DNA of 64,000 nt, taken from positions 62,001-126,000 of the forward strand of contig JAJZLY010000025.1 in the NCBI GenBank assembly GCA_021850485.1, written 5' to 3'. Numbering within the stretch: position 1 is the stretch's first letter; each line of letters starts with the position of its first letter. This DNA is from Bacillota bacterium. Lineage in GTDB: Bacteria; Bacillota; Sulfobacillia; JAJZYS01; JAJZLH01. The position numbers and the translations under genes were made by a program. This document shows, one piece after another, positions 1 to 64,000 of the stretch. The notes beneath the pieces were generated by a model. That model was not told where the DNA came from and did not search any database. It saw nothing but the letters and a program-made list of their open reading frames with translations.

Positions 1-174
1 GACGCGGTCAGCCAGGCACTGTTTGCCCTCTACCGGCTGGCCCTTTTGGAGTCTCCGATAGAGCGAGGAAAACAGAGATTACCGGCCTGAGACTGAGGAA
101 CAAGGAGCCAGCCAAGGAGCCACTCCGACAGACGTCGACTCACCCGGCCTGGCCGCAGAATTTCCCCGCTTGCG

Positions 175-202
175 TTGACATATGGGGGACGTTTGCTACC
201 AT
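175..202 (+). promoter_or_regulatory. Candidate sigma-A promoter of speD
   Basis: A perfect TTGACA (175-180) is followed after 16 bp by TACCAT (197-202), about 40 bp before the speD start codon. Spacing and position suit a housekeeping promoter. This is read by eye only. Confidence 0.5.
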
Positions 203-241
203 GAGTACTGATCTTGAACCGGGAGGGGGCTGGGACGGGGG

Positions 242-613
242 ATGGACGCACTCGGCCGCCACATCCTGGTAGAGGCCGATGGCTGCGACAGCCAACTGCT
301 CAACGACCCGAACCAAGTGGAAAATATCATGGTTACCGCTGCTCTCAAGTCCGGTGCAGAGGTACGCGAAGTCACCTTTCACCGATTCAGTCCACAGGGC
401 GTGAGCGGCGTTGTTGTGATCTCGGAGTCCCATCTGGCGATCCACACCTGGCCGGAGTTCGGCTATGCGGCGGTGGACGTCTTCACCTGCGGCGACCGGG
501 TTGATCCCTGGGAGGCCGTTACCTACATCTTGGAACGCTTTGGCGCCACTCAGTACACAACCCAAGAGGTGGCTCGGGGCAAGACCAGGACCATCAAGGC
601 CATCGCCAAGTAG
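242..613 (+). CDS. speD: S-adenosylmethionine decarboxylase proenzyme (prokaryotic SpeD)
   Basis: SpeD decarboxylates S-adenosylmethionine to supply aminopropyl groups for spermidine synthesis; that pathway releases methylthioadenosine (MTA). The 123-residue length is typical of the small bacterial/archaeal form. Ser63, which becomes the pyruvoyl group after self-cleavage, lies in [12 protein letters not shown], and His68 and Cys83 occupy the family's catalytic positions. The ATG at 242 follows a purine-rich ribosome-binding site. The terminator-like hairpin after the gene suggests partial separation from ndk. The genes downstream (MTA phosphorylase, SAH hydrolase, MTA/SAH deaminase) dispose of the by-products of SAM use, so the cluster is coherent. 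No spermidine synthase is visible in the window. Confidence 0.95.
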
Positions 614-617
614 ACAA

Positions 618-647
618 CGGGCCCCGGCCGATGGCCGGGGCCCGTTT
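618..647 (+). terminator. GC-rich hairpin between speD and ndk
   Basis: A perfect 12-bp stem (618-629 with 633-644, loop GAT) is followed by only TTT. It may be a weak Rho-independent terminator or an attenuator that lowers expression of the following genes. Confidence 0.6.
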
Positions 648-668
648 CCCAGAATCAGGAGGGATCGC

Positions 669-1130
669 GTGCAGCGGACGTTCGTGATGGTGAAACCGGA
701 TGGAGTCGGCCGTGGCCTGACCGGCACGGTGATCGCCCGGCTGGAGCGCCGTGGCTTGCGGCTGGTCGGCATGAAGTTACTGCAGATCCCGCCGGAGTTG
801 GCGGCCAAGCATTACGCCGCCCACCAGGCCAAGCCCTTTTATCCAGGGCTGATCCGATTCATCACCTCTGGACCGGTCGTGGCCATGGTCTGGGAGGGTG
901 ACGACGCCATTTCGCAGGTGCGGACCATGATGGGTCCGACCGATCCCGGTAAGGCGCCCCCTGGCACCATCCGGGGCGACTTCGCCCTCACCATCGACTG
1001 CAATGTGATCCATGGCTCTGATGGGCCTGATGCGGCCGCCAGCGAGATCGCCCTCTATTTCAGTGCGGCGGAACTCGTTTCCGTGCCCCGACCGGAAGAG
1101 TCATGGATCTATCCCCAGACCTCGCGCTGA
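669..1130 (+). CDS. ndk: Nucleoside diphosphate kinase
   Basis: Transfers the gamma-phosphate of ATP to nucleoside diphosphates through a phosphohistidine. The 153-residue protein begins with the family's [11 protein letters not shown] strand. It carries the catalytic histidine (His115) in [12 protein letters not shown] at 669 is chosen because an AGGAGG box lies just upstream and because the family starts there; the open frame extends further 5' without similarity. The 3' end overlaps the start of the phosphorylase gene by 28 bp, indicating co-transcription. Confidence 0.95.
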
Positions 1131-1924
1131 TCGCTGGCACCGGCATTGAGGCCTGGCCCTGGCAAGGGGCCAGGCCCTATGTGGTGCCCACCCCCTACGG
1201 CGACGTTTCACTGCAGGTGGCCCGCTTCGCCGGCCAAGACCTGGTGGTGATGGCCCGCCATGGCGCCGGCCACAGCGTGCCGCCGCACCGCGTGAACAGC
1301 CGGGGCATGATCTGGGCGCTGAAGAGCTTGGGTGTGACCAAGGTGGTGGCCTCATCTGCGGTGGGAGCGGTGGACCCCTCCTTGCACCCCGGTGATCTGC
1401 GGGTCATCGACGACCTGCTCGACTTCACCCGCCAGCGGCCGTTGACGTTTTTCGACGCGCCTGGTCAGGTCCGGCACGTGGACATGACGGCCGCCTATTG
1501 CCCCACCTTGTCCGGGTTGCTGAAACGGGCCACCGGCCAGCCGGAGACGATGGCGCCTTTGGTTTACGCCGCGATGGAAGGGCCCCGCTTTGAGACACCA
1601 GCCGAGATCCGAGCACTGGCCAAACTAGGCGCCCATGTGGTGGGCATGACCCAGTCACCGGAGGTGACCTTGGCCCGCGAGGCCGGCCTTTGCTACGCGG
1701 CGGTGGCTGTCATCACCAATCCGGCGGCTGGTCTCAGCACGGAAGCGGTGGAAGAGGCGGCCATTTACGCCGTCTTGGCCAAGGCGCTGGGCCGCTTCCA
1801 GCAGTCTTTTTCAGACTTCCTGGACCTGCTTGGCCACGAGAAGCGCTGCCAGCTGTGCCCAGACGCTGCGCCTGGGCTGTTCCCTCGTCTCGGACTGGAC
1901 GGGCGAATCGAAGGGGGGGACTGA
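1103..1924 (+). CDS. mtnP: MTA/purine nucleoside phosphorylase family; possibly methylthioinosine phosphorylase
   Basis: Member of the trimeric PNP/MTA phosphorylase family (273 aa), which cleaves purine nucleosides with phosphate. Family motifs are visible: the phosphate-site His in [18 protein letters not shown] (158-168) and [13 protein letters not shown] (181-193). The base-contact segment reads TNPAAG (205-210) instead of the DYDCW-type Asp pair of adenine-specific MTA phosphorylases. This is closer to 6-oxopurine-using members such as methylthioinosine phosphorylase. With an MTA/SAH deaminase two genes downstream, MTI may be the real substrate; that part is inference. The gene overlaps ndk, and the next gene starts 2 bp after its stop. 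Confidence 0.85.
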
Positions 1925-1926
1925 CC

Positions 1927-3129
1927 ATGACTGAAGGAGACCTGCGCATCGACTGGGCCGCATCACGGATGCCGGTACTGGGCGCGATTCGCAAGGATTT
2001 TGTGCGCAGGCGGCCGCTTGACGGCGAACGACTGGCGATTTGCATCCACCTGGAGGCCAAGACTGCGGTGGTGGCCCTGGCCCTGGCGGAAGCCGGCGCC
2101 TCGGTCACGGTCTGCGGCTCGAACCCGCTGTCCACCCAGGACCAAGTGGCCCAAGCATTAGGCGAACGAGGCGTCGCCGTGTTTGCCCGCCGCGGCATCG
2201 ACACGGCCACCTATCAGGGCTTTCTTGATCAGGCACTGGAGCGTAAGCCCACCTTGATCATGGATGACGGCGGCGACCTGGTGCAACGCGCGCTGGACAC
2301 CAAGCGGGCGTCTGGCATTCGGGGCGGCACCGAGGAGACCACCACCGGCGTGGTCCGGCTGCGCCATCTGGTCAAGCGGCGGCGTCTGCCCTTTCCGATG
2401 GTGGCCGTCAACGACGGCGCCATGAAGCATCTTTTCGACAATCGCTTTGGCACCGGTCAGTCCGCCCTGGAAGGCGTGATGCGCGCCACCAACATCTCTT
2501 TGGCCGGCGCCAGGCTGGTGGTGGTCGGATTCGGCGACTGCGGCGTCGGCGTGGCCGAGCGCGGCCGCGGCCTGGGCGCAGCTGTGGCGGTGGTGGAGGT
2601 CGACCCGGTGCGCGCCAACCTAGCCCACTTCGACGGCTTTCGGGTCTTGTCCATGGACCAGGCGGCCCGCTGGGGCGAGGTGTTCATCACCGTCACCGGC
2701 AACCGCCAGGTGATCCGCGGCCGCCACCTGGACCAGATGCAAGACGGGGCCATCTTGGCAAATGCCGGCCACTTCGACGTCGAAGTGGACAAGCCGGCCC
2801 TGGTCCGCCGGTCGCAGCTGGTGGAGGAGGTCAGACCCAACGTGCAGGCCTTTCGCCTGAAGGGCGGGCGCAGCCTCTACCTGCTGGCAGATGGCCGTCT
2901 GGTCAACTTGGTCGCAGGCGACGGCCACCCGATCGAGATCATGGACCTGTCCTTCAGTGTGCAAGCCCTCAGCCTGGCCTACTTGGCGGCAACCCCGCCA
3001 CCGCCGGGGCTGCATCCGGTTCCCGCCGCCATCGACCGGCAGGTGGCAGAGCTGAGCCTGGCGGCCCGCGGCATTACCCTGGAGCGGCTGACCGCTGGCC
3101 AGCGCCGCTACCTGGACGGCAGCGTGTGA
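1927..3129 (+). CDS. ahcY: S-adenosylhomocysteinase family (Thermotoga/archaeal type); possibly S-inosylhomocysteine hydrolase
   Basis: NAD-dependent hydrolase that splits S-adenosylhomocysteine, or its deaminated form, to homocysteine and nucleoside. The 400-residue length matches the short Thermotoga/archaeal form. Visible motifs: the catalytic His in CIHLEAKTAV, DDGGD, EETTTGV, the Lys/Asp/Asn set in MKHLFDNRFGTGQS, the Rossmann GFGDCGVG, NAGHFDVEVD and a C-terminal GDGHPIEIMDLSF. In human-type enzymes the HMTVET segment contacts adenine; here it reads HLEAKT. ATG 1927 follows the phosphorylase stop by 2 bp. The longer open frame upstream lies inside that gene. Its stop overlaps the deaminase start (TGATG). 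Confidence 0.93.
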   Translation: MTEGDLRIDWAASRMPVLGAIRKDFVRRRPLDGERLAICIHLEAKTAVVALALAEAGASVTVCGSNPLSTQDQVAQALGERGVAVFARRGIDTATYQGFLDQALERKPTLIMDDGGDLVQRALDTKRASGIRGGTEETTTGVVRLRHLVKRRRLPFPMVAVNDGAMKHLFDNRFGTGQSALEGVMRATNISLAGARLVVVGFGDCGVGVAERGRGLGAAVAVVEVDPVRANLAHFDGFRVLSMDQAARWGEVFITVTGNRQVIRGRHLDQMQDGAILANAGHFDVEVDKPALVRRSQLVEEVRPNVQAFRLKGGRSLYLLADGRLVNLVAGDGHPIEIMDLSFSVQALSLAYLAATPPPPGLHPVPAAIDRQVAELSLAARGITLERLTAGQRRYLDGSV

Positions 3130-4430
3130 TGCAAACCCCAACGACTTGGATCAAGAGTGCGGCCACCCTCACCCCGAGCGGGTTCGTGGAGCACGCCACC
3201 GTGCAGGTGGCGAGCGGACAGGTGGTCGGCGTGTGGGCCGAGGGCGAGGCGCCAGCGCCGCAGTCTGCCGATCAGGTCCTGGATCTGGGAGCGCAGTTGG
3301 TGCTACCAGGCTTCGTCAACACCCACACCCACGCCGCCATGAATTTGCTGCGCGGCTTTTCCGACGATTTGCCGCTCGATCCGTGGCTGAAAGAGCACGT
3401 CTACCCGGCGGAGGCCAGGTTGCAGCCGGGAGACATCGGCTGGGGCACCAAGGCGGCGCTTTTGGAGATGATCGCCTCTGGCATCACCACCTTCGTGGAC
3501 ATGTACTTCGCCTTGGACGAAGTGGCCGCAGCCACGCGTGAGTCCGGCATCAGGGGGGTGCTGGGCCGGGGGCTGGTCACGGTCGCCGGCCGGGGTCAGG
3601 AGGCCCTGGCCGAGGCCTGCGACTTCCATCGGCGGATGCAGGGCAGTGCCGACGGCCGGATCACCACCTGGCTGGCGCCACACGCCCCCTACACCACCAC
3701 GCCGGAGTTTCTGGAAGAGGTGGGTCAGGCGGCCCGTGCGCTCGGCACCGGCGTCCACATCCATCTGTCCGAGACCACACGTGAGGTCGCCGACTGCCAA
3801 GCGCAGTACGGCGTCAGTCCTTTTGGCCTGATGCGCAAGGTCGGTCTTGACCGCCAGCCGCTTTTGGCGGCGCACGCCGTACATCTCACCGATGATGACT
3901 TGGCGAGTTTCGCCGAGTGGAAGCCGGGCATCGCCCACAACCCGATCTCCAACCTGAAGATGGGCTGCGGCATGGCTCCTGTGGCTCAGCTCCTGGCACT
4001 GGACATGCCGCTCGGACTGGGCACAGATGGCGTGGCGTCGGCCAATAGCTTGGACTTCTTTTTGACCATGAAGGCCTCGATCTGGGGTGCGCGCGGGATC
4101 ACGGGCGACCCTTCTTGGCCCAACGCCGAACAGATCCTGCGCGCCGCCAGCTGGGGTGGGGCCCGGGCCGTTGGCCTTGACCAGGTGACTGGGGCAATCG
4201 CCCCGGGCCTCGCCGCCGACCTGATCGGCGTCAGCCTCACAGGAGCGGGCCTCGAGCCCGTCCATGACCGCACGTCGGCGCTGGTCTACTCCGCCACCGC
4301 AGCGGCCGTGAAGACCGTTTTGGTGAACGGGAAACTTGTTTACCAAGACGGTGCTTTTCTAACCCTCGACCAAGAGGCGATCTTGGCGCACGCCGCAGAG
4401 ATCTCGCGCCGTCTGGTGGCGGTGAACTGA
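3129..4430 (+). CDS. mtaD: 5'-methylthioadenosine/S-adenosylhomocysteine deaminase
   Basis: Amidohydrolase-superfamily enzyme that deaminates MTA and SAH to methylthioinosine and S-inosylhomocysteine. Metal-site motifs are in order: NTHTH (His66, His68), HIHLSET, HAVHL and LGTDGVAS. The 433-residue length is usual for MtaD/TM0936-like proteins. ATG 3129 overlaps the preceding stop as TGATG; GTG 3126 is an alternative start. Adjacency to a SAH hydrolase and a phosphorylase supports the MTA/SAH role over a guanine or chlorohydrolase role. A 50-bp gap follows before the histidine phosphatase. Confidence 0.9.
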   Translation: MQTPTTWIKSAATLTPSGFVEHATVQVASGQVVGVWAEGEAPAPQSADQVLDLGAQLVLPGFVNTHTHAAMNLLRGFSDDLPLDPWLKEHVYPAEARLQPGDIGWGTKAALLEMIASGITTFVDMYFALDEVAAATRESGIRGVLGRGLVTVAGRGQEALAEACDFHRRMQGSADGRITTWLAPHAPYTTTPEFLEEVGQAARALGTGVHIHLSETTREVADCQAQYGVSPFGLMRKVGLDRQPLLAAHAVHLTDDDLASFAEWKPGIAHNPISNLKMGCGMAPVAQLLALDMPLGLGTDGVASANSLDFFLTMKASIWGARGITGDPSWPNAEQILRAASWGGARAVGLDQVTGAIAPGLAADLIGVSLTGAGLEPVHDRTSALVYSATAAAVKTVLVNGKLVYQDGAFLTLDQEAILAHAAEISRRLVAVN

Positions 4431-4480
4431 GTGCCTTCGGCTATACTCAGGGGGAGTCTCAACCAGAAGATGGAGGCCGC

Positions 4481-5086
4481 ATGCAGATTCTCCTGATCCG
4501 TCACGGCCAGACTGAGTGGAACGCGACCAATACGCTGCAGGGGCAAACCGATGTGCCGCTCTCTGAACTTGGTGTCAGCCAGGTGCAGCGCCTGCGTCCG
4601 GTCATTCGGGCCTGGCAGCCTGATCTGGCTTGGGTCAGCCCGCTGCTGCGCGCTCAGCAGACTGCCGACATCTTGCTGGCAGGCCTGGAGCAGGTCCGGG
4701 TGGAGCAGGTGCCTGCCCTGATGGAGCGAGCCAACGGCTGCCTGGAGGGGCTGACCCGGGACCAACAGACCCAGCAGTTCCCGGAGGTGTTGCACGCCCT
4801 TCGCCAGGACCCGGTGCACGCCACCATCCCCGGCGGCGAGTCGCTGACCGATTTCTGGCAGCGGGTGGTGCCGGTGATGGATCAGCCAGTCTCAGCTCAG
4901 CGCTTGGCGATCATCGCCCACGGCGGGTCAATCCGGTTGCTGGTCAGCCACTTCCTGGGGCTCGGCGTCGATCACCTGGTGCGCGCACACTTCGACAACG
5001 CCTGCTACTCACACACGGAGCGGCTCGGGGAGCCGCCACGGGAGGTGCGCTACCGGGTGCACAGCATCAATGTCCAGCCCAGCTGA
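4481..5086 (+). CDS. Histidine phosphatase family protein (phosphoglycerate mutase-like)
   Basis: A 201-residue branch-1 histidine phosphatase. The phospho-acceptor His8 sits in RHGQTEWN near the N-terminus, and the second catalytic His is in AHGGSIRLL. Substrate cannot be told from sequence; relatives act on alpha-ribazole phosphate, phosphoglycerate or broad phosphate esters. Its 3' end overlaps dinG by 17 bp, so the two are probably co-expressed. Confidence 0.85.
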   Translation: MQILLIRHGQTEWNATNTLQGQTDVPLSELGVSQVQRLRPVIRAWQPDLAWVSPLLRAQQTADILLAGLEQVRVEQVPALMERANGCLEGLTRDQQTQQFPEVLHALRQDPVHATIPGGESLTDFWQRVVPVMDQPVSAQRLAIIAHGGSIRLLVSHFLGLGVDHLVRAHFDNACYSHTERLGEPPREVRYRVHSINVQPS

Positions 5087-7691
5087 GGACCTGGTCGCCT
5101 TTGACCTGGAGACCAGCGGCTCGCGGCCGGGCCAAGACGCCATCATCGAGATCGGCGCCGCTCGTAGACGATCCGGCGAAGTGCAAACCTTCCAGACTTT
5201 TGTCAATCCTGGCCGACCGCTGACGCCGTTCATCCGCCACCTGACCGGCATCCGCGACCGAGACGTGCAGGCCGCCCCCACCCAGCAGGCTGCCTTGGCA
5301 GCCTTTTCGGACTTTGCCGGTTCGGCCACCTTGATCGCCCACAATGCCCCCTTCGACCTGTCCTTCCTGGAGGCAGGCGGCCTGCACCCCAAGGGGCGGG
5401 TGGTCGACTCCTTGTTCTTGGCCCAGATCTTACTGCCGGGACTGCCCAGTCACGGTCTGGCAGCGCATGCTGAGCGGCTGGGATTGAGTTTTCGCCACCA
5501 CCGGGCCGAGGCGGACGCCACCGTCACCTTGCGGCTGATGGAGGACCTGCTGGACCGGCTGCAAGAGGTGGACCCAGGCTGGGCATCGCTGGCCATGCAA
5601 GTGGCCGCCACCAAAGCAGACGCCGATCTGGCCTTCTTTGCCGAGGCCCTGTTGCCGCTGGCCGGCCAAGGCACCTGGGCTGGTCCGCTAGCCCCGCCCG
5701 TGCCGCCGCCGCCGCCGCCGTGGCACCAGGTGAGCTTTGCCGACCTCGTCGGCCGTCTGGGCCTGCAAAGCCGGCCCAGCCAGGAGCGCTTCGCCGAAGC
5801 GGCCCGAGAGCTCCTAGCCACCGGCCAGATCGGGCTGATCGAGGCCGGTACTGGCACCGGCAAGACCATCGCCTACCTGCATGCCGCACTGAGCGCTGCT
5901 GGCGAAGGGGGGCGGGCGGTGATCTCGACCCACACCCGCACCTTGCAGGACCAACTGATCGGCAAAGACATCCCGCAGCTGGAGGCCGCCTCCAGCCCGA
6001 CCGGGGCGGTGGTGCTGAAGGGGCAGTCCAATTACCTGTGCCTGTTGCGCTGGAATCAGGCCACGGCCGAGGTGACGGCAGGCGGGGACAGCGCCAGCCG
6101 CAAGGACCACCTGCGCCTGTTGTCCTGGCTGCGGGTGACCGAATCCGGAGAAGAGGAAGAGTTGCGCAGTTTGCACGTGCGAGACGAGGTCTGGCAATCG
6201 GTCAACGTGCGGGGCGAGATCTGCACCAAGGAAGCCTGCCCCTTCTTTCAGCCGTGCTTCTACTACCGCCGGCGCAGGGCGGCTGACCAGGCCCGGCTGG
6301 TGGTGGTGAACCACGCACTGCTGATGGCGGACGCCATGCTGCAAGGCGCATTGCTCCCGGAGACATCGGTGCTGGTGATCGACGAGGCGCATCACCTCGA
6401 GGAAGCGGCGATGCATGCCATCGGCGTCCACGTGGAAGAGACCGGCATCAACCGGACCCTGGCCGAAATCACCAGTCAACAGCTGATCCACGGTGAGCAT
6501 CAAGAGCTGCTCCGCCGCCTGGCCGATGCCACCCGCCGCAGCTGGCAGCGGCTGTGGGATCAGGTGTTCACTGTGGCCGGCCCTCGCCGCGAGCTCCGCC
6601 TGCCGCTGGCCGAAGGTCCATGGGCGGCGCTTGAGGCCCTGGCTGGTGAAGCCATCATGCCAACGCAGGAGCTGGCCTCCAGCCTGCTCCTGGCCACCCG
6701 CCAGATGGCGGACGACGACCCGCGGGCAGCCATCGGCCAGGGCCTGGCCGAGCGGTTGCGGATGAGCGTGGCCGGCCTGCAGCAGGTCCTGGCCGACGAG
6801 CTTCCTGTGCGCTGGCTGGAAACCGGGCGCAATCCCGGCCAGAGCCGACTCAGAGCGAGCCCGCTCTATGCGGGAGATGCCCTGCAAGAGCTCTTGTACG
6901 ACCGCCAGCCGGCGATCGTCATGACCTCTGCAACCTTGGCCATTGGCGATGACTTCTCGCACCAAGCCGGCCTGCTCGGACTGAGCGGCCACGACCGGCT
7001 GGCGACGGTGCTCTTGCCCAGCCCGTTTTTGTTTCGCGATCAGGCTCTGGTGGCTGGCGTCGATGACCTGCCCGATCCGCGCACCGACGCCTTCGACCAG
7101 GCTTCGGTTCCGGTCTTGGCCCAGCTGCTGCCGCTGGCCCCGGCCGGATCGCTGGTCCTGTGTACCTCCCACCGGCAGATTAGGGCCCTGACCGACCCGC
7201 TGCAAGACGCCCTTTCCGACTCCGGCATCACGGTGCTGGCCCAAGGTCGCCACGGCTCGCGGTCGGCGCTGCTGGAGCGCTTGCGCAAGGGTGAGCGGGT
7301 GGTGGTGATGGGTGCTCAGAGCTTCTGGGAAGGGATCGATGTGGTCGGCCCGGCATTGTCTTTGCTGGTGCTCACCCGACTGCCCTTTTCGCCGCCCGAC
7401 ACGCCCTTGCGCCAGGCTCGGGCCGAGGCCATTGATGCCGAGGGGGGCTCCTCGTTTCAGCTGCTCAGCCTGCCGGAGGCGGTGTTGCTGTTCAAGCAGG
7501 GATTTGGCCGTCTGATCCGCTCCATGGACGACCACGGTGCGGTGGTCATCCTCGACCCCCGCTTCGTCCGCCAGCGGTACGGAGCCGCCTTTCGCAAGGC
7601 GCTGCCTGATCCCACCATCGTGATGGCGGATCAAGGCGAGGTCATCGCCCAGGTCAGGACGTGGCTGGCGGATTCTGCTCCTGGGCCCTGA
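5070..7691 (+). CDS. dinG: DinG-family helicase fused to an N-terminal DnaQ-like 3'-5' exonuclease
   Basis: An 873-residue protein with an N-terminal DEDDh exonuclease (D12/E14 in FDLETSG, HNAPFD, and a final HHRAEADA). A proline-rich linker follows near residues 210-218, then an XPD/DinG superfamily-2 helicase. Walker A is EAGTGTGKT (about 257-266) and the DEAH box is in VIDEAHH. Late motifs are FWEGIDVVG and GFGRLIRS. Four cysteines (324, 385, 390, 396; spacing x60, x4, x5) match the iron-sulfur ligand pattern of E. coli DinG. Expected role: ATP-driven unwinding with nuclease activity in DNA repair. The start overlaps the phosphatase gene; the 3' end overlaps the convergent gene by 38 bp. 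Confidence 0.93.
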   Translation: MSSPAEDLVAFDLETSGSRPGQDAIIEIGAARRRSGEVQTFQTFVNPGRPLTPFIRHLTGIRDRDVQAAPTQQAALAAFSDFAGSATLIAHNAPFDLSFLEAGGLHPKGRVVDSLFLAQILLPGLPSHGLAAHAERLGLSFRHHRAEADATVTLRLMEDLLDRLQEVDPGWASLAMQVAATKADADLAFFAEALLPLAGQGTWAGPLAPPVPPPPPPWHQVSFADLVGRLGLQSRPSQERFAEAARELLATGQIGLIEAGTGTGKTIAYLHAALSAAGEGGRAVISTHTRTLQDQLIGKDIPQLEAASSPTGAVVLKGQSNYLCLLRWNQATAEVTAGGDSASRKDHLRLLSWLRVTESGEEEELRSLHVRDEVWQSVNVRGEICTKEACPFFQPCFYYRRRRAADQARLVVVNHALLMADAMLQGALLPETSVLVIDEAHHLEEAAMHAIGVHVEETGINRTLAEITSQQLIHGEHQELLRRLADATRRSWQRLWDQVFTVAGPRRELRLPLAEGPWAALEALAGEAIMPTQELASSLLLATRQMADDDPRAAIGQGLAERLRMSVAGLQQVLADELPVRWLETGRNPGQSRLRASPLYAGDALQELLYDRQPAIVMTSATLAIGDDFSHQAGLLGLSGHDRLATVLLPSPFLFRDQALVAGVDDLPDPRTDAFDQASVPVLAQLLPLAPAGSLVLCTSHRQIRALTDPLQDALSDSGITVLAQGRHGSRSALLERLRKGERVVVMGAQSFWEGIDVVGPALSLLVLTRLPFSPPDTPLRQARAEAIDAEGGSSFQLLSLPEAVLLFKQGFGRLIRSMDDHGAVVILDPRFVRQRYGAAFRKALPDPTIVMADQGEVIAQVRTWLADSAPGP

Positions 7692-7992
7692 GTCGGCGCA
7701 CCACCGCCAGCGGGTCGGTCAGCATGTCACCATTAACGGCCACCAAGTCGGCACCGGCCCGCTTGGCCTCAGCCAGACGCTTGGCCATGGAGTGCGGACT
7801 AAAGGCAATCACCGACACGCCCTTGGCCTTGGCCCGGCTGATCGCCTTCTCCCAGCCCAGAGCCGCCATGGTCCCGACATCCACCACCAGCAGCGATCCC
7901 GCCATCTGCTCCAGTTCACTCGAGGCCGCGGCAAAGGCCCCGCTCAGCCGGGAGTGGGCCATCAGGTCCGGAACCAGCAGGTCAATTTGCAT
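7654..7992 (-). CDS. Small receiver-like alpha/beta protein, function unknown
   Basis: A 112-residue protein with alternating strands and helices (LLVVDVGT, VSVIAFSPH, GADLVAVNG). It resembles a response-regulator receiver fold, but I cannot confirm a complete phosphorylation pocket, so it may be a pseudo-receiver. ATG 7992 is chosen because GGAGGTG lies 6 bp upstream; the open frame continues to a GTG at 8001 that overlaps that box. It converges on and overlaps the end of dinG by 38 bp. No biochemical function is proposed. Confidence 0.65.
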   Translation of the reverse strand: MQIDLLVPDLMAHSRLSGAFAAASSELEQMAGSLLVVDVGTMAALGWEKAISRAKAKGVSVIAFSPHSMAKRLAEAKRAGADLVAVNGDMLTDPLAVVRRLRAQEQNPPATS

Positions 7993-8067
7993 TGTCTTCA
8001 CCTCCGTCTGATCGTAGCAGGATTCACAGCGAGCGGTAGACTAAGGGGAGGAGCAGGGGGGATTTCG

Positions 8068-8283
8068 ATGCCCAAAGTGCGATACTGGCCGGTGCTGGCG
8101 GAAGAGACATTGCCGACCGCCACATCACTCCACCGCTGGGTCACCTTCCTCAATCAGGCCCTGAAGCGGGAGGGTTTCACCTTCGGTTTGGCCGAGCGAG
8201 ACGCCACTTACCGTTTGACGGTCTATCGCACCGAGCCGTGGCCCACGCCTCAGGAGCCAATCACGAAGGGAGCATCTGAGTGA
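8068..8283 (+). CDS. Small YpmA-like (DUF4264-type) protein
   Basis: A 71-residue cytosolic protein. The VTFLNQALKREGFTFGLA segment and the closing LTVYRTE resemble YpmA/DUF4264 proteins of Bacilli, a family without a defined function. Start ATG 8068 follows a GGAGG-type purine run. Its TGA overlaps the GTG of the next gene (GTGA), so it is translationally coupled to the aldehyde dehydrogenase. The family assignment is from memory of the motif and is moderate. Confidence 0.6.
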   Translation: MPKVRYWPVLAEETLPTATSLHRWVTFLNQALKREGFTFGLAERDATYRLTVYRTEPWPTPQEPITKGASE

Positions 8284-9767
8284 GCACGCCGTACAGAATC
8301 CAAAACTACATCGGCGGCATCTGGCAAGATGCCGCCAGCGGCAAGACAACCGAGGACTTCAACCCGGCCTCCGGCGAGGTGCTGGCTCTGGTTCCGGATT
8401 CGGATCAGTCGGACACCGACCGTGCCGTCGCCGCTGCGGTTTTGGCCTACCAAACGTGGCGGCTGACGCCTGCGCCCAAGCGTGGCGAGATCGTGGCTCG
8501 GGCCGGTTTGATTTTGGCCCGGCGCAAAGAAGAGTTGGCCCGGATGATGACCCGGGAGATGGGCAAGGTCCTGGAAGAGGCCCGCGGCGACGTCCAAGAG
8601 GGCATCGACATGGCGGCTTACATGAGCGGGGAGGGCAGGCGCTCGTTCGGCTACACCACCACCAGCGAGCTGCCGGACAAATTTGCCATGGCGGTGCGCG
8701 ACCCGATCGGCGTCGGCGCCATCATCACGCCGTGGAACTTCCCGATGGCGATTCCCACCTGGAAGACGTTTCCAGCCCTGGTCGCCGGCAACACGCTGGT
8801 GTTCAAACCGGCCACCGACACGCCGCTTTTGGCGATGGAACTGGTGCGGGCCTTGGAAGAGGCGGGGTTGCCTGGCGGCGTTTTGAACTTTGTCTGCGGT
8901 TCGGGCAGCCAGGTGGGGGAGCGGCTGATCGGCCATCCCCAGATTCAGTTCATCTCCTTTACCGGCTCCGGCGACGTCGGGCGGCGGGTGGCGACCGTGG
9001 GCGGCGATGGACTGAAGCGGGTCTCGCTGGAACTGGGCGGCAAAAACGCCGTGATTGTGATGGACGATGCCAATTTGGACCTGGCGGTGGACGGCATCAT
9101 CTGGTCCGCTTATGGCACCGCCGGCCAGCGCTGCACAGCTTGCAGCCGGGTGATCGTGGACCGTAAGGTCCACCGCCAGTTGATCGATCGCCTGTCCGCA
9201 CGGGTGGCGGCCTTGAACTTGGGCGACGGCCTCGATCCGGCCGTCCAGGTCGGACCGGTCATCAATCGGGCGGCCCGGGATCGGATCCACAGTTACGTAC
9301 AGGTGGGCGTCCAAGAGGGCGGCCAGCTGATCGCCGGCGGTCAGGTAGCCGAGACCGGCGCCTTGGCCAGGGGACACTTCTATCAGCCGACCCTGTTCGA
9401 CCAGGTGACCCCAGACATGCGCATCGCCCGCGAGGAGATCTTTGGCCCCGTCTTGTCGGTGATCGAAGCACACGGGCTTGAAGACGCCGTCGCCAAGGCC
9501 AATGGTGTCGCCTACGGGCTGAGCGCGTCGATCTTTTCGCAAGATGTGAATCGGGTGTTCCGAGCGATCAGAGATCTCGCCACCGGCATCGTCTACGTCA
9601 ACGCCGGCACCACGGGCGCTGAAATCCACCTGCCATTCGGCGGCCAAAAAGGCACCGGCAACGGGCATCGGGAGGCGGGCACCGCCGCCATCGACTTTTT
9701 CACCGAGTGGAAGGCAGTGTACGTGGACTACAGCGGTCGCCTGCAGAGGGCTCAGATTGACACCTAA
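8280..9767 (+). CDS. NAD(P)-dependent aldehyde dehydrogenase (semialdehyde dehydrogenase type)
   Basis: A 495-residue ALDH-superfamily enzyme that oxidises an aldehyde to an acid. The oxyanion and cofactor motif TPWNFPMAIP, the FTGSGDVG cofactor loop, the general base Glu in LELGGKN and the catalytic Cys in GQRCTACS are all present. The C-terminal EIHLPFGGQKGTGNG stretch is like 2-aminoadipate-semialdehyde and 2-oxoglutarate-semialdehyde dehydrogenases. The exact substrate is inferred only. It starts with GTG overlapping the YpmA-like gene by 4 bp, and its end overlaps the ATP-grasp-like gene by 11 bp. A RocA-type dehydrogenase lies just beyond, so amino-acid catabolism is a fair guess. Confidence 0.88.
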   Translation: MSTPYRIQNYIGGIWQDAASGKTTEDFNPASGEVLALVPDSDQSDTDRAVAAAVLAYQTWRLTPAPKRGEIVARAGLILARRKEELARMMTREMGKVLEEARGDVQEGIDMAAYMSGEGRRSFGYTTTSELPDKFAMAVRDPIGVGAIITPWNFPMAIPTWKTFPALVAGNTLVFKPATDTPLLAMELVRALEEAGLPGGVLNFVCGSGSQVGERLIGHPQIQFISFTGSGDVGRRVATVGGDGLKRVSLELGGKNAVIVMDDANLDLAVDGIIWSAYGTAGQRCTACSRVIVDRKVHRQLIDRLSARVAALNLGDGLDPAVQVGPVINRAARDRIHSYVQVGVQEGGQLIAGGQVAETGALARGHFYQPTLFDQVTPDMRIAREEIFGPVLSVIEAHGLEDAVAKANGVAYGLSASIFSQDVNRVFRAIRDLATGIVYVNAGTTGAEIHLPFGGQKGTGNGHREAGTAAIDFFTEWKAVYVDYSGRLQRAQIDT

Positions 9768-11160
9768 GCCAGCGGTTCAGGCCGATCTCGATCTACTGAG
9801 GAGCCTGGCCAGCCATCCCCTGTTCGGCCAGCAGTCAAACGACGGCCAGCCCTTTGCCATCGCACCCGCTCCGGTGCGCCTGCCGGAGGCCATGGCCACT
9901 GCCATCACCACCCTGGGCACCGATCTGGTTGCCTTTCAGTCGGCCTTAAACGACCTCTATTGGCGCTCGTTGCACCAACCCGATCTGGCCTTCGTGACGA
10001 ATTACTTGGACCAGGGAAAAGACGAAACCCTGCGCCTGCTCGGGCAGATGAAGCGGTTGAAAGGCGAACTGCCGATCATCACTCGGCCGGACCTGCTGTG
10101 GACAGACGACGGCCTGAAGGCCACCGAGCTGGACGCGGTCCCGGGAGGTTTTGGGCTGGTGGCGGCGTTGCAGGCAGCATACGCCCGGACGGGTTACACG
10201 CCATGGGGCGGGGCCTATGGCATGGTCGATAGCGTGGGTGCGGCGCTGGCCGCTTTGGCATCCGCCGCCAATCCTCTGAGTGCGATCGTAGTGTCCGATG
10301 AGTCGGCCGACTACCGGCCAGAGATGGAGGCGCTGGCTGATCTGGCCGCCGGTCGGGGCTTTGCCATCGAGGTGCTTTCGCCCAAGGACCTGCGCTTTTC
10401 TGAAGACGGCCTGCTCTGCCCGGACGGCCGGCGCATCGACGTGCTCTATCGCTTTTTCGAGCTGTTCGACTGGCGCAACGTGCCGAAGGCGGAGATCATT
10501 TTTTACCTGGTCAAAAAGCGCAAACTGGTGCTCACGCCGCCAGTCAAGGCCTACCTCGAGGAAAAGTTGGCTCTCGCCCTGTTTCGCCTGCCCCAGTTGC
10601 ACCGTTTTTGGCGAGAACAGCTGGGCGAACAAGCCCAGGTGCGGCTTCAGCGGTTGTTCCCGGAGTCTTGGGTGGTCGACGGCCGGCCGCTGCCGCCCTT
10701 CGCCGAGATCTCCGGTCTGCGCCTGGATGGACAGCCGGTGCACACTTTCTCGCAATTTTCCTCCCTCACCCAGCGTCAGCGCGAGGACTGGCTGCTCAAG
10801 CCGTCCGGCTTCTCGCCCCTGGCCTGGGGCGGCCACGGGGTGCGCTTAGGCGCCGATCTTTCCCAGGAAGCCTGGCAGCAGGCGTGGCAAGATGCCCAGC
10901 AGGCCGATCGCATGGGCCAATCGCCGTGGATCTTGCAGCGCTACCACAAGCCTCAGGTGATGGCTGTCGAGCGGCTGGAGTCAGACGGCAGCCGCGGTAT
11001 GATGGAGGCTAGGTGGCGGGTGTCGCCCTATTACCTGACCCGCGGCAAGGCGGTCGACCTGGCTGGCGTGCTGGTGACGGCCGTGCCCAAGGATAAAAAG
11101 CTGGTCCACGGCATGTCGGTGGCCGTCATGTCGGTGGCGGCGGATCCAGACGTGGCCTGA
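9757..11160 (+). CDS. Uncharacterised ATP-grasp-like protein between two aldehyde dehydrogenases
   Basis: A 467-residue cytosolic protein with no transmembrane segments. TRPDLLWTDDGLKATELD followed by VPGGFGL resembles the metal and ATP-binding segments of circularly permuted ATP-grasp ligases such as glutathionylspermidine synthase-like proteins. DWLLKPSG and a basic SPWILQRYHKP segment follow. TTG 9757 is the only start consistent with overlap to the upstream gene. Its position inside a tightly packed ALDH-ALDH unit suggests a carboxylate-amine ligase acting on a related metabolite, but no substrate can be assigned. The fold call is moderate. Confidence 0.6.
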   Translation: MTPKPAVQADLDLLRSLASHPLFGQQSNDGQPFAIAPAPVRLPEAMATAITTLGTDLVAFQSALNDLYWRSLHQPDLAFVTNYLDQGKDETLRLLGQMKRLKGELPIITRPDLLWTDDGLKATELDAVPGGFGLVAALQAAYARTGYTPWGGAYGMVDSVGAALAALASAANPLSAIVVSDESADYRPEMEALADLAAGRGFAIEVLSPKDLRFSEDGLLCPDGRRIDVLYRFFELFDWRNVPKAEIIFYLVKKRKLVLTPPVKAYLEEKLALALFRLPQLHRFWREQLGEQAQVRLQRLFPESWVVDGRPLPPFAEISGLRLDGQPVHTFSQFSSLTQRQREDWLLKPSGFSPLAWGGHGVRLGADLSQEAWQQAWQDAQQADRMGQSPWILQRYHKPQVMAVERLESDGSRGMMEARWRVSPYYLTRGKAVDLAGVLVTAVPKDKKLVHGMSVAVMSVAADPDVA

Positions 11161-11183
11161 ATCTCAGTCGAGGAGGTCGCTCC

Positions 11184-12731
11184 ATGCTGACACCGTTCGT
11201 GAATGAGCCGCTGCGGGATTTTTCGGATCCGGTCCAGCGCACCGCCATGCAACAGGCGATCACAGAAGTCGCCAGCCGGCTTGGCGAGTCGCGGCCGCTT
11301 GTGATCAACGGTCAGGCCGTGAGTGGGGTGGGGGAGATGGTCTCCACCGATCCCGCCGACAACCAGACGGTGGTGGCCAAGGTTGCCAAGGCCGGACCGG
11401 CCGACGTTGAGCGCGCCATTACCGGCGCCTGGGACGCTTTTAGTGCCTGGCAGGCCTGGACGCCGGCGGCTCGCGCCCAGGTCTTGGTACGCGCCGCCGC
11501 CATCATGCGCCGGCGCAAGTCCGAACTGAGCGCCTGGGAAATCTTTGAGGCCGGCAAGACCTGGGGCGAAGCCGATGGCGATGTGGCCGAGGCGATCGAC
11601 TTCTTGGAGTACTACGCCCGCCAGATGATTCGCCTCGGGCAAGGGGTGGAAGTCACCCAGTTGCCGGGAGAGGGCGATGAAGCCTTCTATCAGGCACTCG
11701 GCGTCGGCGTGGTGATCCCACCTTGGAACTTTCCGCTGGCCATTCCCACCGGCATGGTTTCGGCGGCGGTGGTGAGCGGCAACGCCGTGCTCTTCAAGCC
11801 AGCCTCCACCACCCCGATGCTGGGCGCTCTGCTGGTCGAGATTCTGACCGCAGCCGGGTTGCCTCCCGGTGTGGTGCAGTTCTTACCCGGCGCCGGCGCC
11901 GCCATCGGCGACCTGATGGTCAGCCACCCCAAAGTCCGCTTCATCAGCTTCACCGGCAGCAAGGACGTCGGGCTGCACATCATCGAACTGGCCGCCCACC
12001 ATCAGCCCGGCCAGCGCTGGGTGAAACGGGTGGTGGCCGAGATGGGCGGCAAAGACGCCATCGTGGTCGATGAGACCGCCGATCTATCGCTGGCCGCCGA
12101 TGGCATCGTCGCCTCTGCCTTCGGCTTTCAGGGGCAGAAGTGCTCAGCATGCTCGCGGGCGATCATTGTCGACGCGGTCTACGACTTGGTGGTGGCGGCG
12201 GTGGTGGAGAGGACCAGGGCCCTGGTCATGGGCCATCCCCAAGACCCCACCGTGCAGGTGGGGCCGGTGATCGATCCCCGGGCCAAGGACAAGATCGCCA
12301 CCTATCTGGCACTGGCACCCAAGGAGGGCACCGTGGCCATCGGCGGCCAGGTGGCGGATCGACCGGGCAACTACATCCAACCGACCGTTGTGGTGGACGT
12401 CGCCCCTGACGCCCGCCTGGCTCAGGAGGAGATCTTCGGACCGGTCCTGACCGTGATCCGGGCCACCGATTTTGAACACGCTCTGCAGATCGCCAACGGC
12501 ACCGAGTACGGTTTGACTGGGTCTTTATACTCGGCGGACCGCTCCCGCATCTCCAGGGCCCGCACCGAGTTTCAGGTCGGCAACCTGTACATCAACCGCA
12601 AGTGCACGGGCGCCATGGTCGGCGCCCACCCGTTTGGCGGCTTCAATATGTCGGGGACCGACTCGAAGACCGGAAGCCCAGATTATCTACTGCTCTTTTT
12701 GGAGATGAAGGCGGTTGCCGAGAAGTTCTAG
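11184..12731 (+). CDS. rocA: L-glutamate gamma-semialdehyde (1-pyrroline-5-carboxylate) dehydrogenase
   Basis: Oxidises glutamate-gamma-semialdehyde to glutamate in proline/arginine breakdown. The 515-residue length and the N-terminal PFVNEPLRDFSDP are characteristic of RocA/PruA-type enzymes. Motifs: PPWNFPLAIP, FTGSKDVG, the base Glu in AEMGGKDA, the nucleophile in FQGQKCSACSRA and an INRKCTGAMVGAHPFGG C-terminal signature. ATG 11184 has a GAGGAGG box 7-8 bp upstream. It lies 23 bp downstream of the ATP-grasp-like gene in the same unit. No proline dehydrogenase is visible nearby. Confidence 0.92.
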   Translation: MLTPFVNEPLRDFSDPVQRTAMQQAITEVASRLGESRPLVINGQAVSGVGEMVSTDPADNQTVVAKVAKAGPADVERAITGAWDAFSAWQAWTPAARAQVLVRAAAIMRRRKSELSAWEIFEAGKTWGEADGDVAEAIDFLEYYARQMIRLGQGVEVTQLPGEGDEAFYQALGVGVVIPPWNFPLAIPTGMVSAAVVSGNAVLFKPASTTPMLGALLVEILTAAGLPPGVVQFLPGAGAAIGDLMVSHPKVRFISFTGSKDVGLHIIELAAHHQPGQRWVKRVVAEMGGKDAIVVDETADLSLAADGIVASAFGFQGQKCSACSRAIIVDAVYDLVVAAVVERTRALVMGHPQDPTVQVGPVIDPRAKDKIATYLALAPKEGTVAIGGQVADRPGNYIQPTVVVDVAPDARLAQEEIFGPVLTVIRATDFEHALQIANGTEYGLTGSLYSADRSRISRARTEFQVGNLYINRKCTGAMVGAHPFGGFNMSGTDSKTGSPDYLLLFLEMKAVAEKF

Positions 12732-12732
12732 G

Positions 12733-13728
12733 GTGAGGCCGCACCGTCGTTTCCGGCCGATGCGCCTGGTCGCTGCAGTGGTCTTGGTCGCGGTGTTGTT
12801 GCTGGTCCGCCAGGCGCTGATCGGCCCGCCGCCGAGCACGGCTCCCACCGGCACAACCAAGGTGACGACCAAGGCCGTGTCTGCTCGGATCCAGGTCGCC
12901 ACCGCACCCAGCCTGACCCAGGCGGTGGAGGGAGACGCCGCTGCCCTAGTCGGCAGCACCATCTGGGTGGCCGGCGGGCTGACTGCCCAGGGACTGTCCT
13001 CAGCGGCCCTCACTCCCTACCAGCCGACAACCGGTCCTGGACCTGCGGTCACCCTGCCAGATCGGCTGCATGACGCGGCGGCGGTTGGCCTGAGCGGCCA
13101 ACTCTTCATCTTCGGAGGCGGCCGCTTCACCTCCAGCGCCGCCGCCTCGGCCTTCACACCACCTGGCCAGTTCACCACCTTGCTCAACCTGCCGACGCCC
13201 TTGTCTGACCTGTGGGCAGCCGACGTGGCCGGACAGCTGCTGATCGGTGGCGGCCACAATAGTGGCGCTCCGAATTCCACCGTGTGGGCCTATCACCCCA
13301 GCACCAACAGCTACCAGACCCTGTTGCCGCTGCCGGTCGCCACTCGCTACGCCGCCAGCGCCGTGGTCCACAACACGCTCTATGTGATCGGCGGCGAGAC
13401 CCAGACCGGCGGTAGTCACGACATCATCGCGGTCAGCACCAGCGGCGTCTCCCGGGTGGTGGCGCAGCTGCCGGTGGCAGTGTGGAAGGCGGCAGCGGGC
13501 GTGCTAAACGGCCAGGTCTACATCTTCGGAGGCAAAGTGGGTGGCTCGCTGACCAACACCATCTACCGCTTCAACCCAACGACCGACCAGGTCAGCGTGG
13601 CGGGCCATCTACCTCAGCCCTGGGCGTACGGTGCTGCCGTCTCCACCTCCAGGGGCATCTATCTGCTCGGCGGGGAGGGGAGCGGCGGCACGCTCGCCAC
13701 CGTCTACCAGGTGGCCTTAGTGCGCTGA
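12733..13728 (+). CDS. Membrane-anchored Kelch-like beta-propeller protein
   Basis: About 331 residues: a basic N-terminus, one hydrophobic segment (LVAAVVLVAVLLLV), a Thr/Pro-rich spacer, then five or so repeats with GG doublets (VAGGLT, IFGGGR, IGGGHN, VIGGET, IFGGKV, LLGGEG), the pattern of Kelch blades. It is likely exported and tethered with the propeller outside. GTG 12733 directly after the rocA stop is chosen; TTG 12715 and ATG 12760 are alternatives. The binding partner is unknown. Confidence 0.75.
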   Translation: MRPHRRFRPMRLVAAVVLVAVLLLVRQALIGPPPSTAPTGTTKVTTKAVSARIQVATAPSLTQAVEGDAAALVGSTIWVAGGLTAQGLSSAALTPYQPTTGPGPAVTLPDRLHDAAAVGLSGQLFIFGGGRFTSSAAASAFTPPGQFTTLLNLPTPLSDLWAADVAGQLLIGGGHNSGAPNSTVWAYHPSTNSYQTLLPLPVATRYAASAVVHNTLYVIGGETQTGGSHDIIAVSTSGVSRVVAQLPVAVWKAAAGVLNGQVYIFGGKVGGSLTNTIYRFNPTTDQVSVAGHLPQPWAYGAAVSTSRGIYLLGGEGSGGTLATVYQVALVR

Positions 13729-13955
13729 GCCCTTGACCCGGACACCGCACCAGGCTCCACGGCCGGGCCAGATGCATGATCGCCTGTCCCACAAAGGCGA
13801 GTGGTGACTGGCAGCGAACAGGCGCTATGGGAGGCTGTGCCTGCGTCGGATCAAGCGGGCCAGCTGACAGGGGCCGGCGTCAGGGCAGGAGACCTCAGGT
13901 CCAGCAGGTGAGGGACGGGCGACCGGTCACGCCAGATCGGATTTCGGGAACGGGG

Positions 13956-14393
13956 GTGGGCGCATTGCGGAGGGAGTTCGAGTTTCTGGGCAACCACATC
14001 CGCTTGCTGCAGGCCACGGAAGACACGCGCTCCGCATACACCATGGTGGAGATGACGTGGGATGCGGGGTTCAGCGTGCCGCCGCACATGCACAGCCGGG
14101 AGGATGAGGCGACTTACGTCCTGGAGGGTCGGATTCGGTTTTGGCTGGACGGAAAGACCTTCGAGGCAGGCCCTGGTGAGTTCGTGACCAAGCCCAAGGG
14201 CATCCCCCATGCGATGTCAAACGGCCAAGGCGGGTCGTGCCGCTTTCTCGAGGTGTACACGCCTGCTGGGCTCGAAGGCTACTTCTGGGAGGTTGCTCAG
14301 CTGTTCGCAAGCGGCAAGCTCTCAGCGCAAACCATCGGCCACATTCAGGCGACCTATGGCATCAGTCCGGTCAACCCGGGGGACGGGGGGTAG
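13956..14393 (+). CDS. Cupin-domain protein
   Basis: A single-domain cupin of about 145 residues. Motif 1 is seen in PPHMHSREDEATYVLEG, with two His and a Glu for metal, and motif 2 in KGIPHAMSN. Small cupins can be metal-dependent dioxygenases, isomerases or mere binders, so no reaction is assigned. The start is uncertain: GTG 13956 is preferred because homology begins near FLGNHIRLL, but the frame is open to 13776. A 227-bp gap separates it from the Kelch-like gene. Confidence 0.75.
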   Translation: MGALRREFEFLGNHIRLLQATEDTRSAYTMVEMTWDAGFSVPPHMHSREDEATYVLEGRIRFWLDGKTFEAGPGEFVTKPKGIPHAMSNGQGGSCRFLEVYTPAGLEGYFWEVAQLFASGKLSAQTIGHIQATYGISPVNPGDGG

Positions 14394-14492
14394 TCTCAGA
14401 TCGGCCTTGCCCGCTCGGGGACTGAACCGGGCCAGTACAGACTTTGGGCCGGTCAGCGCCTGAGCGCCGCCTGGTCGAGGCGGCCGGCTCGG

Positions 14493-14912
14493 CTAACCTT
14501 TACCGGCGACGTCTTCAAGGAGCCGCCACAGGTCCGGCCGGTGCTTGGCCAGGTTGACAGGCGCCTTGTGCAGTTGATCCCAGAAGGCATGTTCGGTGAG
14601 GCCGTCAGCTCGCAGTTGTTGGTCCGGGCCCAGGATCCGGTAGCCGAAGCGGAGACGGGTTCGACTGAGCTCGCCGATCGCGGTTTCCACGGTGATTAGG
14701 TCGTCGAATAGGAGCGGGGCCAGGTAGCGGCACTCGACGCGATGTACGGGCATGACCAGGCCTTGCTCCTCGAAGGCTTCTCGGTAAGGTACCTGGTGAT
14801 GGCGCATCCACTCCGTGCGGCCGACCGTGAAGTAGTCCAGATAGGTCCCGTAGTAGACGACCCCCATGCGGTCGGTGTCTCCGTAGCGCACGCGAAAAGT
14901 CGTTTCATGCAT
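14493..14912 (-). CDS. Acyl-CoA thioesterase, 4HBT/YbgC family
   Basis: A 139-residue hot-dog thioesterase that hydrolyses acyl-CoA or acyl-ACP esters. The active-site region RYGDTDRMGVVYYGTYLDYF has the Asp and Tyr-containing signature of the YbgC-like group. Start ATG 14912 is 4 bp downstream of the fabF stop on the same strand. The pair therefore probably forms one lipid-metabolism operon. Chain-length preference cannot be read. Confidence 0.85.
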   Translation of the reverse strand: MHETTFRVRYGDTDRMGVVYYGTYLDYFTVGRTEWMRHHQVPYREAFEEQGLVMPVHRVECRYLAPLLFDDLITVETAIGELSRTRLRFGYRILGPDQQLRADGLTEHAFWDQLHKAPVNLAKHRPDLWRLLEDVAGKG

Positions 14913-14916
14913 GGGC

Positions 14917-16128
14917 CTAGACCGGAGCTAGCACCACGGCGGCGTTCTGGCCGCCGAAGCCGAAGGCATTGGCCATGATGGCCCGGATCCGGGTCGGCGT
15001 CGGGGCCTGCACGATCGGAATGTCGATGGCTGGATCTTGATCGATCAGGTTCACCGAAGGCGGAATCACCTGCCGGAGCAGGGCTTCCACGCAGACAACG
15101 GCCTCCACCGCACCGGAGGCACCGAGCAGGTGACCCAGGGCCCCCTTTAGCGAGCCCACAGGGGGTGTGCCAGCGCCGAATAGGCGGCGGATGGCCCGAG
15201 CCTCAGCTTGATCACCAGCCGGCGTAGAGGTGCCGTGCGCCTTCACATACGAGATGTCCTGAGTATCCATGTTGGCGTCACGCAACGCGGCGGCCATCAC
15301 CTCATAGGCACCTTGGCCATCGGGCCGAGGGGCGGTGGGGTGATAGGCGTCTGAGCCTGCTCCGTAACCAACCACCTCAGCCAGTGGCGTGGCTCCACGA
15401 GCCATGGCGTGGGCGTGGCTCTCCAGCACTAGGGCACCTGCGCCCTCGCCCATCACCATGCCATCTCGACCGAGCGAGAAGGGGCGAGATGCCGTCCCTG
15501 GGTCCTGATGGCGGGTGGAAAGCGCCTTGGCGCTGCCCAGAGAGTCCATCAGCGGACCGACAAACAAAGACTCGGTGCCTAGGGCCACCGCAGCCTCGAC
15601 GATGCCGTCGCGAATCGCTCGGAAGGCCTCGCCGATGGCATTGGTCGACGCTGCACAGGCGGTGACGAAGGTTAGGTTCATGCCCCGGGCGCCCAACTCC
15701 ATGGCTAAGGTCGTCGCTGCCATGTTGGGAATGAACTTAGGCAGCAAGAAGGGGCTCATCCGTTTGCCCTGGGAAAAGGCGATCGAGTCGTTGACCAAGG
15801 TGGTGATACCACCCACCGCCGTGCCAGCGAACACCCCCCACTCGGTCAGCTGCTGACCAGCCAATCCGGCCTCGGCCAACGCCTCCCTGGCGGCGGCTAG
15901 GCCCAGCAGAATGAAGCGGTCCTGGTGGCGCACCTCGTGGGCAGGCATCACCGACAGCGGATCAAACGAAGTCGCTTCGGCGCCGATGCCGTATGGGTGC
16001 GCTGCCAACACAGGGTCGCTGAGAAGGCGGACCGCGGACTGGTCTCCGTACACGCCAGCGAGCAACGCCTGGCGCCCGACACCGAAGCCGCTGACCGAAC
16101 CTCGGCCGGTGATCACTACGCGTGTCAT
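14917..16128 (-). CDS. fabF: Beta-ketoacyl-ACP synthase II
   Basis: Condenses malonyl-ACP with acyl-ACP in fatty-acid elongation. The 403-residue protein has the nucleophile in VTACAAST, the first His in KAHGTSTPAGD, the Lys/His pair in GSLKGALGHLLGASG, and a glycine-rich FGFGGQNA at the C-terminus. The start ATG 16128 is preceded by GGGAGGACACTG. No acpP, fabD or fabG is beside it; it is paired instead with a YbgC-type thioesterase. Confidence 0.93.
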   Translation of the reverse strand: MTRVVITGRGSVSGFGVGRQALLAGVYGDQSAVRLLSDPVLAAHPYGIGAEATSFDPLSVMPAHEVRHQDRFILLGLAAAREALAEAGLAGQQLTEWGVFAGTAVGGITTLVNDSIAFSQGKRMSPFLLPKFIPNMAATTLAMELGARGMNLTFVTACAASTNAIGEAFRAIRDGIVEAAVALGTESLFVGPLMDSLGSAKALSTRHQDPGTASRPFSLGRDGMVMGEGAGALVLESHAHAMARGATPLAEVVGYGAGSDAYHPTAPRPDGQGAYEVMAAALRDANMDTQDISYVKAHGTSTPAGDQAEARAIRRLFGAGTPPVGSLKGALGHLLGASGAVEAVVCVEALLRQVIPPSVNLIDQDPAIDIPIVQAPTPTRIRAIMANAFGFGGQNAAVVLAPV

Positions 16129-16333
16129 CAGTGTCCTCCCTGGTCTGTGTCAGCGCATCGTCCCGACCGCCCCGTAGGGTAACCGCCGGCCTGTCCCGAG
16201 GACACTCCGGCGATTGCGGCGCCCACGTCTCGTTCAGTATCTGTATCTGGACTTCTAGGGCAAGCTCCTGGGTCCTGCTCCCAGGTGCCTTGTGCCTGCT
16301 CCAGTGCGGGTGCGACCGGAGCCACCTTGGGAC

Positions 16334-17950
16334 CTAGGGCCGAAACACCACGGTCAGCAAGGTCAATACCGCGGCCGCACCCCAAAATAGATCTTGGGGT
16401 ACGGTCGGCAGATGGCTGAAGGCGGCCACGATCAGGAAGAAGCCGGACAAGATGGCGAGTGAGATGGCCCGTCGACTGCGCCGCTCGGTGCGCAGTTCTG
16501 CAATCAAAGGGGTGAGGTCGACATCCATCTTCAAGTTTCCGCTGTCGAGCTTCTCCAAGACCTCCAGCGCCCGGCGAAACGGAGACACCAGCCGTGCGAA
16601 CAGGTCGCGGGCCGTATCTTGCCAGCCCATGCCGCTCTCTGTCAGGTAGCGCCTGGCCTCGCTGGCCATCAGCCGCACAAAGGGCTCATCTGGGGCGAGC
16701 TTGGCCACGACACCACCGACGATGCCCAAAGAGCGTCCTAAGAACGCATAGCGGGCCGGTAGCTGCAAGGTGTTGTCGTGCAGGAAAAACCGGATCTCGC
16801 GCACCAACTCATCCACTTCGGGGCCCTCCTGCCAGCCGTGCTGGGCCGGTGGGGGAGCGCTCAGCAAGCGGTTGACCAGCATGCCCACAGCTCGCTTGAG
16901 CCGAGCCCGATGCGTGGACGGGCGCAGGAACTGCAGCCGCTCCAAGGCACTGACCATACCTTCCGTGTCCTGCCGGATGACACTGGAGGTGAGTGCGCGA
17001 ATCTGCTCTCTGTCCTCGGCCAGCACCTCACCCATCATCCCGAAGTCCAAATAGGTGACGCTGCCGTCGGGTTGCACAAACAGGTTTCCCGGGTGCGGAT
17101 CAGCGTGAAAGAGGCCATCCACCATCCACTGCTTCATGAAGCTGCGGATCAAGATGCGCGCCACCTTGACCGGATCGACACCCGACCGTTTCAACTTGTC
17201 GGCATCGTCCGGCTTGACGCCGAAAACCTCATCCATGACCAAGACGCGCTGCCGGGTCAACTCCTTGACCAGCCCGGGAGCATGGACATCAGGGTCGTTT
17301 TCGAAGTTGTGACTAAATCGCTCCAGGCGACTGGCCTCACCTTGCAGATCGAGTTCTTGCAGGGTAATGTCAGCCAACTCAGCCCACAGCGTCATCAGAT
17401 CAAAGCGCCGACCCCAATCGGTCAGCCTGGTCGCCCAGCGGGCGGCTAGCTTGACCGCCCGCAAGTCGGTCTGCACGTTGCGCTCGATGCCCGGCCGCAG
17501 CACCTTGACAGCCACCTTGCGGCCACGATATCGGGCCCGGTAGACCTGAGCCAAGGAGGCGGCTGCCAGCGGCGTCTCATCGAAGGACTCGAACAGTTCG
17601 CTGAGCGGCTGTCCGAGCGCCCGCTCCAATCCTGGCTTGACTGTCGCCCATGGCGCCGGCGGAACGACGTCTTGCAAGGAGCCCAGCGGCCTTGTGAAGC
17701 TCTCCGGCAGCACATCAGCTCTGGCTGAGAGAAACTGGCCGACTTTGATCAAAAGTCCGCCCAGCCTGACGGCGCTGGCGCGCAGTCGTTCTCCTTCGCG
17801 TCGCCACAGATCGTCTTGGGCACGCGTGCGCGCCGCCTCCGAGGGGAAGCGGCGCAGCGAGAATCGCCACGATCGGTAGGCGGCCCCTACAGCCAGGGAC
17901 AAGACACTCAGGCTGCGCAACCACCCCCGAGTCGGTTGGCTAGGCGTCAC
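16334..17950 (-). CDS. ABC1/AarF (UbiB-like) atypical kinase
   Basis: A 538-residue UbiB-family protein-kinase-like ATPase, a family linked to isoprenoid quinone or lipid homeostasis at the membrane. Motifs in order: KVGQFLSARADVLP (the KxGQ element), AAASLAQVYRAR (the Ala-rich loop), VAVKVLRPG with the Lys, DGLFHADPHPGNLF and YLDFGMMG. Hydrophobic stretches at the C-terminus (ISLAILSGFFLIVAAF, LFWGAAAVLTLLTVVF) make a hairpin anchor. GTG 17950 is chosen because the upstream frame overlaps another real gene. It overlaps the small membrane protein upstream by 11 bp. Confidence 0.88.
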   Translation of the reverse strand: MTPSQPTRGWLRSLSVLSLAVGAAYRSWRFSLRRFPSEAARTRAQDDLWRREGERLRASAVRLGGLLIKVGQFLSARADVLPESFTRPLGSLQDVVPPAPWATVKPGLERALGQPLSELFESFDETPLAAASLAQVYRARYRGRKVAVKVLRPGIERNVQTDLRAVKLAARWATRLTDWGRRFDLMTLWAELADITLQELDLQGEASRLERFSHNFENDPDVHAPGLVKELTRQRVLVMDEVFGVKPDDADKLKRSGVDPVKVARILIRSFMKQWMVDGLFHADPHPGNLFVQPDGSVTYLDFGMMGEVLAEDREQIRALTSSVIRQDTEGMVSALERLQFLRPSTHRARLKRAVGMLVNRLLSAPPPAQHGWQEGPEVDELVREIRFFLHDNTLQLPARYAFLGRSLGIVGGVVAKLAPDEPFVRLMASEARRYLTESGMGWQDTARDLFARLVSPFRRALEVLEKLDSGNLKMDVDLTPLIAELRTERRSRRAISLAILSGFFLIVAAFSHLPTVPQDLFWGAAAVLTLLTVVFRP

Positions 17951-18158
17951 CCTCGCTGGTGTCGTCCGCCGAGTCGGACATCTTTTCGACTTTGTCGGCA
18001 AGATGGCGCAACCGCTTGGCCAGTTCTTCCCGAGCTGTGCGCTGGCCATCACCGTCGGCCGTGTGGTTAGCGACAAAGGTGCCCGCTAAGAATCCTAGTC
18101 CGACCAATGTGAGAACCCACTTCATCATCCGCTCGAATGGGTTGCCGTGACGCGACAT
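17940..18158 (-). CDS. Small single-pass membrane protein
   Basis: A 72-residue protein: short basic N-terminus, one hydrophobic helix (MKWVLTLVGLGFLAGTFVA), then an acidic/basic helical tail (REELAKRLRHLADKVEKM) that could form a coiled coil. ATG 18158 has AAGGAGGGATCGCC directly upstream. The overlap with the downstream aarF gene suggests a joint function at the membrane. The family is not recognised. Confidence 0.75.
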   Translation of the reverse strand: MSRHGNPFERMMKWVLTLVGLGFLAGTFVANHTADGDGQRTAREELAKRLRHLADKVEKMSDSADDTSEGDA

Positions 18159-18223
18159 GGCGATCCCTCCTTAGTGCTTCCACCATAGGCCAAGGCCAGC
18201 GTTCCGGCAACCTTAGGTACGCT

Positions 18224-19243
18224 CTACTGATAGATGACGACCAGCGGGGCAGGGGTCAGCTCAGTAAGAGTCTGTTGCGGTGTCATCGGTGGTTTGTCGG
18301 CTTTATAGAAGATCTTGAAACCGCCGCAGGGCGCGACCGGTTGGCTGAGAGTTCGCTGAATCATGCGAAAGACAGCCGGGGCCATCTCAACGGGAGTGGT
18401 GATCATCCTTAGGTCGATGCCAATCGCCGCCGCCGGGGCGGTGCAAGAGACCGCTTCCTTGCGCACGAAGCGCTCGTAGTTGGCGATCTTCAAGGGCTGA
18501 CCGCCGAAACCGTCCATGTCCCGGACCAGCGCCACATAGGGCTGCGGCGCGATCAGGTTCCACTGGGGGATCATCCGTTTGAGGAACTGGTGCACGATCA
18601 AGACCTTCTGCGGCAGATGGTCGACCTTGACCATCGTGTTCAGATAGTTAAGCGTCCAGTTAATCGACGAGGTGGGCATGGTACCGAACTCGATGCCCGG
18701 GATGTCGCCTGGCGGCATATCAAATTCCGGATCAAGGGCCAGCTCCACGTCGGGCTGGGCTAAAAACGGTGCCAGATACTGGACCTCGGACTGAACAGAG
18801 GCATGTCCAACTTGCACATCCAAAATCAACAGCCCGTGAATCGAACGCGCTAGGTTGAGCTCCTGCTGGATCAGCGCGTACGGCATGCGCCGACTGTAGG
18901 TGTCGCCAGGCCCGGGGCTGCGCGCTGCCACGACCGCCACCATCTCGAGCGCCGGAATGACCGGATGAGCGGGGTCCAACTTGGCGTAGACCGCGGCCTG
19001 GGCTAGGAGTTGGCTGATCATCAAAGACTGTGGCTGCTCGCCCAAGATGCCCATGGCCGGTGTTAGCGGACTGCCGTAATAGGCCACGATCCGGAAATGC
19101 GGGAGGACTTGGGCGTCAAACCGGGCGGAGAGCCCCGGCGGCATCCAACTGGGCGACGCTGCTGCCACCGGACTGGCGATGGCCAACAGCCACACCAAAC
19201 CACATGTTCCGGCCACTAGCCGACGGAACAGATGTCTGCCCAC
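18224..19243 (-). CDS. Secreted protein of unknown function, possibly TIM-barrel
   Basis: A 339-residue protein with a clear Sec signal peptide (basic MGRHLFRRLV, hydrophobic core, probable cleavage after SPVAAA). The mature part has strands such as FRIVAYYG, LLILDVQVG and VELALDPEFDM. This pattern of strand ends with acidic residues resembles a barrel hydrolase. Catalytic residues are not assignable. Two cysteines (in AVSCTAP and VAPCGGF) could form a disulfide outside the cell. Confidence 0.7.
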   Translation of the reverse strand: MGRHLFRRLVAGTCGLVWLLAIASPVAAASPSWMPPGLSARFDAQVLPHFRIVAYYGSPLTPAMGILGEQPQSLMISQLLAQAAVYAKLDPAHPVIPALEMVAVVAARSPGPGDTYSRRMPYALIQQELNLARSIHGLLILDVQVGHASVQSEVQYLAPFLAQPDVELALDPEFDMPPGDIPGIEFGTMPTSSINWTLNYLNTMVKVDHLPQKVLIVHQFLKRMIPQWNLIAPQPYVALVRDMDGFGGQPLKIANYERFVRKEAVSCTAPAAAIGIDLRMITTPVEMAPAVFRMIQRTLSQPVAPCGGFKIFYKADKPPMTPQQTLTELTPAPLVVIYQ

Positions 19244-19410
19244 GCTGTGATCAACCTCATTACAGAGCTGGCTGGGAGAAGGGGGGCGTGACCTGCTCTC
19301 TTATGATGCTTCGATGGACGCATATGGGTTCCCACATGCCAGCTGTGCGCGACACCAGAAAAAGGGCTTCGGGGGGCACTCAACCCGTGCGCCCCGGTGT
19401 TGGCTGAGCT

Positions 19411-20382
19411 TCAAAGGTCTTCTGGTTCCCACCAGACGGAGCCGCGATCCGCGGGTTGGGGCAAGGGGCGGTTGCGCAGATACGCGCTGCCCACAACGAG
19501 CGTTGCGGCTGCGATCACAATCGACACGGGGATGGCGGCAAGCGGGGACTGGGGTAGTAGTTGCATGGAAATCTGCCGGGACAAAAAGGCGAGCCCTCCC
19601 AGCACCGCCAGCCCACCGAGTGCGCTGCGACCGACCTGCCAGAAGGCAAACACCAAAAGTGTCTGGGCGGCGACCAGCCACCACCCGTCCACCGTACCAG
19701 CCCACGATGTGGCGATCAGCGATACGTCGAAAAAGACCAACCCGATCAGGCAGGCCCAGAGTGCATGATCGGTCCGGCTGGGACGTCGGCTCATCCAGAT
19801 CCCGAACCCTATGATCAACGCCGCCAAGGCCACCTGGCAGTCCACTGCGAGGTGGCCTGCCGCCGGTGAGCCTCCGAGAAGAACGCGCGCGCTGGTGATC
19901 ACGGCCAGATAGCCAGTGATGATGACGGCGCCTGTCAGAGCTGGTCCCTGCCAGCCGCGCCAGAAGGCAGCTGCGGCTGCGAGAAAGGCCCACGACTCCG
20001 CCACCTGTGCCCAGGGCACACTGGGCCAGAGCGCACCGCCAGAGAGCTGGGCAACGGCGCCCCACACACCGAGTGCACCAAGATAAAGGGCCAGCGCCGC
20101 CGGCAACAGCCGACGACGGCGCAAGAGCCAGGATGCTCCTGTCAACGCTGCCGCCAAGCCGCCCACGACGGCCAGGCGCATCGGCACTGATGCGGTTACG
20201 CCCAACACGACCCCGACCAGGCTGACTCCAAGAACCACCAAAGCCGCTCCTGCGGCATAGGCCAGGGCCGTAGAGGCCTGAAGCCGTGGCCGACCGGCGA
20301 GTAGTGCGCGTTCTTCGCTCGTGATCTTGCCTTCTTCGAACAGGCGCTGGAGCACAGACTCCCGCCGCTCCTGCACGGCCAT
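19411..20382 (-). CDS. Multi-pass membrane protein (DUF2157-like)
   Basis: A 323-residue protein: a short soluble N-terminal helix pair (RRESVLQRLFEEGKITSEER) followed by some eight to ten hydrophobic segments. This layout is like DUF2157 membrane proteins, whose role is unknown. ATG 20382 is preferred because GGTGG precedes it; the frame is open much further upstream without signs of coding. It diverges from the GNAT gene at 20662. Confidence 0.7.
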   Translation of the reverse strand: MAVQERRESVLQRLFEEGKITSEERALLAGRPRLQASTALAYAAGAALVVLGVSLVGVVLGVTASVPMRLAVVGGLAAALTGASWLLRRRRLLPAALALYLGALGVWGAVAQLSGGALWPSVPWAQVAESWAFLAAAAAFWRGWQGPALTGAVIITGYLAVITSARVLLGGSPAAGHLAVDCQVALAALIIGFGIWMSRRPSRTDHALWACLIGLVFFDVSLIATSWAGTVDGWWLVAAQTLLVFAFWQVGRSALGGLAVLGGLAFLSRQISMQLLPQSPLAAIPVSIVIAAATLVVGSAYLRNRPLPQPADRGSVWWEPEDL

Positions 20383-20661
20383 TCCACCTTTGCGGCGCCT
20401 TCTTGCGCCTACCGAGTCACCCCAGTCTTGGCGTCGTCTTATCGGTCTTCGACGAGATCCCTGCCTCGAGACGACCGGTCCGAGAGCCCATGTTAGCGTG
20501 AGGTCTGAGGCCCAATTGCATGGCTTCCCTGACGCCCGATCGGCTGGCCCGGCCATGCCCATCGGTCGCCGGCGGAGCTCAGGGCAGCGGAGGAGACAGG
20601 GGGTGTGGCGAATAAGGGGCAGACCACAAGCTCGCCTACCCCGGTTACGAGGAGGACAGCC

Positions 20662-21423
20662 TTGGACTACGTGCAGGTGATCGAGTCGACGCCGCTTGAC
20701 GACTATCGACCGGGCAGAGCCCCCTGGCTCGACCCCGATGGCAGTTGCGGGACCTACACGGCACCGGAAGGCTTCCATCCGGACATCTTCAGGCTGCGAA
20801 TCCCACCCGCCCAGCTGGCTACCTGGTGGAGCGAGCGGCTGCCGGCATTCCAGTCCTGGCCGTACGTCACGGTCGGGCCGAGAGAGACGCCTGGGTTGGC
20901 CGAGTGGTGTCTCGCCCACGGCTACACCCTCTACGAGCGTGATTACCTGATGGTGGCGGCCGCCGGCTATGTCACGCCAAGCGACCTGGATCCGCGGGTC
21001 CAAGAGGTCGGGGCCGTCCAAGACCTTGCCTCGGTGTTCGCCTTGGACCATCTCGTATTCAACGACCCCATCCCGGACCAAGATGCCCTAGAGGCCTCGT
21101 TGGCGGAGATCCGCCGCGGACACTTCCGCCTCTTTGTGGTCCCGAACGCCACAGGCAGCGCCCTGGCCGCCGGCGGTCTGACCCTGAAGGGAAGTTGGGC
21201 CATGATGTGGGGAGGCGAAACCCACCCCGGCCATCGCCGCCGAGGGCTGTATCGAGCCCTGGTGACCCGCCGGCTTGACGAGGCTTGGCAGGCAGGTGCT
21301 CGGTTTGTCGCTACCAACGCCAATCAAGAGACCTCAGCACCGGTGCTGGAACGAATGGGCTTTCAGATCATCGAGTCGTTCGTCATCCTGAAGCCACCAC
21401 AGGCTTCTCCGAATACCGTCTAG
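20662..21423 (+). CDS. GNAT-family N-acetyltransferase with an extra N-terminal domain
   Basis: A 253-residue protein. The C-terminal half is a GNAT fold: the acetyl-CoA loop is seen in HPGHRRRGLYRALVTRRL, and the final ATNANQETSAPVLERMGFQ is typical of motif B. Residues 1-110 form a separate, unrecognised domain. TTG 20662 is chosen because GAGGAGGACAG sits just upstream; GTG 20605 would add 19 residues. The acceptor substrate is unknown. Confidence 0.8.
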   Translation: MDYVQVIESTPLDDYRPGRAPWLDPDGSCGTYTAPEGFHPDIFRLRIPPAQLATWWSERLPAFQSWPYVTVGPRETPGLAEWCLAHGYTLYERDYLMVAAAGYVTPSDLDPRVQEVGAVQDLASVFALDHLVFNDPIPDQDALEASLAEIRRGHFRLFVVPNATGSALAAGGLTLKGSWAMMWGGETHPGHRRRGLYRALVTRRLDEAWQAGARFVATNANQETSAPVLERMGFQIIESFVILKPPQASPNTV

Positions 21424-21608
21424 TCCTAACGCGCCGCGGATTCCGGAGACCCGAGGCAGGAGAAGTCAGCCTATCTCCCAAAGCCTGCGCGTGTGATCTA
21501 GCGCTGGGGCAGCTTCCAGTGGCCACGAAACGCCCGTCCGGTAGCGTTCTCCGGCCACCGTCGAGTGTGAACCAGCCGAGTTGCGGCCAAGAGAGGAGGA
21601 ATGGGTGG

Positions 21609-22106
21609 ATGGCAACCGAGGAAGCCCGCAAGAACGAAGCGGAGGTGGAGTGGATTGTCCACCGGTCGCCCAAAGGTGTGTTCGAGTCGAACTACCGCTG
21701 GATGTCACGATCTCTCAACGTCTCAGCCAAAAGCGCCTACCCAGAGGAGCCAGCCATGCCCCGGCCGTTCGAGGTGGATTTGGTGCGCATCCGACCCGGG
21801 ATGAAGTACTGGCCCCGGCACTCGCACAGCGTGCAGTGGGAGTACTACATCGTGCTTTCCGGTAGGGGCCGCATGCTCCAGGCAGATGGCGTCCCGGCGC
21901 TGCCCATGGAACCAGGCGACCACCTGCTGCAGCCGGCCGGATGGATCCACACCGTGGAGAACAACGGAGACGAGGACCTCTTCTATTACGTGATCGCCAA
22001 CAACCCGCTGGACGAGGTCAACTTCTATCCCGACTCCAACAAATGGTCAGCTGCGGACCGCACGTTCCGGATCGTCGAAGCCGACTACTGGGACGGCGAA
22101 GAGTAG
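21609..22106 (+). CDS. Cupin-domain protein
   Basis: A 165-residue single cupin. Motif 1 is seen around RHSHSVQWEYYIVLSG and motif 2 around GDHLLQPAGWIHTVEN, with the His/Glu/His set for a metal. The GDEDLFYYVIANNP segment is also typical of small cupins of unknown role. ATG 21609 follows a GAGAGGAGG box. It is only distantly like the other cupin at 13956. The reaction is not assigned. Confidence 0.78.
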   Translation: MATEEARKNEAEVEWIVHRSPKGVFESNYRWMSRSLNVSAKSAYPEEPAMPRPFEVDLVRIRPGMKYWPRHSHSVQWEYYIVLSGRGRMLQADGVPALPMEPGDHLLQPAGWIHTVENNGDEDLFYYVIANNPLDEVNFYPDSNKWSAADRTFRIVEADYWDGEE

Positions 22107-22140
22107 CCACTCCTAAAAACCCCCATGCTTCGGTGGCCAG

Positions 22141-22389
22141 ATGCCCTGGGCAAGGGGAGTCGGCAGCCAACTTCTACAGGCGCTGATCGAGACCTGTGCA
22201 CAAAGCGGCAAGCACCAGATGATCGCTGTTGTCGCCGAACCCAACCCAGCCTCCTTGGCTGTGCATCAGGCCCACGGCTTCCAGGTCACCGGCCGCCTGC
22301 CACACGTCGGCTACCAGCAGGGCAGATGGGTCGACACCACACTGATGCAGCGGGCCCTGCAGCCCACTCCACAAATCACCCTGCCCTAA
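22141..22389 (+). pseudogene. 3' fragment of a GNAT (phosphinothricin acetyltransferase-like) gene
   Basis: The 82 codons encode only the C-terminal half of a GNAT enzyme: GVGSQLLQALIETC (acetyl-CoA helix), NPASLAVHQAHGFQVTGRLP and a GRWVDTTLMQ end. These are typical of PAT/bar-like N-acyltransferases, which are normally about 165-180 residues. There is no ribosome-binding site, and the upstream 34 bp up to the cupin stop hold no N-terminal half in any frame. I read it as a decayed relic. Confidence 0.7.
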
Positions 22390-22727
22390 GACTACATAAT
22401 ATTTATTATAGGACATAGCGAAAGGGCAAATTTGCCCACGAACCAACCGGGTGCGCCCATCCCCTCCTGAGCCGGCGAGCTCCAGCCGACCCGAGTTGCT
22501 TGGCTCAGCGCTGGTAATGGCGCATTACCCAGCATAGGCGCGGCGACGATCCCGACCTGGACGATGCGGGGCACGTCATCGCGTCGAAGTTTCAGCTAGG
22601 GCGGACCCAAGTTAGGCCGGGCCGAGGCAGCTGGCATAGTCCAACAGCACTGATCGCTCTGGGTCACGCAGCCGTCCCGAACAGAGGCTCGGCTCATCGG
22701 CGAGTCTGCTGACGTCTTTCTGTGGTA
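22390..22727. other. Gene-free stretch with AT island and three inverted repeats
   Basis: No convincing gene is seen here. It begins with an AT-rich island containing ATAATA-TT-TATTAT (22396-22409), unusual in this GC-rich DNA. A perfect 14-bp palindrome GGGCAAATTTGCCC (22424-22437) follows. A near-perfect inverted repeat GCTGGTAATG-GCG-CATTACCCAGC lies at 22510-22533. These could be operators or a terminator/RNA hairpin at the end of the relic gene. Function is open. Confidence 0.5.
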
Positions 22728-22778
22728 TTGACCATTCGCCGATCGGGCCGTACGATGAATATACCCGTTAGGGTATAT
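22728..22778 (+). promoter_or_regulatory. Promoter and palindromic operator of the CsoR-family gene
   Basis: TTGACC (22728-22733) and TACGAT (22751-22756) are separated by 17 bp. The palindrome ATATACCC-GTTA-GGGTATAT (22759-22778) follows over the expected transcription start and runs into the ribosome-binding site. ATACCC...GGGTAT is the usual shape of CsoR/CstR-type operators, so autoregulation is likely. Confidence 0.7.
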
Positions 22779-22789
22779 GGAGGGATCGC

Positions 22790-23083
22790 ATGGCAGCCTT
22801 GCCGACCCACCCCAGCCTGCCTGAGGCTGACGTCCAGCGCATCATCCGCCGCCTTCGGCGAATCGAGGGCCAGGCCCGCGGCGTTCAGAAGATGGTCACT
22901 GAGCGCCAGGCCTGTGGTCTGGTCCTGACTCAGCTTGAGGCGATGCGGGCGGCACTGCAGCGCACCAAGGTGGAGCTCAGCATCTGCCACGTGCGTCAGA
23001 CCCTGGCCGGACAGCTGCCGGATATGGACGCCGAAACAGATCTTTTGGTGCGTGAGACGATCTCCACCCTTTCCCGACTCTAA
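22790..23083 (+). CDS. CsoR/FrmR/CstR-family transcriptional regulator with atypical ligand set
   Basis: A 97-residue all-helical repressor (DUF156 family). The signature IRRLRRIEGQARGVQKMV is intact. Sensor residues: Cys42 is in the first ligand position and His67 in the second, but the third position (71) is Thr, so it lacks the C-H-C copper site. An extra Cys66 sits beside His67. A Cu(I) sensor is thus unlikely; a thiol/persulfide, formaldehyde or other electrophile sensor is possible. ATG 22790 follows GGAGGGATCGC. The gene lies under its own palindromic operator and 6 bp before an MFS transporter. Confidence 0.88.
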   Translation: MAALPTHPSLPEADVQRIIRRLRRIEGQARGVQKMVTERQACGLVLTQLEAMRAALQRTKVELSICHVRQTLAGQLPDMDAETDLLVRETISTLSRL

Positions 23084-23089
23084 GGCACC

Positions 23090-24238
23090 GTGTCGAGTCG
23101 ACGGCTGTGGTGGTCGTTCGTACTGTGGAATAGTGGCGCAGCACTATCGGCCCTGTTTATTGACGCGTTTTTGTGGCACCGCACCGCATCCTTGCCCCTG
23201 GTCGTCTCCTACCAGGCCAGCTTCTTCGTCGGCATGCTGCTCGCGTTCACCGCCTGCCGCGCCATGTCAGTCACCCGTATGAATCTGGCCGCCGCCAGTG
23301 CGTTCTTGCTCACCGTGGCGATGGGCTGGGTGGCCCTGTTCCAGGTCCTGGCCGTGCGCTTTCCGACCCCGCTTGGTCTCGTCACCGGTCTCGCATACGG
23401 GCTGTTCTATTTCGCCTTCTACCACGCGCTTCAATACGCGACGACCGAGAGTCATGACCTTCTCAGCAGCCGAACCGGCCTGTGGGAGGCGGCAATCTGG
23501 TTGGCTGGCCCATCGCTGGCTGGGCTTTGGCTAAACGTCGCCGGCGCCTCCGGGTATGGTGCGCTCTTTGCGGTCAGTGCCGTGGTCTTTGCCGTAGCGG
23601 CCCTAATCGCCCCAGCTGCCCCTCCCCTCTTTTGTCCGCTGCCAACGCCGGCGCGTCCGGACGAGTCATTGCCGTGGCGATGGCTACTTGGAGGCCTGAC
23701 CTTGGTTGGTCTCAGGGAGGGCGCTTTGGCGCTACTGCCTGCGCTTTGGCTGTTTGTGATCACGGGCCAGCCGTGGCTTCTGGGCTTATACGGAGCAGCC
23801 GTCGCCGCCAGCGAGGCGTCTGGCTATCTCTTTGGACGCACCCTGACGCCGTCGATCCGTCGCGAGGTGTTGCTGACCTCATCCTCCGCTCTAGCGCTAG
23901 CTGGCGTTGTGATCCTGGTCTGGGCCGGTCCACAGCCGTGGTCGCTGATCGCCTTCGGAACGGTGGAAGGTGCTGCCTCGGCCTGTCTCAGGTCGGTAGC
24001 CGAGGCGAGCAGTCTTGACTTGATCGGCTCTCGCCGTTCAGGCGCCACCTTCGCCGTTTCCACCAAGGAGCAGGCCCTCAACGGCGGCCGCTTGGCAGCC
24101 GTGCTTTTTCTCCTGGCTGTCGTCTCCGCAAGCCATCTGACCATGGCCCTCTCGTACCTGGCCTGGCTCAGTCTGCTGGCGGTTCCGGCGGCCCTGGTGC
24201 TTCGGGACCGGCACGGAACTGCGCAAGCGGCCCCTTGA
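23090..24238 (+). CDS. MFS-type transporter
   Basis: A 382-residue protein with about ten to twelve hydrophobic helices. Charged residues in the loops, such as the SVTRMN loop and the NGGRLAAVL helix start, suggest the major facilitator superfamily. GTG 23090 begins 6 bp after the regulator stop, so the two form an operon. The substrate is unknown. Control by a thiol-type CsoR relative and proximity to sulfur-transfer genes hint at an anion or sulfur compound, but this is inference. Confidence 0.7.
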   Translation: MSSRRLWWSFVLWNSGAALSALFIDAFLWHRTASLPLVVSYQASFFVGMLLAFTACRAMSVTRMNLAAASAFLLTVAMGWVALFQVLAVRFPTPLGLVTGLAYGLFYFAFYHALQYATTESHDLLSSRTGLWEAAIWLAGPSLAGLWLNVAGASGYGALFAVSAVVFAVAALIAPAAPPLFCPLPTPARPDESLPWRWLLGGLTLVGLREGALALLPALWLFVITGQPWLLGLYGAAVAASEASGYLFGRTLTPSIRREVLLTSSSALALAGVVILVWAGPQPWSLIAFGTVEGAASACLRSVAEASSLDLIGSRRSGATFAVSTKEQALNGGRLAAVLFLLAVVSASHLTMALSYLAWLSLLAVPAALVLRDRHGTAQAAP

Positions 24239-24260
24239 CCCAAACCACTCACCCGCTGTA

Positions 24261-24290
24261 TTGTCAAAGGGTAATACCCCGGTAGGTATA
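24261..24290 (+). promoter_or_regulatory. Promoter and CsoR-like operator of the rhodanese operon
   Basis: TTGTCA (24261-24266) lies 16 bp before TAGGTA. An imperfect palindrome ATACC-CCGGTA-GGTAT (24274-24289) overlaps that -10 region and is followed by TATGGAGG, the same arrangement as before the regulator at 22790. The shared site suggests one regulator controls both units. Confidence 0.6.
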
Positions 24291-24303
24291 TGGAGGTTAC
24301 CCG

Positions 24304-24651
24304 ATGGCGTGGTTTCTCGGTTCCCGCCAACCACGGCCCCAGATGACGCCCGCCGAGTTGGCCCGGGCCTTGGCGGGGCCCACACCGCCTGTGGTCCTGG
24401 ACGTCCGTGAGCCGTTTGAGTGGCGATCTGGTCACATTCCGGGCGCCAAACTGATCTCTCTGGGCCAGCTTCCCCAACACCTGGCCGATTTGCCCAGGGA
24501 CAAAGAGATCGTAGCCATCTGCCGCAGCGGTCACCGCTCCATGGTGGCGTGCAGCCGATTGGCAGCTGAAGGTTTCCAGGTCAAGAATTTGGCCGGCGGT
24601 TACCTGCACTGGTCCGGAGAGCTGCAACGACCCCAGCAAGGAGTGCGATGA
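24304..24651 (+). CDS. Rhodanese-domain sulfurtransferase
   Basis: A 115-residue single rhodanese domain. VVLDVREPFEWRSGHIPGA and the active-site loop with the persulfide-bearing Cys in CRSGHRS are present, and GGYLHW closes the domain. It should carry persulfide sulfur between small thiols or proteins in the cytosol. It is the first gene of a unit whose next genes are DUF302 and a glutaredoxin-like selenoprotein. ATG 24304 follows GGAGGTTACCCG. Confidence 0.9.
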   Translation: MAWFLGSRQPRPQMTPAELARALAGPTPPVVLDVREPFEWRSGHIPGAKLISLGQLPQHLADLPRDKEIVAICRSGHRSMVACSRLAAEGFQVKNLAGGYLHWSGELQRPQQGVR

Positions 24652-25067
24652 GCATGGGTACGGTACAAGAAGTCGGCGCTTTTGGCCTCGATTTGGTCAC
24701 GGACAAGACGGTGGACCAAGCGGTCGAGGCCATCTCTCAGTCTCTTAAAGCTCGGCAGTTCGCCATCCTGTGGGATTTGGACATCCCAAAGAAGCTAGCA
24801 GAGAAAGGGCTGAGCGGCACCCTCCCCTTCCGGGTCTTGGAGGTGTGCAACCCCCAGCTAGCCCAGGCCGCCTTGGGCGAAGACGCCATGGTCGGCTACT
24901 TCCTTCCCTGTAAAGTGGTTGTGTACGCCCAAGCGGGCCAGACCCACATCGGCCTGCTGCGGCCAACTACCCTGATCGGCCTGGTGCAGAACCGCCAGCT
25001 CGTACAGGTGGCTCAAGACGTCGAATCCACCTTGCTGGCGGTCATTACCGAGGCCGCCGCCGATTGA
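24648..25067 (+). CDS. DUF302-family protein
   Basis: A 139-residue protein with the DUF302 pattern: an initial GLDLVTDKTVDQAV segment, WDLDIPKKL, then FRVLEVCNPQLAQAAL and VGYFLPCKVVVY. Two conserved cysteines (in EVCNP and LPCK) could be redox-active or carry sulfur. DUF302 genes often accompany rhodanese and sulfur-oxidation genes. ATG 24648 overlaps the rhodanese TGA (ATGA); a second ATG lies at 24654. The function is unknown. Confidence 0.82.
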   Translation: MSMGTVQEVGAFGLDLVTDKTVDQAVEAISQSLKARQFAILWDLDIPKKLAEKGLSGTLPFRVLEVCNPQLAQAALGEDAMVGYFLPCKVVVYAQAGQTHIGLLRPTTLIGLVQNRQLVQVAQDVESTLLAVITEAAAD

Positions 25068-25111
25068 CCCCCGCTCCCCACTCCAGGTCGGCGCTGAAAG
25101 GAGGGATTGCA

Positions 25112-25342
25112 ATGGCCAATGTGGTGATCTACACCACCTCCACCTGACCCTGGTGCCACGTGGCGAAAGAGTTTCTTTCGCAGCATGACGTAGCGTTCAC
25201 AGAGAAAAACGTCAGTTTGGACCGCGAGGCTGGCGTAGAGTTGGCTCAGCTAGGTTCGCAGGGGGTTCCTACCTTGGTGGTTGATGATCAGGTGATCATC
25301 GGCTTCGACCAAAACCGGCTGTCCACACTTCTCCATCTCTAG
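25112..25342 (+). CDS. Glutaredoxin-like selenoprotein (Uxx-star type), in-frame TGA read as selenocysteine
   Basis: The frame from ATG 25112 (GAAAGGAGGG box 7 bp upstream) runs 76 residues to TAG 25342 if TGA 25145-25147 is read through. It gives VVIYTTST-U-PWCH, placing U12 and C15 exactly at the glutaredoxin CxxC. The remainder is a glutaredoxin fold: EFLSQHDVAFTEKNV, then GVPTLVVDD with the cis-Pro, and IIGFDQNRL. A family of 'Uxx-star' glutaredoxin-like (seleno)proteins is known, which I recall rather than searched. A SECIS-like hairpin follows the TGA. Plain gene annotation would start it wrongly at GTG 25160. A stop mutation of a former Cys codon is the alternative. Expected role: thiol or persulfide reduction with the rhodanese and DUF302 partners. 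Confidence 0.85.
25148..25180 (+). promoter_or_regulatory. Candidate bacterial SECIS element
   Basis: Within the coding sequence just after TGA, CGAAAGA (25164-25170) and TCTTTCG (25174-25180) form a perfect 7-bp stem with loop GTT. The loop begins 23 nt after the TGA and has G in its first position. Both agree with the known bacterial rule: small apical loop, G near its start, 16-37 nt from UGA. A second palindrome GCCACGTGGC precedes it. Confidence 0.7.
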
Positions 25343-25355
25343 ACCACCATTCCAC

Positions 25356-25387
25356 CCAGAGGGACCCCGGCAGCGGGGCCCCTCTGG
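25356..25387 (+). terminator. Terminator-like hairpin after the selenoprotein gene
   Basis: CCAGAGGG-A-CCCCG pairs with CGGGG-C-CCCTCTGG around a GCAG loop: 13 pairs with one mismatch. It begins 14 bp after the stop codon. No T tract follows, so it may act by blocking decay or with Rho. Confidence 0.55.
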
Positions 25388-25486
25388 CGCGTCTGCAAAG
25401 GTACCCATACCTCACATCCAGCCGACGTACCCGGATGGTGCCAAGCACGGTCCCCTGATGGACCAAGCCGCCGTAGGCACCCCCGG

Positions 25487-25786
25487 TCAGGCGATAGCGC
25501 AAATCGGGAGACGACAGGATCCATCTTCCTCCTGGGCTGAGGACGTGCGTCCCGGTTCAAGCCCATCCGTCACTGGGGGCTGACCAATCTGCCGAAAACC
25601 GTCCGCTGCGAATCTGACCAGGTCGAGCCCAGACGGATCGAGCTGGCACGCCGTCCGGACGGCAACAGTCAGGCCCTGGAGTTCCGCCGGGAGAACCTTT
25701 CGCACCCCCTGACCAGACGGGCGCACAGTCGAGTGCAAATGCGCCCCGCATCGCCGCCTGTCCTGATGTAGGTCTAAGATAATCAT
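25487..25786 (-). CDS. Doubtful small hypothetical ORF
   Basis: A 99-codon frame from ATG 25786 fills most of the 448-bp gap between the selenoprotein operon and the spherulin-like gene. It contains two His and two Cys in its first third (CGAHLHSTVR) and a helical segment (GLDLVRFAADGFRQIG). Third codon positions are fairly GC-rich, but no ribosome-binding site is seen and no family is recognised. It may be a decayed gene. Nothing else is visible in this gap apart from the hairpin at 25356. Confidence 0.25.
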   Translation of the reverse strand: MIILDLHQDRRRCGAHLHSTVRPSGQGVRKVLPAELQGLTVAVRTACQLDPSGLDLVRFAADGFRQIGQPPVTDGLEPGRTSSAQEEDGSCRLPICAIA

Positions 25787-25790
25787 AGTG

Positions 25791-26630
25791 CTAGTAGGTC
25801 CGAGAGATGGTCCTGGCCACCTGTTCCAGGGTAATAGCTGGCAAAATACCTCCGGACGTAGCTGAGTAGTTTGGTCCTGCAACGGCCATCCAGCGCACCC
25901 CTGGCACCTCGGCCAGAGTGAGTTCGACGGCCGACACCAAGTCGGAGTGCGCAAACGGCCAGCCGCTGGCGGCGGTGGCCGTTGCCGCTACTGCGACCCC
26001 ACTCATCTCCAATTGATACAGGCTACGCAGGGTGACCGCCGCCCGAGGACCGACAGCTTGGCCTTCGGCGTATGCCCAATTCTCGGCCAGGTACAGGTCG
26101 CCTGGGTGCCAGGGTGCCCCTAAGACATCCTGCGGCCGGTATGCGTTCACGATCACCCGCATGCCCAGCTGGTGCGCCTCGGCCATCGCTGCATCCAATC
26201 TGGCGGCGCTCACGCCGTAGTCGTGGCCTGCAGTGTCCAGTAGCATTCCCTTGACGCCGAGCTTGCGCCAGCGGCTCAGATCCGTAGCGATCTGAGCCGC
26301 TGGGTAATCTGGCTCGCCGTTGGTGACTCCGAGTGCTAGATAGCCGTAGAAAAAAACCTGGGGCATCTTTTGCACCAGGGCACTAACCACCGCCCCAGAG
26401 CTGTTCCCGGGGTCCTCAAGCCCGCTGTGCACGACCACCAGTGAATATCCGGTCAGGCGCCCTTCTAGCGTCGCCAAGGCGCCAGGGGTCGGCGCGCTGG
26501 GCAGGCCGCCATAGTAGATGAGCCATGGTGCCGGCGGCGGTGCTGAGGGCGGCACCGGCCACTGCCAAAGCTCGGGCGAGACGGCCACCATCGTAACGGC
26601 CGCGACCAATACGAGCCAAGTCAGCCGCAC
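25791..26630 (-). CDS. Secreted spherulin-4-like TIM-barrel protein
   Basis: A 279-residue protein with a short N-terminal hydrophobic signal (LTWLVLVAAVTMVAVSP) and a Pro-rich spacer. The body has YYGGLPS, LVVVHSGLEDP, FFYGYLALGV, VKGMLLDTAGHDYGV and MRVIVNAYRP. The LLDxAGHDYGV strand is typical of the spherulation-specific family 4/GH114-like barrel proteins, some of which are glycosidases. It is the last gene of the leftward run glnA-ogt-csaA, 8 bp after csaA. The enzymatic role is unproven. Confidence 0.7.
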   Translation of the reverse strand: MRLTWLVLVAAVTMVAVSPELWQWPVPPSAPPPAPWLIYYGGLPSAPTPGALATLEGRLTGYSLVVVHSGLEDPGNSSGAVVSALVQKMPQVFFYGYLALGVTNGEPDYPAAQIATDLSRWRKLGVKGMLLDTAGHDYGVSAARLDAAMAEAHQLGMRVIVNAYRPQDVLGAPWHPGDLYLAENWAYAEGQAVGPRAAVTLRSLYQLEMSGVAVAATATAASGWPFAHSDLVSAVELTLAEVPGVRWMAVAGPNYSATSGGILPAITLEQVARTISRTY

Positions 26631-26638
26631 CAGCGTTC

Positions 26639-26965
26639 TCAGCCGATGACCGTGCCTAGCGGGACATCACCATCGGCGGCCAGCAAGTGTACGCCATCGT
26701 CAGCCATGGCCCCTAGGACCAAGACTTCGGAAACAAACGGACCAATTTGCCGTGGCGGAAAATTGGTGACAGCGACGACGGAGCGGCCGACCAGCTCCGT
26801 CACCTTGTAAAGGTCGGTGATCTGGGCGCTCGAGCGCTTCACGCCGTGCGGTCCGAAATCAATCCAGAGCTTGATGGCAGGCTTGCGCGCTTCCGGAAAC
26901 GGCTCTGCCCTGGTCACGGTGCCGACACGCATTTCAATCGCCTGGAACTGCTCAATGGTTGCCAA
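26639..26965 (-). CDS. csaA: CsaA-like tRNA-binding-domain protein
   Basis: A 108-residue OB-fold protein like the C-terminal domain of methionyl-tRNA synthetase. IEMRVGTVTRAEPFPEARKPA, KRSSAQITDLY and VVAVTNFPPRQIGPFVSEVLVLG are characteristic of CsaA, described in Bacillus as an export-related chaperone. The last part VHLLAADGDVPLGTVIG matches the dimer interface region. ATG 26965 lies inside the end of ogt (14-bp overlap). Confidence 0.92.
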   Translation of the reverse strand: MATIEQFQAIEMRVGTVTRAEPFPEARKPAIKLWIDFGPHGVKRSSAQITDLYKVTELVGRSVVAVTNFPPRQIGPFVSEVLVLGAMADDGVHLLAADGDVPLGTVIG

Positions 26966-27437
26966 TCAGGCTCTCCTCCCACCTCAACAGGCTGGCCTTG
27001 ACCTTTGGCCCGCCAAAACTGAACTGTCCGATCGCACCGGATGATGGCACCACCCGGTGGCAGGCGTAGAGCAACGGATAGGGGTTCTTGGCCATGGCCG
27101 AGCCGACGGCCCGCGCCGCCTTCGGCCTGCCGACGCGTCTGGCCAACTCCCCATAGGAGACCCGTTGGCCCAGTGGCACCTTGCCCAGTTCCTCGATCAC
27201 CTGTCGTTGGAAGGCCGTCAGCCCGGTCCAGCTCATCGGGTACATGAATGTTCCAGTTCCCAGCAGGTGCTCCCGAAAACTGGCCAGTTCCCTCTCGGTC
27301 GCCGGCCGCGCCTCCGGATGCTGCTCGGCGGCTCCGACTGCGGTCACCCGCCCACTCCTGAGGCTCACCGCCAGCGGCCCAGTGGCTAGGCCAAGGTCAA
27401 AGCGGATGTGTTCTACGGTGGCTTCAAAAGACTTCAA
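26952..27437 (-). CDS. ogt: Methylated-DNA--protein-cysteine methyltransferase
   Basis: A suicide enzyme that removes O6-alkyl groups from guanine. The 161-residue protein has the C-terminal helix-turn-helix region (FQRQVIEELGKVPLGQRVSYGELARRVGRPKAARAV by position 90-125) and the acceptor Cys in YACHRVV; the usual Pro before Cys is Ala here. TTG 27437 is chosen because it overlaps the glnA stop by 14 bp and no other in-frame start lies near homology; the long upstream frame lies inside glnA. Confidence 0.88.
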   Translation of the reverse strand: MKSFEATVEHIRFDLGLATGPLAVSLRSGRVTAVGAAEQHPEARPATERELASFREHLLGTGTFMYPMSWTGLTAFQRQVIEELGKVPLGQRVSYGELARRVGRPKAARAVGSAMAKNPYPLLYACHRVVPSSGAIGQFSFGGPKVKASLLRWEESLIGNH

Positions 27438-28740
27438 GGTACTGATCAACCTCCCAGTCGTTGACCTGCCGCTCATAGACGTCCCACTCGATGGACTTGG
27501 CCTCCAAGAAGTGACGGTAGATGTGCTCGCCGAGGGCTTCTCGCACCAGGCCGTCTTGGCGCAAGTTGTCGAGTGCCTCACGCAGCGAACTGGGAAGCCG
27601 GGCGATACCGCGATCGCGCAGTTCTCCCAAGCTCAGCCGCTGCGGGCTCTCCGTCAGCGGTGCAGGCGGCTCCAGCTGCTCACGGATCCCAGACAGACCG
27701 GCCTTCAAGCAGGCGGCCAGAGCGAGGTACGGATTGCAGGTGGGGTCAGGACTGCGCAGCTCCAGCTGGACCAGGCCGCGGTGCGTGTGGGATACCCGCA
27801 GCAGCGGGCTCAGGCTGCCCTCCGACCAACTGATGTGCGCCGGCGCCTCGTAGCCCATAATCAGCCGCTTGTAGGAGTTCACCAGGGGATTGGTGATCGC
27901 TGACAGGGCGCCCGCATGCGACAACAGGCCAGCGACAAAGGCACGCGCCTCCGGGCTCAGGCCCGACTGTTGGGCGAAGGCATCGCGATCCCCCCGCACC
28001 AGCGATTGGTGAAGGTGCATCCCGGATCCATTGCGGCCGAAAAAGGGCTTGGGCATGAAAGTGGCGTGCAGGTTGTGGCGCACCGCCATGGTGCGGACCA
28101 CCAGGCGGAACGTGGAGATGTTATCGGCGGCTCGCAGGGCATCGGCTCCGGCGAAGTCAATCTCGTGTTGCCCGGGGGCGGCCTCATGGTGGGCCGTCTC
28201 CACCTCAAAACCCATCTTGTCCAACGCCACCACCATGTCGCGCCGAGCCAGGTCACCGCTGTCTATGGGTCCTTGATCAAAGTAGCCGGCCCGGTCCTCG
28301 ACCTCTCGCCGGGGCTTGCCGTGTTCGTCTAGAGGCAACAAGAAGAATTCCGGCTCGGCTCCCACCCGATACCGAAATCCCATGGCCGCCGCCTCTGCCA
28401 GCACCGTTTTCAGCCTAGTCCTGGTGCACCCTGGGAAGGCGCTGCCGTCGGCCAAGCAAATATCACAGATCAGTCGAGCGGTCGGGCCCTCGCCGTCACT
28501 CCACGGAAAAATGGCGAACGTCTCGGGATCGGGCAACAAGAACATGTCTGACTCTTCCATCCGGACGAAGCCTTCGATGGAGGCCGCGTCGAACATGATC
28601 TCGCCAGCCAGGGCCCGTTCCAGTTGGGAAATCGGGATCGCCACCGTCTTGGTCAGACCCAAGATGTCCGAGAACTGCAGGTTAATGAAGGCCACCGCCG
28701 CCTCCTTGGCGCGCTGTAGCACGGCGGATCGAGCGTCCAC
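27424..28740 (-). CDS. glnA: Glutamine synthetase type I-like protein with two substituted arginines
   Basis: A 438-residue GSI-alpha protein; this form makes glutamine from glutamate, ammonia and ATP. Many motifs are intact: FDAASIEGFVRMEESD, the metal Glu in AEPEFFLL, HHEAAPGQHEIDF, GRNGSGMHLHQSL, YKRL and ELRSPDPTCNPYLA. However, the usual NRSP segment reads GSLSP, so Arg becomes Leu310. The usual TRxExR reads VQLELR, so Arg becomes Gln325. In characterised enzymes these arginines contact the nucleotide phosphates. GTG 28740 has GGAGGGGAACA upstream. No glnR is adjacent. It may be a true synthetase with altered kinetics, or a GlnA-like ligase. Confidence 0.9.
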   Translation of the reverse strand: MDARSAVLQRAKEAAVAFINLQFSDILGLTKTVAIPISQLERALAGEIMFDAASIEGFVRMEESDMFLLPDPETFAIFPWSDGEGPTARLICDICLADGSAFPGCTRTRLKTVLAEAAAMGFRYRVGAEPEFFLLPLDEHGKPRREVEDRAGYFDQGPIDSGDLARRDMVVALDKMGFEVETAHHEAAPGQHEIDFAGADALRAADNISTFRLVVRTMAVRHNLHATFMPKPFFGRNGSGMHLHQSLVRGDRDAFAQQSGLSPEARAFVAGLLSHAGALSAITNPLVNSYKRLIMGYEAPAHISWSEGSLSPLLRVSHTHRGLVQLELRSPDPTCNPYLALAACLKAGLSGIREQLEPPAPLTESPQRLSLGELRDRGIARLPSSLREALDNLRQDGLVREALGEHIYRHFLEAKSIEWDVYERQVNDWEVDQYLEVF

Positions 28741-29161
28741 TGTTCCCCTCCTTCCCTCGTCCTCGCCATTCCTCGCTGCCTGGTGCGGCTCCTGCCCTAA
28801 GGCGCCCTGTAACTACGACTTCGGACTCCTATCGCCACGCTCTCACTGAACCGCGGACCGGCAGGCTTCGCCCTGCGCTTCCGGCGGCGGTCTGCAGCGG
28901 TTTGGCCCCCTGACACAGGCATGTGCCTTGGCTCCATATTCATCTCCCTGAGTGCTTGCAATTCAGCCGGTCACAAATACACGTTCTTTTCCGACCGGGC
29001 CAGGTAGAGTAACTTTCATCGCACGGTTTTACCGCCCTTGCTCATTCATCGGCCATATCATCCATTTTCCATTTCTCAAGCACCCAGATGTCGATAAATA
29101 ATCTGCGTCCACCCCAACATATTCCCCAGGCCCGTTCGAACCATTGTGGTAAAATATACCT
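28741..29161. other. Gene-free divergent region between glnA and YggT-like gene 1
   Basis: No supported gene. On the - strand it would form a leader of glnA with nested GC-rich hairpins, for example GCAGG-CTTCGC-CCTGC (28864-28879) inside CCGG...CCGG arms. The half near 29161 is AT-richer and ends with TAAAATATACC, a possible -10 for the YggT-like gene. No tRNA or known riboswitch was recognised. Confidence 0.4.
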
Positions 29162-29176
29162 ATGGAGGTGTGTAGT

Positions 29177-29668
29177 ATGTCTAACATGAATCTTCCTCCC
29201 AACACGACCCTGACACCTGATGGTGCGACGCAAGATCCCAGCAATGCCGAGCCGCAGGTGGCTCAAACCGACAGGGAACCGCTCGTGACCCAGATGGAGT
29301 CAACTGCCCAAGACGTCGCCCCGGCCACGCCGCCCCATACGCCCGTTCAGGCGCACGCGGCCAAGGTGCCACCACCGCCGACTCTGGCCGGCCGTGTGAT
29401 CTGGTACATCGGCGGAGCGATCTCGATTCTGCTTGGCTTCCGCTTCGTGCTGGCCTTGCTCGGCGCCAATACGGCCAACGCCTTCGCCCACTTCATCTAC
29501 AGCGTCACCACCCCGCTGGCGTCACCATTTTTCAGCCTGTTCGGTTATACGCCGAGTTATGGCGTCTCCCGGCTGGAGGTCTCCACCCTGGTGGCGATCG
29601 CCGTCTACTGCTTGGTGGCTTGGGGCCTGGTGAAGCTCGTGACCATCGCACGCCCAGAGGGCCAGTAG
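29177..29668 (+). CDS. YggT-like membrane protein, copy 1
   Basis: A 163-residue protein: a Pro/Thr/Gln-rich soluble N-terminus of about 70 residues, then two hydrophobic helices (VIWYIGGAISILLGFRFVLALLG and VSTLVAIAVYCLVAWGLVKLV) around the loop TPLASPFFSLFGYTP. This is the YggT-family layout. ATG 29177 is used because the earlier ATG 29162 forms part of the GGAGGTG ribosome-binding box. It is nearly identical in its membrane part to copy 3 at 30279. The role of YggT proteins is not established; osmotic tolerance and division have been suggested for relatives. Confidence 0.78.
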   Translation: MSNMNLPPNTTLTPDGATQDPSNAEPQVAQTDREPLVTQMESTAQDVAPATPPHTPVQAHAAKVPPPPTLAGRVIWYIGGAISILLGFRFVLALLGANTANAFAHFIYSVTTPLASPFFSLFGYTPSYGVSRLEVSTLVAIAVYCLVAWGLVKLVTIARPEGQ

Positions 29669-29695
29669 GTTCACTTCCTGAGCGGGCTCGCTGAC

Positions 29696-29728
29696 GAGGC
29701 CCCCGGCACTTGCGCCGGCGGCCTCTCA
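29696..29728 (+). terminator. Terminator-like hairpin after YggT-like copy 1
   Basis: GAGGCC-C-CCGGC pairs with GCCGG-C-GGCCTC around ACTTGC, 11 pairs with one C:C mismatch, followed by TCATT. Confidence 0.55.
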
Positions 29729-29924
29729 TTGACGATGGTGCTGGCGCTTGGCAACCGCTGTGGACCCTGCCAAGTTCCTCACATCGACCGCCACCTGCGG
29801 ATCGTGTCCCGGTTTCCCTTGGCGCATTCCGTTTGGGAGACCCTTGTTCACCCCACGAATTCACCTACAAAGCGCCCGGTCTGCCATTTTATGGTGTATC
29901 ATGCGCGATATGGGGGTGTGTCAG

Positions 29925-30242
29925 ATGAGAGGTTCTCGCCGTTCTGGGTTCCAGGGCACCATGAGTCGCGTCATCCGCTTTGTTGGTGGTGTAGTCATCG
30001 TTCTACTGGCCTTACGACTGGTCCTGGCCTGGATCGGCTCAAACGTTTCCAGTGGCTTCGCTCACTTCATCGTCAGCGTCACGAATCCAATGGTGGCGCC
30101 TTTTACTGGTCTGGTCCACTACTCGCCAACGACCAGTCTTTCCGGCTCCCAGGTCCTGACCGTGATTGCGATCGTTGTCTATCTGATCGTAGCCTGGCTG
30201 CTAGTCAAACTAGTGACGCTCGGGCGGGCGACTAGCTATTAG
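29925..30242 (+). CDS. YggT-like membrane protein, copy 2 (divergent)
   Basis: A 105-residue protein with the same two-helix plan: VIRFVGGVVIVLLALRLVLAWIG, a loop with FAHFIVSVTNPMVAPFTGLV, and VLTVIAIVVYLIVAWLLVKLV. It lacks the long Pro-rich N-terminus of copy 1. ATG 29925 is preceded by ATGGGGGTGTGTCAG, very like the leader of copy 1, so the leader seems duplicated with the gene. The frame is open upstream to 29748 but does not look coding. Confidence 0.7.
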   Translation: MRGSRRSGFQGTMSRVIRFVGGVVIVLLALRLVLAWIGSNVSSGFAHFIVSVTNPMVAPFTGLVHYSPTTSLSGSQVLTVIAIVVYLIVAWLLVKLVTLGRATSY

Positions 30243-30278
30243 CCTGCACGCTGGGAGCCCGATTTCAAAGGAGTGTTG

Positions 30279-30626
30279 ATGATGTCTGACAGCGCCGTAT
30301 CCCGCGACGGTACCCTCAATCCGGCACCGCCGAAACCGACCGTAGCCGGGAGAGTCATCTGGTTCATCGGTGGTGCGATTGCCATTTTACTGGCGTTCAG
30401 ATTCGTTCTGGCCCTACTCGGTGCCAATACTGCCAACGGCTTTGCCCAGTTCATCTACAGTGTCACGACACCTCTGGCGTCGCCATTTTTTAGCCTATTC
30501 GGATACACACCCACCTACGGATCCTCGCACCTCGAGGTCTCGACCCTGGTGGCCATCGCCGTCTACTCTCTCGTCGCCTGGGGTTTGGTCAAGTTGGTGA
30601 CCATCACTCGCTCCCCCGGTCAGTAA
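30279..30626 (+). CDS. YggT-like membrane protein, copy 3
   Basis: A 115-residue protein almost identical to copy 1 over the membrane part (FRFVLALLGANTANGFAQF, ASPFFSLFGYTPTYG, LEVSTLVAIAVY), with a short 20-residue N-terminus. ATG 30279 or 30282 follows AAAGGAG. It is the last of three + strand paralogues and ends at a strong hairpin shared with the convergent ynbB-like gene. Confidence 0.76.
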   Translation: MMSDSAVSRDGTLNPAPPKPTVAGRVIWFIGGAIAILLAFRFVLALLGANTANGFAQFIYSVTTPLASPFFSLFGYTPTYGSSHLEVSTLVAIAVYSLVAWGLVKLVTITRSPGQ

Positions 30627-30647
30627 AGACCACTGGCTCAGCTACGT

Positions 30648-30685
30648 GAGCACCCCCCGGCACCTTCTGCCGGGGGGCTCCTCTT
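30648..30685. terminator. Bidirectional terminator hairpin between YggT copy 3 and the ynbB-like gene
   Basis: GAGC-A-CCCCCCGGCA pairs with TGCCGGGGGGCTC around CCTTC, and CTCTTTC follows. It lies between convergent genes. Confidence 0.65.
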
Positions 30686-31900
30686 TCAGGCCGGCCCCAT
30701 GGCGTTTGCCATGGTCAACAGCGGCAACCGGGCTTGCGCAGACGAGAGTCCGCCCTGCAAGAAGAGATCAAAGGGAGCCCGTACCGGTGCATCGGCCGAC
30801 AACTCAAGGGTGCCGCCGGGCACGAAAACGGCACCCGCCATCACGACGGGGTTGCGATAGCCGGGCCAGGCGGCAGGCTCAGGCATCAGATGCGCGTCGA
30901 TCGGCATCGAGCTCTGCAGAGCCCGCATCGCCGCCAACAGTTTGTCTTCCCGTCCGGTCCTGATCCGCAGCACCAGATCTGTCCGAGGGTCCATCGGCGC
31001 AGGATCCACGTCGTAGCCCATGTGCATAAACAGATAGGCTGCCTGACGGGAAACCCCGATCGCCTCGCGCACCAGATGCGGAGCCAGGTGCAGGCCCTGA
31101 ACATAGGCATGGATGCCGCCGGGAACGGGCCCGGGTGCTCGCCCCAGGGCGGCGCCAAACAGCCTTTCCCCGACCCGCTCCACCAGACGCTCGGCACCCG
31201 CCACGTAGGCGCCACTCGGCGCCAGCGTGCCGCCTGGGTTCTTGATCAAAGAGCCGACCACCAAACCATAAGAACCGCTGATTGGTTCTTGGTCCTCCAC
31301 GAACTCGCCGTAGCAGTTGTCGACGATCGTCAGCGCACCTAGGCTCCCAAAGTAGCCGGCGATCTGGTCGCAGACGGCCACCGATCGCGACCGGACCCCG
31401 GAATAGCCCCGGGAGCGCTGGATCAAGACCACGTCCGGCTGGTGCCGGGTGGCTGCTTCGGCCAGTGCCATCGGCTCCGAGAGGTCTGCGATCTCCACCC
31501 GCACGCCATGGCGCGCCGGCAGGCTGCTGCCGTGCCCGGCGCCCAGCCCCAAGACCGGCCACAGGCTGTCATAGGGCTCACCGGTTGCCACCAACACGGT
31601 GCCACCATCCGGCGTCAAGGCCTCCAGTGCGAGGGACAGTGCGTGCGTGCCAGACACCATCTGCGGTCGCACCAGGGCGGCCTCGGCCTGGAAGTAGTGT
31701 CTGAGCACCGTCTCCAGTTTGCCGAGCCCGGTCGGATGGAAGGCATAGCCGGCCTCCGGTGCGAGGTCGGCACTGTGGATTTCAGCGACTCGCAGCGCCT
31801 CTTGCAATTTGGCGTAAATCCGCTGCTCGCGGTTTTGGTCTTGGCGCCACACGGCTTGGAGTTCCTCTCCCGCCCGCTCCCACAGCGCTTCAGGCGTCAC
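30686..31900 (-). CDS. YnbB-like PLP-dependent protein (aluminium resistance / methionine gamma-lyase-like family)
   Basis: A PLP fold-type I protein of about 404 residues. The Schiff-base lysine is in VGSLIKNPGGT and the cofactor Asp in TIVDNCYGEF. FHPTGLGKLE and RPQMVSGTHAL near the N-terminus are hallmarks of the YnbB/aluminium-resistance family found beside hflX and glnA in Firmicutes. No reaction is firmly known. GTG 31900 has AAGGAG 9 bp upstream; TTG 31906 is an alternative. The start lies within the end of hflX. Confidence 0.87.
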   Translation of the reverse strand: MTPEALWERAGEELQAVWRQDQNREQRIYAKLQEALRVAEIHSADLAPEAGYAFHPTGLGKLETVLRHYFQAEAALVRPQMVSGTHALSLALEALTPDGGTVLVATGEPYDSLWPVLGLGAGHGSSLPARHGVRVEIADLSEPMALAEAATRHQPDVVLIQRSRGYSGVRSRSVAVCDQIAGYFGSLGALTIVDNCYGEFVEDQEPISGSYGLVVGSLIKNPGGTLAPSGAYVAGAERLVERVGERLFGAALGRAPGPVPGGIHAYVQGLHLAPHLVREAIGVSRQAAYLFMHMGYDVDPAPMDPRTDLVLRIRTGREDKLLAAMRALQSSMPIDAHLMPEPAAWPGYRNPVVMAGAVFVPGGTLELSADAPVRAPFDLFLQGGLSSAQARLPLLTMANAMGPA

Positions 31901-33158
31901 GCCCAAGCTCTCCTTCCAGATAGGCCCTAACCGCCGGAGTCACCGCCACCCGGATCAGGGTACCGTCTTCGCCATGGCGCTCTGACAGCACCCGCGCGGC
32001 CCGGTGCAGGTGTGCGAGCAGGTCCCCGCGCCGAAATGGGATCAGCCACTGTGCCTCTTCCCAGCTGGCTGCAACCGCCTGATCGATCGCCTCTTGGAGC
32101 TCCGCCAGACCCTGCCCGCTTACGGCCGAGATTTGGAGCAGATCAGCGTCTGCGCTGACGGCGATCCGGTCGGCCTTGGTCAGCACTCGCAGCGTCGGGC
32201 GCATCTCAGCCTGAATCTCGCGCAGGACCTGGTCAATCGCCCGCTCCTGTCGTTCAATCGGGTCGCCGGTCCCATCAAACAGCTTGACCCAGACGTCGGC
32301 CTGGCGGACCTCCTCCAGGGTTGCCCGGAAAGCCGCCACCAGGGTGTGCGGCAGATCTCGGACAAAACCCACCGTGTCGGTCAGCAGGATCTGGTGCCCA
32401 GATGGCAGCCGGACCATCCTGGTCAGGGGATCCAGGGTGGCGAACAGGCGGTCCTCGCCCGCTGGCACGTCTTGGGCCAGCTGGCGCAGGAGCGTGGTCT
32501 TACCGGCGTTGGTATAGCCCAGCAGCGCCACCTGCGGATACGGCCGGCCTAGGCGAGCGGTGCGCCGACGCGTGGCGACCGGGGCCAGTCTTGCCTCCAG
32601 GACACGCAGCCGGCGCATGATCGCCTGCCGGTCACTCTCCAGCTTGGTCTCACCGGGTCCCCTCGTACCGATACCGCCGCCCAGCCGGGACAGGTGCTTG
32701 CCCAGGCCGCGCAACCGGGGGATCCGCCAGCGCAGTTGTGCCACCTCGACCTGCAGGCGACCCTCTGCGCTGCGGGCGCGTTGGGCAAAGATGTCCAGGA
32801 TCAACTCGGTGCGGTCGATCACCCGTCCCTCGATCTGGTCCTCCAGGCGACTGCATTGAGCCGGTGACAACTCGCCGCCCACGATGAGCAAGTCTACCCC
32901 GAGCCGCTCCATCTCGGCCTTGATCTCAAGAACTTTGCCACGACCGAAGTAGGTCGATGGCTCCGGCAACAAGCGGTCCTGGCGGATCAGTCCGGCAACC
33001 TGCAAGCCATCAGCAGAGGCGAGTGCCATCATCTCGGCCACAAAGGTCGGGTCGTGGTCCACAGGGCCGGTCAAGACGCCGAGCAGGCAACCGTTTGCCA
33101 TCGTCTCGGCACTGGCAGGTCCGGAGCCGTCCGAGCGCAGGGACGGATCCGTGCTCAC
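31890..33158 (-). CDS. hflX: GTPase HflX
   Basis: A ribosome-associated GTPase of the Obg-HflX group that splits or rescues ribosomes under stress. The N-terminal HflX domain (FVAEMMALASADGLQVAG, YFGRGKV), the linker GIGTRGPGETKLE, the Walker A GYTNAGKTTL, the DTVGFVRDLP switch and TKAD are all present. About 422 residues, usual length. GTG 33158 is chosen because AGGAGGGAGGCGCC precedes it; it overlaps the methyltransferase stop by 4 bp. The hflX-ynbB order is a Firmicutes signature. Confidence 0.94.
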   Translation of the reverse strand: MSTDPSLRSDGSGPASAETMANGCLLGVLTGPVDHDPTFVAEMMALASADGLQVAGLIRQDRLLPEPSTYFGRGKVLEIKAEMERLGVDLLIVGGELSPAQCSRLEDQIEGRVIDRTELILDIFAQRARSAEGRLQVEVAQLRWRIPRLRGLGKHLSRLGGGIGTRGPGETKLESDRQAIMRRLRVLEARLAPVATRRRTARLGRPYPQVALLGYTNAGKTTLLRQLAQDVPAGEDRLFATLDPLTRMVRLPSGHQILLTDTVGFVRDLPHTLVAAFRATLEEVRQADVWVKLFDGTGDPIERQERAIDQVLREIQAEMRPTLRVLTKADRIAVSADADLLQISAVSGQGLAELQEAIDQAVAASWEEAQWLIPFRRGDLLAHLHRAARVLSERHGEDGTLIRVAVTPAVRAYLEGELGRDA

Positions 33159-33772
33159 GGCGCCTCCCTCCTGTCTCCGACCCACACCTCATAGCCGCTT
33201 TGGCGGGCGACCCGTCGGCAGCGGTCTAGGTGTTGTTGCATGTGCCGGGCCAGTGAGGCCGCCCCTTGCTTGGTCCGGATCACGGCCCAGAAGCTGCCGC
33301 CCTTCGCCAGGTGAGCCGATGCCTGCTCGACCCACGGGTAGTAGGTCCCCTTGCCCGACCGCACCGGCGGGTTCGTGACAATCAGATCGAATCTCTCGTC
33401 CTCGGCCAGCCCCTGGTAGCCGTCTGCGAGGCGCACATCGGCGCTGATTCCCCACTGTCTGGCGGTTTCACGCACCAAGGTGACCGCCCGTTCGTTGACG
33501 TCGATCAGCACCACCCGCCCGGCTCGCCCCAGCCGGCTGAGGCTCAGTCCGATCGCACCCCATCCCGCTCCCATGTCCAGCACGGCACGACCGGCCACCG
33601 GCGGCAGTGCTGCCAACAAGATCTCGGTACCAGGGTCCAAGTGCTGGCTGGAGAACACGCCGCGATCAACCCAAAACGAGAGCGCATGACCCAACACCGC
33701 CACCTCAATCACGGTCGGCCGCGATCGAGAGTGCGGCTGCGGCGTGGCGTAGCCTTCCCCGGACATCGGCAC
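33155..33772 (-). CDS. RsmC-like class I SAM-dependent methyltransferase
   Basis: A 205-residue methyltransferase: SAM-binding VLDMGAGWGAIG, acidic VLIDVNERAV, and catalytic VTNPPVRSGK, the NPP(I/V) motif of RsmC/RlmG-type N2-guanine rRNA methyltransferases. Only the catalytic half of RsmC is present, as in YbxB-like short forms of Gram-positive bacteria. GTG 33772 or ATG 33766 could start it. It is coupled to hflX, consistent with a ribosome-related role. Confidence 0.85.
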   Translation of the reverse strand: MPMSGEGYATPQPHSRSRPTVIEVAVLGHALSFWVDRGVFSSQHLDPGTEILLAALPPVAGRAVLDMGAGWGAIGLSLSRLGRAGRVVLIDVNERAVTLVRETARQWGISADVRLADGYQGLAEDERFDLIVTNPPVRSGKGTYYPWVEQASAHLAKGGSFWAVIRTKQGAASLARHMQQHLDRCRRVARQSGYEVWVGDRREAP

Positions 33773-33795
33773 CGAGATCTGCTCTATTCGCTCGC

Positions 33796-34005
33796 TCAGA
33801 CCGCCACCAACCGATAACCGGCCTCTTCCACAGCCTGCCGCAAGCTCTCCTCAGCCACTTCCTCGGAAGATGCCACCTTGGCGCTAGCTGTCGTTAGGTC
33901 AACCTCGGCAGCCTGCACACCGGGAACGGTCAGCAGGGCCTCTTGCACGGCCGCCTGGCAGTGCTCACAGTTCATACCTTCAACCCGATACAGCTTGTCG
34001 TTCAT
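33796..34005 (-). CDS. copZ: Copper chaperone CopZ-like HMA protein
   Basis: A 69-residue heavy-metal-associated domain. The metal-binding GMNCEHCQAAV carries both cysteines, and the closing EEAGYRLV is typical. It should hand Cu(I) to CopA, whose gene lies 1.4 kb upstream on the same strand, separated by an M20 hydrolase. ATG 34005 has GAGGAGGGGTTGCA upstream. Confidence 0.88.
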   Translation of the reverse strand: MNDKLYRVEGMNCEHCQAAVQEALLTVPGVQAAEVDLTTASAKVASSEEVAEESLRQAVEEAGYRLVAV

Positions 34006-34077
34006 TGCAACCCCTCCTCTCCTTGTATTCTAAGCGACCCGCCGCCTGCTGCGCAGGCGCCACAGCTGGCCCCACCG

Positions 34078-35286
34078 TCAGGCGGGTGCGAAATCGCCAT
34101 CAGCCAGCTTTAGCCAGTCGCTGATGCAGGCCAAAAAGGCCATCACACCGACAGACAGGGCGCCCTCATCCAGCGTAAAGCGCGGATGGTGCAACGGATA
34201 GGTGATGCCCTCGGCCACATTGCCTGATCCGACCTGATAAAAGCAGCCTGGCGCCTTGGTCTGATAGGCAGAGAAATCCTCTCCCGCCATCAGCGGCACG
34301 CCCTCGACCACAGCCTCGGGGCCAAAGGTCTGGGTCAGGGCCCGGCGGACCAGATCGGTAACCGCCTGATCGTTGATCACCGACCGATATCCTTGAACGT
34401 ATGTGAATTCGTAGCTGGCGCCGTGGGCCTCGGTCACCCCCCGTACAATGCGCTCCATCAAGACCGGGACCTTTTGGCGAAGCTCGGGGTTGAATGATCG
34501 CACCGTACCACCCAGTTCCACAGATCCCGGAATGATGTTGTCGGCACTACCGGCCATGAATTTGGTAACTGAAACCACCAGAGCCTCTTGGGGATCGGTG
34601 TTGCGAGCCACGATCATCTGCAGATTGGCGACCACCTGCACTCCGATGGCCACTGGATCCACCGACCGATGCGGGTCCGCAGCATGGCCGCCGAGGCCGG
34701 TGATCACAATCCGGAAGGTATCTGGAGACGCCGTGACCGGGCCAGCCCGCATGGCGAAGGTGCCGACTGGCAGGCCGGGCTCCATGTGGGCGCCAATCAC
34801 CCGATCCACCTGATCCATCACGCCGGCCTGGACCAGCGCCTCTGCGCCCCCAGGGAGCTGCTCTTCGGCGTGCTGAAAGATGAAGCGGACCTCGCCGCTC
34901 AGACGCGTTTGGTAGCCGGTCAGCACCTTGGCAGCGCCCAGCAACATGGTGGTGTGTCCGTCGTGCCCGCAGGCATGCATCACGCCTGGCCGCTGGGAGC
35001 GAAAGGCGAAGGAGTTCTCCTCCTGGATCGGCAGGGCGTCGATATCCGCCCGGATGGCCACCACCGGGCCGGGCCGCGCGCCAATCAGCCGGGCGACCAC
35101 TCCGGTTGGGGTCGGCCTGGTGATCTCCAGTGCTCCGAAGTCGTGCAGCCTCGCCTCGATGAAGGCCGTCGTCTCGTGCTCCTGGAAGGACAGTTCCGGA
35201 TTCTGGTGCAACCTGCGCCGCCACGCCACCAAGTCGGGCTGAATTCGGGCCACGTCCGCTGCCAACTGCTGTTTTAGCTCAGCCAC
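34078..35286 (-). CDS. M20-family amidohydrolase (N-acyl-amino-acid / IAA-amino-acid hydrolase-like)
   Basis: A 402-residue zinc metallohydrolase of the M20D group that removes acyl groups from amino acids. The N-terminal WRRRLHQNPELSFQEHET, HACGHDGHTTMLLGAAK with metal His/Asp, QHAEEQLPGGAEAL with the catalytic Glu and LMAGEDFSAYQ near the C-terminus are all present. No signal peptide, so cytosolic. It stands alone between copper genes, with no obvious link to them. Confidence 0.9.
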   Translation of the reverse strand: MAELKQQLAADVARIQPDLVAWRRRLHQNPELSFQEHETTAFIEARLHDFGALEITRPTPTGVVARLIGARPGPVVAIRADIDALPIQEENSFAFRSQRPGVMHACGHDGHTTMLLGAAKVLTGYQTRLSGEVRFIFQHAEEQLPGGAEALVQAGVMDQVDRVIGAHMEPGLPVGTFAMRAGPVTASPDTFRIVITGLGGHAADPHRSVDPVAIGVQVVANLQMIVARNTDPQEALVVSVTKFMAGSADNIIPGSVELGGTVRSFNPELRQKVPVLMERIVRGVTEAHGASYEFTYVQGYRSVINDQAVTDLVRRALTQTFGPEAVVEGVPLMAGEDFSAYQTKAPGCFYQVGSGNVAEGITYPLHHPRFTLDEGALSVGVMAFLACISDWLKLADGDFAPA

Positions 35287-35378
35287 GTTCCGACTTCCTT
35301 TCCGAGGTCTCCCTGGGCCTGGATCGCCCGACCTCGGCGCTAAGCCCAGATCGGCGCTTAGACCGTATGGACGGGCGG

Positions 35379-37850
35379 CTAGGGCTGCCGCATCGCCGGC
35401 CGGTCAGTGGCCAGACGCACCCGCCGCAAGAGCAGCGCACTGGTGGTGACGCTGACTGAGCTCAACGCCATGGCCGCTGCAGCGATCGCAGGGTTGAGCA
35501 GGCCAAACGCCGCCAGTGGTATCCCTACGATGTTGTAGCCGAGCGCCCAGGCGAGATTTTGGTGGATCTTCCGGACGGTCGCCTGGCTCATTTGAAAAGC
35601 GGCGACAACACCTTGCAGATCACTGCCGATCAAGGTGACATCGGCAGCCGCCCGGGCCACATCCGTCCCTGTACCAAGGGCGATACCGAGGTCGGCTACT
35701 GCCAGGGCCGGGGCATCGTTGATGCCTTCCCCGACCATGGCGACCACGCGGCCGCTAGCTTGCAACTCAGTGATCATCTCTGCCTTCGCCGCTGGCAGCA
35801 CCTGGGCCTTCACCCGATTGCGCGGGATCGAAACCTGATCGGCCACGGCCTGAGCAGTGGTGAGATTGTCACCAGTCAGCAGCCACACTTCCTTCCCAGA
35901 CTGGGCCAGCCGGGCCACCACCGCTGTCGCTTCTGGGCGCAGCTGGTCAGTCAGAGCGGCGTAGCCGGCGGCCTGATCGGCGACTCCGATCAACACCACG
36001 GCCTGCCCCAGGCGTTCTTGGGCGTCGACCATCGCCTGCAGATCCTGGGGGATGCTGATGGCGCGGCTGGCAAGAAACTCTGCCGTCCCGACGGCCAGGG
36101 GCTGTCCGTCAACGACGGCGCGCACCCCTTGCCCCGCTTGTGACCACCAGTCCTCGATCACATGTCTGGAGGCGGCGCCGGCAGGCACATGTCGGGCCAG
36201 GGCCTGCCCGATCGGGTGCTCAGAGCGCTCCTCGACTGCTGCGACGAGCTCGCTCAGGGTCTTCTCCTGGCCCTCCCACGCACCGTGCGCTCGCAGGTCG
36301 GCCACCCCTAAGCGTCCCTCCGTCAAGGTTCCGGTCTTGTCGAACACCACGACATTGACCCGTTGCGCCCGCTCGAGCACCTCAGGGTTTCGAAACAACA
36401 TCCCCTGCTCTGCGGCGCGCCCCGTCCCCACCATGATGGCAGTCGGGATGGCCAGTCCCAGGGCACAGGGACAGGCCACGACCAGCACCGCCACCGCCGT
36501 GACTAGCGCCTCTGTTGGCGCCCCCACCAGCACCCACAGCGCGGCTGTGACCATCGCCGCCGCCAAGACCGCCGCCACGAACACAGCAGCCACGCGATCG
36601 GCGAAGCGCTCGGCAGGAGCCTTGCCAGCCTGGGCCCGCTCGACCATGCGCACGATCTGGGCCAGAGCGGTGTCGGCCCCGGTGCGGTCTGCACGCATCA
36701 CCACAGACCCACTCATGTTGTGGGTGCCGCAGGCCACGGCATCTCCAATGCGACGAGGCACGGGCCGGCTTTCTCCGGTCAACATCGACTCGTCGACCTC
36801 GGTTTCTCCCTGTACCACGGTGCCATCCACCGGCACCGTCTCTCCCGGGCCAACCCGCAGCAGATCGCCAGGCCGCACCTCAGCCACCGCTACCTGCCGC
36901 TCCTGGTCGCCCTCCAGGCGCAATGCCAGCACCGGCCGCAGCGAAGCTAGCTGGCGAATGGCTAAGGAGGCACGGCCCTTGCCGGTGGCCTCCATCAGCT
37001 TGCCCAGCAACACCAGCGTCACCAGCAGCGCGCTGGTCTCGAAGTACAGTCCGTGGAAGGCCGCTGGCAGGACCCCGATCAGTTTGAGTGCGCTCGCCCC
37101 ATAGGCAACAGTCGTGCCCAGCGCTACCAGCACCGACATGTTGGCGGTGCCGCCGCGCAGATTCAGATAGGCGTCCCGATAGAAGAAGCTGCCGGGGCCC
37201 ACCTGGACCACGGTGGCCAGCGCCATCAGCAACCACGGGTTTGCCAACCAGGCAACGGCCACCGGCCAGCCACCAAGCCAGCCTGCGGCCATCGTCAGCA
37301 ACAGGGGCAAGGTGGGCACGGCGGCCCACCAAAACCGGCGGCGCCATCTGGCCAGATCGCGCAGCCGTGCTGCCTCTTCCACATCTTGGTCCTCGGCCGG
37401 AATCACCTGCGCGTGATAGCCCGCTTTGTCCACCGCAGCGCTAAGTGCCGGTTCTGCGACAGCACCACCGAGATGACTGATCCGGGCCGTGCCGCTGGCC
37501 AGGTTGACCTCGGCGCTGACGACACCGGGCATCTTGCCCAGGGTGCGCTCGACCCGTCTGACACAACTGGCACAGGTCATCCCCTCCACGGTCAGGCGCG
37601 TCTCCGAGAGCGCCACCTGATAGTTCAGCTGGCGCACGGCTTGCACCAGCCGATCCAAAGACACCTCGGCCCTCGCGTACACCACCTGGACGCGGCCACT
37701 GGCCAAATTGACCGTGGCTTCGGACACGCCGGCCAGGGCCTCCAGGGTCCTCTTGACCCGGGCTGCGGCCGACGCATCGGTGATACCGATCACCACGAAG
37801 GAATCTTCTTGTACGCCAACCGATGGCACGCTGGTTGCCTGTACCGACAT
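35379..37850 (-). CDS. copA: Cu(I)-exporting P1B-type ATPase with one degenerate HMA domain
   Basis: An 823-residue copper pump. Residues 18-80 are an HMA domain whose CxxC has become D25-A-S-A28; the second HMA keeps GMTCASC (C93, C96). Eight membrane helices follow with the CPC of the metal site (VVACPCALGL). Other motifs: TGES, the phosphorylated Asp in DKTGTLTEG, the SEHPIG nucleotide-site motif and a C-terminal hinge that reads GEGINDAP instead of GDGINDAP (E708). That Asp normally helps hold Mg2+. It starts 16 bp after csoR, in one operon under a CsoR-type operator. Confidence 0.95.
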   Translation of the reverse strand: MSVQATSVPSVGVQEDSFVVIGITDASAAARVKRTLEALAGVSEATVNLASGRVQVVYARAEVSLDRLVQAVRQLNYQVALSETRLTVEGMTCASCVRRVERTLGKMPGVVSAEVNLASGTARISHLGGAVAEPALSAAVDKAGYHAQVIPAEDQDVEEAARLRDLARWRRRFWWAAVPTLPLLLTMAAGWLGGWPVAVAWLANPWLLMALATVVQVGPGSFFYRDAYLNLRGGTANMSVLVALGTTVAYGASALKLIGVLPAAFHGLYFETSALLVTLVLLGKLMEATGKGRASLAIRQLASLRPVLALRLEGDQERQVAVAEVRPGDLLRVGPGETVPVDGTVVQGETEVDESMLTGESRPVPRRIGDAVACGTHNMSGSVVMRADRTGADTALAQIVRMVERAQAGKAPAERFADRVAAVFVAAVLAAAMVTAALWVLVGAPTEALVTAVAVLVVACPCALGLAIPTAIMVGTGRAAEQGMLFRNPEVLERAQRVNVVVFDKTGTLTEGRLGVADLRAHGAWEGQEKTLSELVAAVEERSEHPIGQALARHVPAGAASRHVIEDWWSQAGQGVRAVVDGQPLAVGTAEFLASRAISIPQDLQAMVDAQERLGQAVVLIGVADQAAGYAALTDQLRPEATAVVARLAQSGKEVWLLTGDNLTTAQAVADQVSIPRNRVKAQVLPAAKAEMITELQASGRVVAMVGEGINDAPALAVADLGIALGTGTDVARAAADVTLIGSDLQGVVAAFQMSQATVRKIHQNLAWALGYNIVGIPLAAFGLLNPAIAAAAMALSSVSVTTSALLLRRVRLATDRPAMRQP

Positions 37851-37866
37851 CTGGGCGCCCCCTCGC

Positions 37867-38157
37867 TCACTGACGGAGCTTGCCGACGACCTCCATCAAT
37901 TCGCTGACCGCCTGATCGCCGTGGCCCTCAGTGATTGCCTTGGCCACGCATCCTCGGACGTGCCCTTCGAGCAGCCCGGACGCCACCTTATCGACCGCCG
38001 CCTTGACGGCTGCGATCTGGATCAAGATGTCGACGCAGTAGCGATCCTCGTCGACCATCCGCTGGATGCCACGGACTTGCCCCTCGATCCGTCGCAGCCG
38101 CACCATCAGCGCCTCGTTGTCCCGATTGTACTGGCTGGGCGGGCGCCCAATCGCCAT
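37867..38157 (-). CDS. csoR: Copper-sensing repressor CsoR
   Basis: A 96-residue DUF156-family repressor. The Cu(I) ligands Cys41, His66 and Cys70 show the exact C-x24-H-x3-C spacing of copper sensors, with RLRRIEGQVRGIQRMV before them. Cu(I) binding releases it from DNA and turns on copA. ATG 38157 is preferred because GGGAGG lies 7 bp upstream; the frame extends to ATG 38187. It differs clearly from the other CsoR-family protein at 22790, which lacks this set. Confidence 0.93.
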   Translation of the reverse strand: MAIGRPPSQYNRDNEALMVRLRRIEGQVRGIQRMVDEDRYCVDILIQIAAVKAAVDKVASGLLEGHVRGCVAKAITEGHGDQAVSELMEVVGKLRQ

Positions 38158-38196
38158 CCCATTTGCCTCCCATGCCGTTTTGCGCATACCACCTAC

Positions 38197-38231
38197 GGGT
38201 ATAGGCTATACCCCCGTTAGGGAACCGTCAA
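38197..38231 (-). promoter_or_regulatory. csoR-copA promoter with CsoR operator
   Basis: On the - strand, TTGACG (38231-38226) and TAGCCT or TATAGC about 15-17 bp on form a promoter. The palindrome GGGTATAG-G-CTATACCC (38197-38213) overlaps this -10 region, as expected for repression by CsoR. The divergent old yellow enzyme gene begins about 90 bp away. Confidence 0.7.
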
Positions 38232-38304
38232 TCCGGTTTGTGGTGATTTGGCTGAGGTAAGATGGTGGGGCGCCTTGTTCCGAGATACGGGAGGTGTCAG
38301 TCTC

Positions 38305-39465
38305 TTGTCGCAACGTCGCTCCCCCGCGCCAGACCCCCAGCACGGCGGTCATCTGTTCGCTCCGCTGCAACTCCGCTCGCTCACCTTGCGCAACCGCATC
38401 GTGGTCTCCCCGATGTGCATGTACTCGTGCCCGGACCAAGACGGCATGGCCAATGACTGGCACATGGTCCACCTGGGCTCGCGTGCGGTGGGCGGTGCCG
38501 CCGTCGTCTTTACCGAGGCGACCGCGGTCGGCGCCGAGGGGCGGATCTCGCCGTTTGATCTTGGTATCTGGACGGACACCCAGGCTCAGGCACTGGCCCC
38601 GATCACGGCCTTTATCCAGAGCCAAGAGGCGCTGGCCGGCATTCAACTCGCGCACGCCGGCCGTAAAGCCAGCACCCAGGTGCCGTGGTCGGACACCCGG
38701 GGCCAAGTGCCAATCGGGCATGGGGGGTGGCAGCCGCTGGCGCCGAGCGCCCTGCCCTTTGCGCCCGGGGACCGCGCCCCCAAAGCGCTGTCCATCGCCG
38801 AGATCGAGGGCATCGTCGCCGAATTCGGGGCGGCCACCGCCCGGGCCCTTAGAGCTGGCTTCCAGGTGGTCGAGGTTCATGCCGCCCACGGCTATCTGAT
38901 CCACCAATTCTTGTCTCCGCTCTCCAACAACCGCGACGACCAGTACGGCGGCTCGCTGGCCAACCGATTCCGCTTCCTGGCCCAGGTGGTGATGGCGGTG
39001 CGAGCGGAGTGGCCGGACGACCTGCCGCTGTGGGTGCGCCTTAGTGCGACCGACTGGGCGGAGGCGGGCGGCTGGGACATCGATCAGACGGTGGAAGTGT
39101 CCCGCTGGCTGAAAGATCTCGGCGTAGATGTCATCGACTGCTCATCCGGTGGGACCTTGCGCAGCGCACAGATCCCCGAGGGACCCGGTTACCAGGTGGG
39201 TTTTGCCGAGCGCGTTCGCAAGGAGGCAGCGCTGACCTCGGCCGCCGTCGGGCTGATCACCGCACCCGAGCAGGCCAATCGGATCATCGAAAGCGGCCAG
39301 GCAGATCTGGTGCTGCTCGCCCGGGCCATGCTCCGCAATCCCTACTGGCCGATGACAGCAGCCCAGGAGCTGGGCGCTGAGGTGCGCTGGCCGAATCAGT
39401 ATCTGCGCGCTCGCCCCAAGGTACCGGTGGCCCGGAACACGGCCTCGGTGGTCGGCCCTCAGTAG
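38305..39465 (+). CDS. NADH:flavin oxidoreductase, old yellow enzyme family (YqjM-like)
   Basis: An FMN enzyme of about 386 residues that reduces activated C=C bonds of electrophiles. YqjM-type features: RNRIVVSPMCMYSC with the FMN-tuning Cys, EATAVGAEGRIS, QLAHAGRKAS with the His substrate anchor, VVEVHAAHGYLIHQFLSPLSN and LARAMLRNPYW. TTG 38305 is chosen because GGGAGGTG lies upstream; TTG 38248 would add 19 residues. It diverges from csoR and shares the intergenic region with the copper operator. Confidence 0.9.
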   Translation: MSQRRSPAPDPQHGGHLFAPLQLRSLTLRNRIVVSPMCMYSCPDQDGMANDWHMVHLGSRAVGGAAVVFTEATAVGAEGRISPFDLGIWTDTQAQALAPITAFIQSQEALAGIQLAHAGRKASTQVPWSDTRGQVPIGHGGWQPLAPSALPFAPGDRAPKALSIAEIEGIVAEFGAATARALRAGFQVVEVHAAHGYLIHQFLSPLSNNRDDQYGGSLANRFRFLAQVVMAVRAEWPDDLPLWVRLSATDWAEAGGWDIDQTVEVSRWLKDLGVDVIDCSSGGTLRSAQIPEGPGYQVGFAERVRKEAALTSAAVGLITAPEQANRIIESGQADLVLLARAMLRNPYWPMTAAQELGAEVRWPNQYLRARPKVPVARNTASVVGPQ

Positions 39466-39509
39466 CGCACTCAGGCATCCTGATCTGACGGCATGGGACT
39501 CTCCCCCGA

Positions 39510-39538
39510 TTGATAAGTCAATGCTTATGTGTTTATCT
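39510..39538 (+). promoter_or_regulatory. ars promoter with ArsR-type inverted repeat
   Basis: TTGATA (39510-39515) and TTATCT (39533-39538) are 17 bp apart. The repeat ATAAG-N6-CTTAT (39513-39528) lies between and over them, with a further TTATC arm. This matches ArsR/SmtB-type AT-rich operators. Confidence 0.65.
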
Positions 39539-39561
39539 GGACACCGGTAGGAGGTGTGCAG

Positions 39562-39903
39562 ATGGACACCCATCGGTTGTCTTCGCTGCTCCGGGCCCTG
39601 GCCGACCCAACTCGCCTCAGCATCGTCTCGCTGCTGACCAGACGAGACTTCTGCGGCTGTGAGCTGGTGCCGTTGTTCGGCGTCTCTCAGCCGGCAGTCT
39701 CTCAACATCTGGCCCGGTTGAAATCCGTCGGATTGGTCAACGAGAGTCGTCATGGCCAGTGGGTCTTCTATCACCTCGACCAGGACTTGATGGCGGAGTT
39801 GTCACAAGCACTGAGTCAGTTGAGGCCACTCAGCGAGTCGCTGAGCGGCCAGCTTGGGACACCGCCTGCGAACTGCCCGTGGCCCATCGCCTCGGCCCGA
39901 TGA
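39562..39903 (+). CDS. arsR: ArsR-family arsenic-responsive repressor
   Basis: A 113-residue winged helix-turn-helix repressor. LADPTRLSIVSLL starts the domain. Cys31 and Cys33 in DFCGCELV supply the As(III)/Sb(III) site in the DNA-recognition region. SQPAVSQHLARLKSVGLV is the recognition helix. ATG 39562 has TAGGAGGTGTGCAG upstream; an earlier in-frame ATG at 39529 lies in the operator. Its stop overlaps the acr3 start (ATGA). Confidence 0.93.
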   Translation: MDTHRLSSLLRALADPTRLSIVSLLTRRDFCGCELVPLFGVSQPAVSQHLARLKSVGLVNESRHGQWVFYHLDQDLMAELSQALSQLRPLSESLSGQLGTPPANCPWPIASAR

Positions 39904-40991
39904 CGCCCGTTCCAGTCGCCCGGCGGCTACGACTGCTCGACCGCTTCCTCACCGTGTGGATCTTTGCGGCAATGGCTCTAGGCTTGCTGATCGGCCGCAG
40001 CCTGCCAGGGGTGGCCACGACCTTGGGACAGCTTGGCTCCGGTACGGTCTCCTGGCCGATCGCCTTGGGTTTGATGGTGATGCTCTACCCGCCGCTGGCC
40101 AAGGTCAAATACGGTGAGCTGGGCCGTGTCTTCTCCGATCTGCGGGTCTTGGTTGTCTCGCTGATCCAGAACTGGCTGGTCGGTCCGCTGCTGATGGCAG
40201 CACTAGCAATCATCTTCCTCCACCAACACCCAGCTTTTATGACCGGGGTCATGCTGATCGGGCTGGCCCGCTGTATCGCCATGGTGCTGGTCTGGAACGA
40301 TCTGGCCGGTGGTCAGGCGGAGTACGCGGCCGGCCTGGTCGCCTTCAACTCGCTGTTTCAGGTGCTGTTCTACGCCGCCTACGCCTACTTGTTCCTGACC
40401 GTTCTGCCACCGGTGCTGGGACTGGCTGCGGTGGCCGTGCACGTCACCATCGGACAGGTGGCACGCACGGTGGCACTGTACCTGGGCGTACCGCTGGTGC
40501 TGGGGGCAGCGACCCGCATCTGGCTCGGCCGCAGGATCGGTCAGGCAGCATATGAGCAGCGTTTCCTGCCGGCAGTGGCGCCGCTGACCCTGATCGCCCT
40601 ATTGGCCACCATCGTGGTCATGTTCGCCTTGCAGGGCCGGGCCATTTTGCAGCTTCCCGCTGACGCCGCCCTGGTCGCCCTGCCGCTCGTCTTGTACTTC
40701 GTCCTGATGTTCGCCATCTCGGTCGCCCTCAGCCGGCGGGCCGGAGCCCGCCCAGATGTCGTCACCGCCCTCGCCTTCACCGCTGCCAGCAACAACTTCG
40801 AACTGGCCATCGCGGTGGCGATCGGTGTTTTTGGCATCGCATCGCCAGTCGCCTTTGCCACCGTGATCGGCCCCTTGGTCGAGGTGCCGGTGATGATCGG
40901 CCTGGTCGGTCTGGCCGCTCGTCTGCACCTGAGCCAGCCGAAGCCGGCCTGGCAGTCCGCGATCGGCGCCAAGGAGGGCTCGGAGACGTGA
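39900..40991 (+). CDS. acr3: ACR3-type arsenite efflux permease
   Basis: A 363-residue, ten-helix permease that exports As(OH)3 using the proton gradient. The family signature LARCIAMVLVWNDLAGG contains the conserved Cys, and ASNNFELAIAVAIG is the late conserved helix. It is coupled to arsR by an ATGA overlap and to arsC by 4 bp, giving the classical arsR-acr3-arsC unit. Confidence 0.94.
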   Translation: MTPVPVARRLRLLDRFLTVWIFAAMALGLLIGRSLPGVATTLGQLGSGTVSWPIALGLMVMLYPPLAKVKYGELGRVFSDLRVLVVSLIQNWLVGPLLMAALAIIFLHQHPAFMTGVMLIGLARCIAMVLVWNDLAGGQAEYAAGLVAFNSLFQVLFYAAYAYLFLTVLPPVLGLAAVAVHVTIGQVARTVALYLGVPLVLGAATRIWLGRRIGQAAYEQRFLPAVAPLTLIALLATIVVMFALQGRAILQLPADAALVALPLVLYFVLMFAISVALSRRAGARPDVVTALAFTAASNNFELAIAVAIGVFGIASPVAFATVIGPLVEVPVMIGLVGLAARLHLSQPKPAWQSAIGAKEGSET

Positions 40992-41470
40992 GTGAGCTGC
41001 CACTGGTCTACTTCGTGTGCACGGGCAACGCCTGTCGCAGCCAGATGGCCGAGGGATGGGCCAGAGCGCTGTTCGGCAGCCATCTGCAAGTTGCCAGTGC
41101 CGGTATCCAGCCGACTGGCCTAGACCCCAGGGCTACAGCGGCGATGGCAGAACTTGGGGTGGACATCTCCGCCCAGGTGTCCAAGATGTTGGATCCGCTC
41201 TTGTTGGCCCGGGCAGATCTGGTGATTACCCTTTGCGATGATGCGGACCAGCGTTGCCCTACGACGCCGCCCCAGGTTCGCCGCCTGCATTGGTCAGTTA
41301 CGGATCCGGCGACCGCCAGCGGCAGCCCAGAGCAGGTGTCTGAGGTTTTTCGCCAAGTGCGCGACCAGCTTCGGCTGCGCATCGAAACCCTGCCCTTTGA
41401 GTTCGGCCAGACCTGGCCACTGAGCCATCCGCCGACAGGAGGGCTTGGCCACGACAGGGAAACCTTGTAA
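40988..41470 (+). CDS. arsC: Thioredoxin-coupled arsenate reductase (LMW phosphatase type)
   Basis: Reduces arsenate to arsenite for export by Acr3. The 160-residue protein has the P-loop VCTGNACRSQMAEG with nucleophile Cys11 and the redox pair Cys83 and Cys90 in TLCDDADQRC, as in Staphylococcus ArsC. DPATASG is also typical. The C-terminal 20 residues (PPTGGLGHDRE) are an unusual short extension. GTG 40988 overlaps the acr3 stop. Confidence 0.93.
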   Translation: MSELPLVYFVCTGNACRSQMAEGWARALFGSHLQVASAGIQPTGLDPRATAAMAELGVDISAQVSKMLDPLLLARADLVITLCDDADQRCPTTPPQVRRLHWSVTDPATASGSPEQVSEVFRQVRDQLRLRIETLPFEFGQTWPLSHPPTGGLGHDRETL

Positions 41471-41514
41471 CTAGCCCGACCCAGGGCCGGTCACCGGACC
41501 AAAGGGGGATCTCC

Positions 41515-42909
41515 GTGTCCACCACGCTGCCGGCGCATATCTTCCGGGCCTACGACATCCGCGGCCTGGTCGACCAGGAGTTGACCACTGACACGTACTA
41601 CCGGCTTGGTCTGGCCTTCGGCCACACCTGCCGCCTGCAAGGACTGCGCGGCGTGGCGGTCGGCGGCGACAACCGTCCGAGCACGCCTGCCTTCGCCCAA
41701 GCCCTGTCCGAAGGGATTCAGGCGACTGGCCTCGACACCTTCGAGATCGGCATCCAGCCCACGCCTCTTGGCTACTTCGCCAGAGAGATGGTGGACCGGG
41801 TGGGGATGGCGATGGTCACCGCTTCGCACAACCCCAAAGAGTTCAACGGCCTGAAACTCGGCTATCGGCACGCCGCCCTCAGCGAGGATGAACTCCAGGC
41901 GCTGCGGCCGCTCACCCAGAGCGTCCAGCCCAACGCGGTCAAGGGTCATCGTCGGGAGATCGACGTCCGCACGGCCTACCTGGAGGACTATGACATCCGC
42001 GTCGGCGGCCCCTTGGGGCTCAAGGTGGTGGCCGACTGCGGCAACGGCACCGCCGGCCTCTATGAGCCGGCTCTCTCGCAACAGGCAGCAGGTGCCTGCC
42101 AAGGGCTGTTTTTGGAGTCAGACGCCTCTTACCCCAACCACCACCCGGATCCCAGCGTGGCGGCCAACCTGGTGGCGCTAGCGGCCGCTGTGGTCAGCTC
42201 AGGGGCGGACTTGGGCGTTGGCTACGACGGCGATGCCGACCGCCTGGGCGTCGTCGACCACCGCGGGGCGTTCGTGATGGCGGACCGGCTGATGGCCCTA
42301 TGGTGGCAGGAGATCTTGCAAGATCACCCTGGCGTCGAGGTGCCGGTGGAGGTGAAGTGTTCGAAAATCCTCTACGACTTGGCCACCAAGTGGGGCGGGC
42401 GGCCGTTTTTCTGCCGCAGCGGGCACGCCCCGATGAAGATCATGCTCCGTCAGCGGCATTTACTGTTTGCCGGAGAGCTGTCCGGGCATTTGTTCTTCGC
42501 CGACGACTACTACGGCTTTGACGACGCCTTCTACGCGGCCGGCCGCCTGTACCGTCTGGTAGCCGCCGCAGGGCGGCCCCTGGCTGATCTGCTCGCCCAG
42601 CTGCCGGAGACCGCCAGCACTGAGGAGATCCGCTTTGCCACTGCCGACGCCGATAAGTTTCGCTTGGTGGAGGCGCTCAGCCGGCACTATGCTGCCAAGC
42701 TGCCGGTGGTGACGGTAGACGGCGTGCGCGTTCAGTTCGCAGACGGCTGGTGCCTGGTCCGGGCATCCAACACCCAACCGGTGGCGGTGTTCCGGGCGGA
42801 AGCGGACGACCAAGAGGGCTTGGACCGCATTCTCGAGGACGTCGCCATGACCGCCCGCCAGTTGGGCTGGCAGGGTCTGGCTGACGCAGCCGAAGCCGCC
42901 AGGTCTTAG
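41515..42909 (+). CDS. Phosphomannomutase/phosphoglucomutase
   Basis: A 464-residue alpha-D-phosphohexomutase that interconverts hexose 1- and 6-phosphates for wall polysaccharide and glycogen precursors. The phosphoserine loop TASHNPKEFNG, the Mg2+ loop YDGDADRLG, the sugar-binding GELSGHLFF and the phosphate-binding RASNTQPV are all there. GTG 41515 has GGGGG upstream. Its stop overlaps the stop of the convergent miaA gene by a few bases. Confidence 0.9.
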   Translation: MSTTLPAHIFRAYDIRGLVDQELTTDTYYRLGLAFGHTCRLQGLRGVAVGGDNRPSTPAFAQALSEGIQATGLDTFEIGIQPTPLGYFAREMVDRVGMAMVTASHNPKEFNGLKLGYRHAALSEDELQALRPLTQSVQPNAVKGHRREIDVRTAYLEDYDIRVGGPLGLKVVADCGNGTAGLYEPALSQQAAGACQGLFLESDASYPNHHPDPSVAANLVALAAAVVSSGADLGVGYDGDADRLGVVDHRGAFVMADRLMALWWQEILQDHPGVEVPVEVKCSKILYDLATKWGGRPFFCRSGHAPMKIMLRQRHLLFAGELSGHLFFADDYYGFDDAFYAAGRLYRLVAAAGRPLADLLAQLPETASTEEIRFATADADKFRLVEALSRHYAAKLPVVTVDGVRVQFADGWCLVRASNTQPVAVFRAEADDQEGLDRILEDVAMTARQLGWQGLADAAEAARS

Positions 42910-43865
42910 TAGGGCGGGGCCTGATAGGCCGCTTCGCCGACCAGTGAACGGACATCGACCCCGGCGAAAAATGCCTTGGCCACCGAGAGCAGATGATCCA
43001 GTCCTGGTGCCTCGGCGTGGATCCACAAGATGTCAGTTTCTGTGCGCCACCAGGTCATCTGCCGTTTGGCCAGGCGGCGAGAACGGGTCAAAAATGTCTC
43101 CATCGCCACCTCTCGACGCACCTCTCCGGCCAGCACCGCCGCCGCCTCCCGGTAGCCCAGGCTGGCTAAGGGTGGTCGATCCCTGGGCAGCCCTCGTGCC
43201 ATCAGCCCCGCCGCCTCTTCCACCATGCCCCCGTTCCACAGGTCAGGCGCCCGAGCGGCCAGGCGCTCCGCAATCTGCTCCCGAGTTCGCCACCAGCCGA
43301 TCTTGAGCAATCGGTACGGACTGGGCCGGACCGTACCTTGGCGCCCTTGCACCTCCAGCACGCGCAGCAGACGGATGACATCTTGGCGGCCGATCTCGCG
43401 AGCCCGCTCCGGGTAGCGGCGAGCCACCTCCTGCCACAGCGGGGCGCTGCCCTCGACCTGGATGCGCCTCTGCCAGTGCCCTCGTAGTTCTGGGTCAGGC
43501 GGTACCCGCACCACCTGCCACTCACCCAGGGCGGCTCTCAGGTACAGCCCGGTACCACCGGTCACCAGCGGCCGACGGCCCCGGCCCACGACATCGGCGA
43601 TGGACGCCGCGGCCAAGTCGGCGAAGTGGGCAACGCTCATCGCCTGGCCGGGCTCGGCAACGTCGATCAGATGGTGCGCCACCCCCTGGCGCTGCGACAG
43701 AGTCGGCTTGGCGGTTCCCACGTCCAGGCCGCGGTAGACCTGCACGGAGTCGGCAGAGATGACTTCGGCCCTAAGCGCCTTGGCCACTGCCACCGCAGCT
43801 TCGCTCTTGCCAGCCGCCGTCGGCCCCAGCAGCACCAGCACGGAGGGCCGCTCAACTGCGGCCAA
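42906..43865 (-). CDS. miaA: tRNA dimethylallyltransferase
   Basis: Adds dimethylallyl to A37 of tRNAs reading UNN codons; MiaB (at 53953) then methylthiolates it. The 319-residue protein has the P-loop LLGPTAAGKSE, SADSVQVYRGLDVGTAKP, GGTGLYLRA, RLLRVLEV and a late LAKRQMTWWR. TTG 43865 is chosen: it overlaps the mutL stop by 14 bp and homology starts right after it. It is the third gene of mutS-mutL-miaA. Confidence 0.94.
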   Translation of the reverse strand: MAAVERPSVLVLLGPTAAGKSEAAVAVAKALRAEVISADSVQVYRGLDVGTAKPTLSQRQGVAHHLIDVAEPGQAMSVAHFADLAAASIADVVGRGRRPLVTGGTGLYLRAALGEWQVVRVPPDPELRGHWQRRIQVEGSAPLWQEVARRYPERAREIGRQDVIRLLRVLEVQGRQGTVRPSPYRLLKIGWWRTREQIAERLAARAPDLWNGGMVEEAAGLMARGLPRDRPPLASLGYREAAAVLAGEVRREVAMETFLTRSRRLAKRQMTWWRTETDILWIHAEAPGLDHLLSVAKAFFAGVDVRSLVGEAAYQAPPY

Positions 43866-45543
43866 GGTGATGCTCCAGTGAGCCAAAGGGCAAGCTGATC
43901 CACACCGGCCGCCCGTGCGGACAGTGGCGCGGCTCGGCACACCGCCATAGGGCATCGATCAGCGCCTGCTGCTCGGGGGCACTCAGCCGGTCGCCCCGCT
44001 TCACGGCGGCCCGGCAGGCGGCCATCGCCGTCCGCACCCGGCGGGATCGCTCGGTCGCCTCGCTCACCGAGGCGCAGGCTGCGACGTCGACCAGCAAGTT
44101 GTGCACGAGTGCACCCTGGTCGACGCCAGCCAGGGCGCTGGGCAGACTGCGCACCACCAGCTCACCCTGGGAGCCTAAGGCATCGATCTCCATCCCTGCC
44201 TCGGCCAGTTCGGCCTGCAGCGCCAGCACCTGCGCCGCTTCTGCTGGCAGGAGCCTGACTCGTCTGGGCTCCACGAAAAGCTGCGCCTGCGGGCGGTCGA
44301 CTGCCGACAGCGCCTCGAACGCGATGCGCTCGTGGGCAGCGTGCTGATCGATCAGATACAGGCTGTGCTCGTCAGCGGCGACCAAGAACAGGGTCCGCAC
44401 CTGACTGACTGCCGTGGGCGGGTCGCCGAGGGCGACTGCGCTGGACGCCAGGTGCACAGGTTCGAAGCCGATCTGGTGCGCCTGGCTGAGGTCGGCCACG
44501 GACGGCGTGGCCCCTTGGGCGCTGGCCCAAGTCTGGCTCTCACCCACCACGCGCCGCTCTAGGCCGAGCGCTCGCCTGCTGGCTTCATAGACGTGTGCGG
44601 CCAGCTCGTCTTCGGCCCGCAGCCGCACTTCCCACTTGCTGGGATGGACATTGGGGTCCACGTTCCTGGCCGGTAGCTGCAGGCACAGCACCAAGTACGG
44701 GAAGCGCCCGCGCATCAGGTGGTCCCGATAGGCCTGCTCGGCGGCATAACGCAATCTGGGGTTGTTCACCGCCCGGCCGTTGACCACGACGATCTGGGCC
44801 TGGCGATTGCCGCGGGCGCGATGCGGCCGGGAAATCAGGCCGCTAATGGTCACATCGCTATGTTGGTCAAAGATAGGCACTAGGTCTTCAGCCACGTCCA
44901 GCCCCCAGACCGATGCGGCCGCAGCCAACAGGTCGCCGTTTCCGTCGGTGGCCAGTACCAGCCGCTGGTCTGTGCTCACCCGAAATCCGACCGCCGGTGC
45001 AGCCAGGGCCAGTCGGCTGACCTCCTGGACCAAGCGGGCGCCTTCGACGTCCGCACTACGCAGATGGGCCTGTCGGGCCGGAGTGTTGAAGAACAGGTCC
45101 CGCACCGCCACTGTGGTGCCGCAAGCTGCCGCCACCCGTTCCCGCAGCAGCATCCGCCCGCCCTCGACCACCACCCGGGTGGCAGTTTGGTCGCCAGCAG
45201 CCCGGGTCAACACCTGCAAGCGGCTGACCTGGGCGATGGCAGGCAAGGCCTCGCCGCGAAACCCCAAACTGGTGATCTGGTCCAAATCGGCGAAGTCGCT
45301 GAGTTTGCTGGTGGCGTGGCGCTCCAGCGCCAGCACCACCTCGCCGGCAGGAATACCGTGGCCGTCGTCTGCTACCGTGATCTCGGCCATGCCGCCTTGG
45401 CGGTAGGTGATCTCGACCCACGAGCTCTGGGCGTCTAGGCTATTCTCGACCAGCTCCTTGGCACAAGAGGCCGGCCGCTCCACCACCTCGCCGGCGGCGA
45501 TGGCGTTGATCAAGTCGTCTGGCAAGGTGCGGATGGCGGCCAT
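43852..45543 (-). CDS. mutL: DNA mismatch repair protein MutL (endonuclease type)
   Basis: A 563-residue mismatch-repair ATPase/nuclease. N-terminal GHKL motifs: IAAGEVVERPA, ENSLDA, DDGHGIP, GFRGEAL. The C-terminal domain keeps the endonuclease set DQHAAHERIAFE, ACRAAVKRG and CPHGRPVWI, so it can nick DNA, as in bacteria without MutH. ATG 45543 overlaps the last base of the mutS stop. Length is on the short side because the linker is reduced. Confidence 0.95.
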   Translation of the reverse strand: MAAIRTLPDDLINAIAAGEVVERPASCAKELVENSLDAQSSWVEITYRQGGMAEITVADDGHGIPAGEVVLALERHATSKLSDFADLDQITSLGFRGEALPAIAQVSRLQVLTRAAGDQTATRVVVEGGRMLLRERVAAACGTTVAVRDLFFNTPARQAHLRSADVEGARLVQEVSRLALAAPAVGFRVSTDQRLVLATDGNGDLLAAAASVWGLDVAEDLVPIFDQHSDVTISGLISRPHRARGNRQAQIVVVNGRAVNNPRLRYAAEQAYRDHLMRGRFPYLVLCLQLPARNVDPNVHPSKWEVRLRAEDELAAHVYEASRRALGLERRVVGESQTWASAQGATPSVADLSQAHQIGFEPVHLASSAVALGDPPTAVSQVRTLFLVAADEHSLYLIDQHAAHERIAFEALSAVDRPQAQLFVEPRRVRLLPAEAAQVLALQAELAEAGMEIDALGSQGELVVRSLPSALAGVDQGALVHNLLVDVAACASVSEATERSRRVRTAMAACRAAVKRGDRLSAPEQQALIDALWRCAEPRHCPHGRPVWISLPFGSLEHHLGRS

Positions 45544-48062
45544 CAGGACTCCTCCTCAGCCATGCGGCGGAGTTCGAACAGTAATTCCAGGGCCTGGCGC
45601 GGTGTGGTGGCTTCGAGGTCACAGGCTAGAAGCCGCGCCAGCACGGCCGATGGTTGAGCCAGCGCTGGCTCGTGCAAGCTGAAGGAGAGCTGGGCCTGAT
45701 CCCAGCGCTGGCGCTCCAAGGAGCTGAGTTCGAGCTCCTGGAGGATCTGCCGGGCCCGCCCCAAGACCGCATCAGGAACCCCGGCCAGCCCGGCCACGTG
45801 CACGCCATAGGAGCGGTCGGCTGCACCGGCCACCACCTTGCGCAAGAACACCACCCGATCTCCCTGTTCGATGGCGGTCACCGCTGCATTGCCGATGCCA
45901 GGCAGCCGCTCAGGCAGGGAGGTCAGCTCCAGGAAGTGGGTGGCCACCAGTGCCCGGCAGCGATTGTGCAGGTGGAGCCGTTCCACCACCGCCTGAGCCA
46001 CGGCGATGCCGTCGTAGGTGGACGTTCCCCGCCCCACCTCGTCGAGGAGCACCAAGCTGGCCACAGTGGCTCGGTGCAAGATATGGGCCACCTCTTCCAT
46101 CTCCATGAAGAAGGTGGAGCGGCCGCCGGCCAGGTCGTCCCCGGATCCAATGCGAGAGAACAGGCGATCGACCAGGCCGATGGTCGCTGTCTTGGCCGGC
46201 ACGAAGGAGCCGACCTGGGCCATCAGCACGATCAGCGCCGCCTGACGCAGGTAGGTGCTCTTACCGCCCATGTTGGGGCCGGTCAGGATCAGCAGGCGCG
46301 TGGACTCGTCGAGCACCAAGTCGTTGGCCACGAAAGACGCCGTGGCCGCCTCCACCACCGGGTGGCGGCCGCCCTCGATGCTGAGGGTCGGGGCCTGGAC
46401 CAAAGTCGGCTGGTGGTAGCGGCGGCGGACCGCCACTTCGGCCAGAGACTGCAGCGCATCAACTGCACCCAGGGCGCGGCCCACCGTGCGCAGCAGGTCG
46501 GCTGCAGCCAACACGGCCTCAGTCAGCTCCTGGAAGGTGGCCAGTTCGATCGCCAGCGCACTCTGCTTGGCTCCCAGGATCGATTCCTCCAACGCCTTCA
46601 ACTCGGCGTTCACGAATCGCTCGCCACCGGCCACTGTCTGCTTGCGCTGCCACGAGGCGGGCACCGCCGCCTGCTGGGAGCGGCTCACCTCCAGGTAGTA
46701 GCCGAAGACCCGGTTGTACCCCACCTTCAGCGTACGGATGCCGGTCTCGGCCCGTTCTCGCTGCTCCAATTCCACCATCAGCTGATGACTGTCCTGTTGC
46801 AGGTGGCGCAGACGATCGAGCTCCTCAGAGACGCCATCTTGGATGAAGCCGCCGTCTCGCCACTGGGCCGGCGGCTGTGCCACCACCGTCTGTCGGATCC
46901 GATCGGCCAAGCCATCGCAACCGACCAGGCCGGCAGCCAAATCCGCCAACATCCCGACTTGTGATGCCAGACGTTGGTGGACCTTGACGGCGGCCGCGAG
47001 CGTGGCTTCGATCCGGACCAGGTCAGCGGGCGTGAGCAGCCCGATTGCCGCCCTGGCTACCATGCGTTCGGGGTCCTTGGCCGGCGCCAGGTCGCGGCGC
47101 AACTGGGTACGCAGCAGCTTGTCTGCCACCAGTGCCGCCACCGCCTGCTGCCGATAGGAGATGGCAGGCAGCTCGGTCAGGGGGGCTTCCAGCCAGTGCA
47201 CCAGAGTGCGGCGGCCCGGCGCACTCAAGGTGTCGTCCAAGACGTGGAGCAAGGTGCCAGCGCCGGTGCCACCATCTTGGCGTCGGGTGATTTCGAGGTG
47301 GCGCCAGGTGCTGGCATCGATCTCCATCTGGCGGCTATGCTCCGCAAGATGGGCTGCCTCCATCGCCCTGCCCGCTCCCGAGTGGGTGCGCAGCAAGTAG
47401 TCGGCCGCCGCGCCGGCGGCCCGGCGGACCACGGCTGCCTCGTTAATCACGCCGGTGAGCAAGGCGGCGACCTGCTCCGGGTCAGCGAGCGGCAATCCCG
47501 CCCGCTCGACCGGGCCCTTGCCAGCCACCAGCGGAACACCAACGGCATCTTCCGCCAACCATTCATCAGGGGCCAGCCGCTCCATAAATGCCATCGCCTC
47601 TTGCCGATGGTGCGGTCCCTCGAACAGGCTGACTTCAAAGCGGCCGGCGGCCGGCTCCAGCCAGGCCACGGCCGATTGCTGCACGTCGCTGGCGACAGCG
47701 GCCAGTCCGGGTCTCCTCTCCTCTGCCCCCTCGATCCAGGTGGCGGGCGTGACCAGTCGGGTCACCTCGCGCCGGACCAAGCCCTTGGCCTGCTCGGCGT
47801 TTTCCATCTGCTCAGCCAGCGCCACCCGGTATCCCTTTTCCATCAGACGCGCCAGGTAGGTGTCCAGGGCGTGGTGCGGCACGCCGCACATCGGAATCTG
47901 GCCGTCTCGGCTGGTTAGCACCAGATCCAACTCCCGCGACGCCAGTTCAGCGTCAGCGCCAAACAGCTCGAAGAAGTCGCCCAGCCGAAAGAAGAGCAAC
48001 GCCGTCGGATAGCGTTCTTTGAGGGTCTGATACTGGCGCATCACAGGTGTGAGGGCGGCCAT
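45543..48062 (-). CDS. mutS: DNA mismatch repair protein MutS
   Basis: An 839-residue mismatch-recognition ATPase. The mismatch-probing FxE is in RLGDFFELFGADAE near the N-terminus; MCGVPHHAL follows. The ATPase core has TGPNMGGKSTYLRQ, FFMEMEEVAHIL, LLDEVGRGTSTYDG and VATHFLEL. ATG 48062 is chosen for the GGAGGAGACG box; the frame extends 78 codons further without homology. It may be co-transcribed with the ABC-2 genes 40 bp upstream. Confidence 0.95.
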   Translation of the reverse strand: MAALTPVMRQYQTLKERYPTALLFFRLGDFFELFGADAELASRELDLVLTSRDGQIPMCGVPHHALDTYLARLMEKGYRVALAEQMENAEQAKGLVRREVTRLVTPATWIEGAEERRPGLAAVASDVQQSAVAWLEPAAGRFEVSLFEGPHHRQEAMAFMERLAPDEWLAEDAVGVPLVAGKGPVERAGLPLADPEQVAALLTGVINEAAVVRRAAGAAADYLLRTHSGAGRAMEAAHLAEHSRQMEIDASTWRHLEITRRQDGGTGAGTLLHVLDDTLSAPGRRTLVHWLEAPLTELPAISYRQQAVAALVADKLLRTQLRRDLAPAKDPERMVARAAIGLLTPADLVRIEATLAAAVKVHQRLASQVGMLADLAAGLVGCDGLADRIRQTVVAQPPAQWRDGGFIQDGVSEELDRLRHLQQDSHQLMVELEQRERAETGIRTLKVGYNRVFGYYLEVSRSQQAAVPASWQRKQTVAGGERFVNAELKALEESILGAKQSALAIELATFQELTEAVLAAADLLRTVGRALGAVDALQSLAEVAVRRRYHQPTLVQAPTLSIEGGRHPVVEAATASFVANDLVLDESTRLLILTGPNMGGKSTYLRQAALIVLMAQVGSFVPAKTATIGLVDRLFSRIGSGDDLAGGRSTFFMEMEEVAHILHRATVASLVLLDEVGRGTSTYDGIAVAQAVVERLHLHNRCRALVATHFLELTSLPERLPGIGNAAVTAIEQGDRVVFLRKVVAGAADRSYGVHVAGLAGVPDAVLGRARQILQELELSSLERQRWDQAQLSFSLHEPALAQPSAVLARLLACDLEATTPRQALELLFELRRMAEEES

Positions 48063-48102
48063 CGTCTCCTCCTTTCCGCCTCTGCGGCCGAGGTCTGAGC
48101 GT

Positions 48103-48879
48103 CTAGTAGTGGCCAATGATGCCGCGCTGTCGCGCCAGGTGATCAGCGGCCGTGAGCAGCCAGTAGCCGGCGACAAACCACAACACCATGTCGGCTGCAG
48201 CCTCCCACCACAAAGTGGCAGACGCCCCGTGACCCGCCGCCGCCAAGGTCGCATGCAGCACACTGACTTGCACCGACAGAGGAGCCAGCACCCCAAGCAC
48301 GTGCCCCCAGGCGCCGGCGATGGTGGCCACCGGTGCGATGATCACGAACAGCAGGGCGAACTGGATCATCAGCTGCAACTGGTTCATGCGCTTGAAGAGC
48401 AGCGCCAAGGCCGCCATCATCAGCCCGATGCCCCAGGCGGTGATGATCGTCATCAGAGCTGGCACGGCCGCCAATAGCCGCCAGTCCAACTTGGCACCAC
48501 TCAGGGCGATCAGGGCGGCCAAAACCACCAAGACCGGCAGCAACATCTCCAAGATGTCCATCACGCCGCGCACCAAAAAGATCTGCACGGTGTGCCAGGG
48601 GGCCAGCATCACCTGCTCCAGGGTGCCGTTTTGGGTCTCATTTTGGATGCTGTAGCCCATGAACCCAGAGGCGTTCATGACCAGGGTCCAAACCGTGTAC
48701 CCGATCACCACGCCGGACAGGTTGGGCCCGCTGATCGGAGCGGCGGTCAGATAGTGGGCGCCAAAAAACATGCCGGCGAAGACGGCGAACATGACAACCA
48801 TCATCGACACCGTCTCCAGCGGGTAGCGGACCAGATCGATCACCATGCGCCGCCACTCGGCGACCAGCAGCGAGCTCAC
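48103..48879 (-). CDS. ABC-2 type exporter permease
   Basis: A 258-residue integral membrane protein with six hydrophobic segments; the order and length fit ABC-2 permeases for drugs, lipids or polymers. ETVSMMVVMFAVFAGMFFG is the first helix, and NETQNGTLEQVMLAPW is the conserved cytosolic loop. It overlaps its ATPase gene by 4 bp. Substrate unknown. Confidence 0.86.
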   Translation of the reverse strand: MSSLLVAEWRRMVIDLVRYPLETVSMMVVMFAVFAGMFFGAHYLTAAPISGPNLSGVVIGYTVWTLVMNASGFMGYSIQNETQNGTLEQVMLAPWHTVQIFLVRGVMDILEMLLPVLVVLAALIALSGAKLDWRLLAAVPALMTIITAWGIGLMMAALALLFKRMNQLQLMIQFALLFVIIAPVATIAGAWGHVLGVLAPLSVQVSVLHATLAAAGHGASATLWWEAAADMVLWFVAGYWLLTAADHLARQRGIIGHY

Positions 48880-49817
48880 AGGGCCTCACCACCGCCTGAG
48901 ACCACCTGCTGGAAGACCTCGGCCAAATCGGCCTGGTGGCGCTCCACCAGCCGGATGGCAGCTGGCCGCAACACGTCGAGCAACCGGTAGATGGCCGCCG
49001 GGTCATCCTCCGGCGGCGTGACCAGCAAATCCTTCGGCGTGGGCTGCTCGAGCGGCCAGCCCAGGGTCCGTGCCGCCGCCAGCTGGCCCGCGGAAAACGC
49101 CTCACCGGCCGTGACCCGCCACACCGGGCGGCTATAGCGGGTGAGGACCTCTTCGGTGCGGCCGGTCAGCACCAGCTGGCCGGCACGAATGATCGCCAGG
49201 CGATCGGCCAACTGCTGCGCCACGTCCATCTGGTGAGTCGTGAGCAAGATGGCCACCCCCTCGGTGCCCAGCTGGCGGACGGTCGCCTTGATCGCTTCGG
49301 CTGAGGCAAAGTCCAGCCCGAGCGTGGGCTCGTCGAGCAACACCAGCTGCGGGCGGTGCATCAGGGCTTGGCACAGCGCCAGCTTCTGCTGCATTCCGCG
49401 CGACAGTGTCTGCACAGAGTTGTGCTGGCGGTCCTCGAGATCCACCATGCGCAGGAGCTCACCGGCTCGTTGCCTGGCCACCGCCGGCGTCAGCCGGCGC
49501 AGGGTGCCCCAATAGATCAAATTTTCCAGGCAGGTGAGGCGCCAGTAGAGGTTACGGCTTCCCTCCAGCACAGCCCCCAGCCGACTGGCAGCCAGGGCCG
49601 GACGGCCGGTCACGTCCACGCCGTCCACAACCACTCGGCCCTGGTCCGGGCGGATCAAGCCGGCCACCATTTTGATGGTGGTGGTCTTGCCAGCACCGTT
49701 GGGGCCCAAAAAAGCCAACACCTCGCCGGCGGCCACTGCGATCGAAATGTGATCTACGGCAGTGATTGGGCCGGTGCGGCTGTGAAATCGCTTGACCAGT
49801 CCGTCCGCCGCCAGCAT
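48876..49817 (-). CDS. ABC exporter ATP-binding protein
   Basis: A 313-residue ATPase of the drug/natamycin-type group. Walker A LGPNGAGKTTTI, the signature LSRGMQQKLAL, Walker B LVLLDEPTLGLD and the H-loop LTTHQMD are present, plus a C-terminal regulatory domain of about 90 residues. ATG 49817 follows GGGAGGATTCAC. It forms an exporter with the permease at 48103 and diverges from the aminopeptidase pair. Confidence 0.92.
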   Translation of the reverse strand: MLAADGLVKRFHSRTGPITAVDHISIAVAAGEVLAFLGPNGAGKTTTIKMVAGLIRPDQGRVVVDGVDVTGRPALAASRLGAVLEGSRNLYWRLTCLENLIYWGTLRRLTPAVARQRAGELLRMVDLEDRQHNSVQTLSRGMQQKLALCQALMHRPQLVLLDEPTLGLDFASAEAIKATVRQLGTEGVAILLTTHQMDVAQQLADRLAIIRAGQLVLTGRTEEVLTRYSRPVWRVTAGEAFSAGQLAAARTLGWPLEQPTPKDLLVTPPEDDPAAIYRLLDVLRPAAIRLVERHQADLAEVFQQVVSGGGEAL

Positions 49818-49959
49818 GTGAATCCTCCCGGCTCAACTTTGTAAAAGATCTTCCGCCAATAGGCCTGCCGATCCTTTGTCCAGGCCCAAGAGGATGGCTC
49901 TCCCCCCTGTCGAAGCCGGGACAGCGCACGGGTGCCAAAGCGAGAAAGGTTGTGAGGGG

Positions 49960-51201
49960 TTGTCTCTGTCCAAATTGGACTTCAGGGCCATGGCTCAGGT
50001 GGCTGTTTCGGTCGGAGTGAATGTTCAGCCTGGACAGCGCCTGATGATCATGGCCCCGATCGATGCCGCGCCTTTGGTCCGCCAGGTGGCGGAAGCGGCG
50101 TACGCGGTCGGAGCCAAGAGTGTGCGCAGTTGGTTCGCCGACGACATCTTGGACAAGGTCACCTTGCAGCGGGCTCCCGAAGCAGGACTCAAAGACTTCC
50201 CCCACTGGCTGGCCGAGGGATTTGCCCAGGAGGCAGCCGAGGGTGCCGCCTTTTTATCCGTGGTTGGCTCCGACCCTGATCTGTTGGCCGACGTGCCCCC
50301 AGAGCGGACGGCGATGGCGATGAACGCTGCCCAAGAGGCCATGGCGGCCTTTAGGGAGCACATTATGGCCAGCCGGGTGGCGTGGTCGATCGTCTCTGTG
50401 CCCACTGCGGCCTGGGCCAAGAAGGTGTTTCCCGGCCTTAGCGAGGATCGAGCCATCGACCAGCTGTGGCAGGCGATCTGTAAGGCGAGCCGGATCGAGG
50501 GAGCGGACCCGGTCGGCAACTGGAAGATGCATGTCGCCCATCTGCAGCAGCGAGCCGATTGGCTGAACTCCCTGGAGATTGACCGCTTGCACTACCGGGC
50601 AAAAGGCACGGATCTGACGATCGGCCTGCCACCAACCCACCTGTGGGCGGCTGGCGGGCAGGCCAACGCGGCAGGAACCCAGTACGTGGCCAACATCCCC
50701 ACCGAAGAGGTGTTCACCCTGCCGGACCGACTGCGGGTGGACGGCACCGTGCGCAGCACGAAGCCGCTTTCGCACGCCGGCCAGGTGATCGAGGGCATCC
50801 GGCTTGAGTTCAAAGACGGCCGCATCACCTCGTATGCCGCCGATCGCGCCCTGGACAATCTCAAGGAGCTGATCGAAACCGACGACGGATCGCACTATCT
50901 CGGCGAGGTGTCTCTGGTCCCGGTTGACTCGCCGATCTCCCAGTCTGGGACGCTGTTTTACAACACCCTGTTTGATGAAAACGCCTCTTGCCATCTGGCC
51001 ATTGGCCGGGCCTATCCATTCACCCTGCGAGACGCCCAGGACGTCACGTCCGACGAGGTCTTCATGGGAAAAGGCGGCAACGTGAGTCTGACCCACGTCG
51101 ACTTCATGGTTGGCGCCCAGGATCTGGACATCGACGCCACCACCCGAGGCGGCAAGTCCATCCCCATTTTCCGCGCGGGCGGCTGGGCCCAGCCGCTGTG
51201 A
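49960..51201 (+). CDS. M29-family metallo-aminopeptidase, copy 1
   Basis: A 413-residue dinuclear-metal aminopeptidase of the AmpS/AmpT group common in thermophiles. VGVNVQPGQRL, AFLSVVGSDPDLL, NIPTEEVFTLP (metal Glu), DDGSHYLGEVSLVP, NTLFDENASCHLAIG and LTHVDFMVGAQDLDID are present. TTG 49960 is chosen by aligning its N-terminus with that of the next gene, whose ATG is clear; both proteins then have 413 residues. The frame is open to 49876. Confidence 0.88.
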   Translation: MSLSKLDFRAMAQVAVSVGVNVQPGQRLMIMAPIDAAPLVRQVAEAAYAVGAKSVRSWFADDILDKVTLQRAPEAGLKDFPHWLAEGFAQEAAEGAAFLSVVGSDPDLLADVPPERTAMAMNAAQEAMAAFREHIMASRVAWSIVSVPTAAWAKKVFPGLSEDRAIDQLWQAICKASRIEGADPVGNWKMHVAHLQQRADWLNSLEIDRLHYRAKGTDLTIGLPPTHLWAAGGQANAAGTQYVANIPTEEVFTLPDRLRVDGTVRSTKPLSHAGQVIEGIRLEFKDGRITSYAADRALDNLKELIETDDGSHYLGEVSLVPVDSPISQSGTLFYNTLFDENASCHLAIGRAYPFTLRDAQDVTSDEVFMGKGGNVSLTHVDFMVGAQDLDIDATTRGGKSIPIFRAGGWAQPL

Positions 51202-51246
51202 GTCAACGAGCCGCTGATGAATCAACAGAGAGGTCGGGGTCTATTC

Positions 51247-52488
51247 ATGGCGCTCAGTGAGCAGGATTTCTCCGCCATCGCCGAAGTCGGGGTCCGGGTC
51301 GGGGTCAATTTGCAACCCGGACAAAAGTTGTGGGTCAACGCTTCAACCGCCCATGCGCCCGTGGTGCGGGCGATCGCCGCGGCCGCCTACCGGGCGGGGG
51401 CCAAGGACGTCACGGCTGACTTCCACGACGAACTTTTGGGCAAGATCCGTCTGACCGAGGCGCCGGAGGAGGGGCTGTGCGAGTTCCGCCAGTGGCTGGC
51501 CGACGGGATGGAAGCGGAAGCCAAGGGCGGCACCGCCTTTTTATCTGTGGTCGGATCCGACCCAGACCTGTTGGCCGATGTGCCATCCGAGCGCATCTCG
51601 ATGTCCATGAAGGCACACCACCAGGCAATGGCCAAATTCATACCCTACCTGATGGCCCACCGCGCCGCCTGGTCCGTCATCTCGGCCCCAGCGCCTGCGT
51701 GGGCCGCCAAGGTGTTCCCCGCTGACTCGCCCGACGGCGCCATGAACAAGCTGTGGCAGGCGATTCAACAGGCCAGCCGCGTCGACGGCTCGGACCCCAT
51801 CGCTGCCTGGCGCGCGCACATCGCCCAGTTGCAGGCCCGGGTGCGCTGGCTCAATGAGCTGCACATCGCCCGCCTCAGCTACCGCAGCCAGACCAGCGAT
51901 CTGGAGATCGCGCTGCCGCTCACCCACCAGTGGGTGGCCTCCGGTCAGGCTCGGGCGGTCGGCTACCCGACCTCACCCAACATCCCCACCGAAGAAGTGT
52001 TCACCCTGCCTTTGCGCGACGGTGTGAACGGCACGGTGCAGAGCACCAAGCCGCTATCCCATGCCGGTCAGCTGATCGAGGACATCGCCGTCACTTTCAA
52101 AGATGGCCGCATCGTCTCCTATACCGCCAGCCGCGGCCTCAACGCCCTGCGCGAGGTGATCGAGACGGACGAGGGTTCGCACTTTCTGGGCGAGGTCGCA
52201 CTGGTGCCCGTTGACTCGCCGATTTCGCGCTCAGGCATCTTGTACTACAACACGCTCTTTGACGAAAACGCCTCCTGCCACCTGGCGATCGGCGCCGCCT
52301 ATCCCACCACCCTCACCGACGGCGGTGAGGTCGAGGGCGACGCCGATCTGCTAAAAAAGGGAGCCAACGCCAGCATGACCCACGTCGACTTCATGATCGG
52401 CAGCGCCGACCTGAGCATCGACGCCACCACTACAGATGGCCGGACCGTACCCGTGTTTCGTTCCGGAAACTGGGCCCAGGCCCTCTAG
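51247..52488 (+). CDS. M29-family metallo-aminopeptidase, copy 2
   Basis: A 413-residue paralogue of the preceding enzyme, with the same motifs in the same order (VGVNLQPGQKL, NIPTEEVFTLP, DEGSHFLGEVALVP, NTLFDENASCHLAIG, MTHVDFMIGSADLSID). ATG 51247 is preceded by GAGAGGTCGGGG; ATG 51217 is an alternative. Differences cluster in the N-terminal third, so the two may differ in residue preference. It ends with a 4-bp overlap onto the convergent EamA gene. Confidence 0.92.
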   Translation: MALSEQDFSAIAEVGVRVGVNLQPGQKLWVNASTAHAPVVRAIAAAAYRAGAKDVTADFHDELLGKIRLTEAPEEGLCEFRQWLADGMEAEAKGGTAFLSVVGSDPDLLADVPSERISMSMKAHHQAMAKFIPYLMAHRAAWSVISAPAPAWAAKVFPADSPDGAMNKLWQAIQQASRVDGSDPIAAWRAHIAQLQARVRWLNELHIARLSYRSQTSDLEIALPLTHQWVASGQARAVGYPTSPNIPTEEVFTLPLRDGVNGTVQSTKPLSHAGQLIEDIAVTFKDGRIVSYTASRGLNALREVIETDEGSHFLGEVALVPVDSPISRSGILYYNTLFDENASCHLAIGAAYPTTLTDGGEVEGDADLLKKGANASMTHVDFMIGSADLSIDATTTDGRTVPVFRSGNWAQAL

Positions 52489-53384
52489 CCGTCCCCTGCC
52501 CCCTGTGGGTCCATCTGGGCTGACTGCGCCCTGGGCCAAAGTTGCACGCCGAGCACGGCCACCATGATCAAGACTGCCCCCAGCCAGCCGATGGGATTTA
52601 ACACACTGCCCTGGAGCAGGTAGGCGAAGAGCGCGGCAAAGGCCGGCTCAGCACTCATGATGATTGCGGCTCGCGACGCCGAGATCGAGCGCTGCACCCA
52701 GCCTTGAACCAAGCCGCCGATCACGCTGGCGAAAATCGCCGTGATGCCCAGGGCCACCCAGGTGGAAGCCAAATGGGGAACCACCAGTTGGCGCGCTGCA
52801 CCGGCCCAGACCAGACTGATCGCAGCCGTGGTGGCCACCTCCACCAGCACCAAACCGCCCACCGGCAACCGCCGCACGGCCGCCTCGGTGCCCAGGATCT
52901 GGACCGCAAAGGCCAGCGCCGAACCGACCACCAGCAGGTCCCCTCCGCTCCAGGAGGCACCGGCCCCGGTCAACAGCCACAGTCCGGCTGTGGAAAGAGC
53001 GACGCCCACCCAGACCACCCAGTGTGGACGATGCCGAAAGACGATCAGCGCCAGAATCGGCGTGAACACGACCACCAGACCGGTGATGAAGCCGACGGTC
53101 GGGACCGGGATCAGCGTCAACCCGTCGGTCTGCAACACATATCCTGCGGCCAGGAACACGCCGATCCAGGCCCCGGTGAGCACGCCGGACCAGCCCAGTT
53201 TGCCGAGGTCCCGCCAGGTAAAAGGGACGAGCAACAGGGCGGCTGCGGCAAAGCGCCAACCGAGAAAGGACATCACCGGAAAGCTTCGCACCGCCTCCTG
53301 AACGGTGACGAAGGTCAACCCCCACACTGCCGTGACGGCGAGCAGGGCCCCGACCAGCGCCAGGTACTGGGGGCGCGTCAGCAT
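52485..53384 (-). CDS. EamA/DMT-family transporter
   Basis: A 299-residue protein of ten hydrophobic helices in two EamA repeats (VTAVWGLTFVTVQEAVRSFP at the start, GLVQGWVQRSISASRAAIIMSAEPAFAALFAYLL late). These carriers export amino acids or other metabolites; no specific substrate is indicated. It overlaps the upstream glycosylase gene by 7 bp and ends the leftward run from the ABC transporter. Confidence 0.87.
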   Translation of the reverse strand: MLTRPQYLALVGALLAVTAVWGLTFVTVQEAVRSFPVMSFLGWRFAAAALLLVPFTWRDLGKLGWSGVLTGAWIGVFLAAGYVLQTDGLTLIPVPTVGFITGLVVVFTPILALIVFRHRPHWVVWVGVALSTAGLWLLTGAGASWSGGDLLVVGSALAFAVQILGTEAAVRRLPVGGLVLVEVATTAAISLVWAGAARQLVVPHLASTWVALGITAIFASVIGGLVQGWVQRSISASRAAIIMSAEPAFAALFAYLLQGSVLNPIGWLGAVLIMVAVLGVQLWPRAQSAQMDPQGAGDG

Positions 53385-53926
53385 CTGGACCGTGCCTCCG
53401 CGATCGGCCGCCAGCCCGTGGGCAAGCGCCCAGCGCGCAGCGCCAACACTGCCTCGCTGAGCTCCAGATAGGGCGCCAGGCGCCTGGCGCTGGACTGGGC
53501 GGCCAGCCCGCTGGGAGATGTCAGGACCAGGCCGTGCACGCCTGCCTCCACCTCCTCGTCAAGCCAGCCGTAGCCGCACGCTCTCCCGGTCACGGCGGCG
53601 GCAACTCCCTTGCCGGTGAAGGCGGCGATCGCCGGGCGAAAGGTGCGCAGGTGCTTCCTCACCTCTCTGGCACCGTCTGTGAGCTCACTGCCCTTGAGTT
53701 CCTGGCTGGTTCGACTCATCCGCCGCACCAGGTCGGTGAAGCCATAACCCAACTGTGGCAGCAGGTAGTCCTCCTCGGGACCATAGCGGCGCGCCGTCAG
53801 GCCGGCGGCGGCCAGCAGGTGCCAAAACCGGTTTGATGGGTGCGCATAGTAGTGGCCGGTGCGCCCGGAGGTAAGTCCCGGGTTGAAGCCAACAAACACC
53901 ACCAGCAGACCAGGTCTCAGGTACAA
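53378..53926 (-). CDS. mug: Mug-type G:T/U mismatch-specific DNA glycosylase
   Basis: A 182-residue uracil-DNA-glycosylase superfamily protein. VGFNPGLTSGRTGHYYAHPSNRFW holds the catalytic-site Asn of the Mug/TDG group, and LTSPSGLAAQ is the second motif (usually NPSGLN). It should excise U or T opposite G after deamination. TTG 53926 is used as start; the ribosome-binding site is weak. It is coupled to EamA and 26 bp downstream of miaB. Confidence 0.87.
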   Translation of the reverse strand: MYLRPGLLVVFVGFNPGLTSGRTGHYYAHPSNRFWHLLAAAGLTARRYGPEEDYLLPQLGYGFTDLVRRMSRTSQELKGSELTDGAREVRKHLRTFRPAIAAFTGKGVAAAVTGRACGYGWLDEEVEAGVHGLVLTSPSGLAAQSSARRLAPYLELSEAVLALRAGRLPTGWRPIAEARSRC

Positions 53927-53952
53927 CGGCAGTTCGCCGGCTGCCAGCCGGC

Positions 53953-55287
53953 TCAGCTGGCTTGTTCCCCCAGCATGGTCCAGGTGTGGGCGGTGAGCAG
54001 GCGTACGGGCACCAGGGTGCCGGTCAGCGCCACGTCTCCGGGGAATAGGACAGTGCGGTTGTCAAACGCCCGGCCGGTCAACACCTCTGGCCGCTTGGGC
54101 GACGGCCCTTCCACCAGCACCTGCACCGTACGGCCGACCAAACGCTGATTTTTTTCCAAGGAAATCCGGTCTTGCACCTCCATCAAACGGGCCAGTCGCT
54201 GTTGCTTCACAGCCAACGGCACCTGATCCAAAAAATCCGCCGCCGGCGTGCCGCGGCGCGGCGAGTACATGAACATGTACGAGCGGTCGAAGCGGACCTC
54301 TTCGACCAGCTGCACCGTCTGCTCAAAGTCGGCCTCGCTCTCACCCGGGAAGCCGACGATCAGGTCGGTGGTTAAGGTAGCCTCTGGAATGGCGGCGCGC
54401 ACCCGGTGGATCAGGTCCAGATAGCGGTCGATCAGGTAGCCGCGGGCCATCCGCTTGAGCATGGCGTTGGCACCGGACTGGGCGGGCAGATGGAAGTGAT
54501 CGGAGACCTTCTTGGAGGCGGCAATGGTGTCGATCATGTCCTGAGTGAAGTCGCGCGGGTGCGACGTGGTGTAGCGAATGCGCCACAGGCCATCGACCTC
54601 CTCCAACCGCCGTAGCAGCCCGCCAAAGGTGACGCCGTCTTGCGGTCGGTCCTTGCCATAGGCATTGACGTTTTGGCCGAGCAGGCTGACCTCGCGCACG
54701 CCCTGTCCGACCAGGGTCTGCACCTCGCTGACGATTTCGCCAAGCGGCCGGCTCATCTCCCGGCCCCGCACATAGGGCACGATGCAATAGGTGCAACGTT
54801 TGTCACAGCCACGCAAAATGGTGACCCAGGCACTGACGCGAGCGCCTGGCACTTGGCCGCGGGGGAATGCCGGCAGCTGATCGGGTTCAGGTGCGATCTC
54901 CACCACCGTGGCGGCGCTGTTGGCGGCCTGAAGGGCCAGCTCCGGAAAGCGAGCGAGATTGTGGGTGCCCATGACCAGGTTCAGGTGCGGCGCCCGGCGG
55001 GCGATCTCTTCGGCCCGCCCCGGTTGCTGCGGCATGCATCCGGTCAGACCGATGAACATGCTCGGCCGCTGGTCTTTGACCCGCTTCAGCTCACCGACCC
55101 GGCCCAGCGCCCGGTCTTCGGCGGACTTGCGCACGCAGCAGCTGTTCACCATCACCAAATCGGCATCTTCAGCCACCGGGCACCACTCGTAGCCCATCTC
55201 TTCGAGATAGGCCAGCATCACCTCGGAGTCGTTCTCGTTCATCTGGCAGCCGTAGGTAACGATGTGGGCAGTCGGCCTCAGCGACAC
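53953..55287 (-). CDS. miaB: tRNA-2-methylthio-N6-dimethylallyladenosine synthase
   Basis: A radical-SAM enzyme that adds the methylthio group to i6A37 in tRNA. N-terminal cluster cysteines lie in TYGCQMN, NSCCVRK and GLTGCMPQ. The radical-SAM triad is in RGCDKRCTYCIVPYVRG. A C-terminal TRAM domain runs from about residue 380. About 444 residues. GTG 55287 is chosen for its 9-bp spacing from GGGAGG; GTG 55293 is possible. It works with MiaA encoded at 42906. Confidence 0.94.
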   Translation of the reverse strand: MSLRPTAHIVTYGCQMNENDSEVMLAYLEEMGYEWCPVAEDADLVMVNSCCVRKSAEDRALGRVGELKRVKDQRPSMFIGLTGCMPQQPGRAEEIARRAPHLNLVMGTHNLARFPELALQAANSAATVVEIAPEPDQLPAFPRGQVPGARVSAWVTILRGCDKRCTYCIVPYVRGREMSRPLGEIVSEVQTLVGQGVREVSLLGQNVNAYGKDRPQDGVTFGGLLRRLEEVDGLWRIRYTTSHPRDFTQDMIDTIAASKKVSDHFHLPAQSGANAMLKRMARGYLIDRYLDLIHRVRAAIPEATLTTDLIVGFPGESEADFEQTVQLVEEVRFDRSYMFMYSPRRGTPAADFLDQVPLAVKQQRLARLMEVQDRISLEKNQRLVGRTVQVLVEGPSPKRPEVLTGRAFDNRTVLFPGDVALTGTLVPVRLLTAHTWTMLGEQAS

Positions 55288-55313
55288 GGTCACACACCTC
55301 CCATCTGCGCCGC

Positions 55314-56132
55314 TCAGTGGCCAGAGCCGCAAAGGCGCAGCATCACGTCCGCCCGACGCCAGGCTTCCACCACGTTGGCACCAGCCACCTCCAGGGTGCG
55401 GTCGTCGATCCGTTTGGCCTCCGGTAATAACCCGGCCAGGTCGGCGAGACCAGCCCGGCTGAATTCCACCCGGATGGTGGCGACACCCGGGGCACGCAGC
55501 GGTGTCACCTTTGCGCAGTCGCGCACGGCTGCCGCCACCTCTGTGGCGATCATCTCCAGCACCTGGCCTCGGGGCAGATTGCGGGCTGCCTCGCGGTCAA
55601 GGGACTCCTTGACCACAATGCTGCGCGCCCCGGGCAACGTGGCCTGGACCTGCACCGCCAGCTTGTCATCGCCGCTGACCGCCACCACGGGAACGTCGAA
55701 GTGGCCGCACAGCGCGGCATTCAGCTGGGCCTCGCCAACCCGGACACCGTTCAGGTACCAGTTGTGCGTCTGGGCGCCTGAGATGGTGTGGTCCAGCACG
55801 GCCCGGGCCGTCCCGGCCATGGCGTGATAACCGATGAATACCGCCGCCTGGGCGCCGGCGGCACCTTGCACCATGCACAGCGGCTTGTTGTATCCAGAGA
55901 TCAGTTCGGCCCGGGCGTCCAGTTCTTCGTACAAGATGTTGCGCATGCCGTCGTGCGAGTCGTTGACCACCACCGACTTGGCACCGGCTGCAAAGGCGCC
56001 TGAGACCGCGGCGTTCGCCTCAGCCGTCATCAGCCGGCGAAACCTTTCGTACTGGGCAGTGCCCGGAGCTACATCGTCATGGCCGGTCACGCCGGCAATG
56101 CCCTCCATGTCGACCGAGATCAGCACGCGCAT
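55314..56132 (-). CDS. dppA: D-aminopeptidase, M55 (DppA) family
   Basis: A 272-residue zinc peptidase; Bacillus DppA removes D-Ala from short peptides. The SxDxEG signature is in ISVDMEGIAGV, and NDSHDGMRN, FIGYHAMAG and LDHTISG add metal and catalytic residues. ATG 56132 follows GGAGATGG by 4-8 bp. It is 12 bp after an M20 dipeptidase, suggesting a peptide-scavenging pair. Confidence 0.91.
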   Translation of the reverse strand: MRVLISVDMEGIAGVTGHDDVAPGTAQYERFRRLMTAEANAAVSGAFAAGAKSVVVNDSHDGMRNILYEELDARAELISGYNKPLCMVQGAAGAQAAVFIGYHAMAGTARAVLDHTISGAQTHNWYLNGVRVGEAQLNAALCGHFDVPVVAVSGDDKLAVQVQATLPGARSIVVKESLDREAARNLPRGQVLEMIATEVAAAVRDCAKVTPLRAPGVATIRVEFSRAGLADLAGLLPEAKRIDDRTLEVAGANVVEAWRRADVMLRLCGSGH

Positions 56133-56144
56133 CACACCATCTCC

Positions 56145-57551
56145 TCAGTTTGCACTCTGGGCTCCCTCGGTACGCTTCGCCCCGACTTCGGCCAGCAGCA
56201 TGGCGACAGCCATTCTGCCCCGCTCCAGATCGGACAGGCGGAAGAATTCATCGGCGGCGTGGATCCGCTCGTCTGGCTGGGCAAAGCCGAAGGCAATCGA
56301 GTCGATGCCCAGCTCGGCTTGTAAGATCGCCGTGGCCGGAACCGATCCGCCACCGCCAACCAGGATCGGCGGCCGGCCGTACAGGCGCTCCAGCACCCGC
56401 CCTGCCGCTTCGGCCACTGGGTGGCCATCGGGCAGGCGATAAGGAGTCGCCTGGCCAGAGGTCTCGGAAAACGACACCTGGACATGCGCCGGAGCGCTGC
56501 GTTCAATGTGCCTTTTGACTAGATCCAGCACCGCCTCGGGGTCTTGGTCGGCCACCAGCCGGCAGGTGATCTTGGCAAAGGCCGTGGCCGGGATCACCGT
56601 CTTGCTGCCCGCCCCCTGGAAGCCGCCGCCCACTCCGTTCACTTCCAAGGTTGGTCGCAGCCAGTTGCGGGCGATTGGGCTGAACTCGGGATCCCCCCAA
56701 AGGCCCTTGGCGCCGACGCCGTCAGCCAGCCGCTTGGCCAGTGGTGTCATCGCCTCGAGCTGCGCTGCCTGAGCCTTAGTCAGCGGCCGCACCTGGTCGT
56801 AAAAGCCCTCGACCAGCACCCGGCCGCTCGGGTCTTGCAGCCCGGCCAGAATGTGCGCCAAGGCCATCGCTGGATTGGCGATCAGCCCGCCGAGTCCACC
56901 GGAGTGGGCATCCACGGCAGCGGTCCGCACCTCTAGATGAAAGCCGATCAACCCTCGGTAGGAGGTGGTCAGGCTGGGCTGATCGTCAGCTTGTTGGCCA
57001 GCGTCCAAGTTGACCACGGCATCAGCCGCCAGCCGAGATCTGTGATCTCGGACAAAGGCGGCCAAAGATGGGCTGCCCACCTCTTCTTCACACTCCAGCA
57101 AAATGCGCACGTTCACCGGAAGGCGGCCCGAGGTCTGCAGGTATGCCTCACAGGCCCAGATCCCGGACAGCACGTTGGCCTTGGTGTCAGCCGTGCCGCG
57201 CCCGTACAGGCGGCCGTCGCGCTGTTCAGGTGCGAAGGGGGCTGAGGTCCATTCTGATTCGGGGTCTGCCGGTTGCACGTCCAGGTGTCCATAGAGCAGC
57301 AAGGTCGGCGCACCCGCCGCATGCAGCCAGTCCGCCACCACCACCGGGTGACCGCTGGTGGCAATCACCTGCACGTGCTCCAAGCCAGCTTGCTCCATGT
57401 AGGCTTTTGCCATCTCCGCCGCCCGCCGTACATCCGCCGCCCGCGCCGGTACGGTGGAGACGCTGGGAATGCGCACCAGCGCCAGAAGGTCTTGCAAAAA
57501 CCGCGCCCGGTTAGCCTCCAGGTAGCTCAGCTCCTGCGACACAGGCATCAT
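56145..57551 (-). CDS. M20-family dipeptidase
   Basis: A 468-residue zinc dipeptidase. LLYGHLDVQPAD supplies the first metal His/Asp, GRLYGRGTADTKAN the bridging Asp, and LLECEEEVGSPSL the catalytic Glu. An inserted lid domain follows. VGGGGSVPATAIL is near the end, and its DERIHAADEF carries the last metal His. Two ATGs (57551, 57548) follow GAGAGG. It lies between an ABC transporter and dppA, fitting peptide uptake and breakdown. Confidence 0.9.
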   Translation of the reverse strand: MMPVSQELSYLEANRARFLQDLLALVRIPSVSTVPARAADVRRAAEMAKAYMEQAGLEHVQVIATSGHPVVVADWLHAAGAPTLLLYGHLDVQPADPESEWTSAPFAPEQRDGRLYGRGTADTKANVLSGIWACEAYLQTSGRLPVNVRILLECEEEVGSPSLAAFVRDHRSRLAADAVVNLDAGQQADDQPSLTTSYRGLIGFHLEVRTAAVDAHSGGLGGLIANPAMALAHILAGLQDPSGRVLVEGFYDQVRPLTKAQAAQLEAMTPLAKRLADGVGAKGLWGDPEFSPIARNWLRPTLEVNGVGGGFQGAGSKTVIPATAFAKITCRLVADQDPEAVLDLVKRHIERSAPAHVQVSFSETSGQATPYRLPDGHPVAEAAGRVLERLYGRPPILVGGGGSVPATAILQAELGIDSIAFGFAQPDERIHAADEFFRLSDLERGRMAVAMLLAEVGAKRTEGAQSAN

Positions 57552-57583
57552 CCTCTCTTCGTTGGGCGGGCGGCAGCTCAGGG

Positions 57584-58897
57584 TCAAGACGGCGGCAGCG
57601 GGCTTTGTAATTCCTGGTTCTCCGCCTCCAGGTACACCTGATCCGTCTCCTGATCATAGGCCAACAGCTCGGCGTAGCGGCCCCAGTCGATCAGAGTCTC
57701 CATCTGGCGGCGGGAATCCTCCGGGCTGTAGTAGCGCTCAAACAGTCCCAAGAAGGTCTCTGCCCCCACCCGCTGCTGCGGGTGGCGCTCCAGTTCGTGC
57801 CGGATGTGGGCCAGCGCTGGCACGTTGGCGAGGGCGGTGTCACGAAACAGTTCTTTGCGGGCCAGCACCGTGGCCTGAGCAAAGGCCCGGCCGGGCTCGG
57901 TCAGCGCCACATCGCCTTCGCGCACCCGGCCCAGGCCCAGCATCTCGACTGCTTCCACGATCGGCAGCAGATCCTCCAAGTCCATATTCAGTTCGTCGCC
58001 CAGACGATAGAGGTCCGTGCTCCCGCCCAGGTCGTCCAACAGTTCGATCATGCCGGTCAAAGATCCCGCCCGCACCGCCGGCACCGGCGTCGGCCGCCGT
58101 CTGGTGAACACAGAGTCGGTGGCCGCCGGCCGAGCCGTCAGGGTCTGATAGATCTGGTCGACCAGGCGGACGAAGCGGACGTCTTCGCGCTCTCGCCAAT
58201 GCGGCAGCAAGATCGGCACCTGGGCGATCACCCGGGCCGGCTCTCGCGACAAGATCACGGCCCGATCGCCCATGTACACCGCCTCCTCGATGGAGTGGGT
58301 GACAATCAAGATGGCCTTGGTCGGGATCCGCTTTTCCAACCACAACTCCAGCAGGTCTCGGCGCAGGTTCTCGGCGGTCAGGACGTCCAGCGCTGAAAAC
58401 GGCTCGTCCATCAAGAGCACGTCCGGCTCCACCACCAGGGCGCGGGCGAACCCGACCCGCTGACGCATGCCGCCGGAGAGCTCCTTTGGGTAAGCCCCTT
58501 CGAAGCCGTCTAAGCCGATCATGTCGATCACCTTCAGCGCCCGCTCCTGGCGCTCTCTGGCACCCAGTCCCTGCGACTTGAGGCCGAGCTCCACATTCTC
58601 CTGGACGGTCAGCCAGGGAAACAGGGCAAAGGACTGAAAGACCATCGCCACATGCGGGTTGACCCCGGTCAGCGGCTTATCCAGGTAGCAGACCTGTCCA
58701 GACGACGGCTCCACCAACCCGGCAATGATCCGCAGCAGCGTCGACTTGCCAGATCCAGACGGACCGAGGATGGTCAAGAACTCTCCCTCTTGCACGCCGA
58801 AGCTGACCTCATCGAGAACCCGCACCGGGTTGCCGCTGGGCATCGAGTAGTCCTTGACGATCGCCTCTACCGAAAGCAGGGTCTGAGCACTGGCCAT
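57584..58897 (-). CDS. ABC transporter ATPase of nitrate/sulfonate type with C-terminal AAA-associated domain
   Basis: A 437-residue protein. Residues 1-250 are a NrtD/SsuB-type ATPase: LGPSGSGKSTLL, FALFPWLTVQENVE, LSGGMRQRVGFARAL, VLLMDEPFSALD, VTHSIEEAV. Residues about 285-430 form the 'AAA-associated' winged-helix-like domain found on some such ATPases (LLDDLGGSTDLYRLGDELNMDLEDLLPI). This domain may be regulatory. It is 17 bp downstream of the permease gene. No substrate-binding protein gene is nearby. Confidence 0.9.
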   Translation of the reverse strand: MASAQTLLSVEAIVKDYSMPSGNPVRVLDEVSFGVQEGEFLTILGPSGSGKSTLLRIIAGLVEPSSGQVCYLDKPLTGVNPHVAMVFQSFALFPWLTVQENVELGLKSQGLGARERQERALKVIDMIGLDGFEGAYPKELSGGMRQRVGFARALVVEPDVLLMDEPFSALDVLTAENLRRDLLELWLEKRIPTKAILIVTHSIEEAVYMGDRAVILSREPARVIAQVPILLPHWREREDVRFVRLVDQIYQTLTARPAATDSVFTRRRPTPVPAVRAGSLTGMIELLDDLGGSTDLYRLGDELNMDLEDLLPIVEAVEMLGLGRVREGDVALTEPGRAFAQATVLARKELFRDTALANVPALAHIRHELERHPQQRVGAETFLGLFERYYSPEDSRRQMETLIDWGRYAELLAYDQETDQVYLEAENQELQSPLPPS

Positions 58898-58914
58898 GAG
58901 CGAAGCCTCCTCTC

Positions 58915-60633
58915 CTACTCCTCGACGTGGAACCGGGTCTCAGCCAATCGGTAGAGCGGTCTCCACAGCAGCCGGTTGGTGGCCACCACGAATCCAGACA
59001 TCACCACGATGGCCACCAGCAGCGCCACCGTGTTGCCACTGGCGGTAGACTCGGTCACCAAGGCGCCCAGGCCCGAGGCGGCCAGCGTCTTGCCGTGCCA
59101 GACCACCACTTCCGCCACGATACTGGCGTTCCAGGCGCCACCGGCGGCAGTGATACCGCCCGTGATCAATGATGGGAAGATCGCCGGCAAAATGAGCTCT
59201 CGCCAGACTCGGGCCCCTCTCAGCCCGAACACCTTGCCGGCCTCCTTGAGGTCAGCCGGAATGGCCATGGCGCCGGCCATCACATTGAATAAAATGTACC
59301 ACTGGGTGCCCAGCATCATCAGCGGGATGGCACCCCAGTTCAGGTTGAGCCCAACCCGGATGAACAGCACCACGATCAGCGGAAAGAGCACATTGGCCGG
59401 GAAGCTGGCCGCCATCTGGGCCAGCGGCTGAGCCCACTTCAGGGCCCGGGCATTCATCCCCACCCACACCCCCACCGGCACGGTCCACAGTGCGCCCAAG
59501 CCCACCGCCGCCAGCACCCGGCCCAGGGTGTAAAACCCGAGCACGATGGCCTTGGGTACCAGTCCGAGATCGCTTCCCACCACATGCGCTGCGCCCAAGA
59601 CAGCGAACACGATGGTGCCGCCGATCAGCACAAAACTGAGCACGGTACTGACCAGCCGCCACTCGCGGCGGGCCGGCGGGCGGGTGGTGGCACGCCGGAT
59701 CATGTGCACCTCCAGGCTCTCCACAACGGGCATCAATAGCCGCTCACGCAGGGATTGGACCAAGCTGGAGCGGCGCAAGGTGGTGAGGATGAACGAGCTC
59801 GGCGCCTCCTCCTGGGATTCCACCTGCCCCATCTTGAACTTGGTGCTCCAGGCCACCAGCGGCCGCCAGAACAACTGATCCACGGCGACGATCATCAGCA
59901 ATAGCGCGGCCATGGCGGCTAGCAGGGCAGCCGTGTTGCCGCGCTGCTGGGCGACAGCGATGTACGACCCGATCCCCGGCAGATGGATGGTGCGGTGCTG
60001 ATAGAGAAACGATTCCGACGCCGCCAGGAAAAACCAGCTGCCGCCGAAACTCATCATCGAATTCAGCACCAAAGGAATGATGGCGGCTGGCAACTCGAAG
60101 TGAATCAGCCGCTGCCAGCGGCTGAGCCGCATCACGCTGGTCACCTCTTGCAGGTCCTTGGGCAACGTGCGCAGCGTGTGGTAGAAGGCAAAGGTCATGT
60201 TCCAGGCCTGGGCCGTGAAGATGGCAAAGATAGCTGCCGCCTCGAAGCCCCAAAACGGGCCGAACAGCAACACAAAGCCGCCCACTGATGCCGCCAAAAA
60301 CCCCAGCACGGGCACTGACTGCAAGATGTCGAGCAAAGGCACCAAGATCCGATCGCCGACCCTGGTATAGGCAGCGGCATAACCATATCCGATGGTGAAC
60401 AACAACGACGCCAAAAAGGCGATGAAGATGCGGCTAAGCGACCTCAGGGCGTCGACCGGCAGGGACCAGCCGGTCAGATTGAAGGGTCCGCTCTGGGCCA
60501 ACACGTCTTCCGGCGCCACCCGCCCGGCCAACAGGAGGGCGACGATCAGGGAGATCACGAATAGCATGATGCCGAGATCGGCTAGATTGAGGCGCCTCAG
60601 TCGGAGGTTCTCGGTCTTCGGTAGCCACGCCAT
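58915..60633 (-). CDS. Fused double ABC permease
   Basis: A 572-residue protein made of two BPD-type permease domains in tandem, about residues 75-260 and 360-560. Each has a cytosolic EAA-like loop (LPKDLQEVTSVMRLSRWQRLIHFELP; IPADLKEAGKVFGLRGARVWRELILP by position). One polypeptide therefore supplies both halves of the channel. ATG 60633 follows AAAGGGGGCTGACG. Together with the ATPase it resembles nitrate/sulfonate/taurine importers, but the solute is unknown. Confidence 0.9.
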   Translation of the reverse strand: MAWLPKTENLRLRRLNLADLGIMLFVISLIVALLLAGRVAPEDVLAQSGPFNLTGWSLPVDALRSLSRIFIAFLASLLFTIGYGYAAAYTRVGDRILVPLLDILQSVPVLGFLAASVGGFVLLFGPFWGFEAAAIFAIFTAQAWNMTFAFYHTLRTLPKDLQEVTSVMRLSRWQRLIHFELPAAIIPLVLNSMMSFGGSWFFLAASESFLYQHRTIHLPGIGSYIAVAQQRGNTAALLAAMAALLLMIVAVDQLFWRPLVAWSTKFKMGQVESQEEAPSSFILTTLRRSSLVQSLRERLLMPVVESLEVHMIRRATTRPPARREWRLVSTVLSFVLIGGTIVFAVLGAAHVVGSDLGLVPKAIVLGFYTLGRVLAAVGLGALWTVPVGVWVGMNARALKWAQPLAQMAASFPANVLFPLIVVLFIRVGLNLNWGAIPLMMLGTQWYILFNVMAGAMAIPADLKEAGKVFGLRGARVWRELILPAIFPSLITGGITAAGGAWNASIVAEVVVWHGKTLAASGLGALVTESTASGNTVALLVAIVVMSGFVVATNRLLWRPLYRLAETRFHVEE

Positions 60634-60657
60634 CGTCAGCCCCCTTTCCGCCCAGGT

Positions 60658-60672
60658 GGGAGAATCTCTCCC
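60658..60672. promoter_or_regulatory. Inverted repeat in the divergent permease/Rqc2 intergenic region
   Basis: GGGAGA-ATC-TCTCCC is a perfect 6-bp inverted repeat 25 bp upstream of the permease start, followed by CATTATAG. It could be an operator for either gene. No regulator is known. Confidence 0.35.
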
Positions 60673-60738
60673 ATTATAGCGGCGCCTTGGCCAGCGCCAA
60701 CCCATCAGAAAGGAAGTGGCGCCATCTCGCTGGACGGA

Positions 60739-62295
60739 TTGCAGGTGAAGGCGCTGACCGAGGCCCTCGCCGAGCGCCTGCAGGGCATGCGCCTGGAGTC
60801 GGTGCAGATGCCGGACAAGCATACGGTCGTGTTCACCATCGGTCGGCTGCCAGACGCCCTGTTGCTGTCTATCGACCCGGCAGCCAATCAGCTGGCACTG
60901 GTCCCGGCACCATCTCGCCGCTCTTCTCAGCTACGCCACCCGATGCGCGATCTGCTGGCCTCCCGCTTGGTCGGTGGCACGATTTTGAGCCTGTGGGCGC
61001 CCCTCGGCGAGCGGGTGGTGATTTTGGACGTGGTCAGCCGTAACCGCATCGGAGACCGCACCGGCTCGCAGCTGGTGCTCGAGCTCTTCGGCTCCCGGGC
61101 TGATCTGGCCCTGGTCGAACGCAGCGAAGTGGTGGAGAGTCTGCGCCGGCGCCGGCTCGAGCCGCGCGACCCCTATCAGCCTCCACCGGCGGTGGTCGAC
61201 CCAAACCTGCCCGGCGTGGGCGGCGCGCCCTTGGTGCTGCGCGAATTTCGCCACCTGGCAGCGGACGACAAAGAGGCGGCCACCGCTTTCTGGCGGCGGA
61301 TCTGGGCCGAACCGGGGCAGTTCTCCCCGGTCCGTTTGGAAGGCCTTTCACCGCCGTTTTATCCGGTGCCCTTGAGCCATCGGCCCGGTGCGCAGCCGTC
61401 CGTTCCGGACTTCCTGGCGGCCATGTCTGAGGCCGCTCTAGAGGCGCGCCGCACAGCCCAGTTGGAGGCGCGGCGCCGCGTGCTTTTGTCCGAGCAAGAA
61501 GCCGCACTGGTCCGACTTGAACGCCAAGAACAGGACCTGCAAGCGGCGCTGCAGGCGTCAGCGCAGGCCGCCGTGCTGCGCCGTGAGGCCGAAGCGCTGC
61601 TCACCGTGGTGACCAGCCTACCGGCCGGCGCCAGCCAGTTCACCTACACCGACTGGGAGCATGGCGATCAGCGCACCGTCGAACTCGATGCGACCAAACC
61701 GCCGACGGCGGTGGCTGAGGCATGGTTCAAGGAGGCGCGCCGGATCACCGTCCGCGCAAGACGAGCGGCGACATTGCTGCCAGCGCTGCAGGCTAAGGTG
61801 CGAGCGGCTGCGGCGGCTCGCGACCAAATCAGTACAGCCGATCACCTCCCGGACGCCCCCCCTGCCCAGGGCTCGGCGGCGACGCAGCGCAAGACGACGT
61901 CAGCAGCCCACCCCTACCACACCTGTCGCACGCCAGCTGGCCATCAGTTGCGCGTCGGCCGCAACCAGCAGGGCAACGACCTGTTGCTTCGCTTGGCGCG
62001 CCCTGGCGACTTGTGGCTGCATGCGCGTGGCATCCCCGGCTCGCACGTCATCCTGTCCACTCAGGGCGGCGTTGGCGAGACCGACAAAGAGGCCGCCGCC
62101 CTGCTCGCCGCCCACTTCTCCAAGGGCCGTCAGGCCCGCACCGTGCTGGTCGACTGTACGCTGCGCCGCCACGTGCGAAAGCCAGCCAAGGCGGCCCCTG
62201 GGCACGTCGTATTCGATCATGAGGAGACCCTGCAAGTGAATCCGGAAGGCAGCCTGCTGGCATTTCTGTTGAGTCAGTTGGAGTCTGACGTCTAG
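60739..62295 (+). CDS. rqcH: Rqc2/NFACT family ribosome quality-control protein (RqcH-like)
   Basis: A protein of about 518 residues with NFACT-N, coiled-coil (EQEAALVRLERQEQDL region) and NFACT-R domains. The last has LRVGRNQQGNDLLLRLARPGDLWLHARGIPGSHV by position 390-425, ending in VDCTLRRHVRKPAKAAPGHVVF. Bacterial RqcH binds the 50S subunit with peptidyl-tRNA and adds alanine tails; relatives were first called fibronectin-binding proteins. TTG 60739 is the first ordinary start, but the conserved 'LDG' lies just before it (60730-60738), so the true start may be ATC 60724, 8 bp after AAAGGAAG. Confidence 0.88.
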   Translation: MQVKALTEALAERLQGMRLESVQMPDKHTVVFTIGRLPDALLLSIDPAANQLALVPAPSRRSSQLRHPMRDLLASRLVGGTILSLWAPLGERVVILDVVSRNRIGDRTGSQLVLELFGSRADLALVERSEVVESLRRRRLEPRDPYQPPPAVVDPNLPGVGGAPLVLREFRHLAADDKEAATAFWRRIWAEPGQFSPVRLEGLSPPFYPVPLSHRPGAQPSVPDFLAAMSEAALEARRTAQLEARRRVLLSEQEAALVRLERQEQDLQAALQASAQAAVLRREAEALLTVVTSLPAGASQFTYTDWEHGDQRTVELDATKPPTAVAEAWFKEARRITVRARRAATLLPALQAKVRAAAAARDQISTADHLPDAPPAQGSAATQRKTTSAAHPYHTCRTPAGHQLRVGRNQQGNDLLLRLARPGDLWLHARGIPGSHVILSTQGGVGETDKEAAALLAAHFSKGRQARTVLVDCTLRRHVRKPAKAAPGHVVFDHEETLQVNPEGSLLAFLLSQLESDV

Positions 62296-62361
62296 GGTGG
62301 CGGACAGGAATCGGCCGGGCCAAGGAGAATCCTCCTCTGTTTTAGGTAGGAGGTGAGGTCG

Positions 62362-62946
62362 ATGCGCCTTTTCCCGATGATTCTAGGCGCCGCCTTGTTG
62401 GTATTGGTCTCCGGTTGCGGTGGTAGCGCCCCGGCAGCTTCCACCAACCCACCCGCGAGCACAACGGCATCCAGCTGCACCCTGACCGTCAACATCACGC
62501 AGGCCGGCGGAACGGTGTGGGGCACGGTCACAGTGGTCGACGGCAGCGTGAACACGACCGTCACATCCGCTTCTCAACAGGTGTCGGTGCCCTGCAACTC
62601 CACCGCGACACTCAGTGAGGCGGCGGTCAGTTCGGCCACTTGGCCCTTCACCAACTGGACACTGAACGGCGACTCCGGTGCTTATTCGTCCACCACCAAG
62701 AGCGGAACGACCATCTCGGTCCCAGTTAAGGCCGCTACCAGTGTGACGGCCACCTACATCTTGAGTGCGGGCGGGTCTTCCGGCGGCTCGTCTGGATCGG
62801 GGGGCAGTTCTTACTCAAGCCAGTCCTCCGGGAGCAGCTCCGGAGCCAGTGCGGCTCCGCCCAGCAGTAGCTCTTCTGGCAGTTCCTCGTCGGGTAGCGG
62901 GTCCTCTAGTGGGTCATCTGGAGGATCGTCCTCGAGCGGTTGGTAA
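62362..62946 (+). CDS. Ser/Gly-rich lipoprotein
   Basis: A 194-residue protein: a type II signal with lipobox LVSGC (Cys about 20), a Thr/Ser-rich spacer, a beta-sandwich-like central part (CTLTVNITQAGGTVWGTVTVVDG ... NWTLNGDSG by position), and a 60-residue tail almost wholly Ser and Gly. The middle resembles bacterial repeat (GxVT-type) surface domains. ATG 62362 follows TAGGAGGTGAGG. It is expected on the outer face of the membrane. Function unknown. Confidence 0.78.
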   Translation: MRLFPMILGAALLVLVSGCGGSAPAASTNPPASTTASSCTLTVNITQAGGTVWGTVTVVDGSVNTTVTSASQQVSVPCNSTATLSEAAVSSATWPFTNWTLNGDSGAYSSTTKSGTTISVPVKAATSVTATYILSAGGSSGGSSGSGGSSYSSQSSGSSSGASAAPPSSSSSGSSSSGSGSSSGSSGGSSSSGW

Positions 62947-62961
62947 GCTCAGCCTCGGCGG

Positions 62962-63005
62962 GAGGAGCCGGTAGCCCACCGGCTCCTCTGCACGCTTTCG
63001 TTTTG
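62962..63005 (+). terminator. Terminator after the lipoprotein gene
   Basis: A perfect 11-bp stem GAGGAGCCGGT / ACCGGCTCCTC with loop AGCCC (62962-62988), then a T-rich stretch TTTCGTTTTG at 62996-63005. The remaining gap to 63198 shows no gene. Confidence 0.7.
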
Positions 63006-63198
63006 TCGAGATCAGTCGCCCTCCGCAGTCGGCGGCTGGCGTGGCGCCAAGGAAGACAAACCGTCTAGCGATGACGAGGACGGTGGGCGCGAGTTCGGGC
63101 GAAGCTTGGGCTCAAGGCAAAGCTGGACAGACACGAGCTGCCAGTGTGGCAGGACGTGTTGGCGAGGCGCGTGCTGGAAGGAGCATGGTCTCGCCCGC

Positions 63199-64000
63199 CT
63201 AGTCCCCACTCAGCCAGGACTTGGCCAAGGCGATTTCCGCCTCGTATTCCTTGATGTCCTCGACCGGCGTCTCCATCACCAGCGGCAAGGTGGACAACCA
63301 CGGATGGCGCAGGATGTTCAAGATTCCCTGCTTGCCCAGGCTGCCCTGGCCCAGGTTCTGATGACGGTCCTTGTGGGAACCCAGCGGGAATTTGCTGTCG
63401 TTTAAGTGCATGGCTCGCACGCGGTCTCTGCCCACTGTCTGGTCGATGTCAAAGAGCAGCTGGTCGATGCCGTGGGCAGTCGTGAAGTCATATCCCTGAC
63501 TGAAGAGGTGACAACTGTCCAAGCACACGCCCAAGGTGGGTGGCGCACCGGCGCCGTCTAGGATCTGGGCCAGCTCAGCGAACGACGCCCCGATCTCGCT
63601 GCCCGAACCAGCCATCGTCTCGAGCAGCAACATGGTGGTCGAACTGGCGTGCGGCAGCGAATCTTTCAAAACGGCCACCACCCGCTCGATCCCGGCGGCC
63701 GCACCATCTCCCAGATGGCTGCCCGGATGCAGGCACATGTACTCGCCGGCAAAGCTCTCCACGCGTCGAAAGTCTTCGGCCACCACCATCCGGGCGAAGC
63801 CCTGGACCGAGGTCTTGTTTCCAGCCAAATTGACGGTGTACGGCATGTGGCCGACCGTCGGGCCGATGGCGTAGGTCTGGCGTGCCGTCTGCCAGGCGGC
63901 GACCTCCTCGGCCGGAATCTGGCGGGCGCTGCCACCTCTCGGGTTTCTGGTGAAATAGGCGAAGGTGTTGGCACCAAGGCTAGCCGCCGTCTCAGCGGCC
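63199..64000 (-). CDS. nfo: Deoxyribonuclease IV (AP endonuclease), 5' end beyond the window
   Basis: A TIM-barrel AP endonuclease of base-excision repair, truncated by the window edge. The 267 visible codons run in frame from 63999: SLGANTFAYFTRNPRGG, HPGSHLGDG with zinc His, LLLETMAGSGSEIG with zinc Glu, GVCLDSCHLFSQGYD with zinc Asp/His, MHLNDSKFPLGSHKDRHQNLGQG and a final METP. Some 15-25 N-terminal residues are missing. All visible metal ligands are intact. Confidence 0.93.
   Translation of the reverse strand, partial: AAETAASLGANTFAYFTRNPRGGSARQIPAEEVAAWQTARQTYAIGPTVGHMPYTVNLAGNKTSVQGFARMVVAEDFRRVESFAGEYMCLHPGSHLGDGAAAGIERVVAVLKDSLPHASSTTMLLLETMAGSGSEIGASFAELAQILDGAGAPPTLGVCLDSCHLFSQGYDFTTAHGIDQLLFDIDQTVGRDRVRAMHLNDSKFPLGSHKDRHQNLGQGSLGKQGILNILRHPWLSTLPLVMETPVEDIKEYEAEIALAKSWLSGD

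Follow-up and report, generated by a model that had tools for sequence, protein, structure and literature searches.

Selenocysteine (Sec) glutaredoxins are already known, as UXX-star/YruB-like proteins and as Grx1 of Clostridium (Alkaliphilus) oremlandii, and Sec glutaredoxins are among the experimentally verified selenoproteins (PMC13188914). In C. oremlandii the protein is natively a selenoprotein; its motif is U(C)PxC, and both dithiol and monothiol forms have been described (PMC7642778). The gene reported here, which lies in a window of 64,000 nucleotides (that is, the whole stretch of DNA analyzed), adds one example to this group: its sequence and conservation indicate that positions 25112-25342 almost certainly encode a selenoprotein in which UGA 25145 is read as Sec. 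The features of the locus, compared where possible with the corresponding locus of a same-genus genome (G001; JAJZLH010000052.1, Bacillota MAG MAS3.bin100, assigned by position and identity), are the following:

22790..23083, forward strand: CsoR/RcnR-family repressor (Pfam Trns_repr_metal, 66 bits); kept in G001
23090..24238, forward strand: multi-pass membrane protein, transporter-like by eye, with no family match; not found at the G001 locus
24304..24651, forward strand: single-domain rhodanese with a CRSGHRS loop (Pfam, 68 bits), probably of the same operon; not found at the G001 locus
24648..25067, forward strand: DUF302 protein (Pfam, 60.7 bits), probably of the same operon; adjoins the glutaredoxin gene in G001
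25098..25104, forward strand: Shine-Dalgarno sequence AAGGAGG, 7 nt 5' of the ATG; AAGGAGG likewise precedes the G001 gene
25112..25342, forward strand: predicted Sec-glutaredoxin gene, 76 residues, UPWC motif, TAG included (Pfam Glutaredoxin, 61 bits; PDB 7c10, 1.2e-19)
25145..25147, forward strand: in-frame TGA, predicted selenocysteine codon 12, at the first redox position (among relatives, 26/50 TGA and 24/50 Cys)
25163..25181, forward strand: putative bacterial SECIS hairpin, 8 bp stem (25163-25170/25174-25181) and GTT loop; the same-genus genome and genomes of another family have the identical hairpin, with a class-wide pattern

The predicted product scores above the gathering cut-off of the Pfam model PF00462 (22.9 bits), and its top PDB sequence match, 7c10, is identical at 32 of 73 residues. 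We infer that 7c10 is C. oremlandii Grx1 (cGrx1; 7c10, 7c12, 7c13) from the Cys/Ser pair of entries, with Ser replacing the second Cys in the companion 7c12; the entry codes were not found in the text of PMC7642778. The two proteins have the same length and a U(C)PxC motif, and both would be selenoproteins, but the C. oremlandii motif is CPHC/UPHC as opposed to the UPWC seen here. No curated cut-off was reached among the NCBIfam models. The best match, nearly full length, is to the YruB family (TIGR02196), with 78.1 bits as opposed to the 88.55 required, and the UXX-star models (NF041212, NF041211/NF041114/NF047338) describe similarly small, glutaredoxin-like proteins with Sec or Cys at the first redox position, although the score against NF041212 (57.8 bits) is below its cut-off of 66 and the second Cys is retained in our protein. 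The NrdH-redoxins (TIGR02194, 48.6 bits) share the small glutaredoxin fold, a GF motif near the C-terminus and, likely, the use of thioredoxin reductase, but their cut-off of 85.75 was missed and no ribonucleotide reductase gene was present among the neighbors examined. Eight other relatives tested also scored under the YruB-family and UXX-star cut-offs. Judged by these scores, the UPWC glutaredoxin would sit between the YruB-family and UXX-star models, and the locus adds a lineage rich in Sec glutaredoxins that score under the current curated models.

The original prediction of a 76-residue frame from ATG 25112, with TGA 25145 exactly at the first redox Cys, is borne out by the sequence, the frame ending at TAG 25340-25342. 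Since a strong Shine-Dalgarno sequence precedes this ATG, initiation is expected upstream of the TGA. Ordinary (table 11) ORF calling begins the frame only at GTG 25160 (ORF 25160-25342), so that, as had also been anticipated, the first 16 codons are lost; reading the TGA as Sec corrects an annotation that would drop the glutaredoxin active site. Codon usage alone would have missed this TGA, which ranked only 15th of 292 in a codon-usage scan of the in-frame TGAs in the window. When read through, 13 others look, by eye only, like the end of one gene with a second gene behind it, or like frames on the antisense strand.

Downstream of the TGA lies the hairpin GCGAAAGA-GTT-TCTTTCGC, whose apical loop is 23 nt past the TGA. 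The hairpin and GTT loop described originally were confirmed, except that the perfect stem is of 8 bp rather than 7 bp, and the distance is compatible with a SECIS as had been proposed. Specifically, the published bacterial SECIS model calls for a loop of 3-9 nt with G in position 1 or 2, a stem of 4-16 bp, 16-37 nt between UGA and loop, and a minimum free energy of at most -7.5 (PMC13188914), and the glutaredoxin hairpin agrees with each of these values (-8.6 kcal/mol for the hairpin). Among synonymous recodings of the same peptide, an equally good hairpin arose in only 75 of 20,000. However, in this GC-rich window an equally good hairpin also follows 136 of the 1723 TGAs (~8%), and the generic fold z-score is -0.59; hence, the hairpin as stand-alone proof was ruled out. 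The decisive evidence is comparative conservation together with the Sec machinery, rather than the hairpin by itself. In G001, the hairpin is identical letter for letter, and none of its seven codons changed compared to 40 of the 70 others (p ~0.003), which argues for constraint at the nucleotide level on top of that on the protein.

The comparison with Cys homologues that had been recommended showed Cys in 24 of the 50 relatives compared and TGA in the other 26 in that column; every TGA in these 26 was at the first Cys and none was elsewhere in the aligned domain. Extending the search, the pattern TGA-N6-TG-N9-GAARGAGTTYCTTYC gave 22 matches in 21 of the 154 genomes of the class, each being the U-x-x-C of a glutaredoxin, while neither the reversed control nor the pattern with spacing one base longer gave any match. 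All 21 pattern-bearing genomes were SelB-positive, compared to 102 of the 154 class-wide (hypergeometric p 8e-5). In the smaller genome set, one TGA-bearing genome (G025), a fragmented assembly of ~480 contigs, was absent from the SelB matches. Hairpin energies in relatives were lower after TGA than after Cys, with overlapping ranges (Mann-Whitney p 0.004, which is only indicative since the rows share kinship). A claim of stem covariation was dropped because the stem changes were mostly one-sided; in two relatives (L070 and L074), the 18-nt hairpins pair in a slid register. The tree of the 50 rows had too few columns to polarize Sec vs. Cys as the ancestral state. Nonetheless, these homologues from across the class (26 with TGA, 24 with Cys), together with the conserved SECIS, should help test Sec/Cys exchange and the evolution of SECIS recognition.

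The original prediction implied selA, selB, selC and selD outside the window, and named the absence of all Sec machinery from the genome as the result that would speak against it. In the host genome (1.6 Mb, 97% complete), of which the window is part, selA (487 bits), selB (353 bits) and selD (348 bits, containing a single TGA in frame) were all found elsewhere, above their cut-offs, as was a tRNA-Sec with a UCA anticodon (72.7 bits, above the gathering score). The in-frame TGA of selD (L010; G000:C20:57266-58189, minus strand) is at the catalytic position (SGUGCK) and has an 8-bp hairpin just 3'. The same genome also carries a second Sec glutaredoxin, with a PGUGSC motif (L065; G000:C15:42822-43043, minus strand), which each of the three genomes of the genus retains (L065, L066, L067). 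The host genome thus has no fewer than three genes in which a TGA lies in frame at a catalytic position (the UPWC glutaredoxin, the UGSC glutaredoxin and selD). In the other same-genus genome, G002, the UPWC gene was not found, only the PGUGSC paralogue.

Alternatively, the true codon might be TGC or TGT, the TGA being a sequencing or assembly error in an ordinary Cys glutaredoxin, as the original prediction itself had considered; Cys relatives are, after all, common (almost half of those compared). Yet the G001 gene, which was assembled separately and differs at 44 positions, has TGA at the identical codon (the proteins being 88% identical), which makes such an error unreasonable, and neither a hairpin conserved to the last letter nor a full set of Sec machinery would be expected of it. 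We consider an error exceedingly improbable. A pseudogene, or a true stop followed by reinitiation at GTG 25160 to give a protein of 60 residues that lacks the redox motif, is in turn very unlikely. The table 11 ORF required for the latter does exist, but its product would be without the glutaredoxin active site, the strong Shine-Dalgarno sequence stands ahead of ATG 25112 instead, and conservation extends to the residues on either side of the TGA (IYTTST ahead of it, PWC immediately behind). Further, the whole gene shows a dN/dS of ~0.05 relative to G001 (dN 0.06, dS 1.30), although selection upstream of the TGA is poorly measured over the only 11 codons there; with both flanks conserved in G001, the frame is coding on both sides of the TGA as originally claimed.

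A general reassignment of TGA (e.g., to Trp) as opposed to Sec decoding could draw on the in-frame TGA of selD as well. The TGAs, however, occur at redox Cys positions only, Trp is encoded by TGG directly beside the TGA (PW), and tRNA-Sec, SelA and SelB are present, which leaves this explanation with a virtually negligible probability. Under the preferred reading, the gene product is a selenocysteine glutaredoxin of the cytosol. Translation would begin at ATG 25112, the hairpin at 25163-25181 would recruit SelB and Sec-tRNA-Sec, and SelB would decode UGA 25145 as Sec to give UPWC, as the anatomy and conservation of the locus suggest. The substrate, such as an oxidized thiol or a persulfide, would then be attacked by the selenolate at position 12, after which Cys15 would resolve the intermediate. 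Such attack-and-resolve steps are established glutaredoxin chemistry.

With respect to the reductant, glutathione is named for C. oremlandii Grx1 (PMC7642778). In the 97% complete host genome studied here, by contrast, the two glutamate-cysteine ligase families searched, GCS2 and Glu_cys_ligase, had no match. Thioredoxin reductase is present, and the two observations together lead us to propose thioredoxin-linked rather than glutathione-linked reduction; that is, the reductant is probably NADPH-thioredoxin reductase, with or without thioredoxin. The spacing and linkage of the upstream genes suggest that they form one operon with the glutaredoxin gene. The G001 locus keeps the repressor, DUF302 and glutaredoxin genes, while the rhodanese and membrane-protein genes were not found there, and DUF302 and CsoR-family genes are also located near two Cys-type relatives (L027 and L049). 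By eye, the CsoR-like repressor has two Cys but lacks the His that a copper-binding CsoR would be expected to have, a pattern that may point to a persulfide sensor of the CstR type. A role in thiol or sulfane-sulfur (persulfide) stress is a tentative possibility, based on the repressor, rhodanese and DUF302 neighbors; no paper on DUF302 came up when the literature was searched for it in combination with glutaredoxin or rhodanese. It is more speculative still to see the protein as a selenium-dependent reductase for a CsoR-DUF302 (rhodanese) operon against persulfide/metal-thiol stress, in a lineage without glutathione synthesis, with repeated Sec/Cys exchange and a SECIS shared letter for letter across families.

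A few additional observations were made among the relatives. Within one genus, nearly identical glutaredoxin genes carry TGA in two genomes (L042 and L046) and TGC in others (L034 and L030). A clear SECIS hairpin is missing from the TGA forms, which could mean either that Sec and Cys were switched recently or that the SECIS is unusual. The relatives L076, L077, L078, L080 and L081 form a Sec glutaredoxin subfamily of their own, with a PLUPHC motif; its SECIS-like hairpin, TCCTCTCGGCGAGAGGA, is of a different sort, very stable and spaced at 32 nt. In another subfamily, USVCNGTKEFLS (L073, L075, L094-L107), the frame extends upstream of the glutaredoxin domain in a conserved manner, which suggests a longer or fused selenoprotein.
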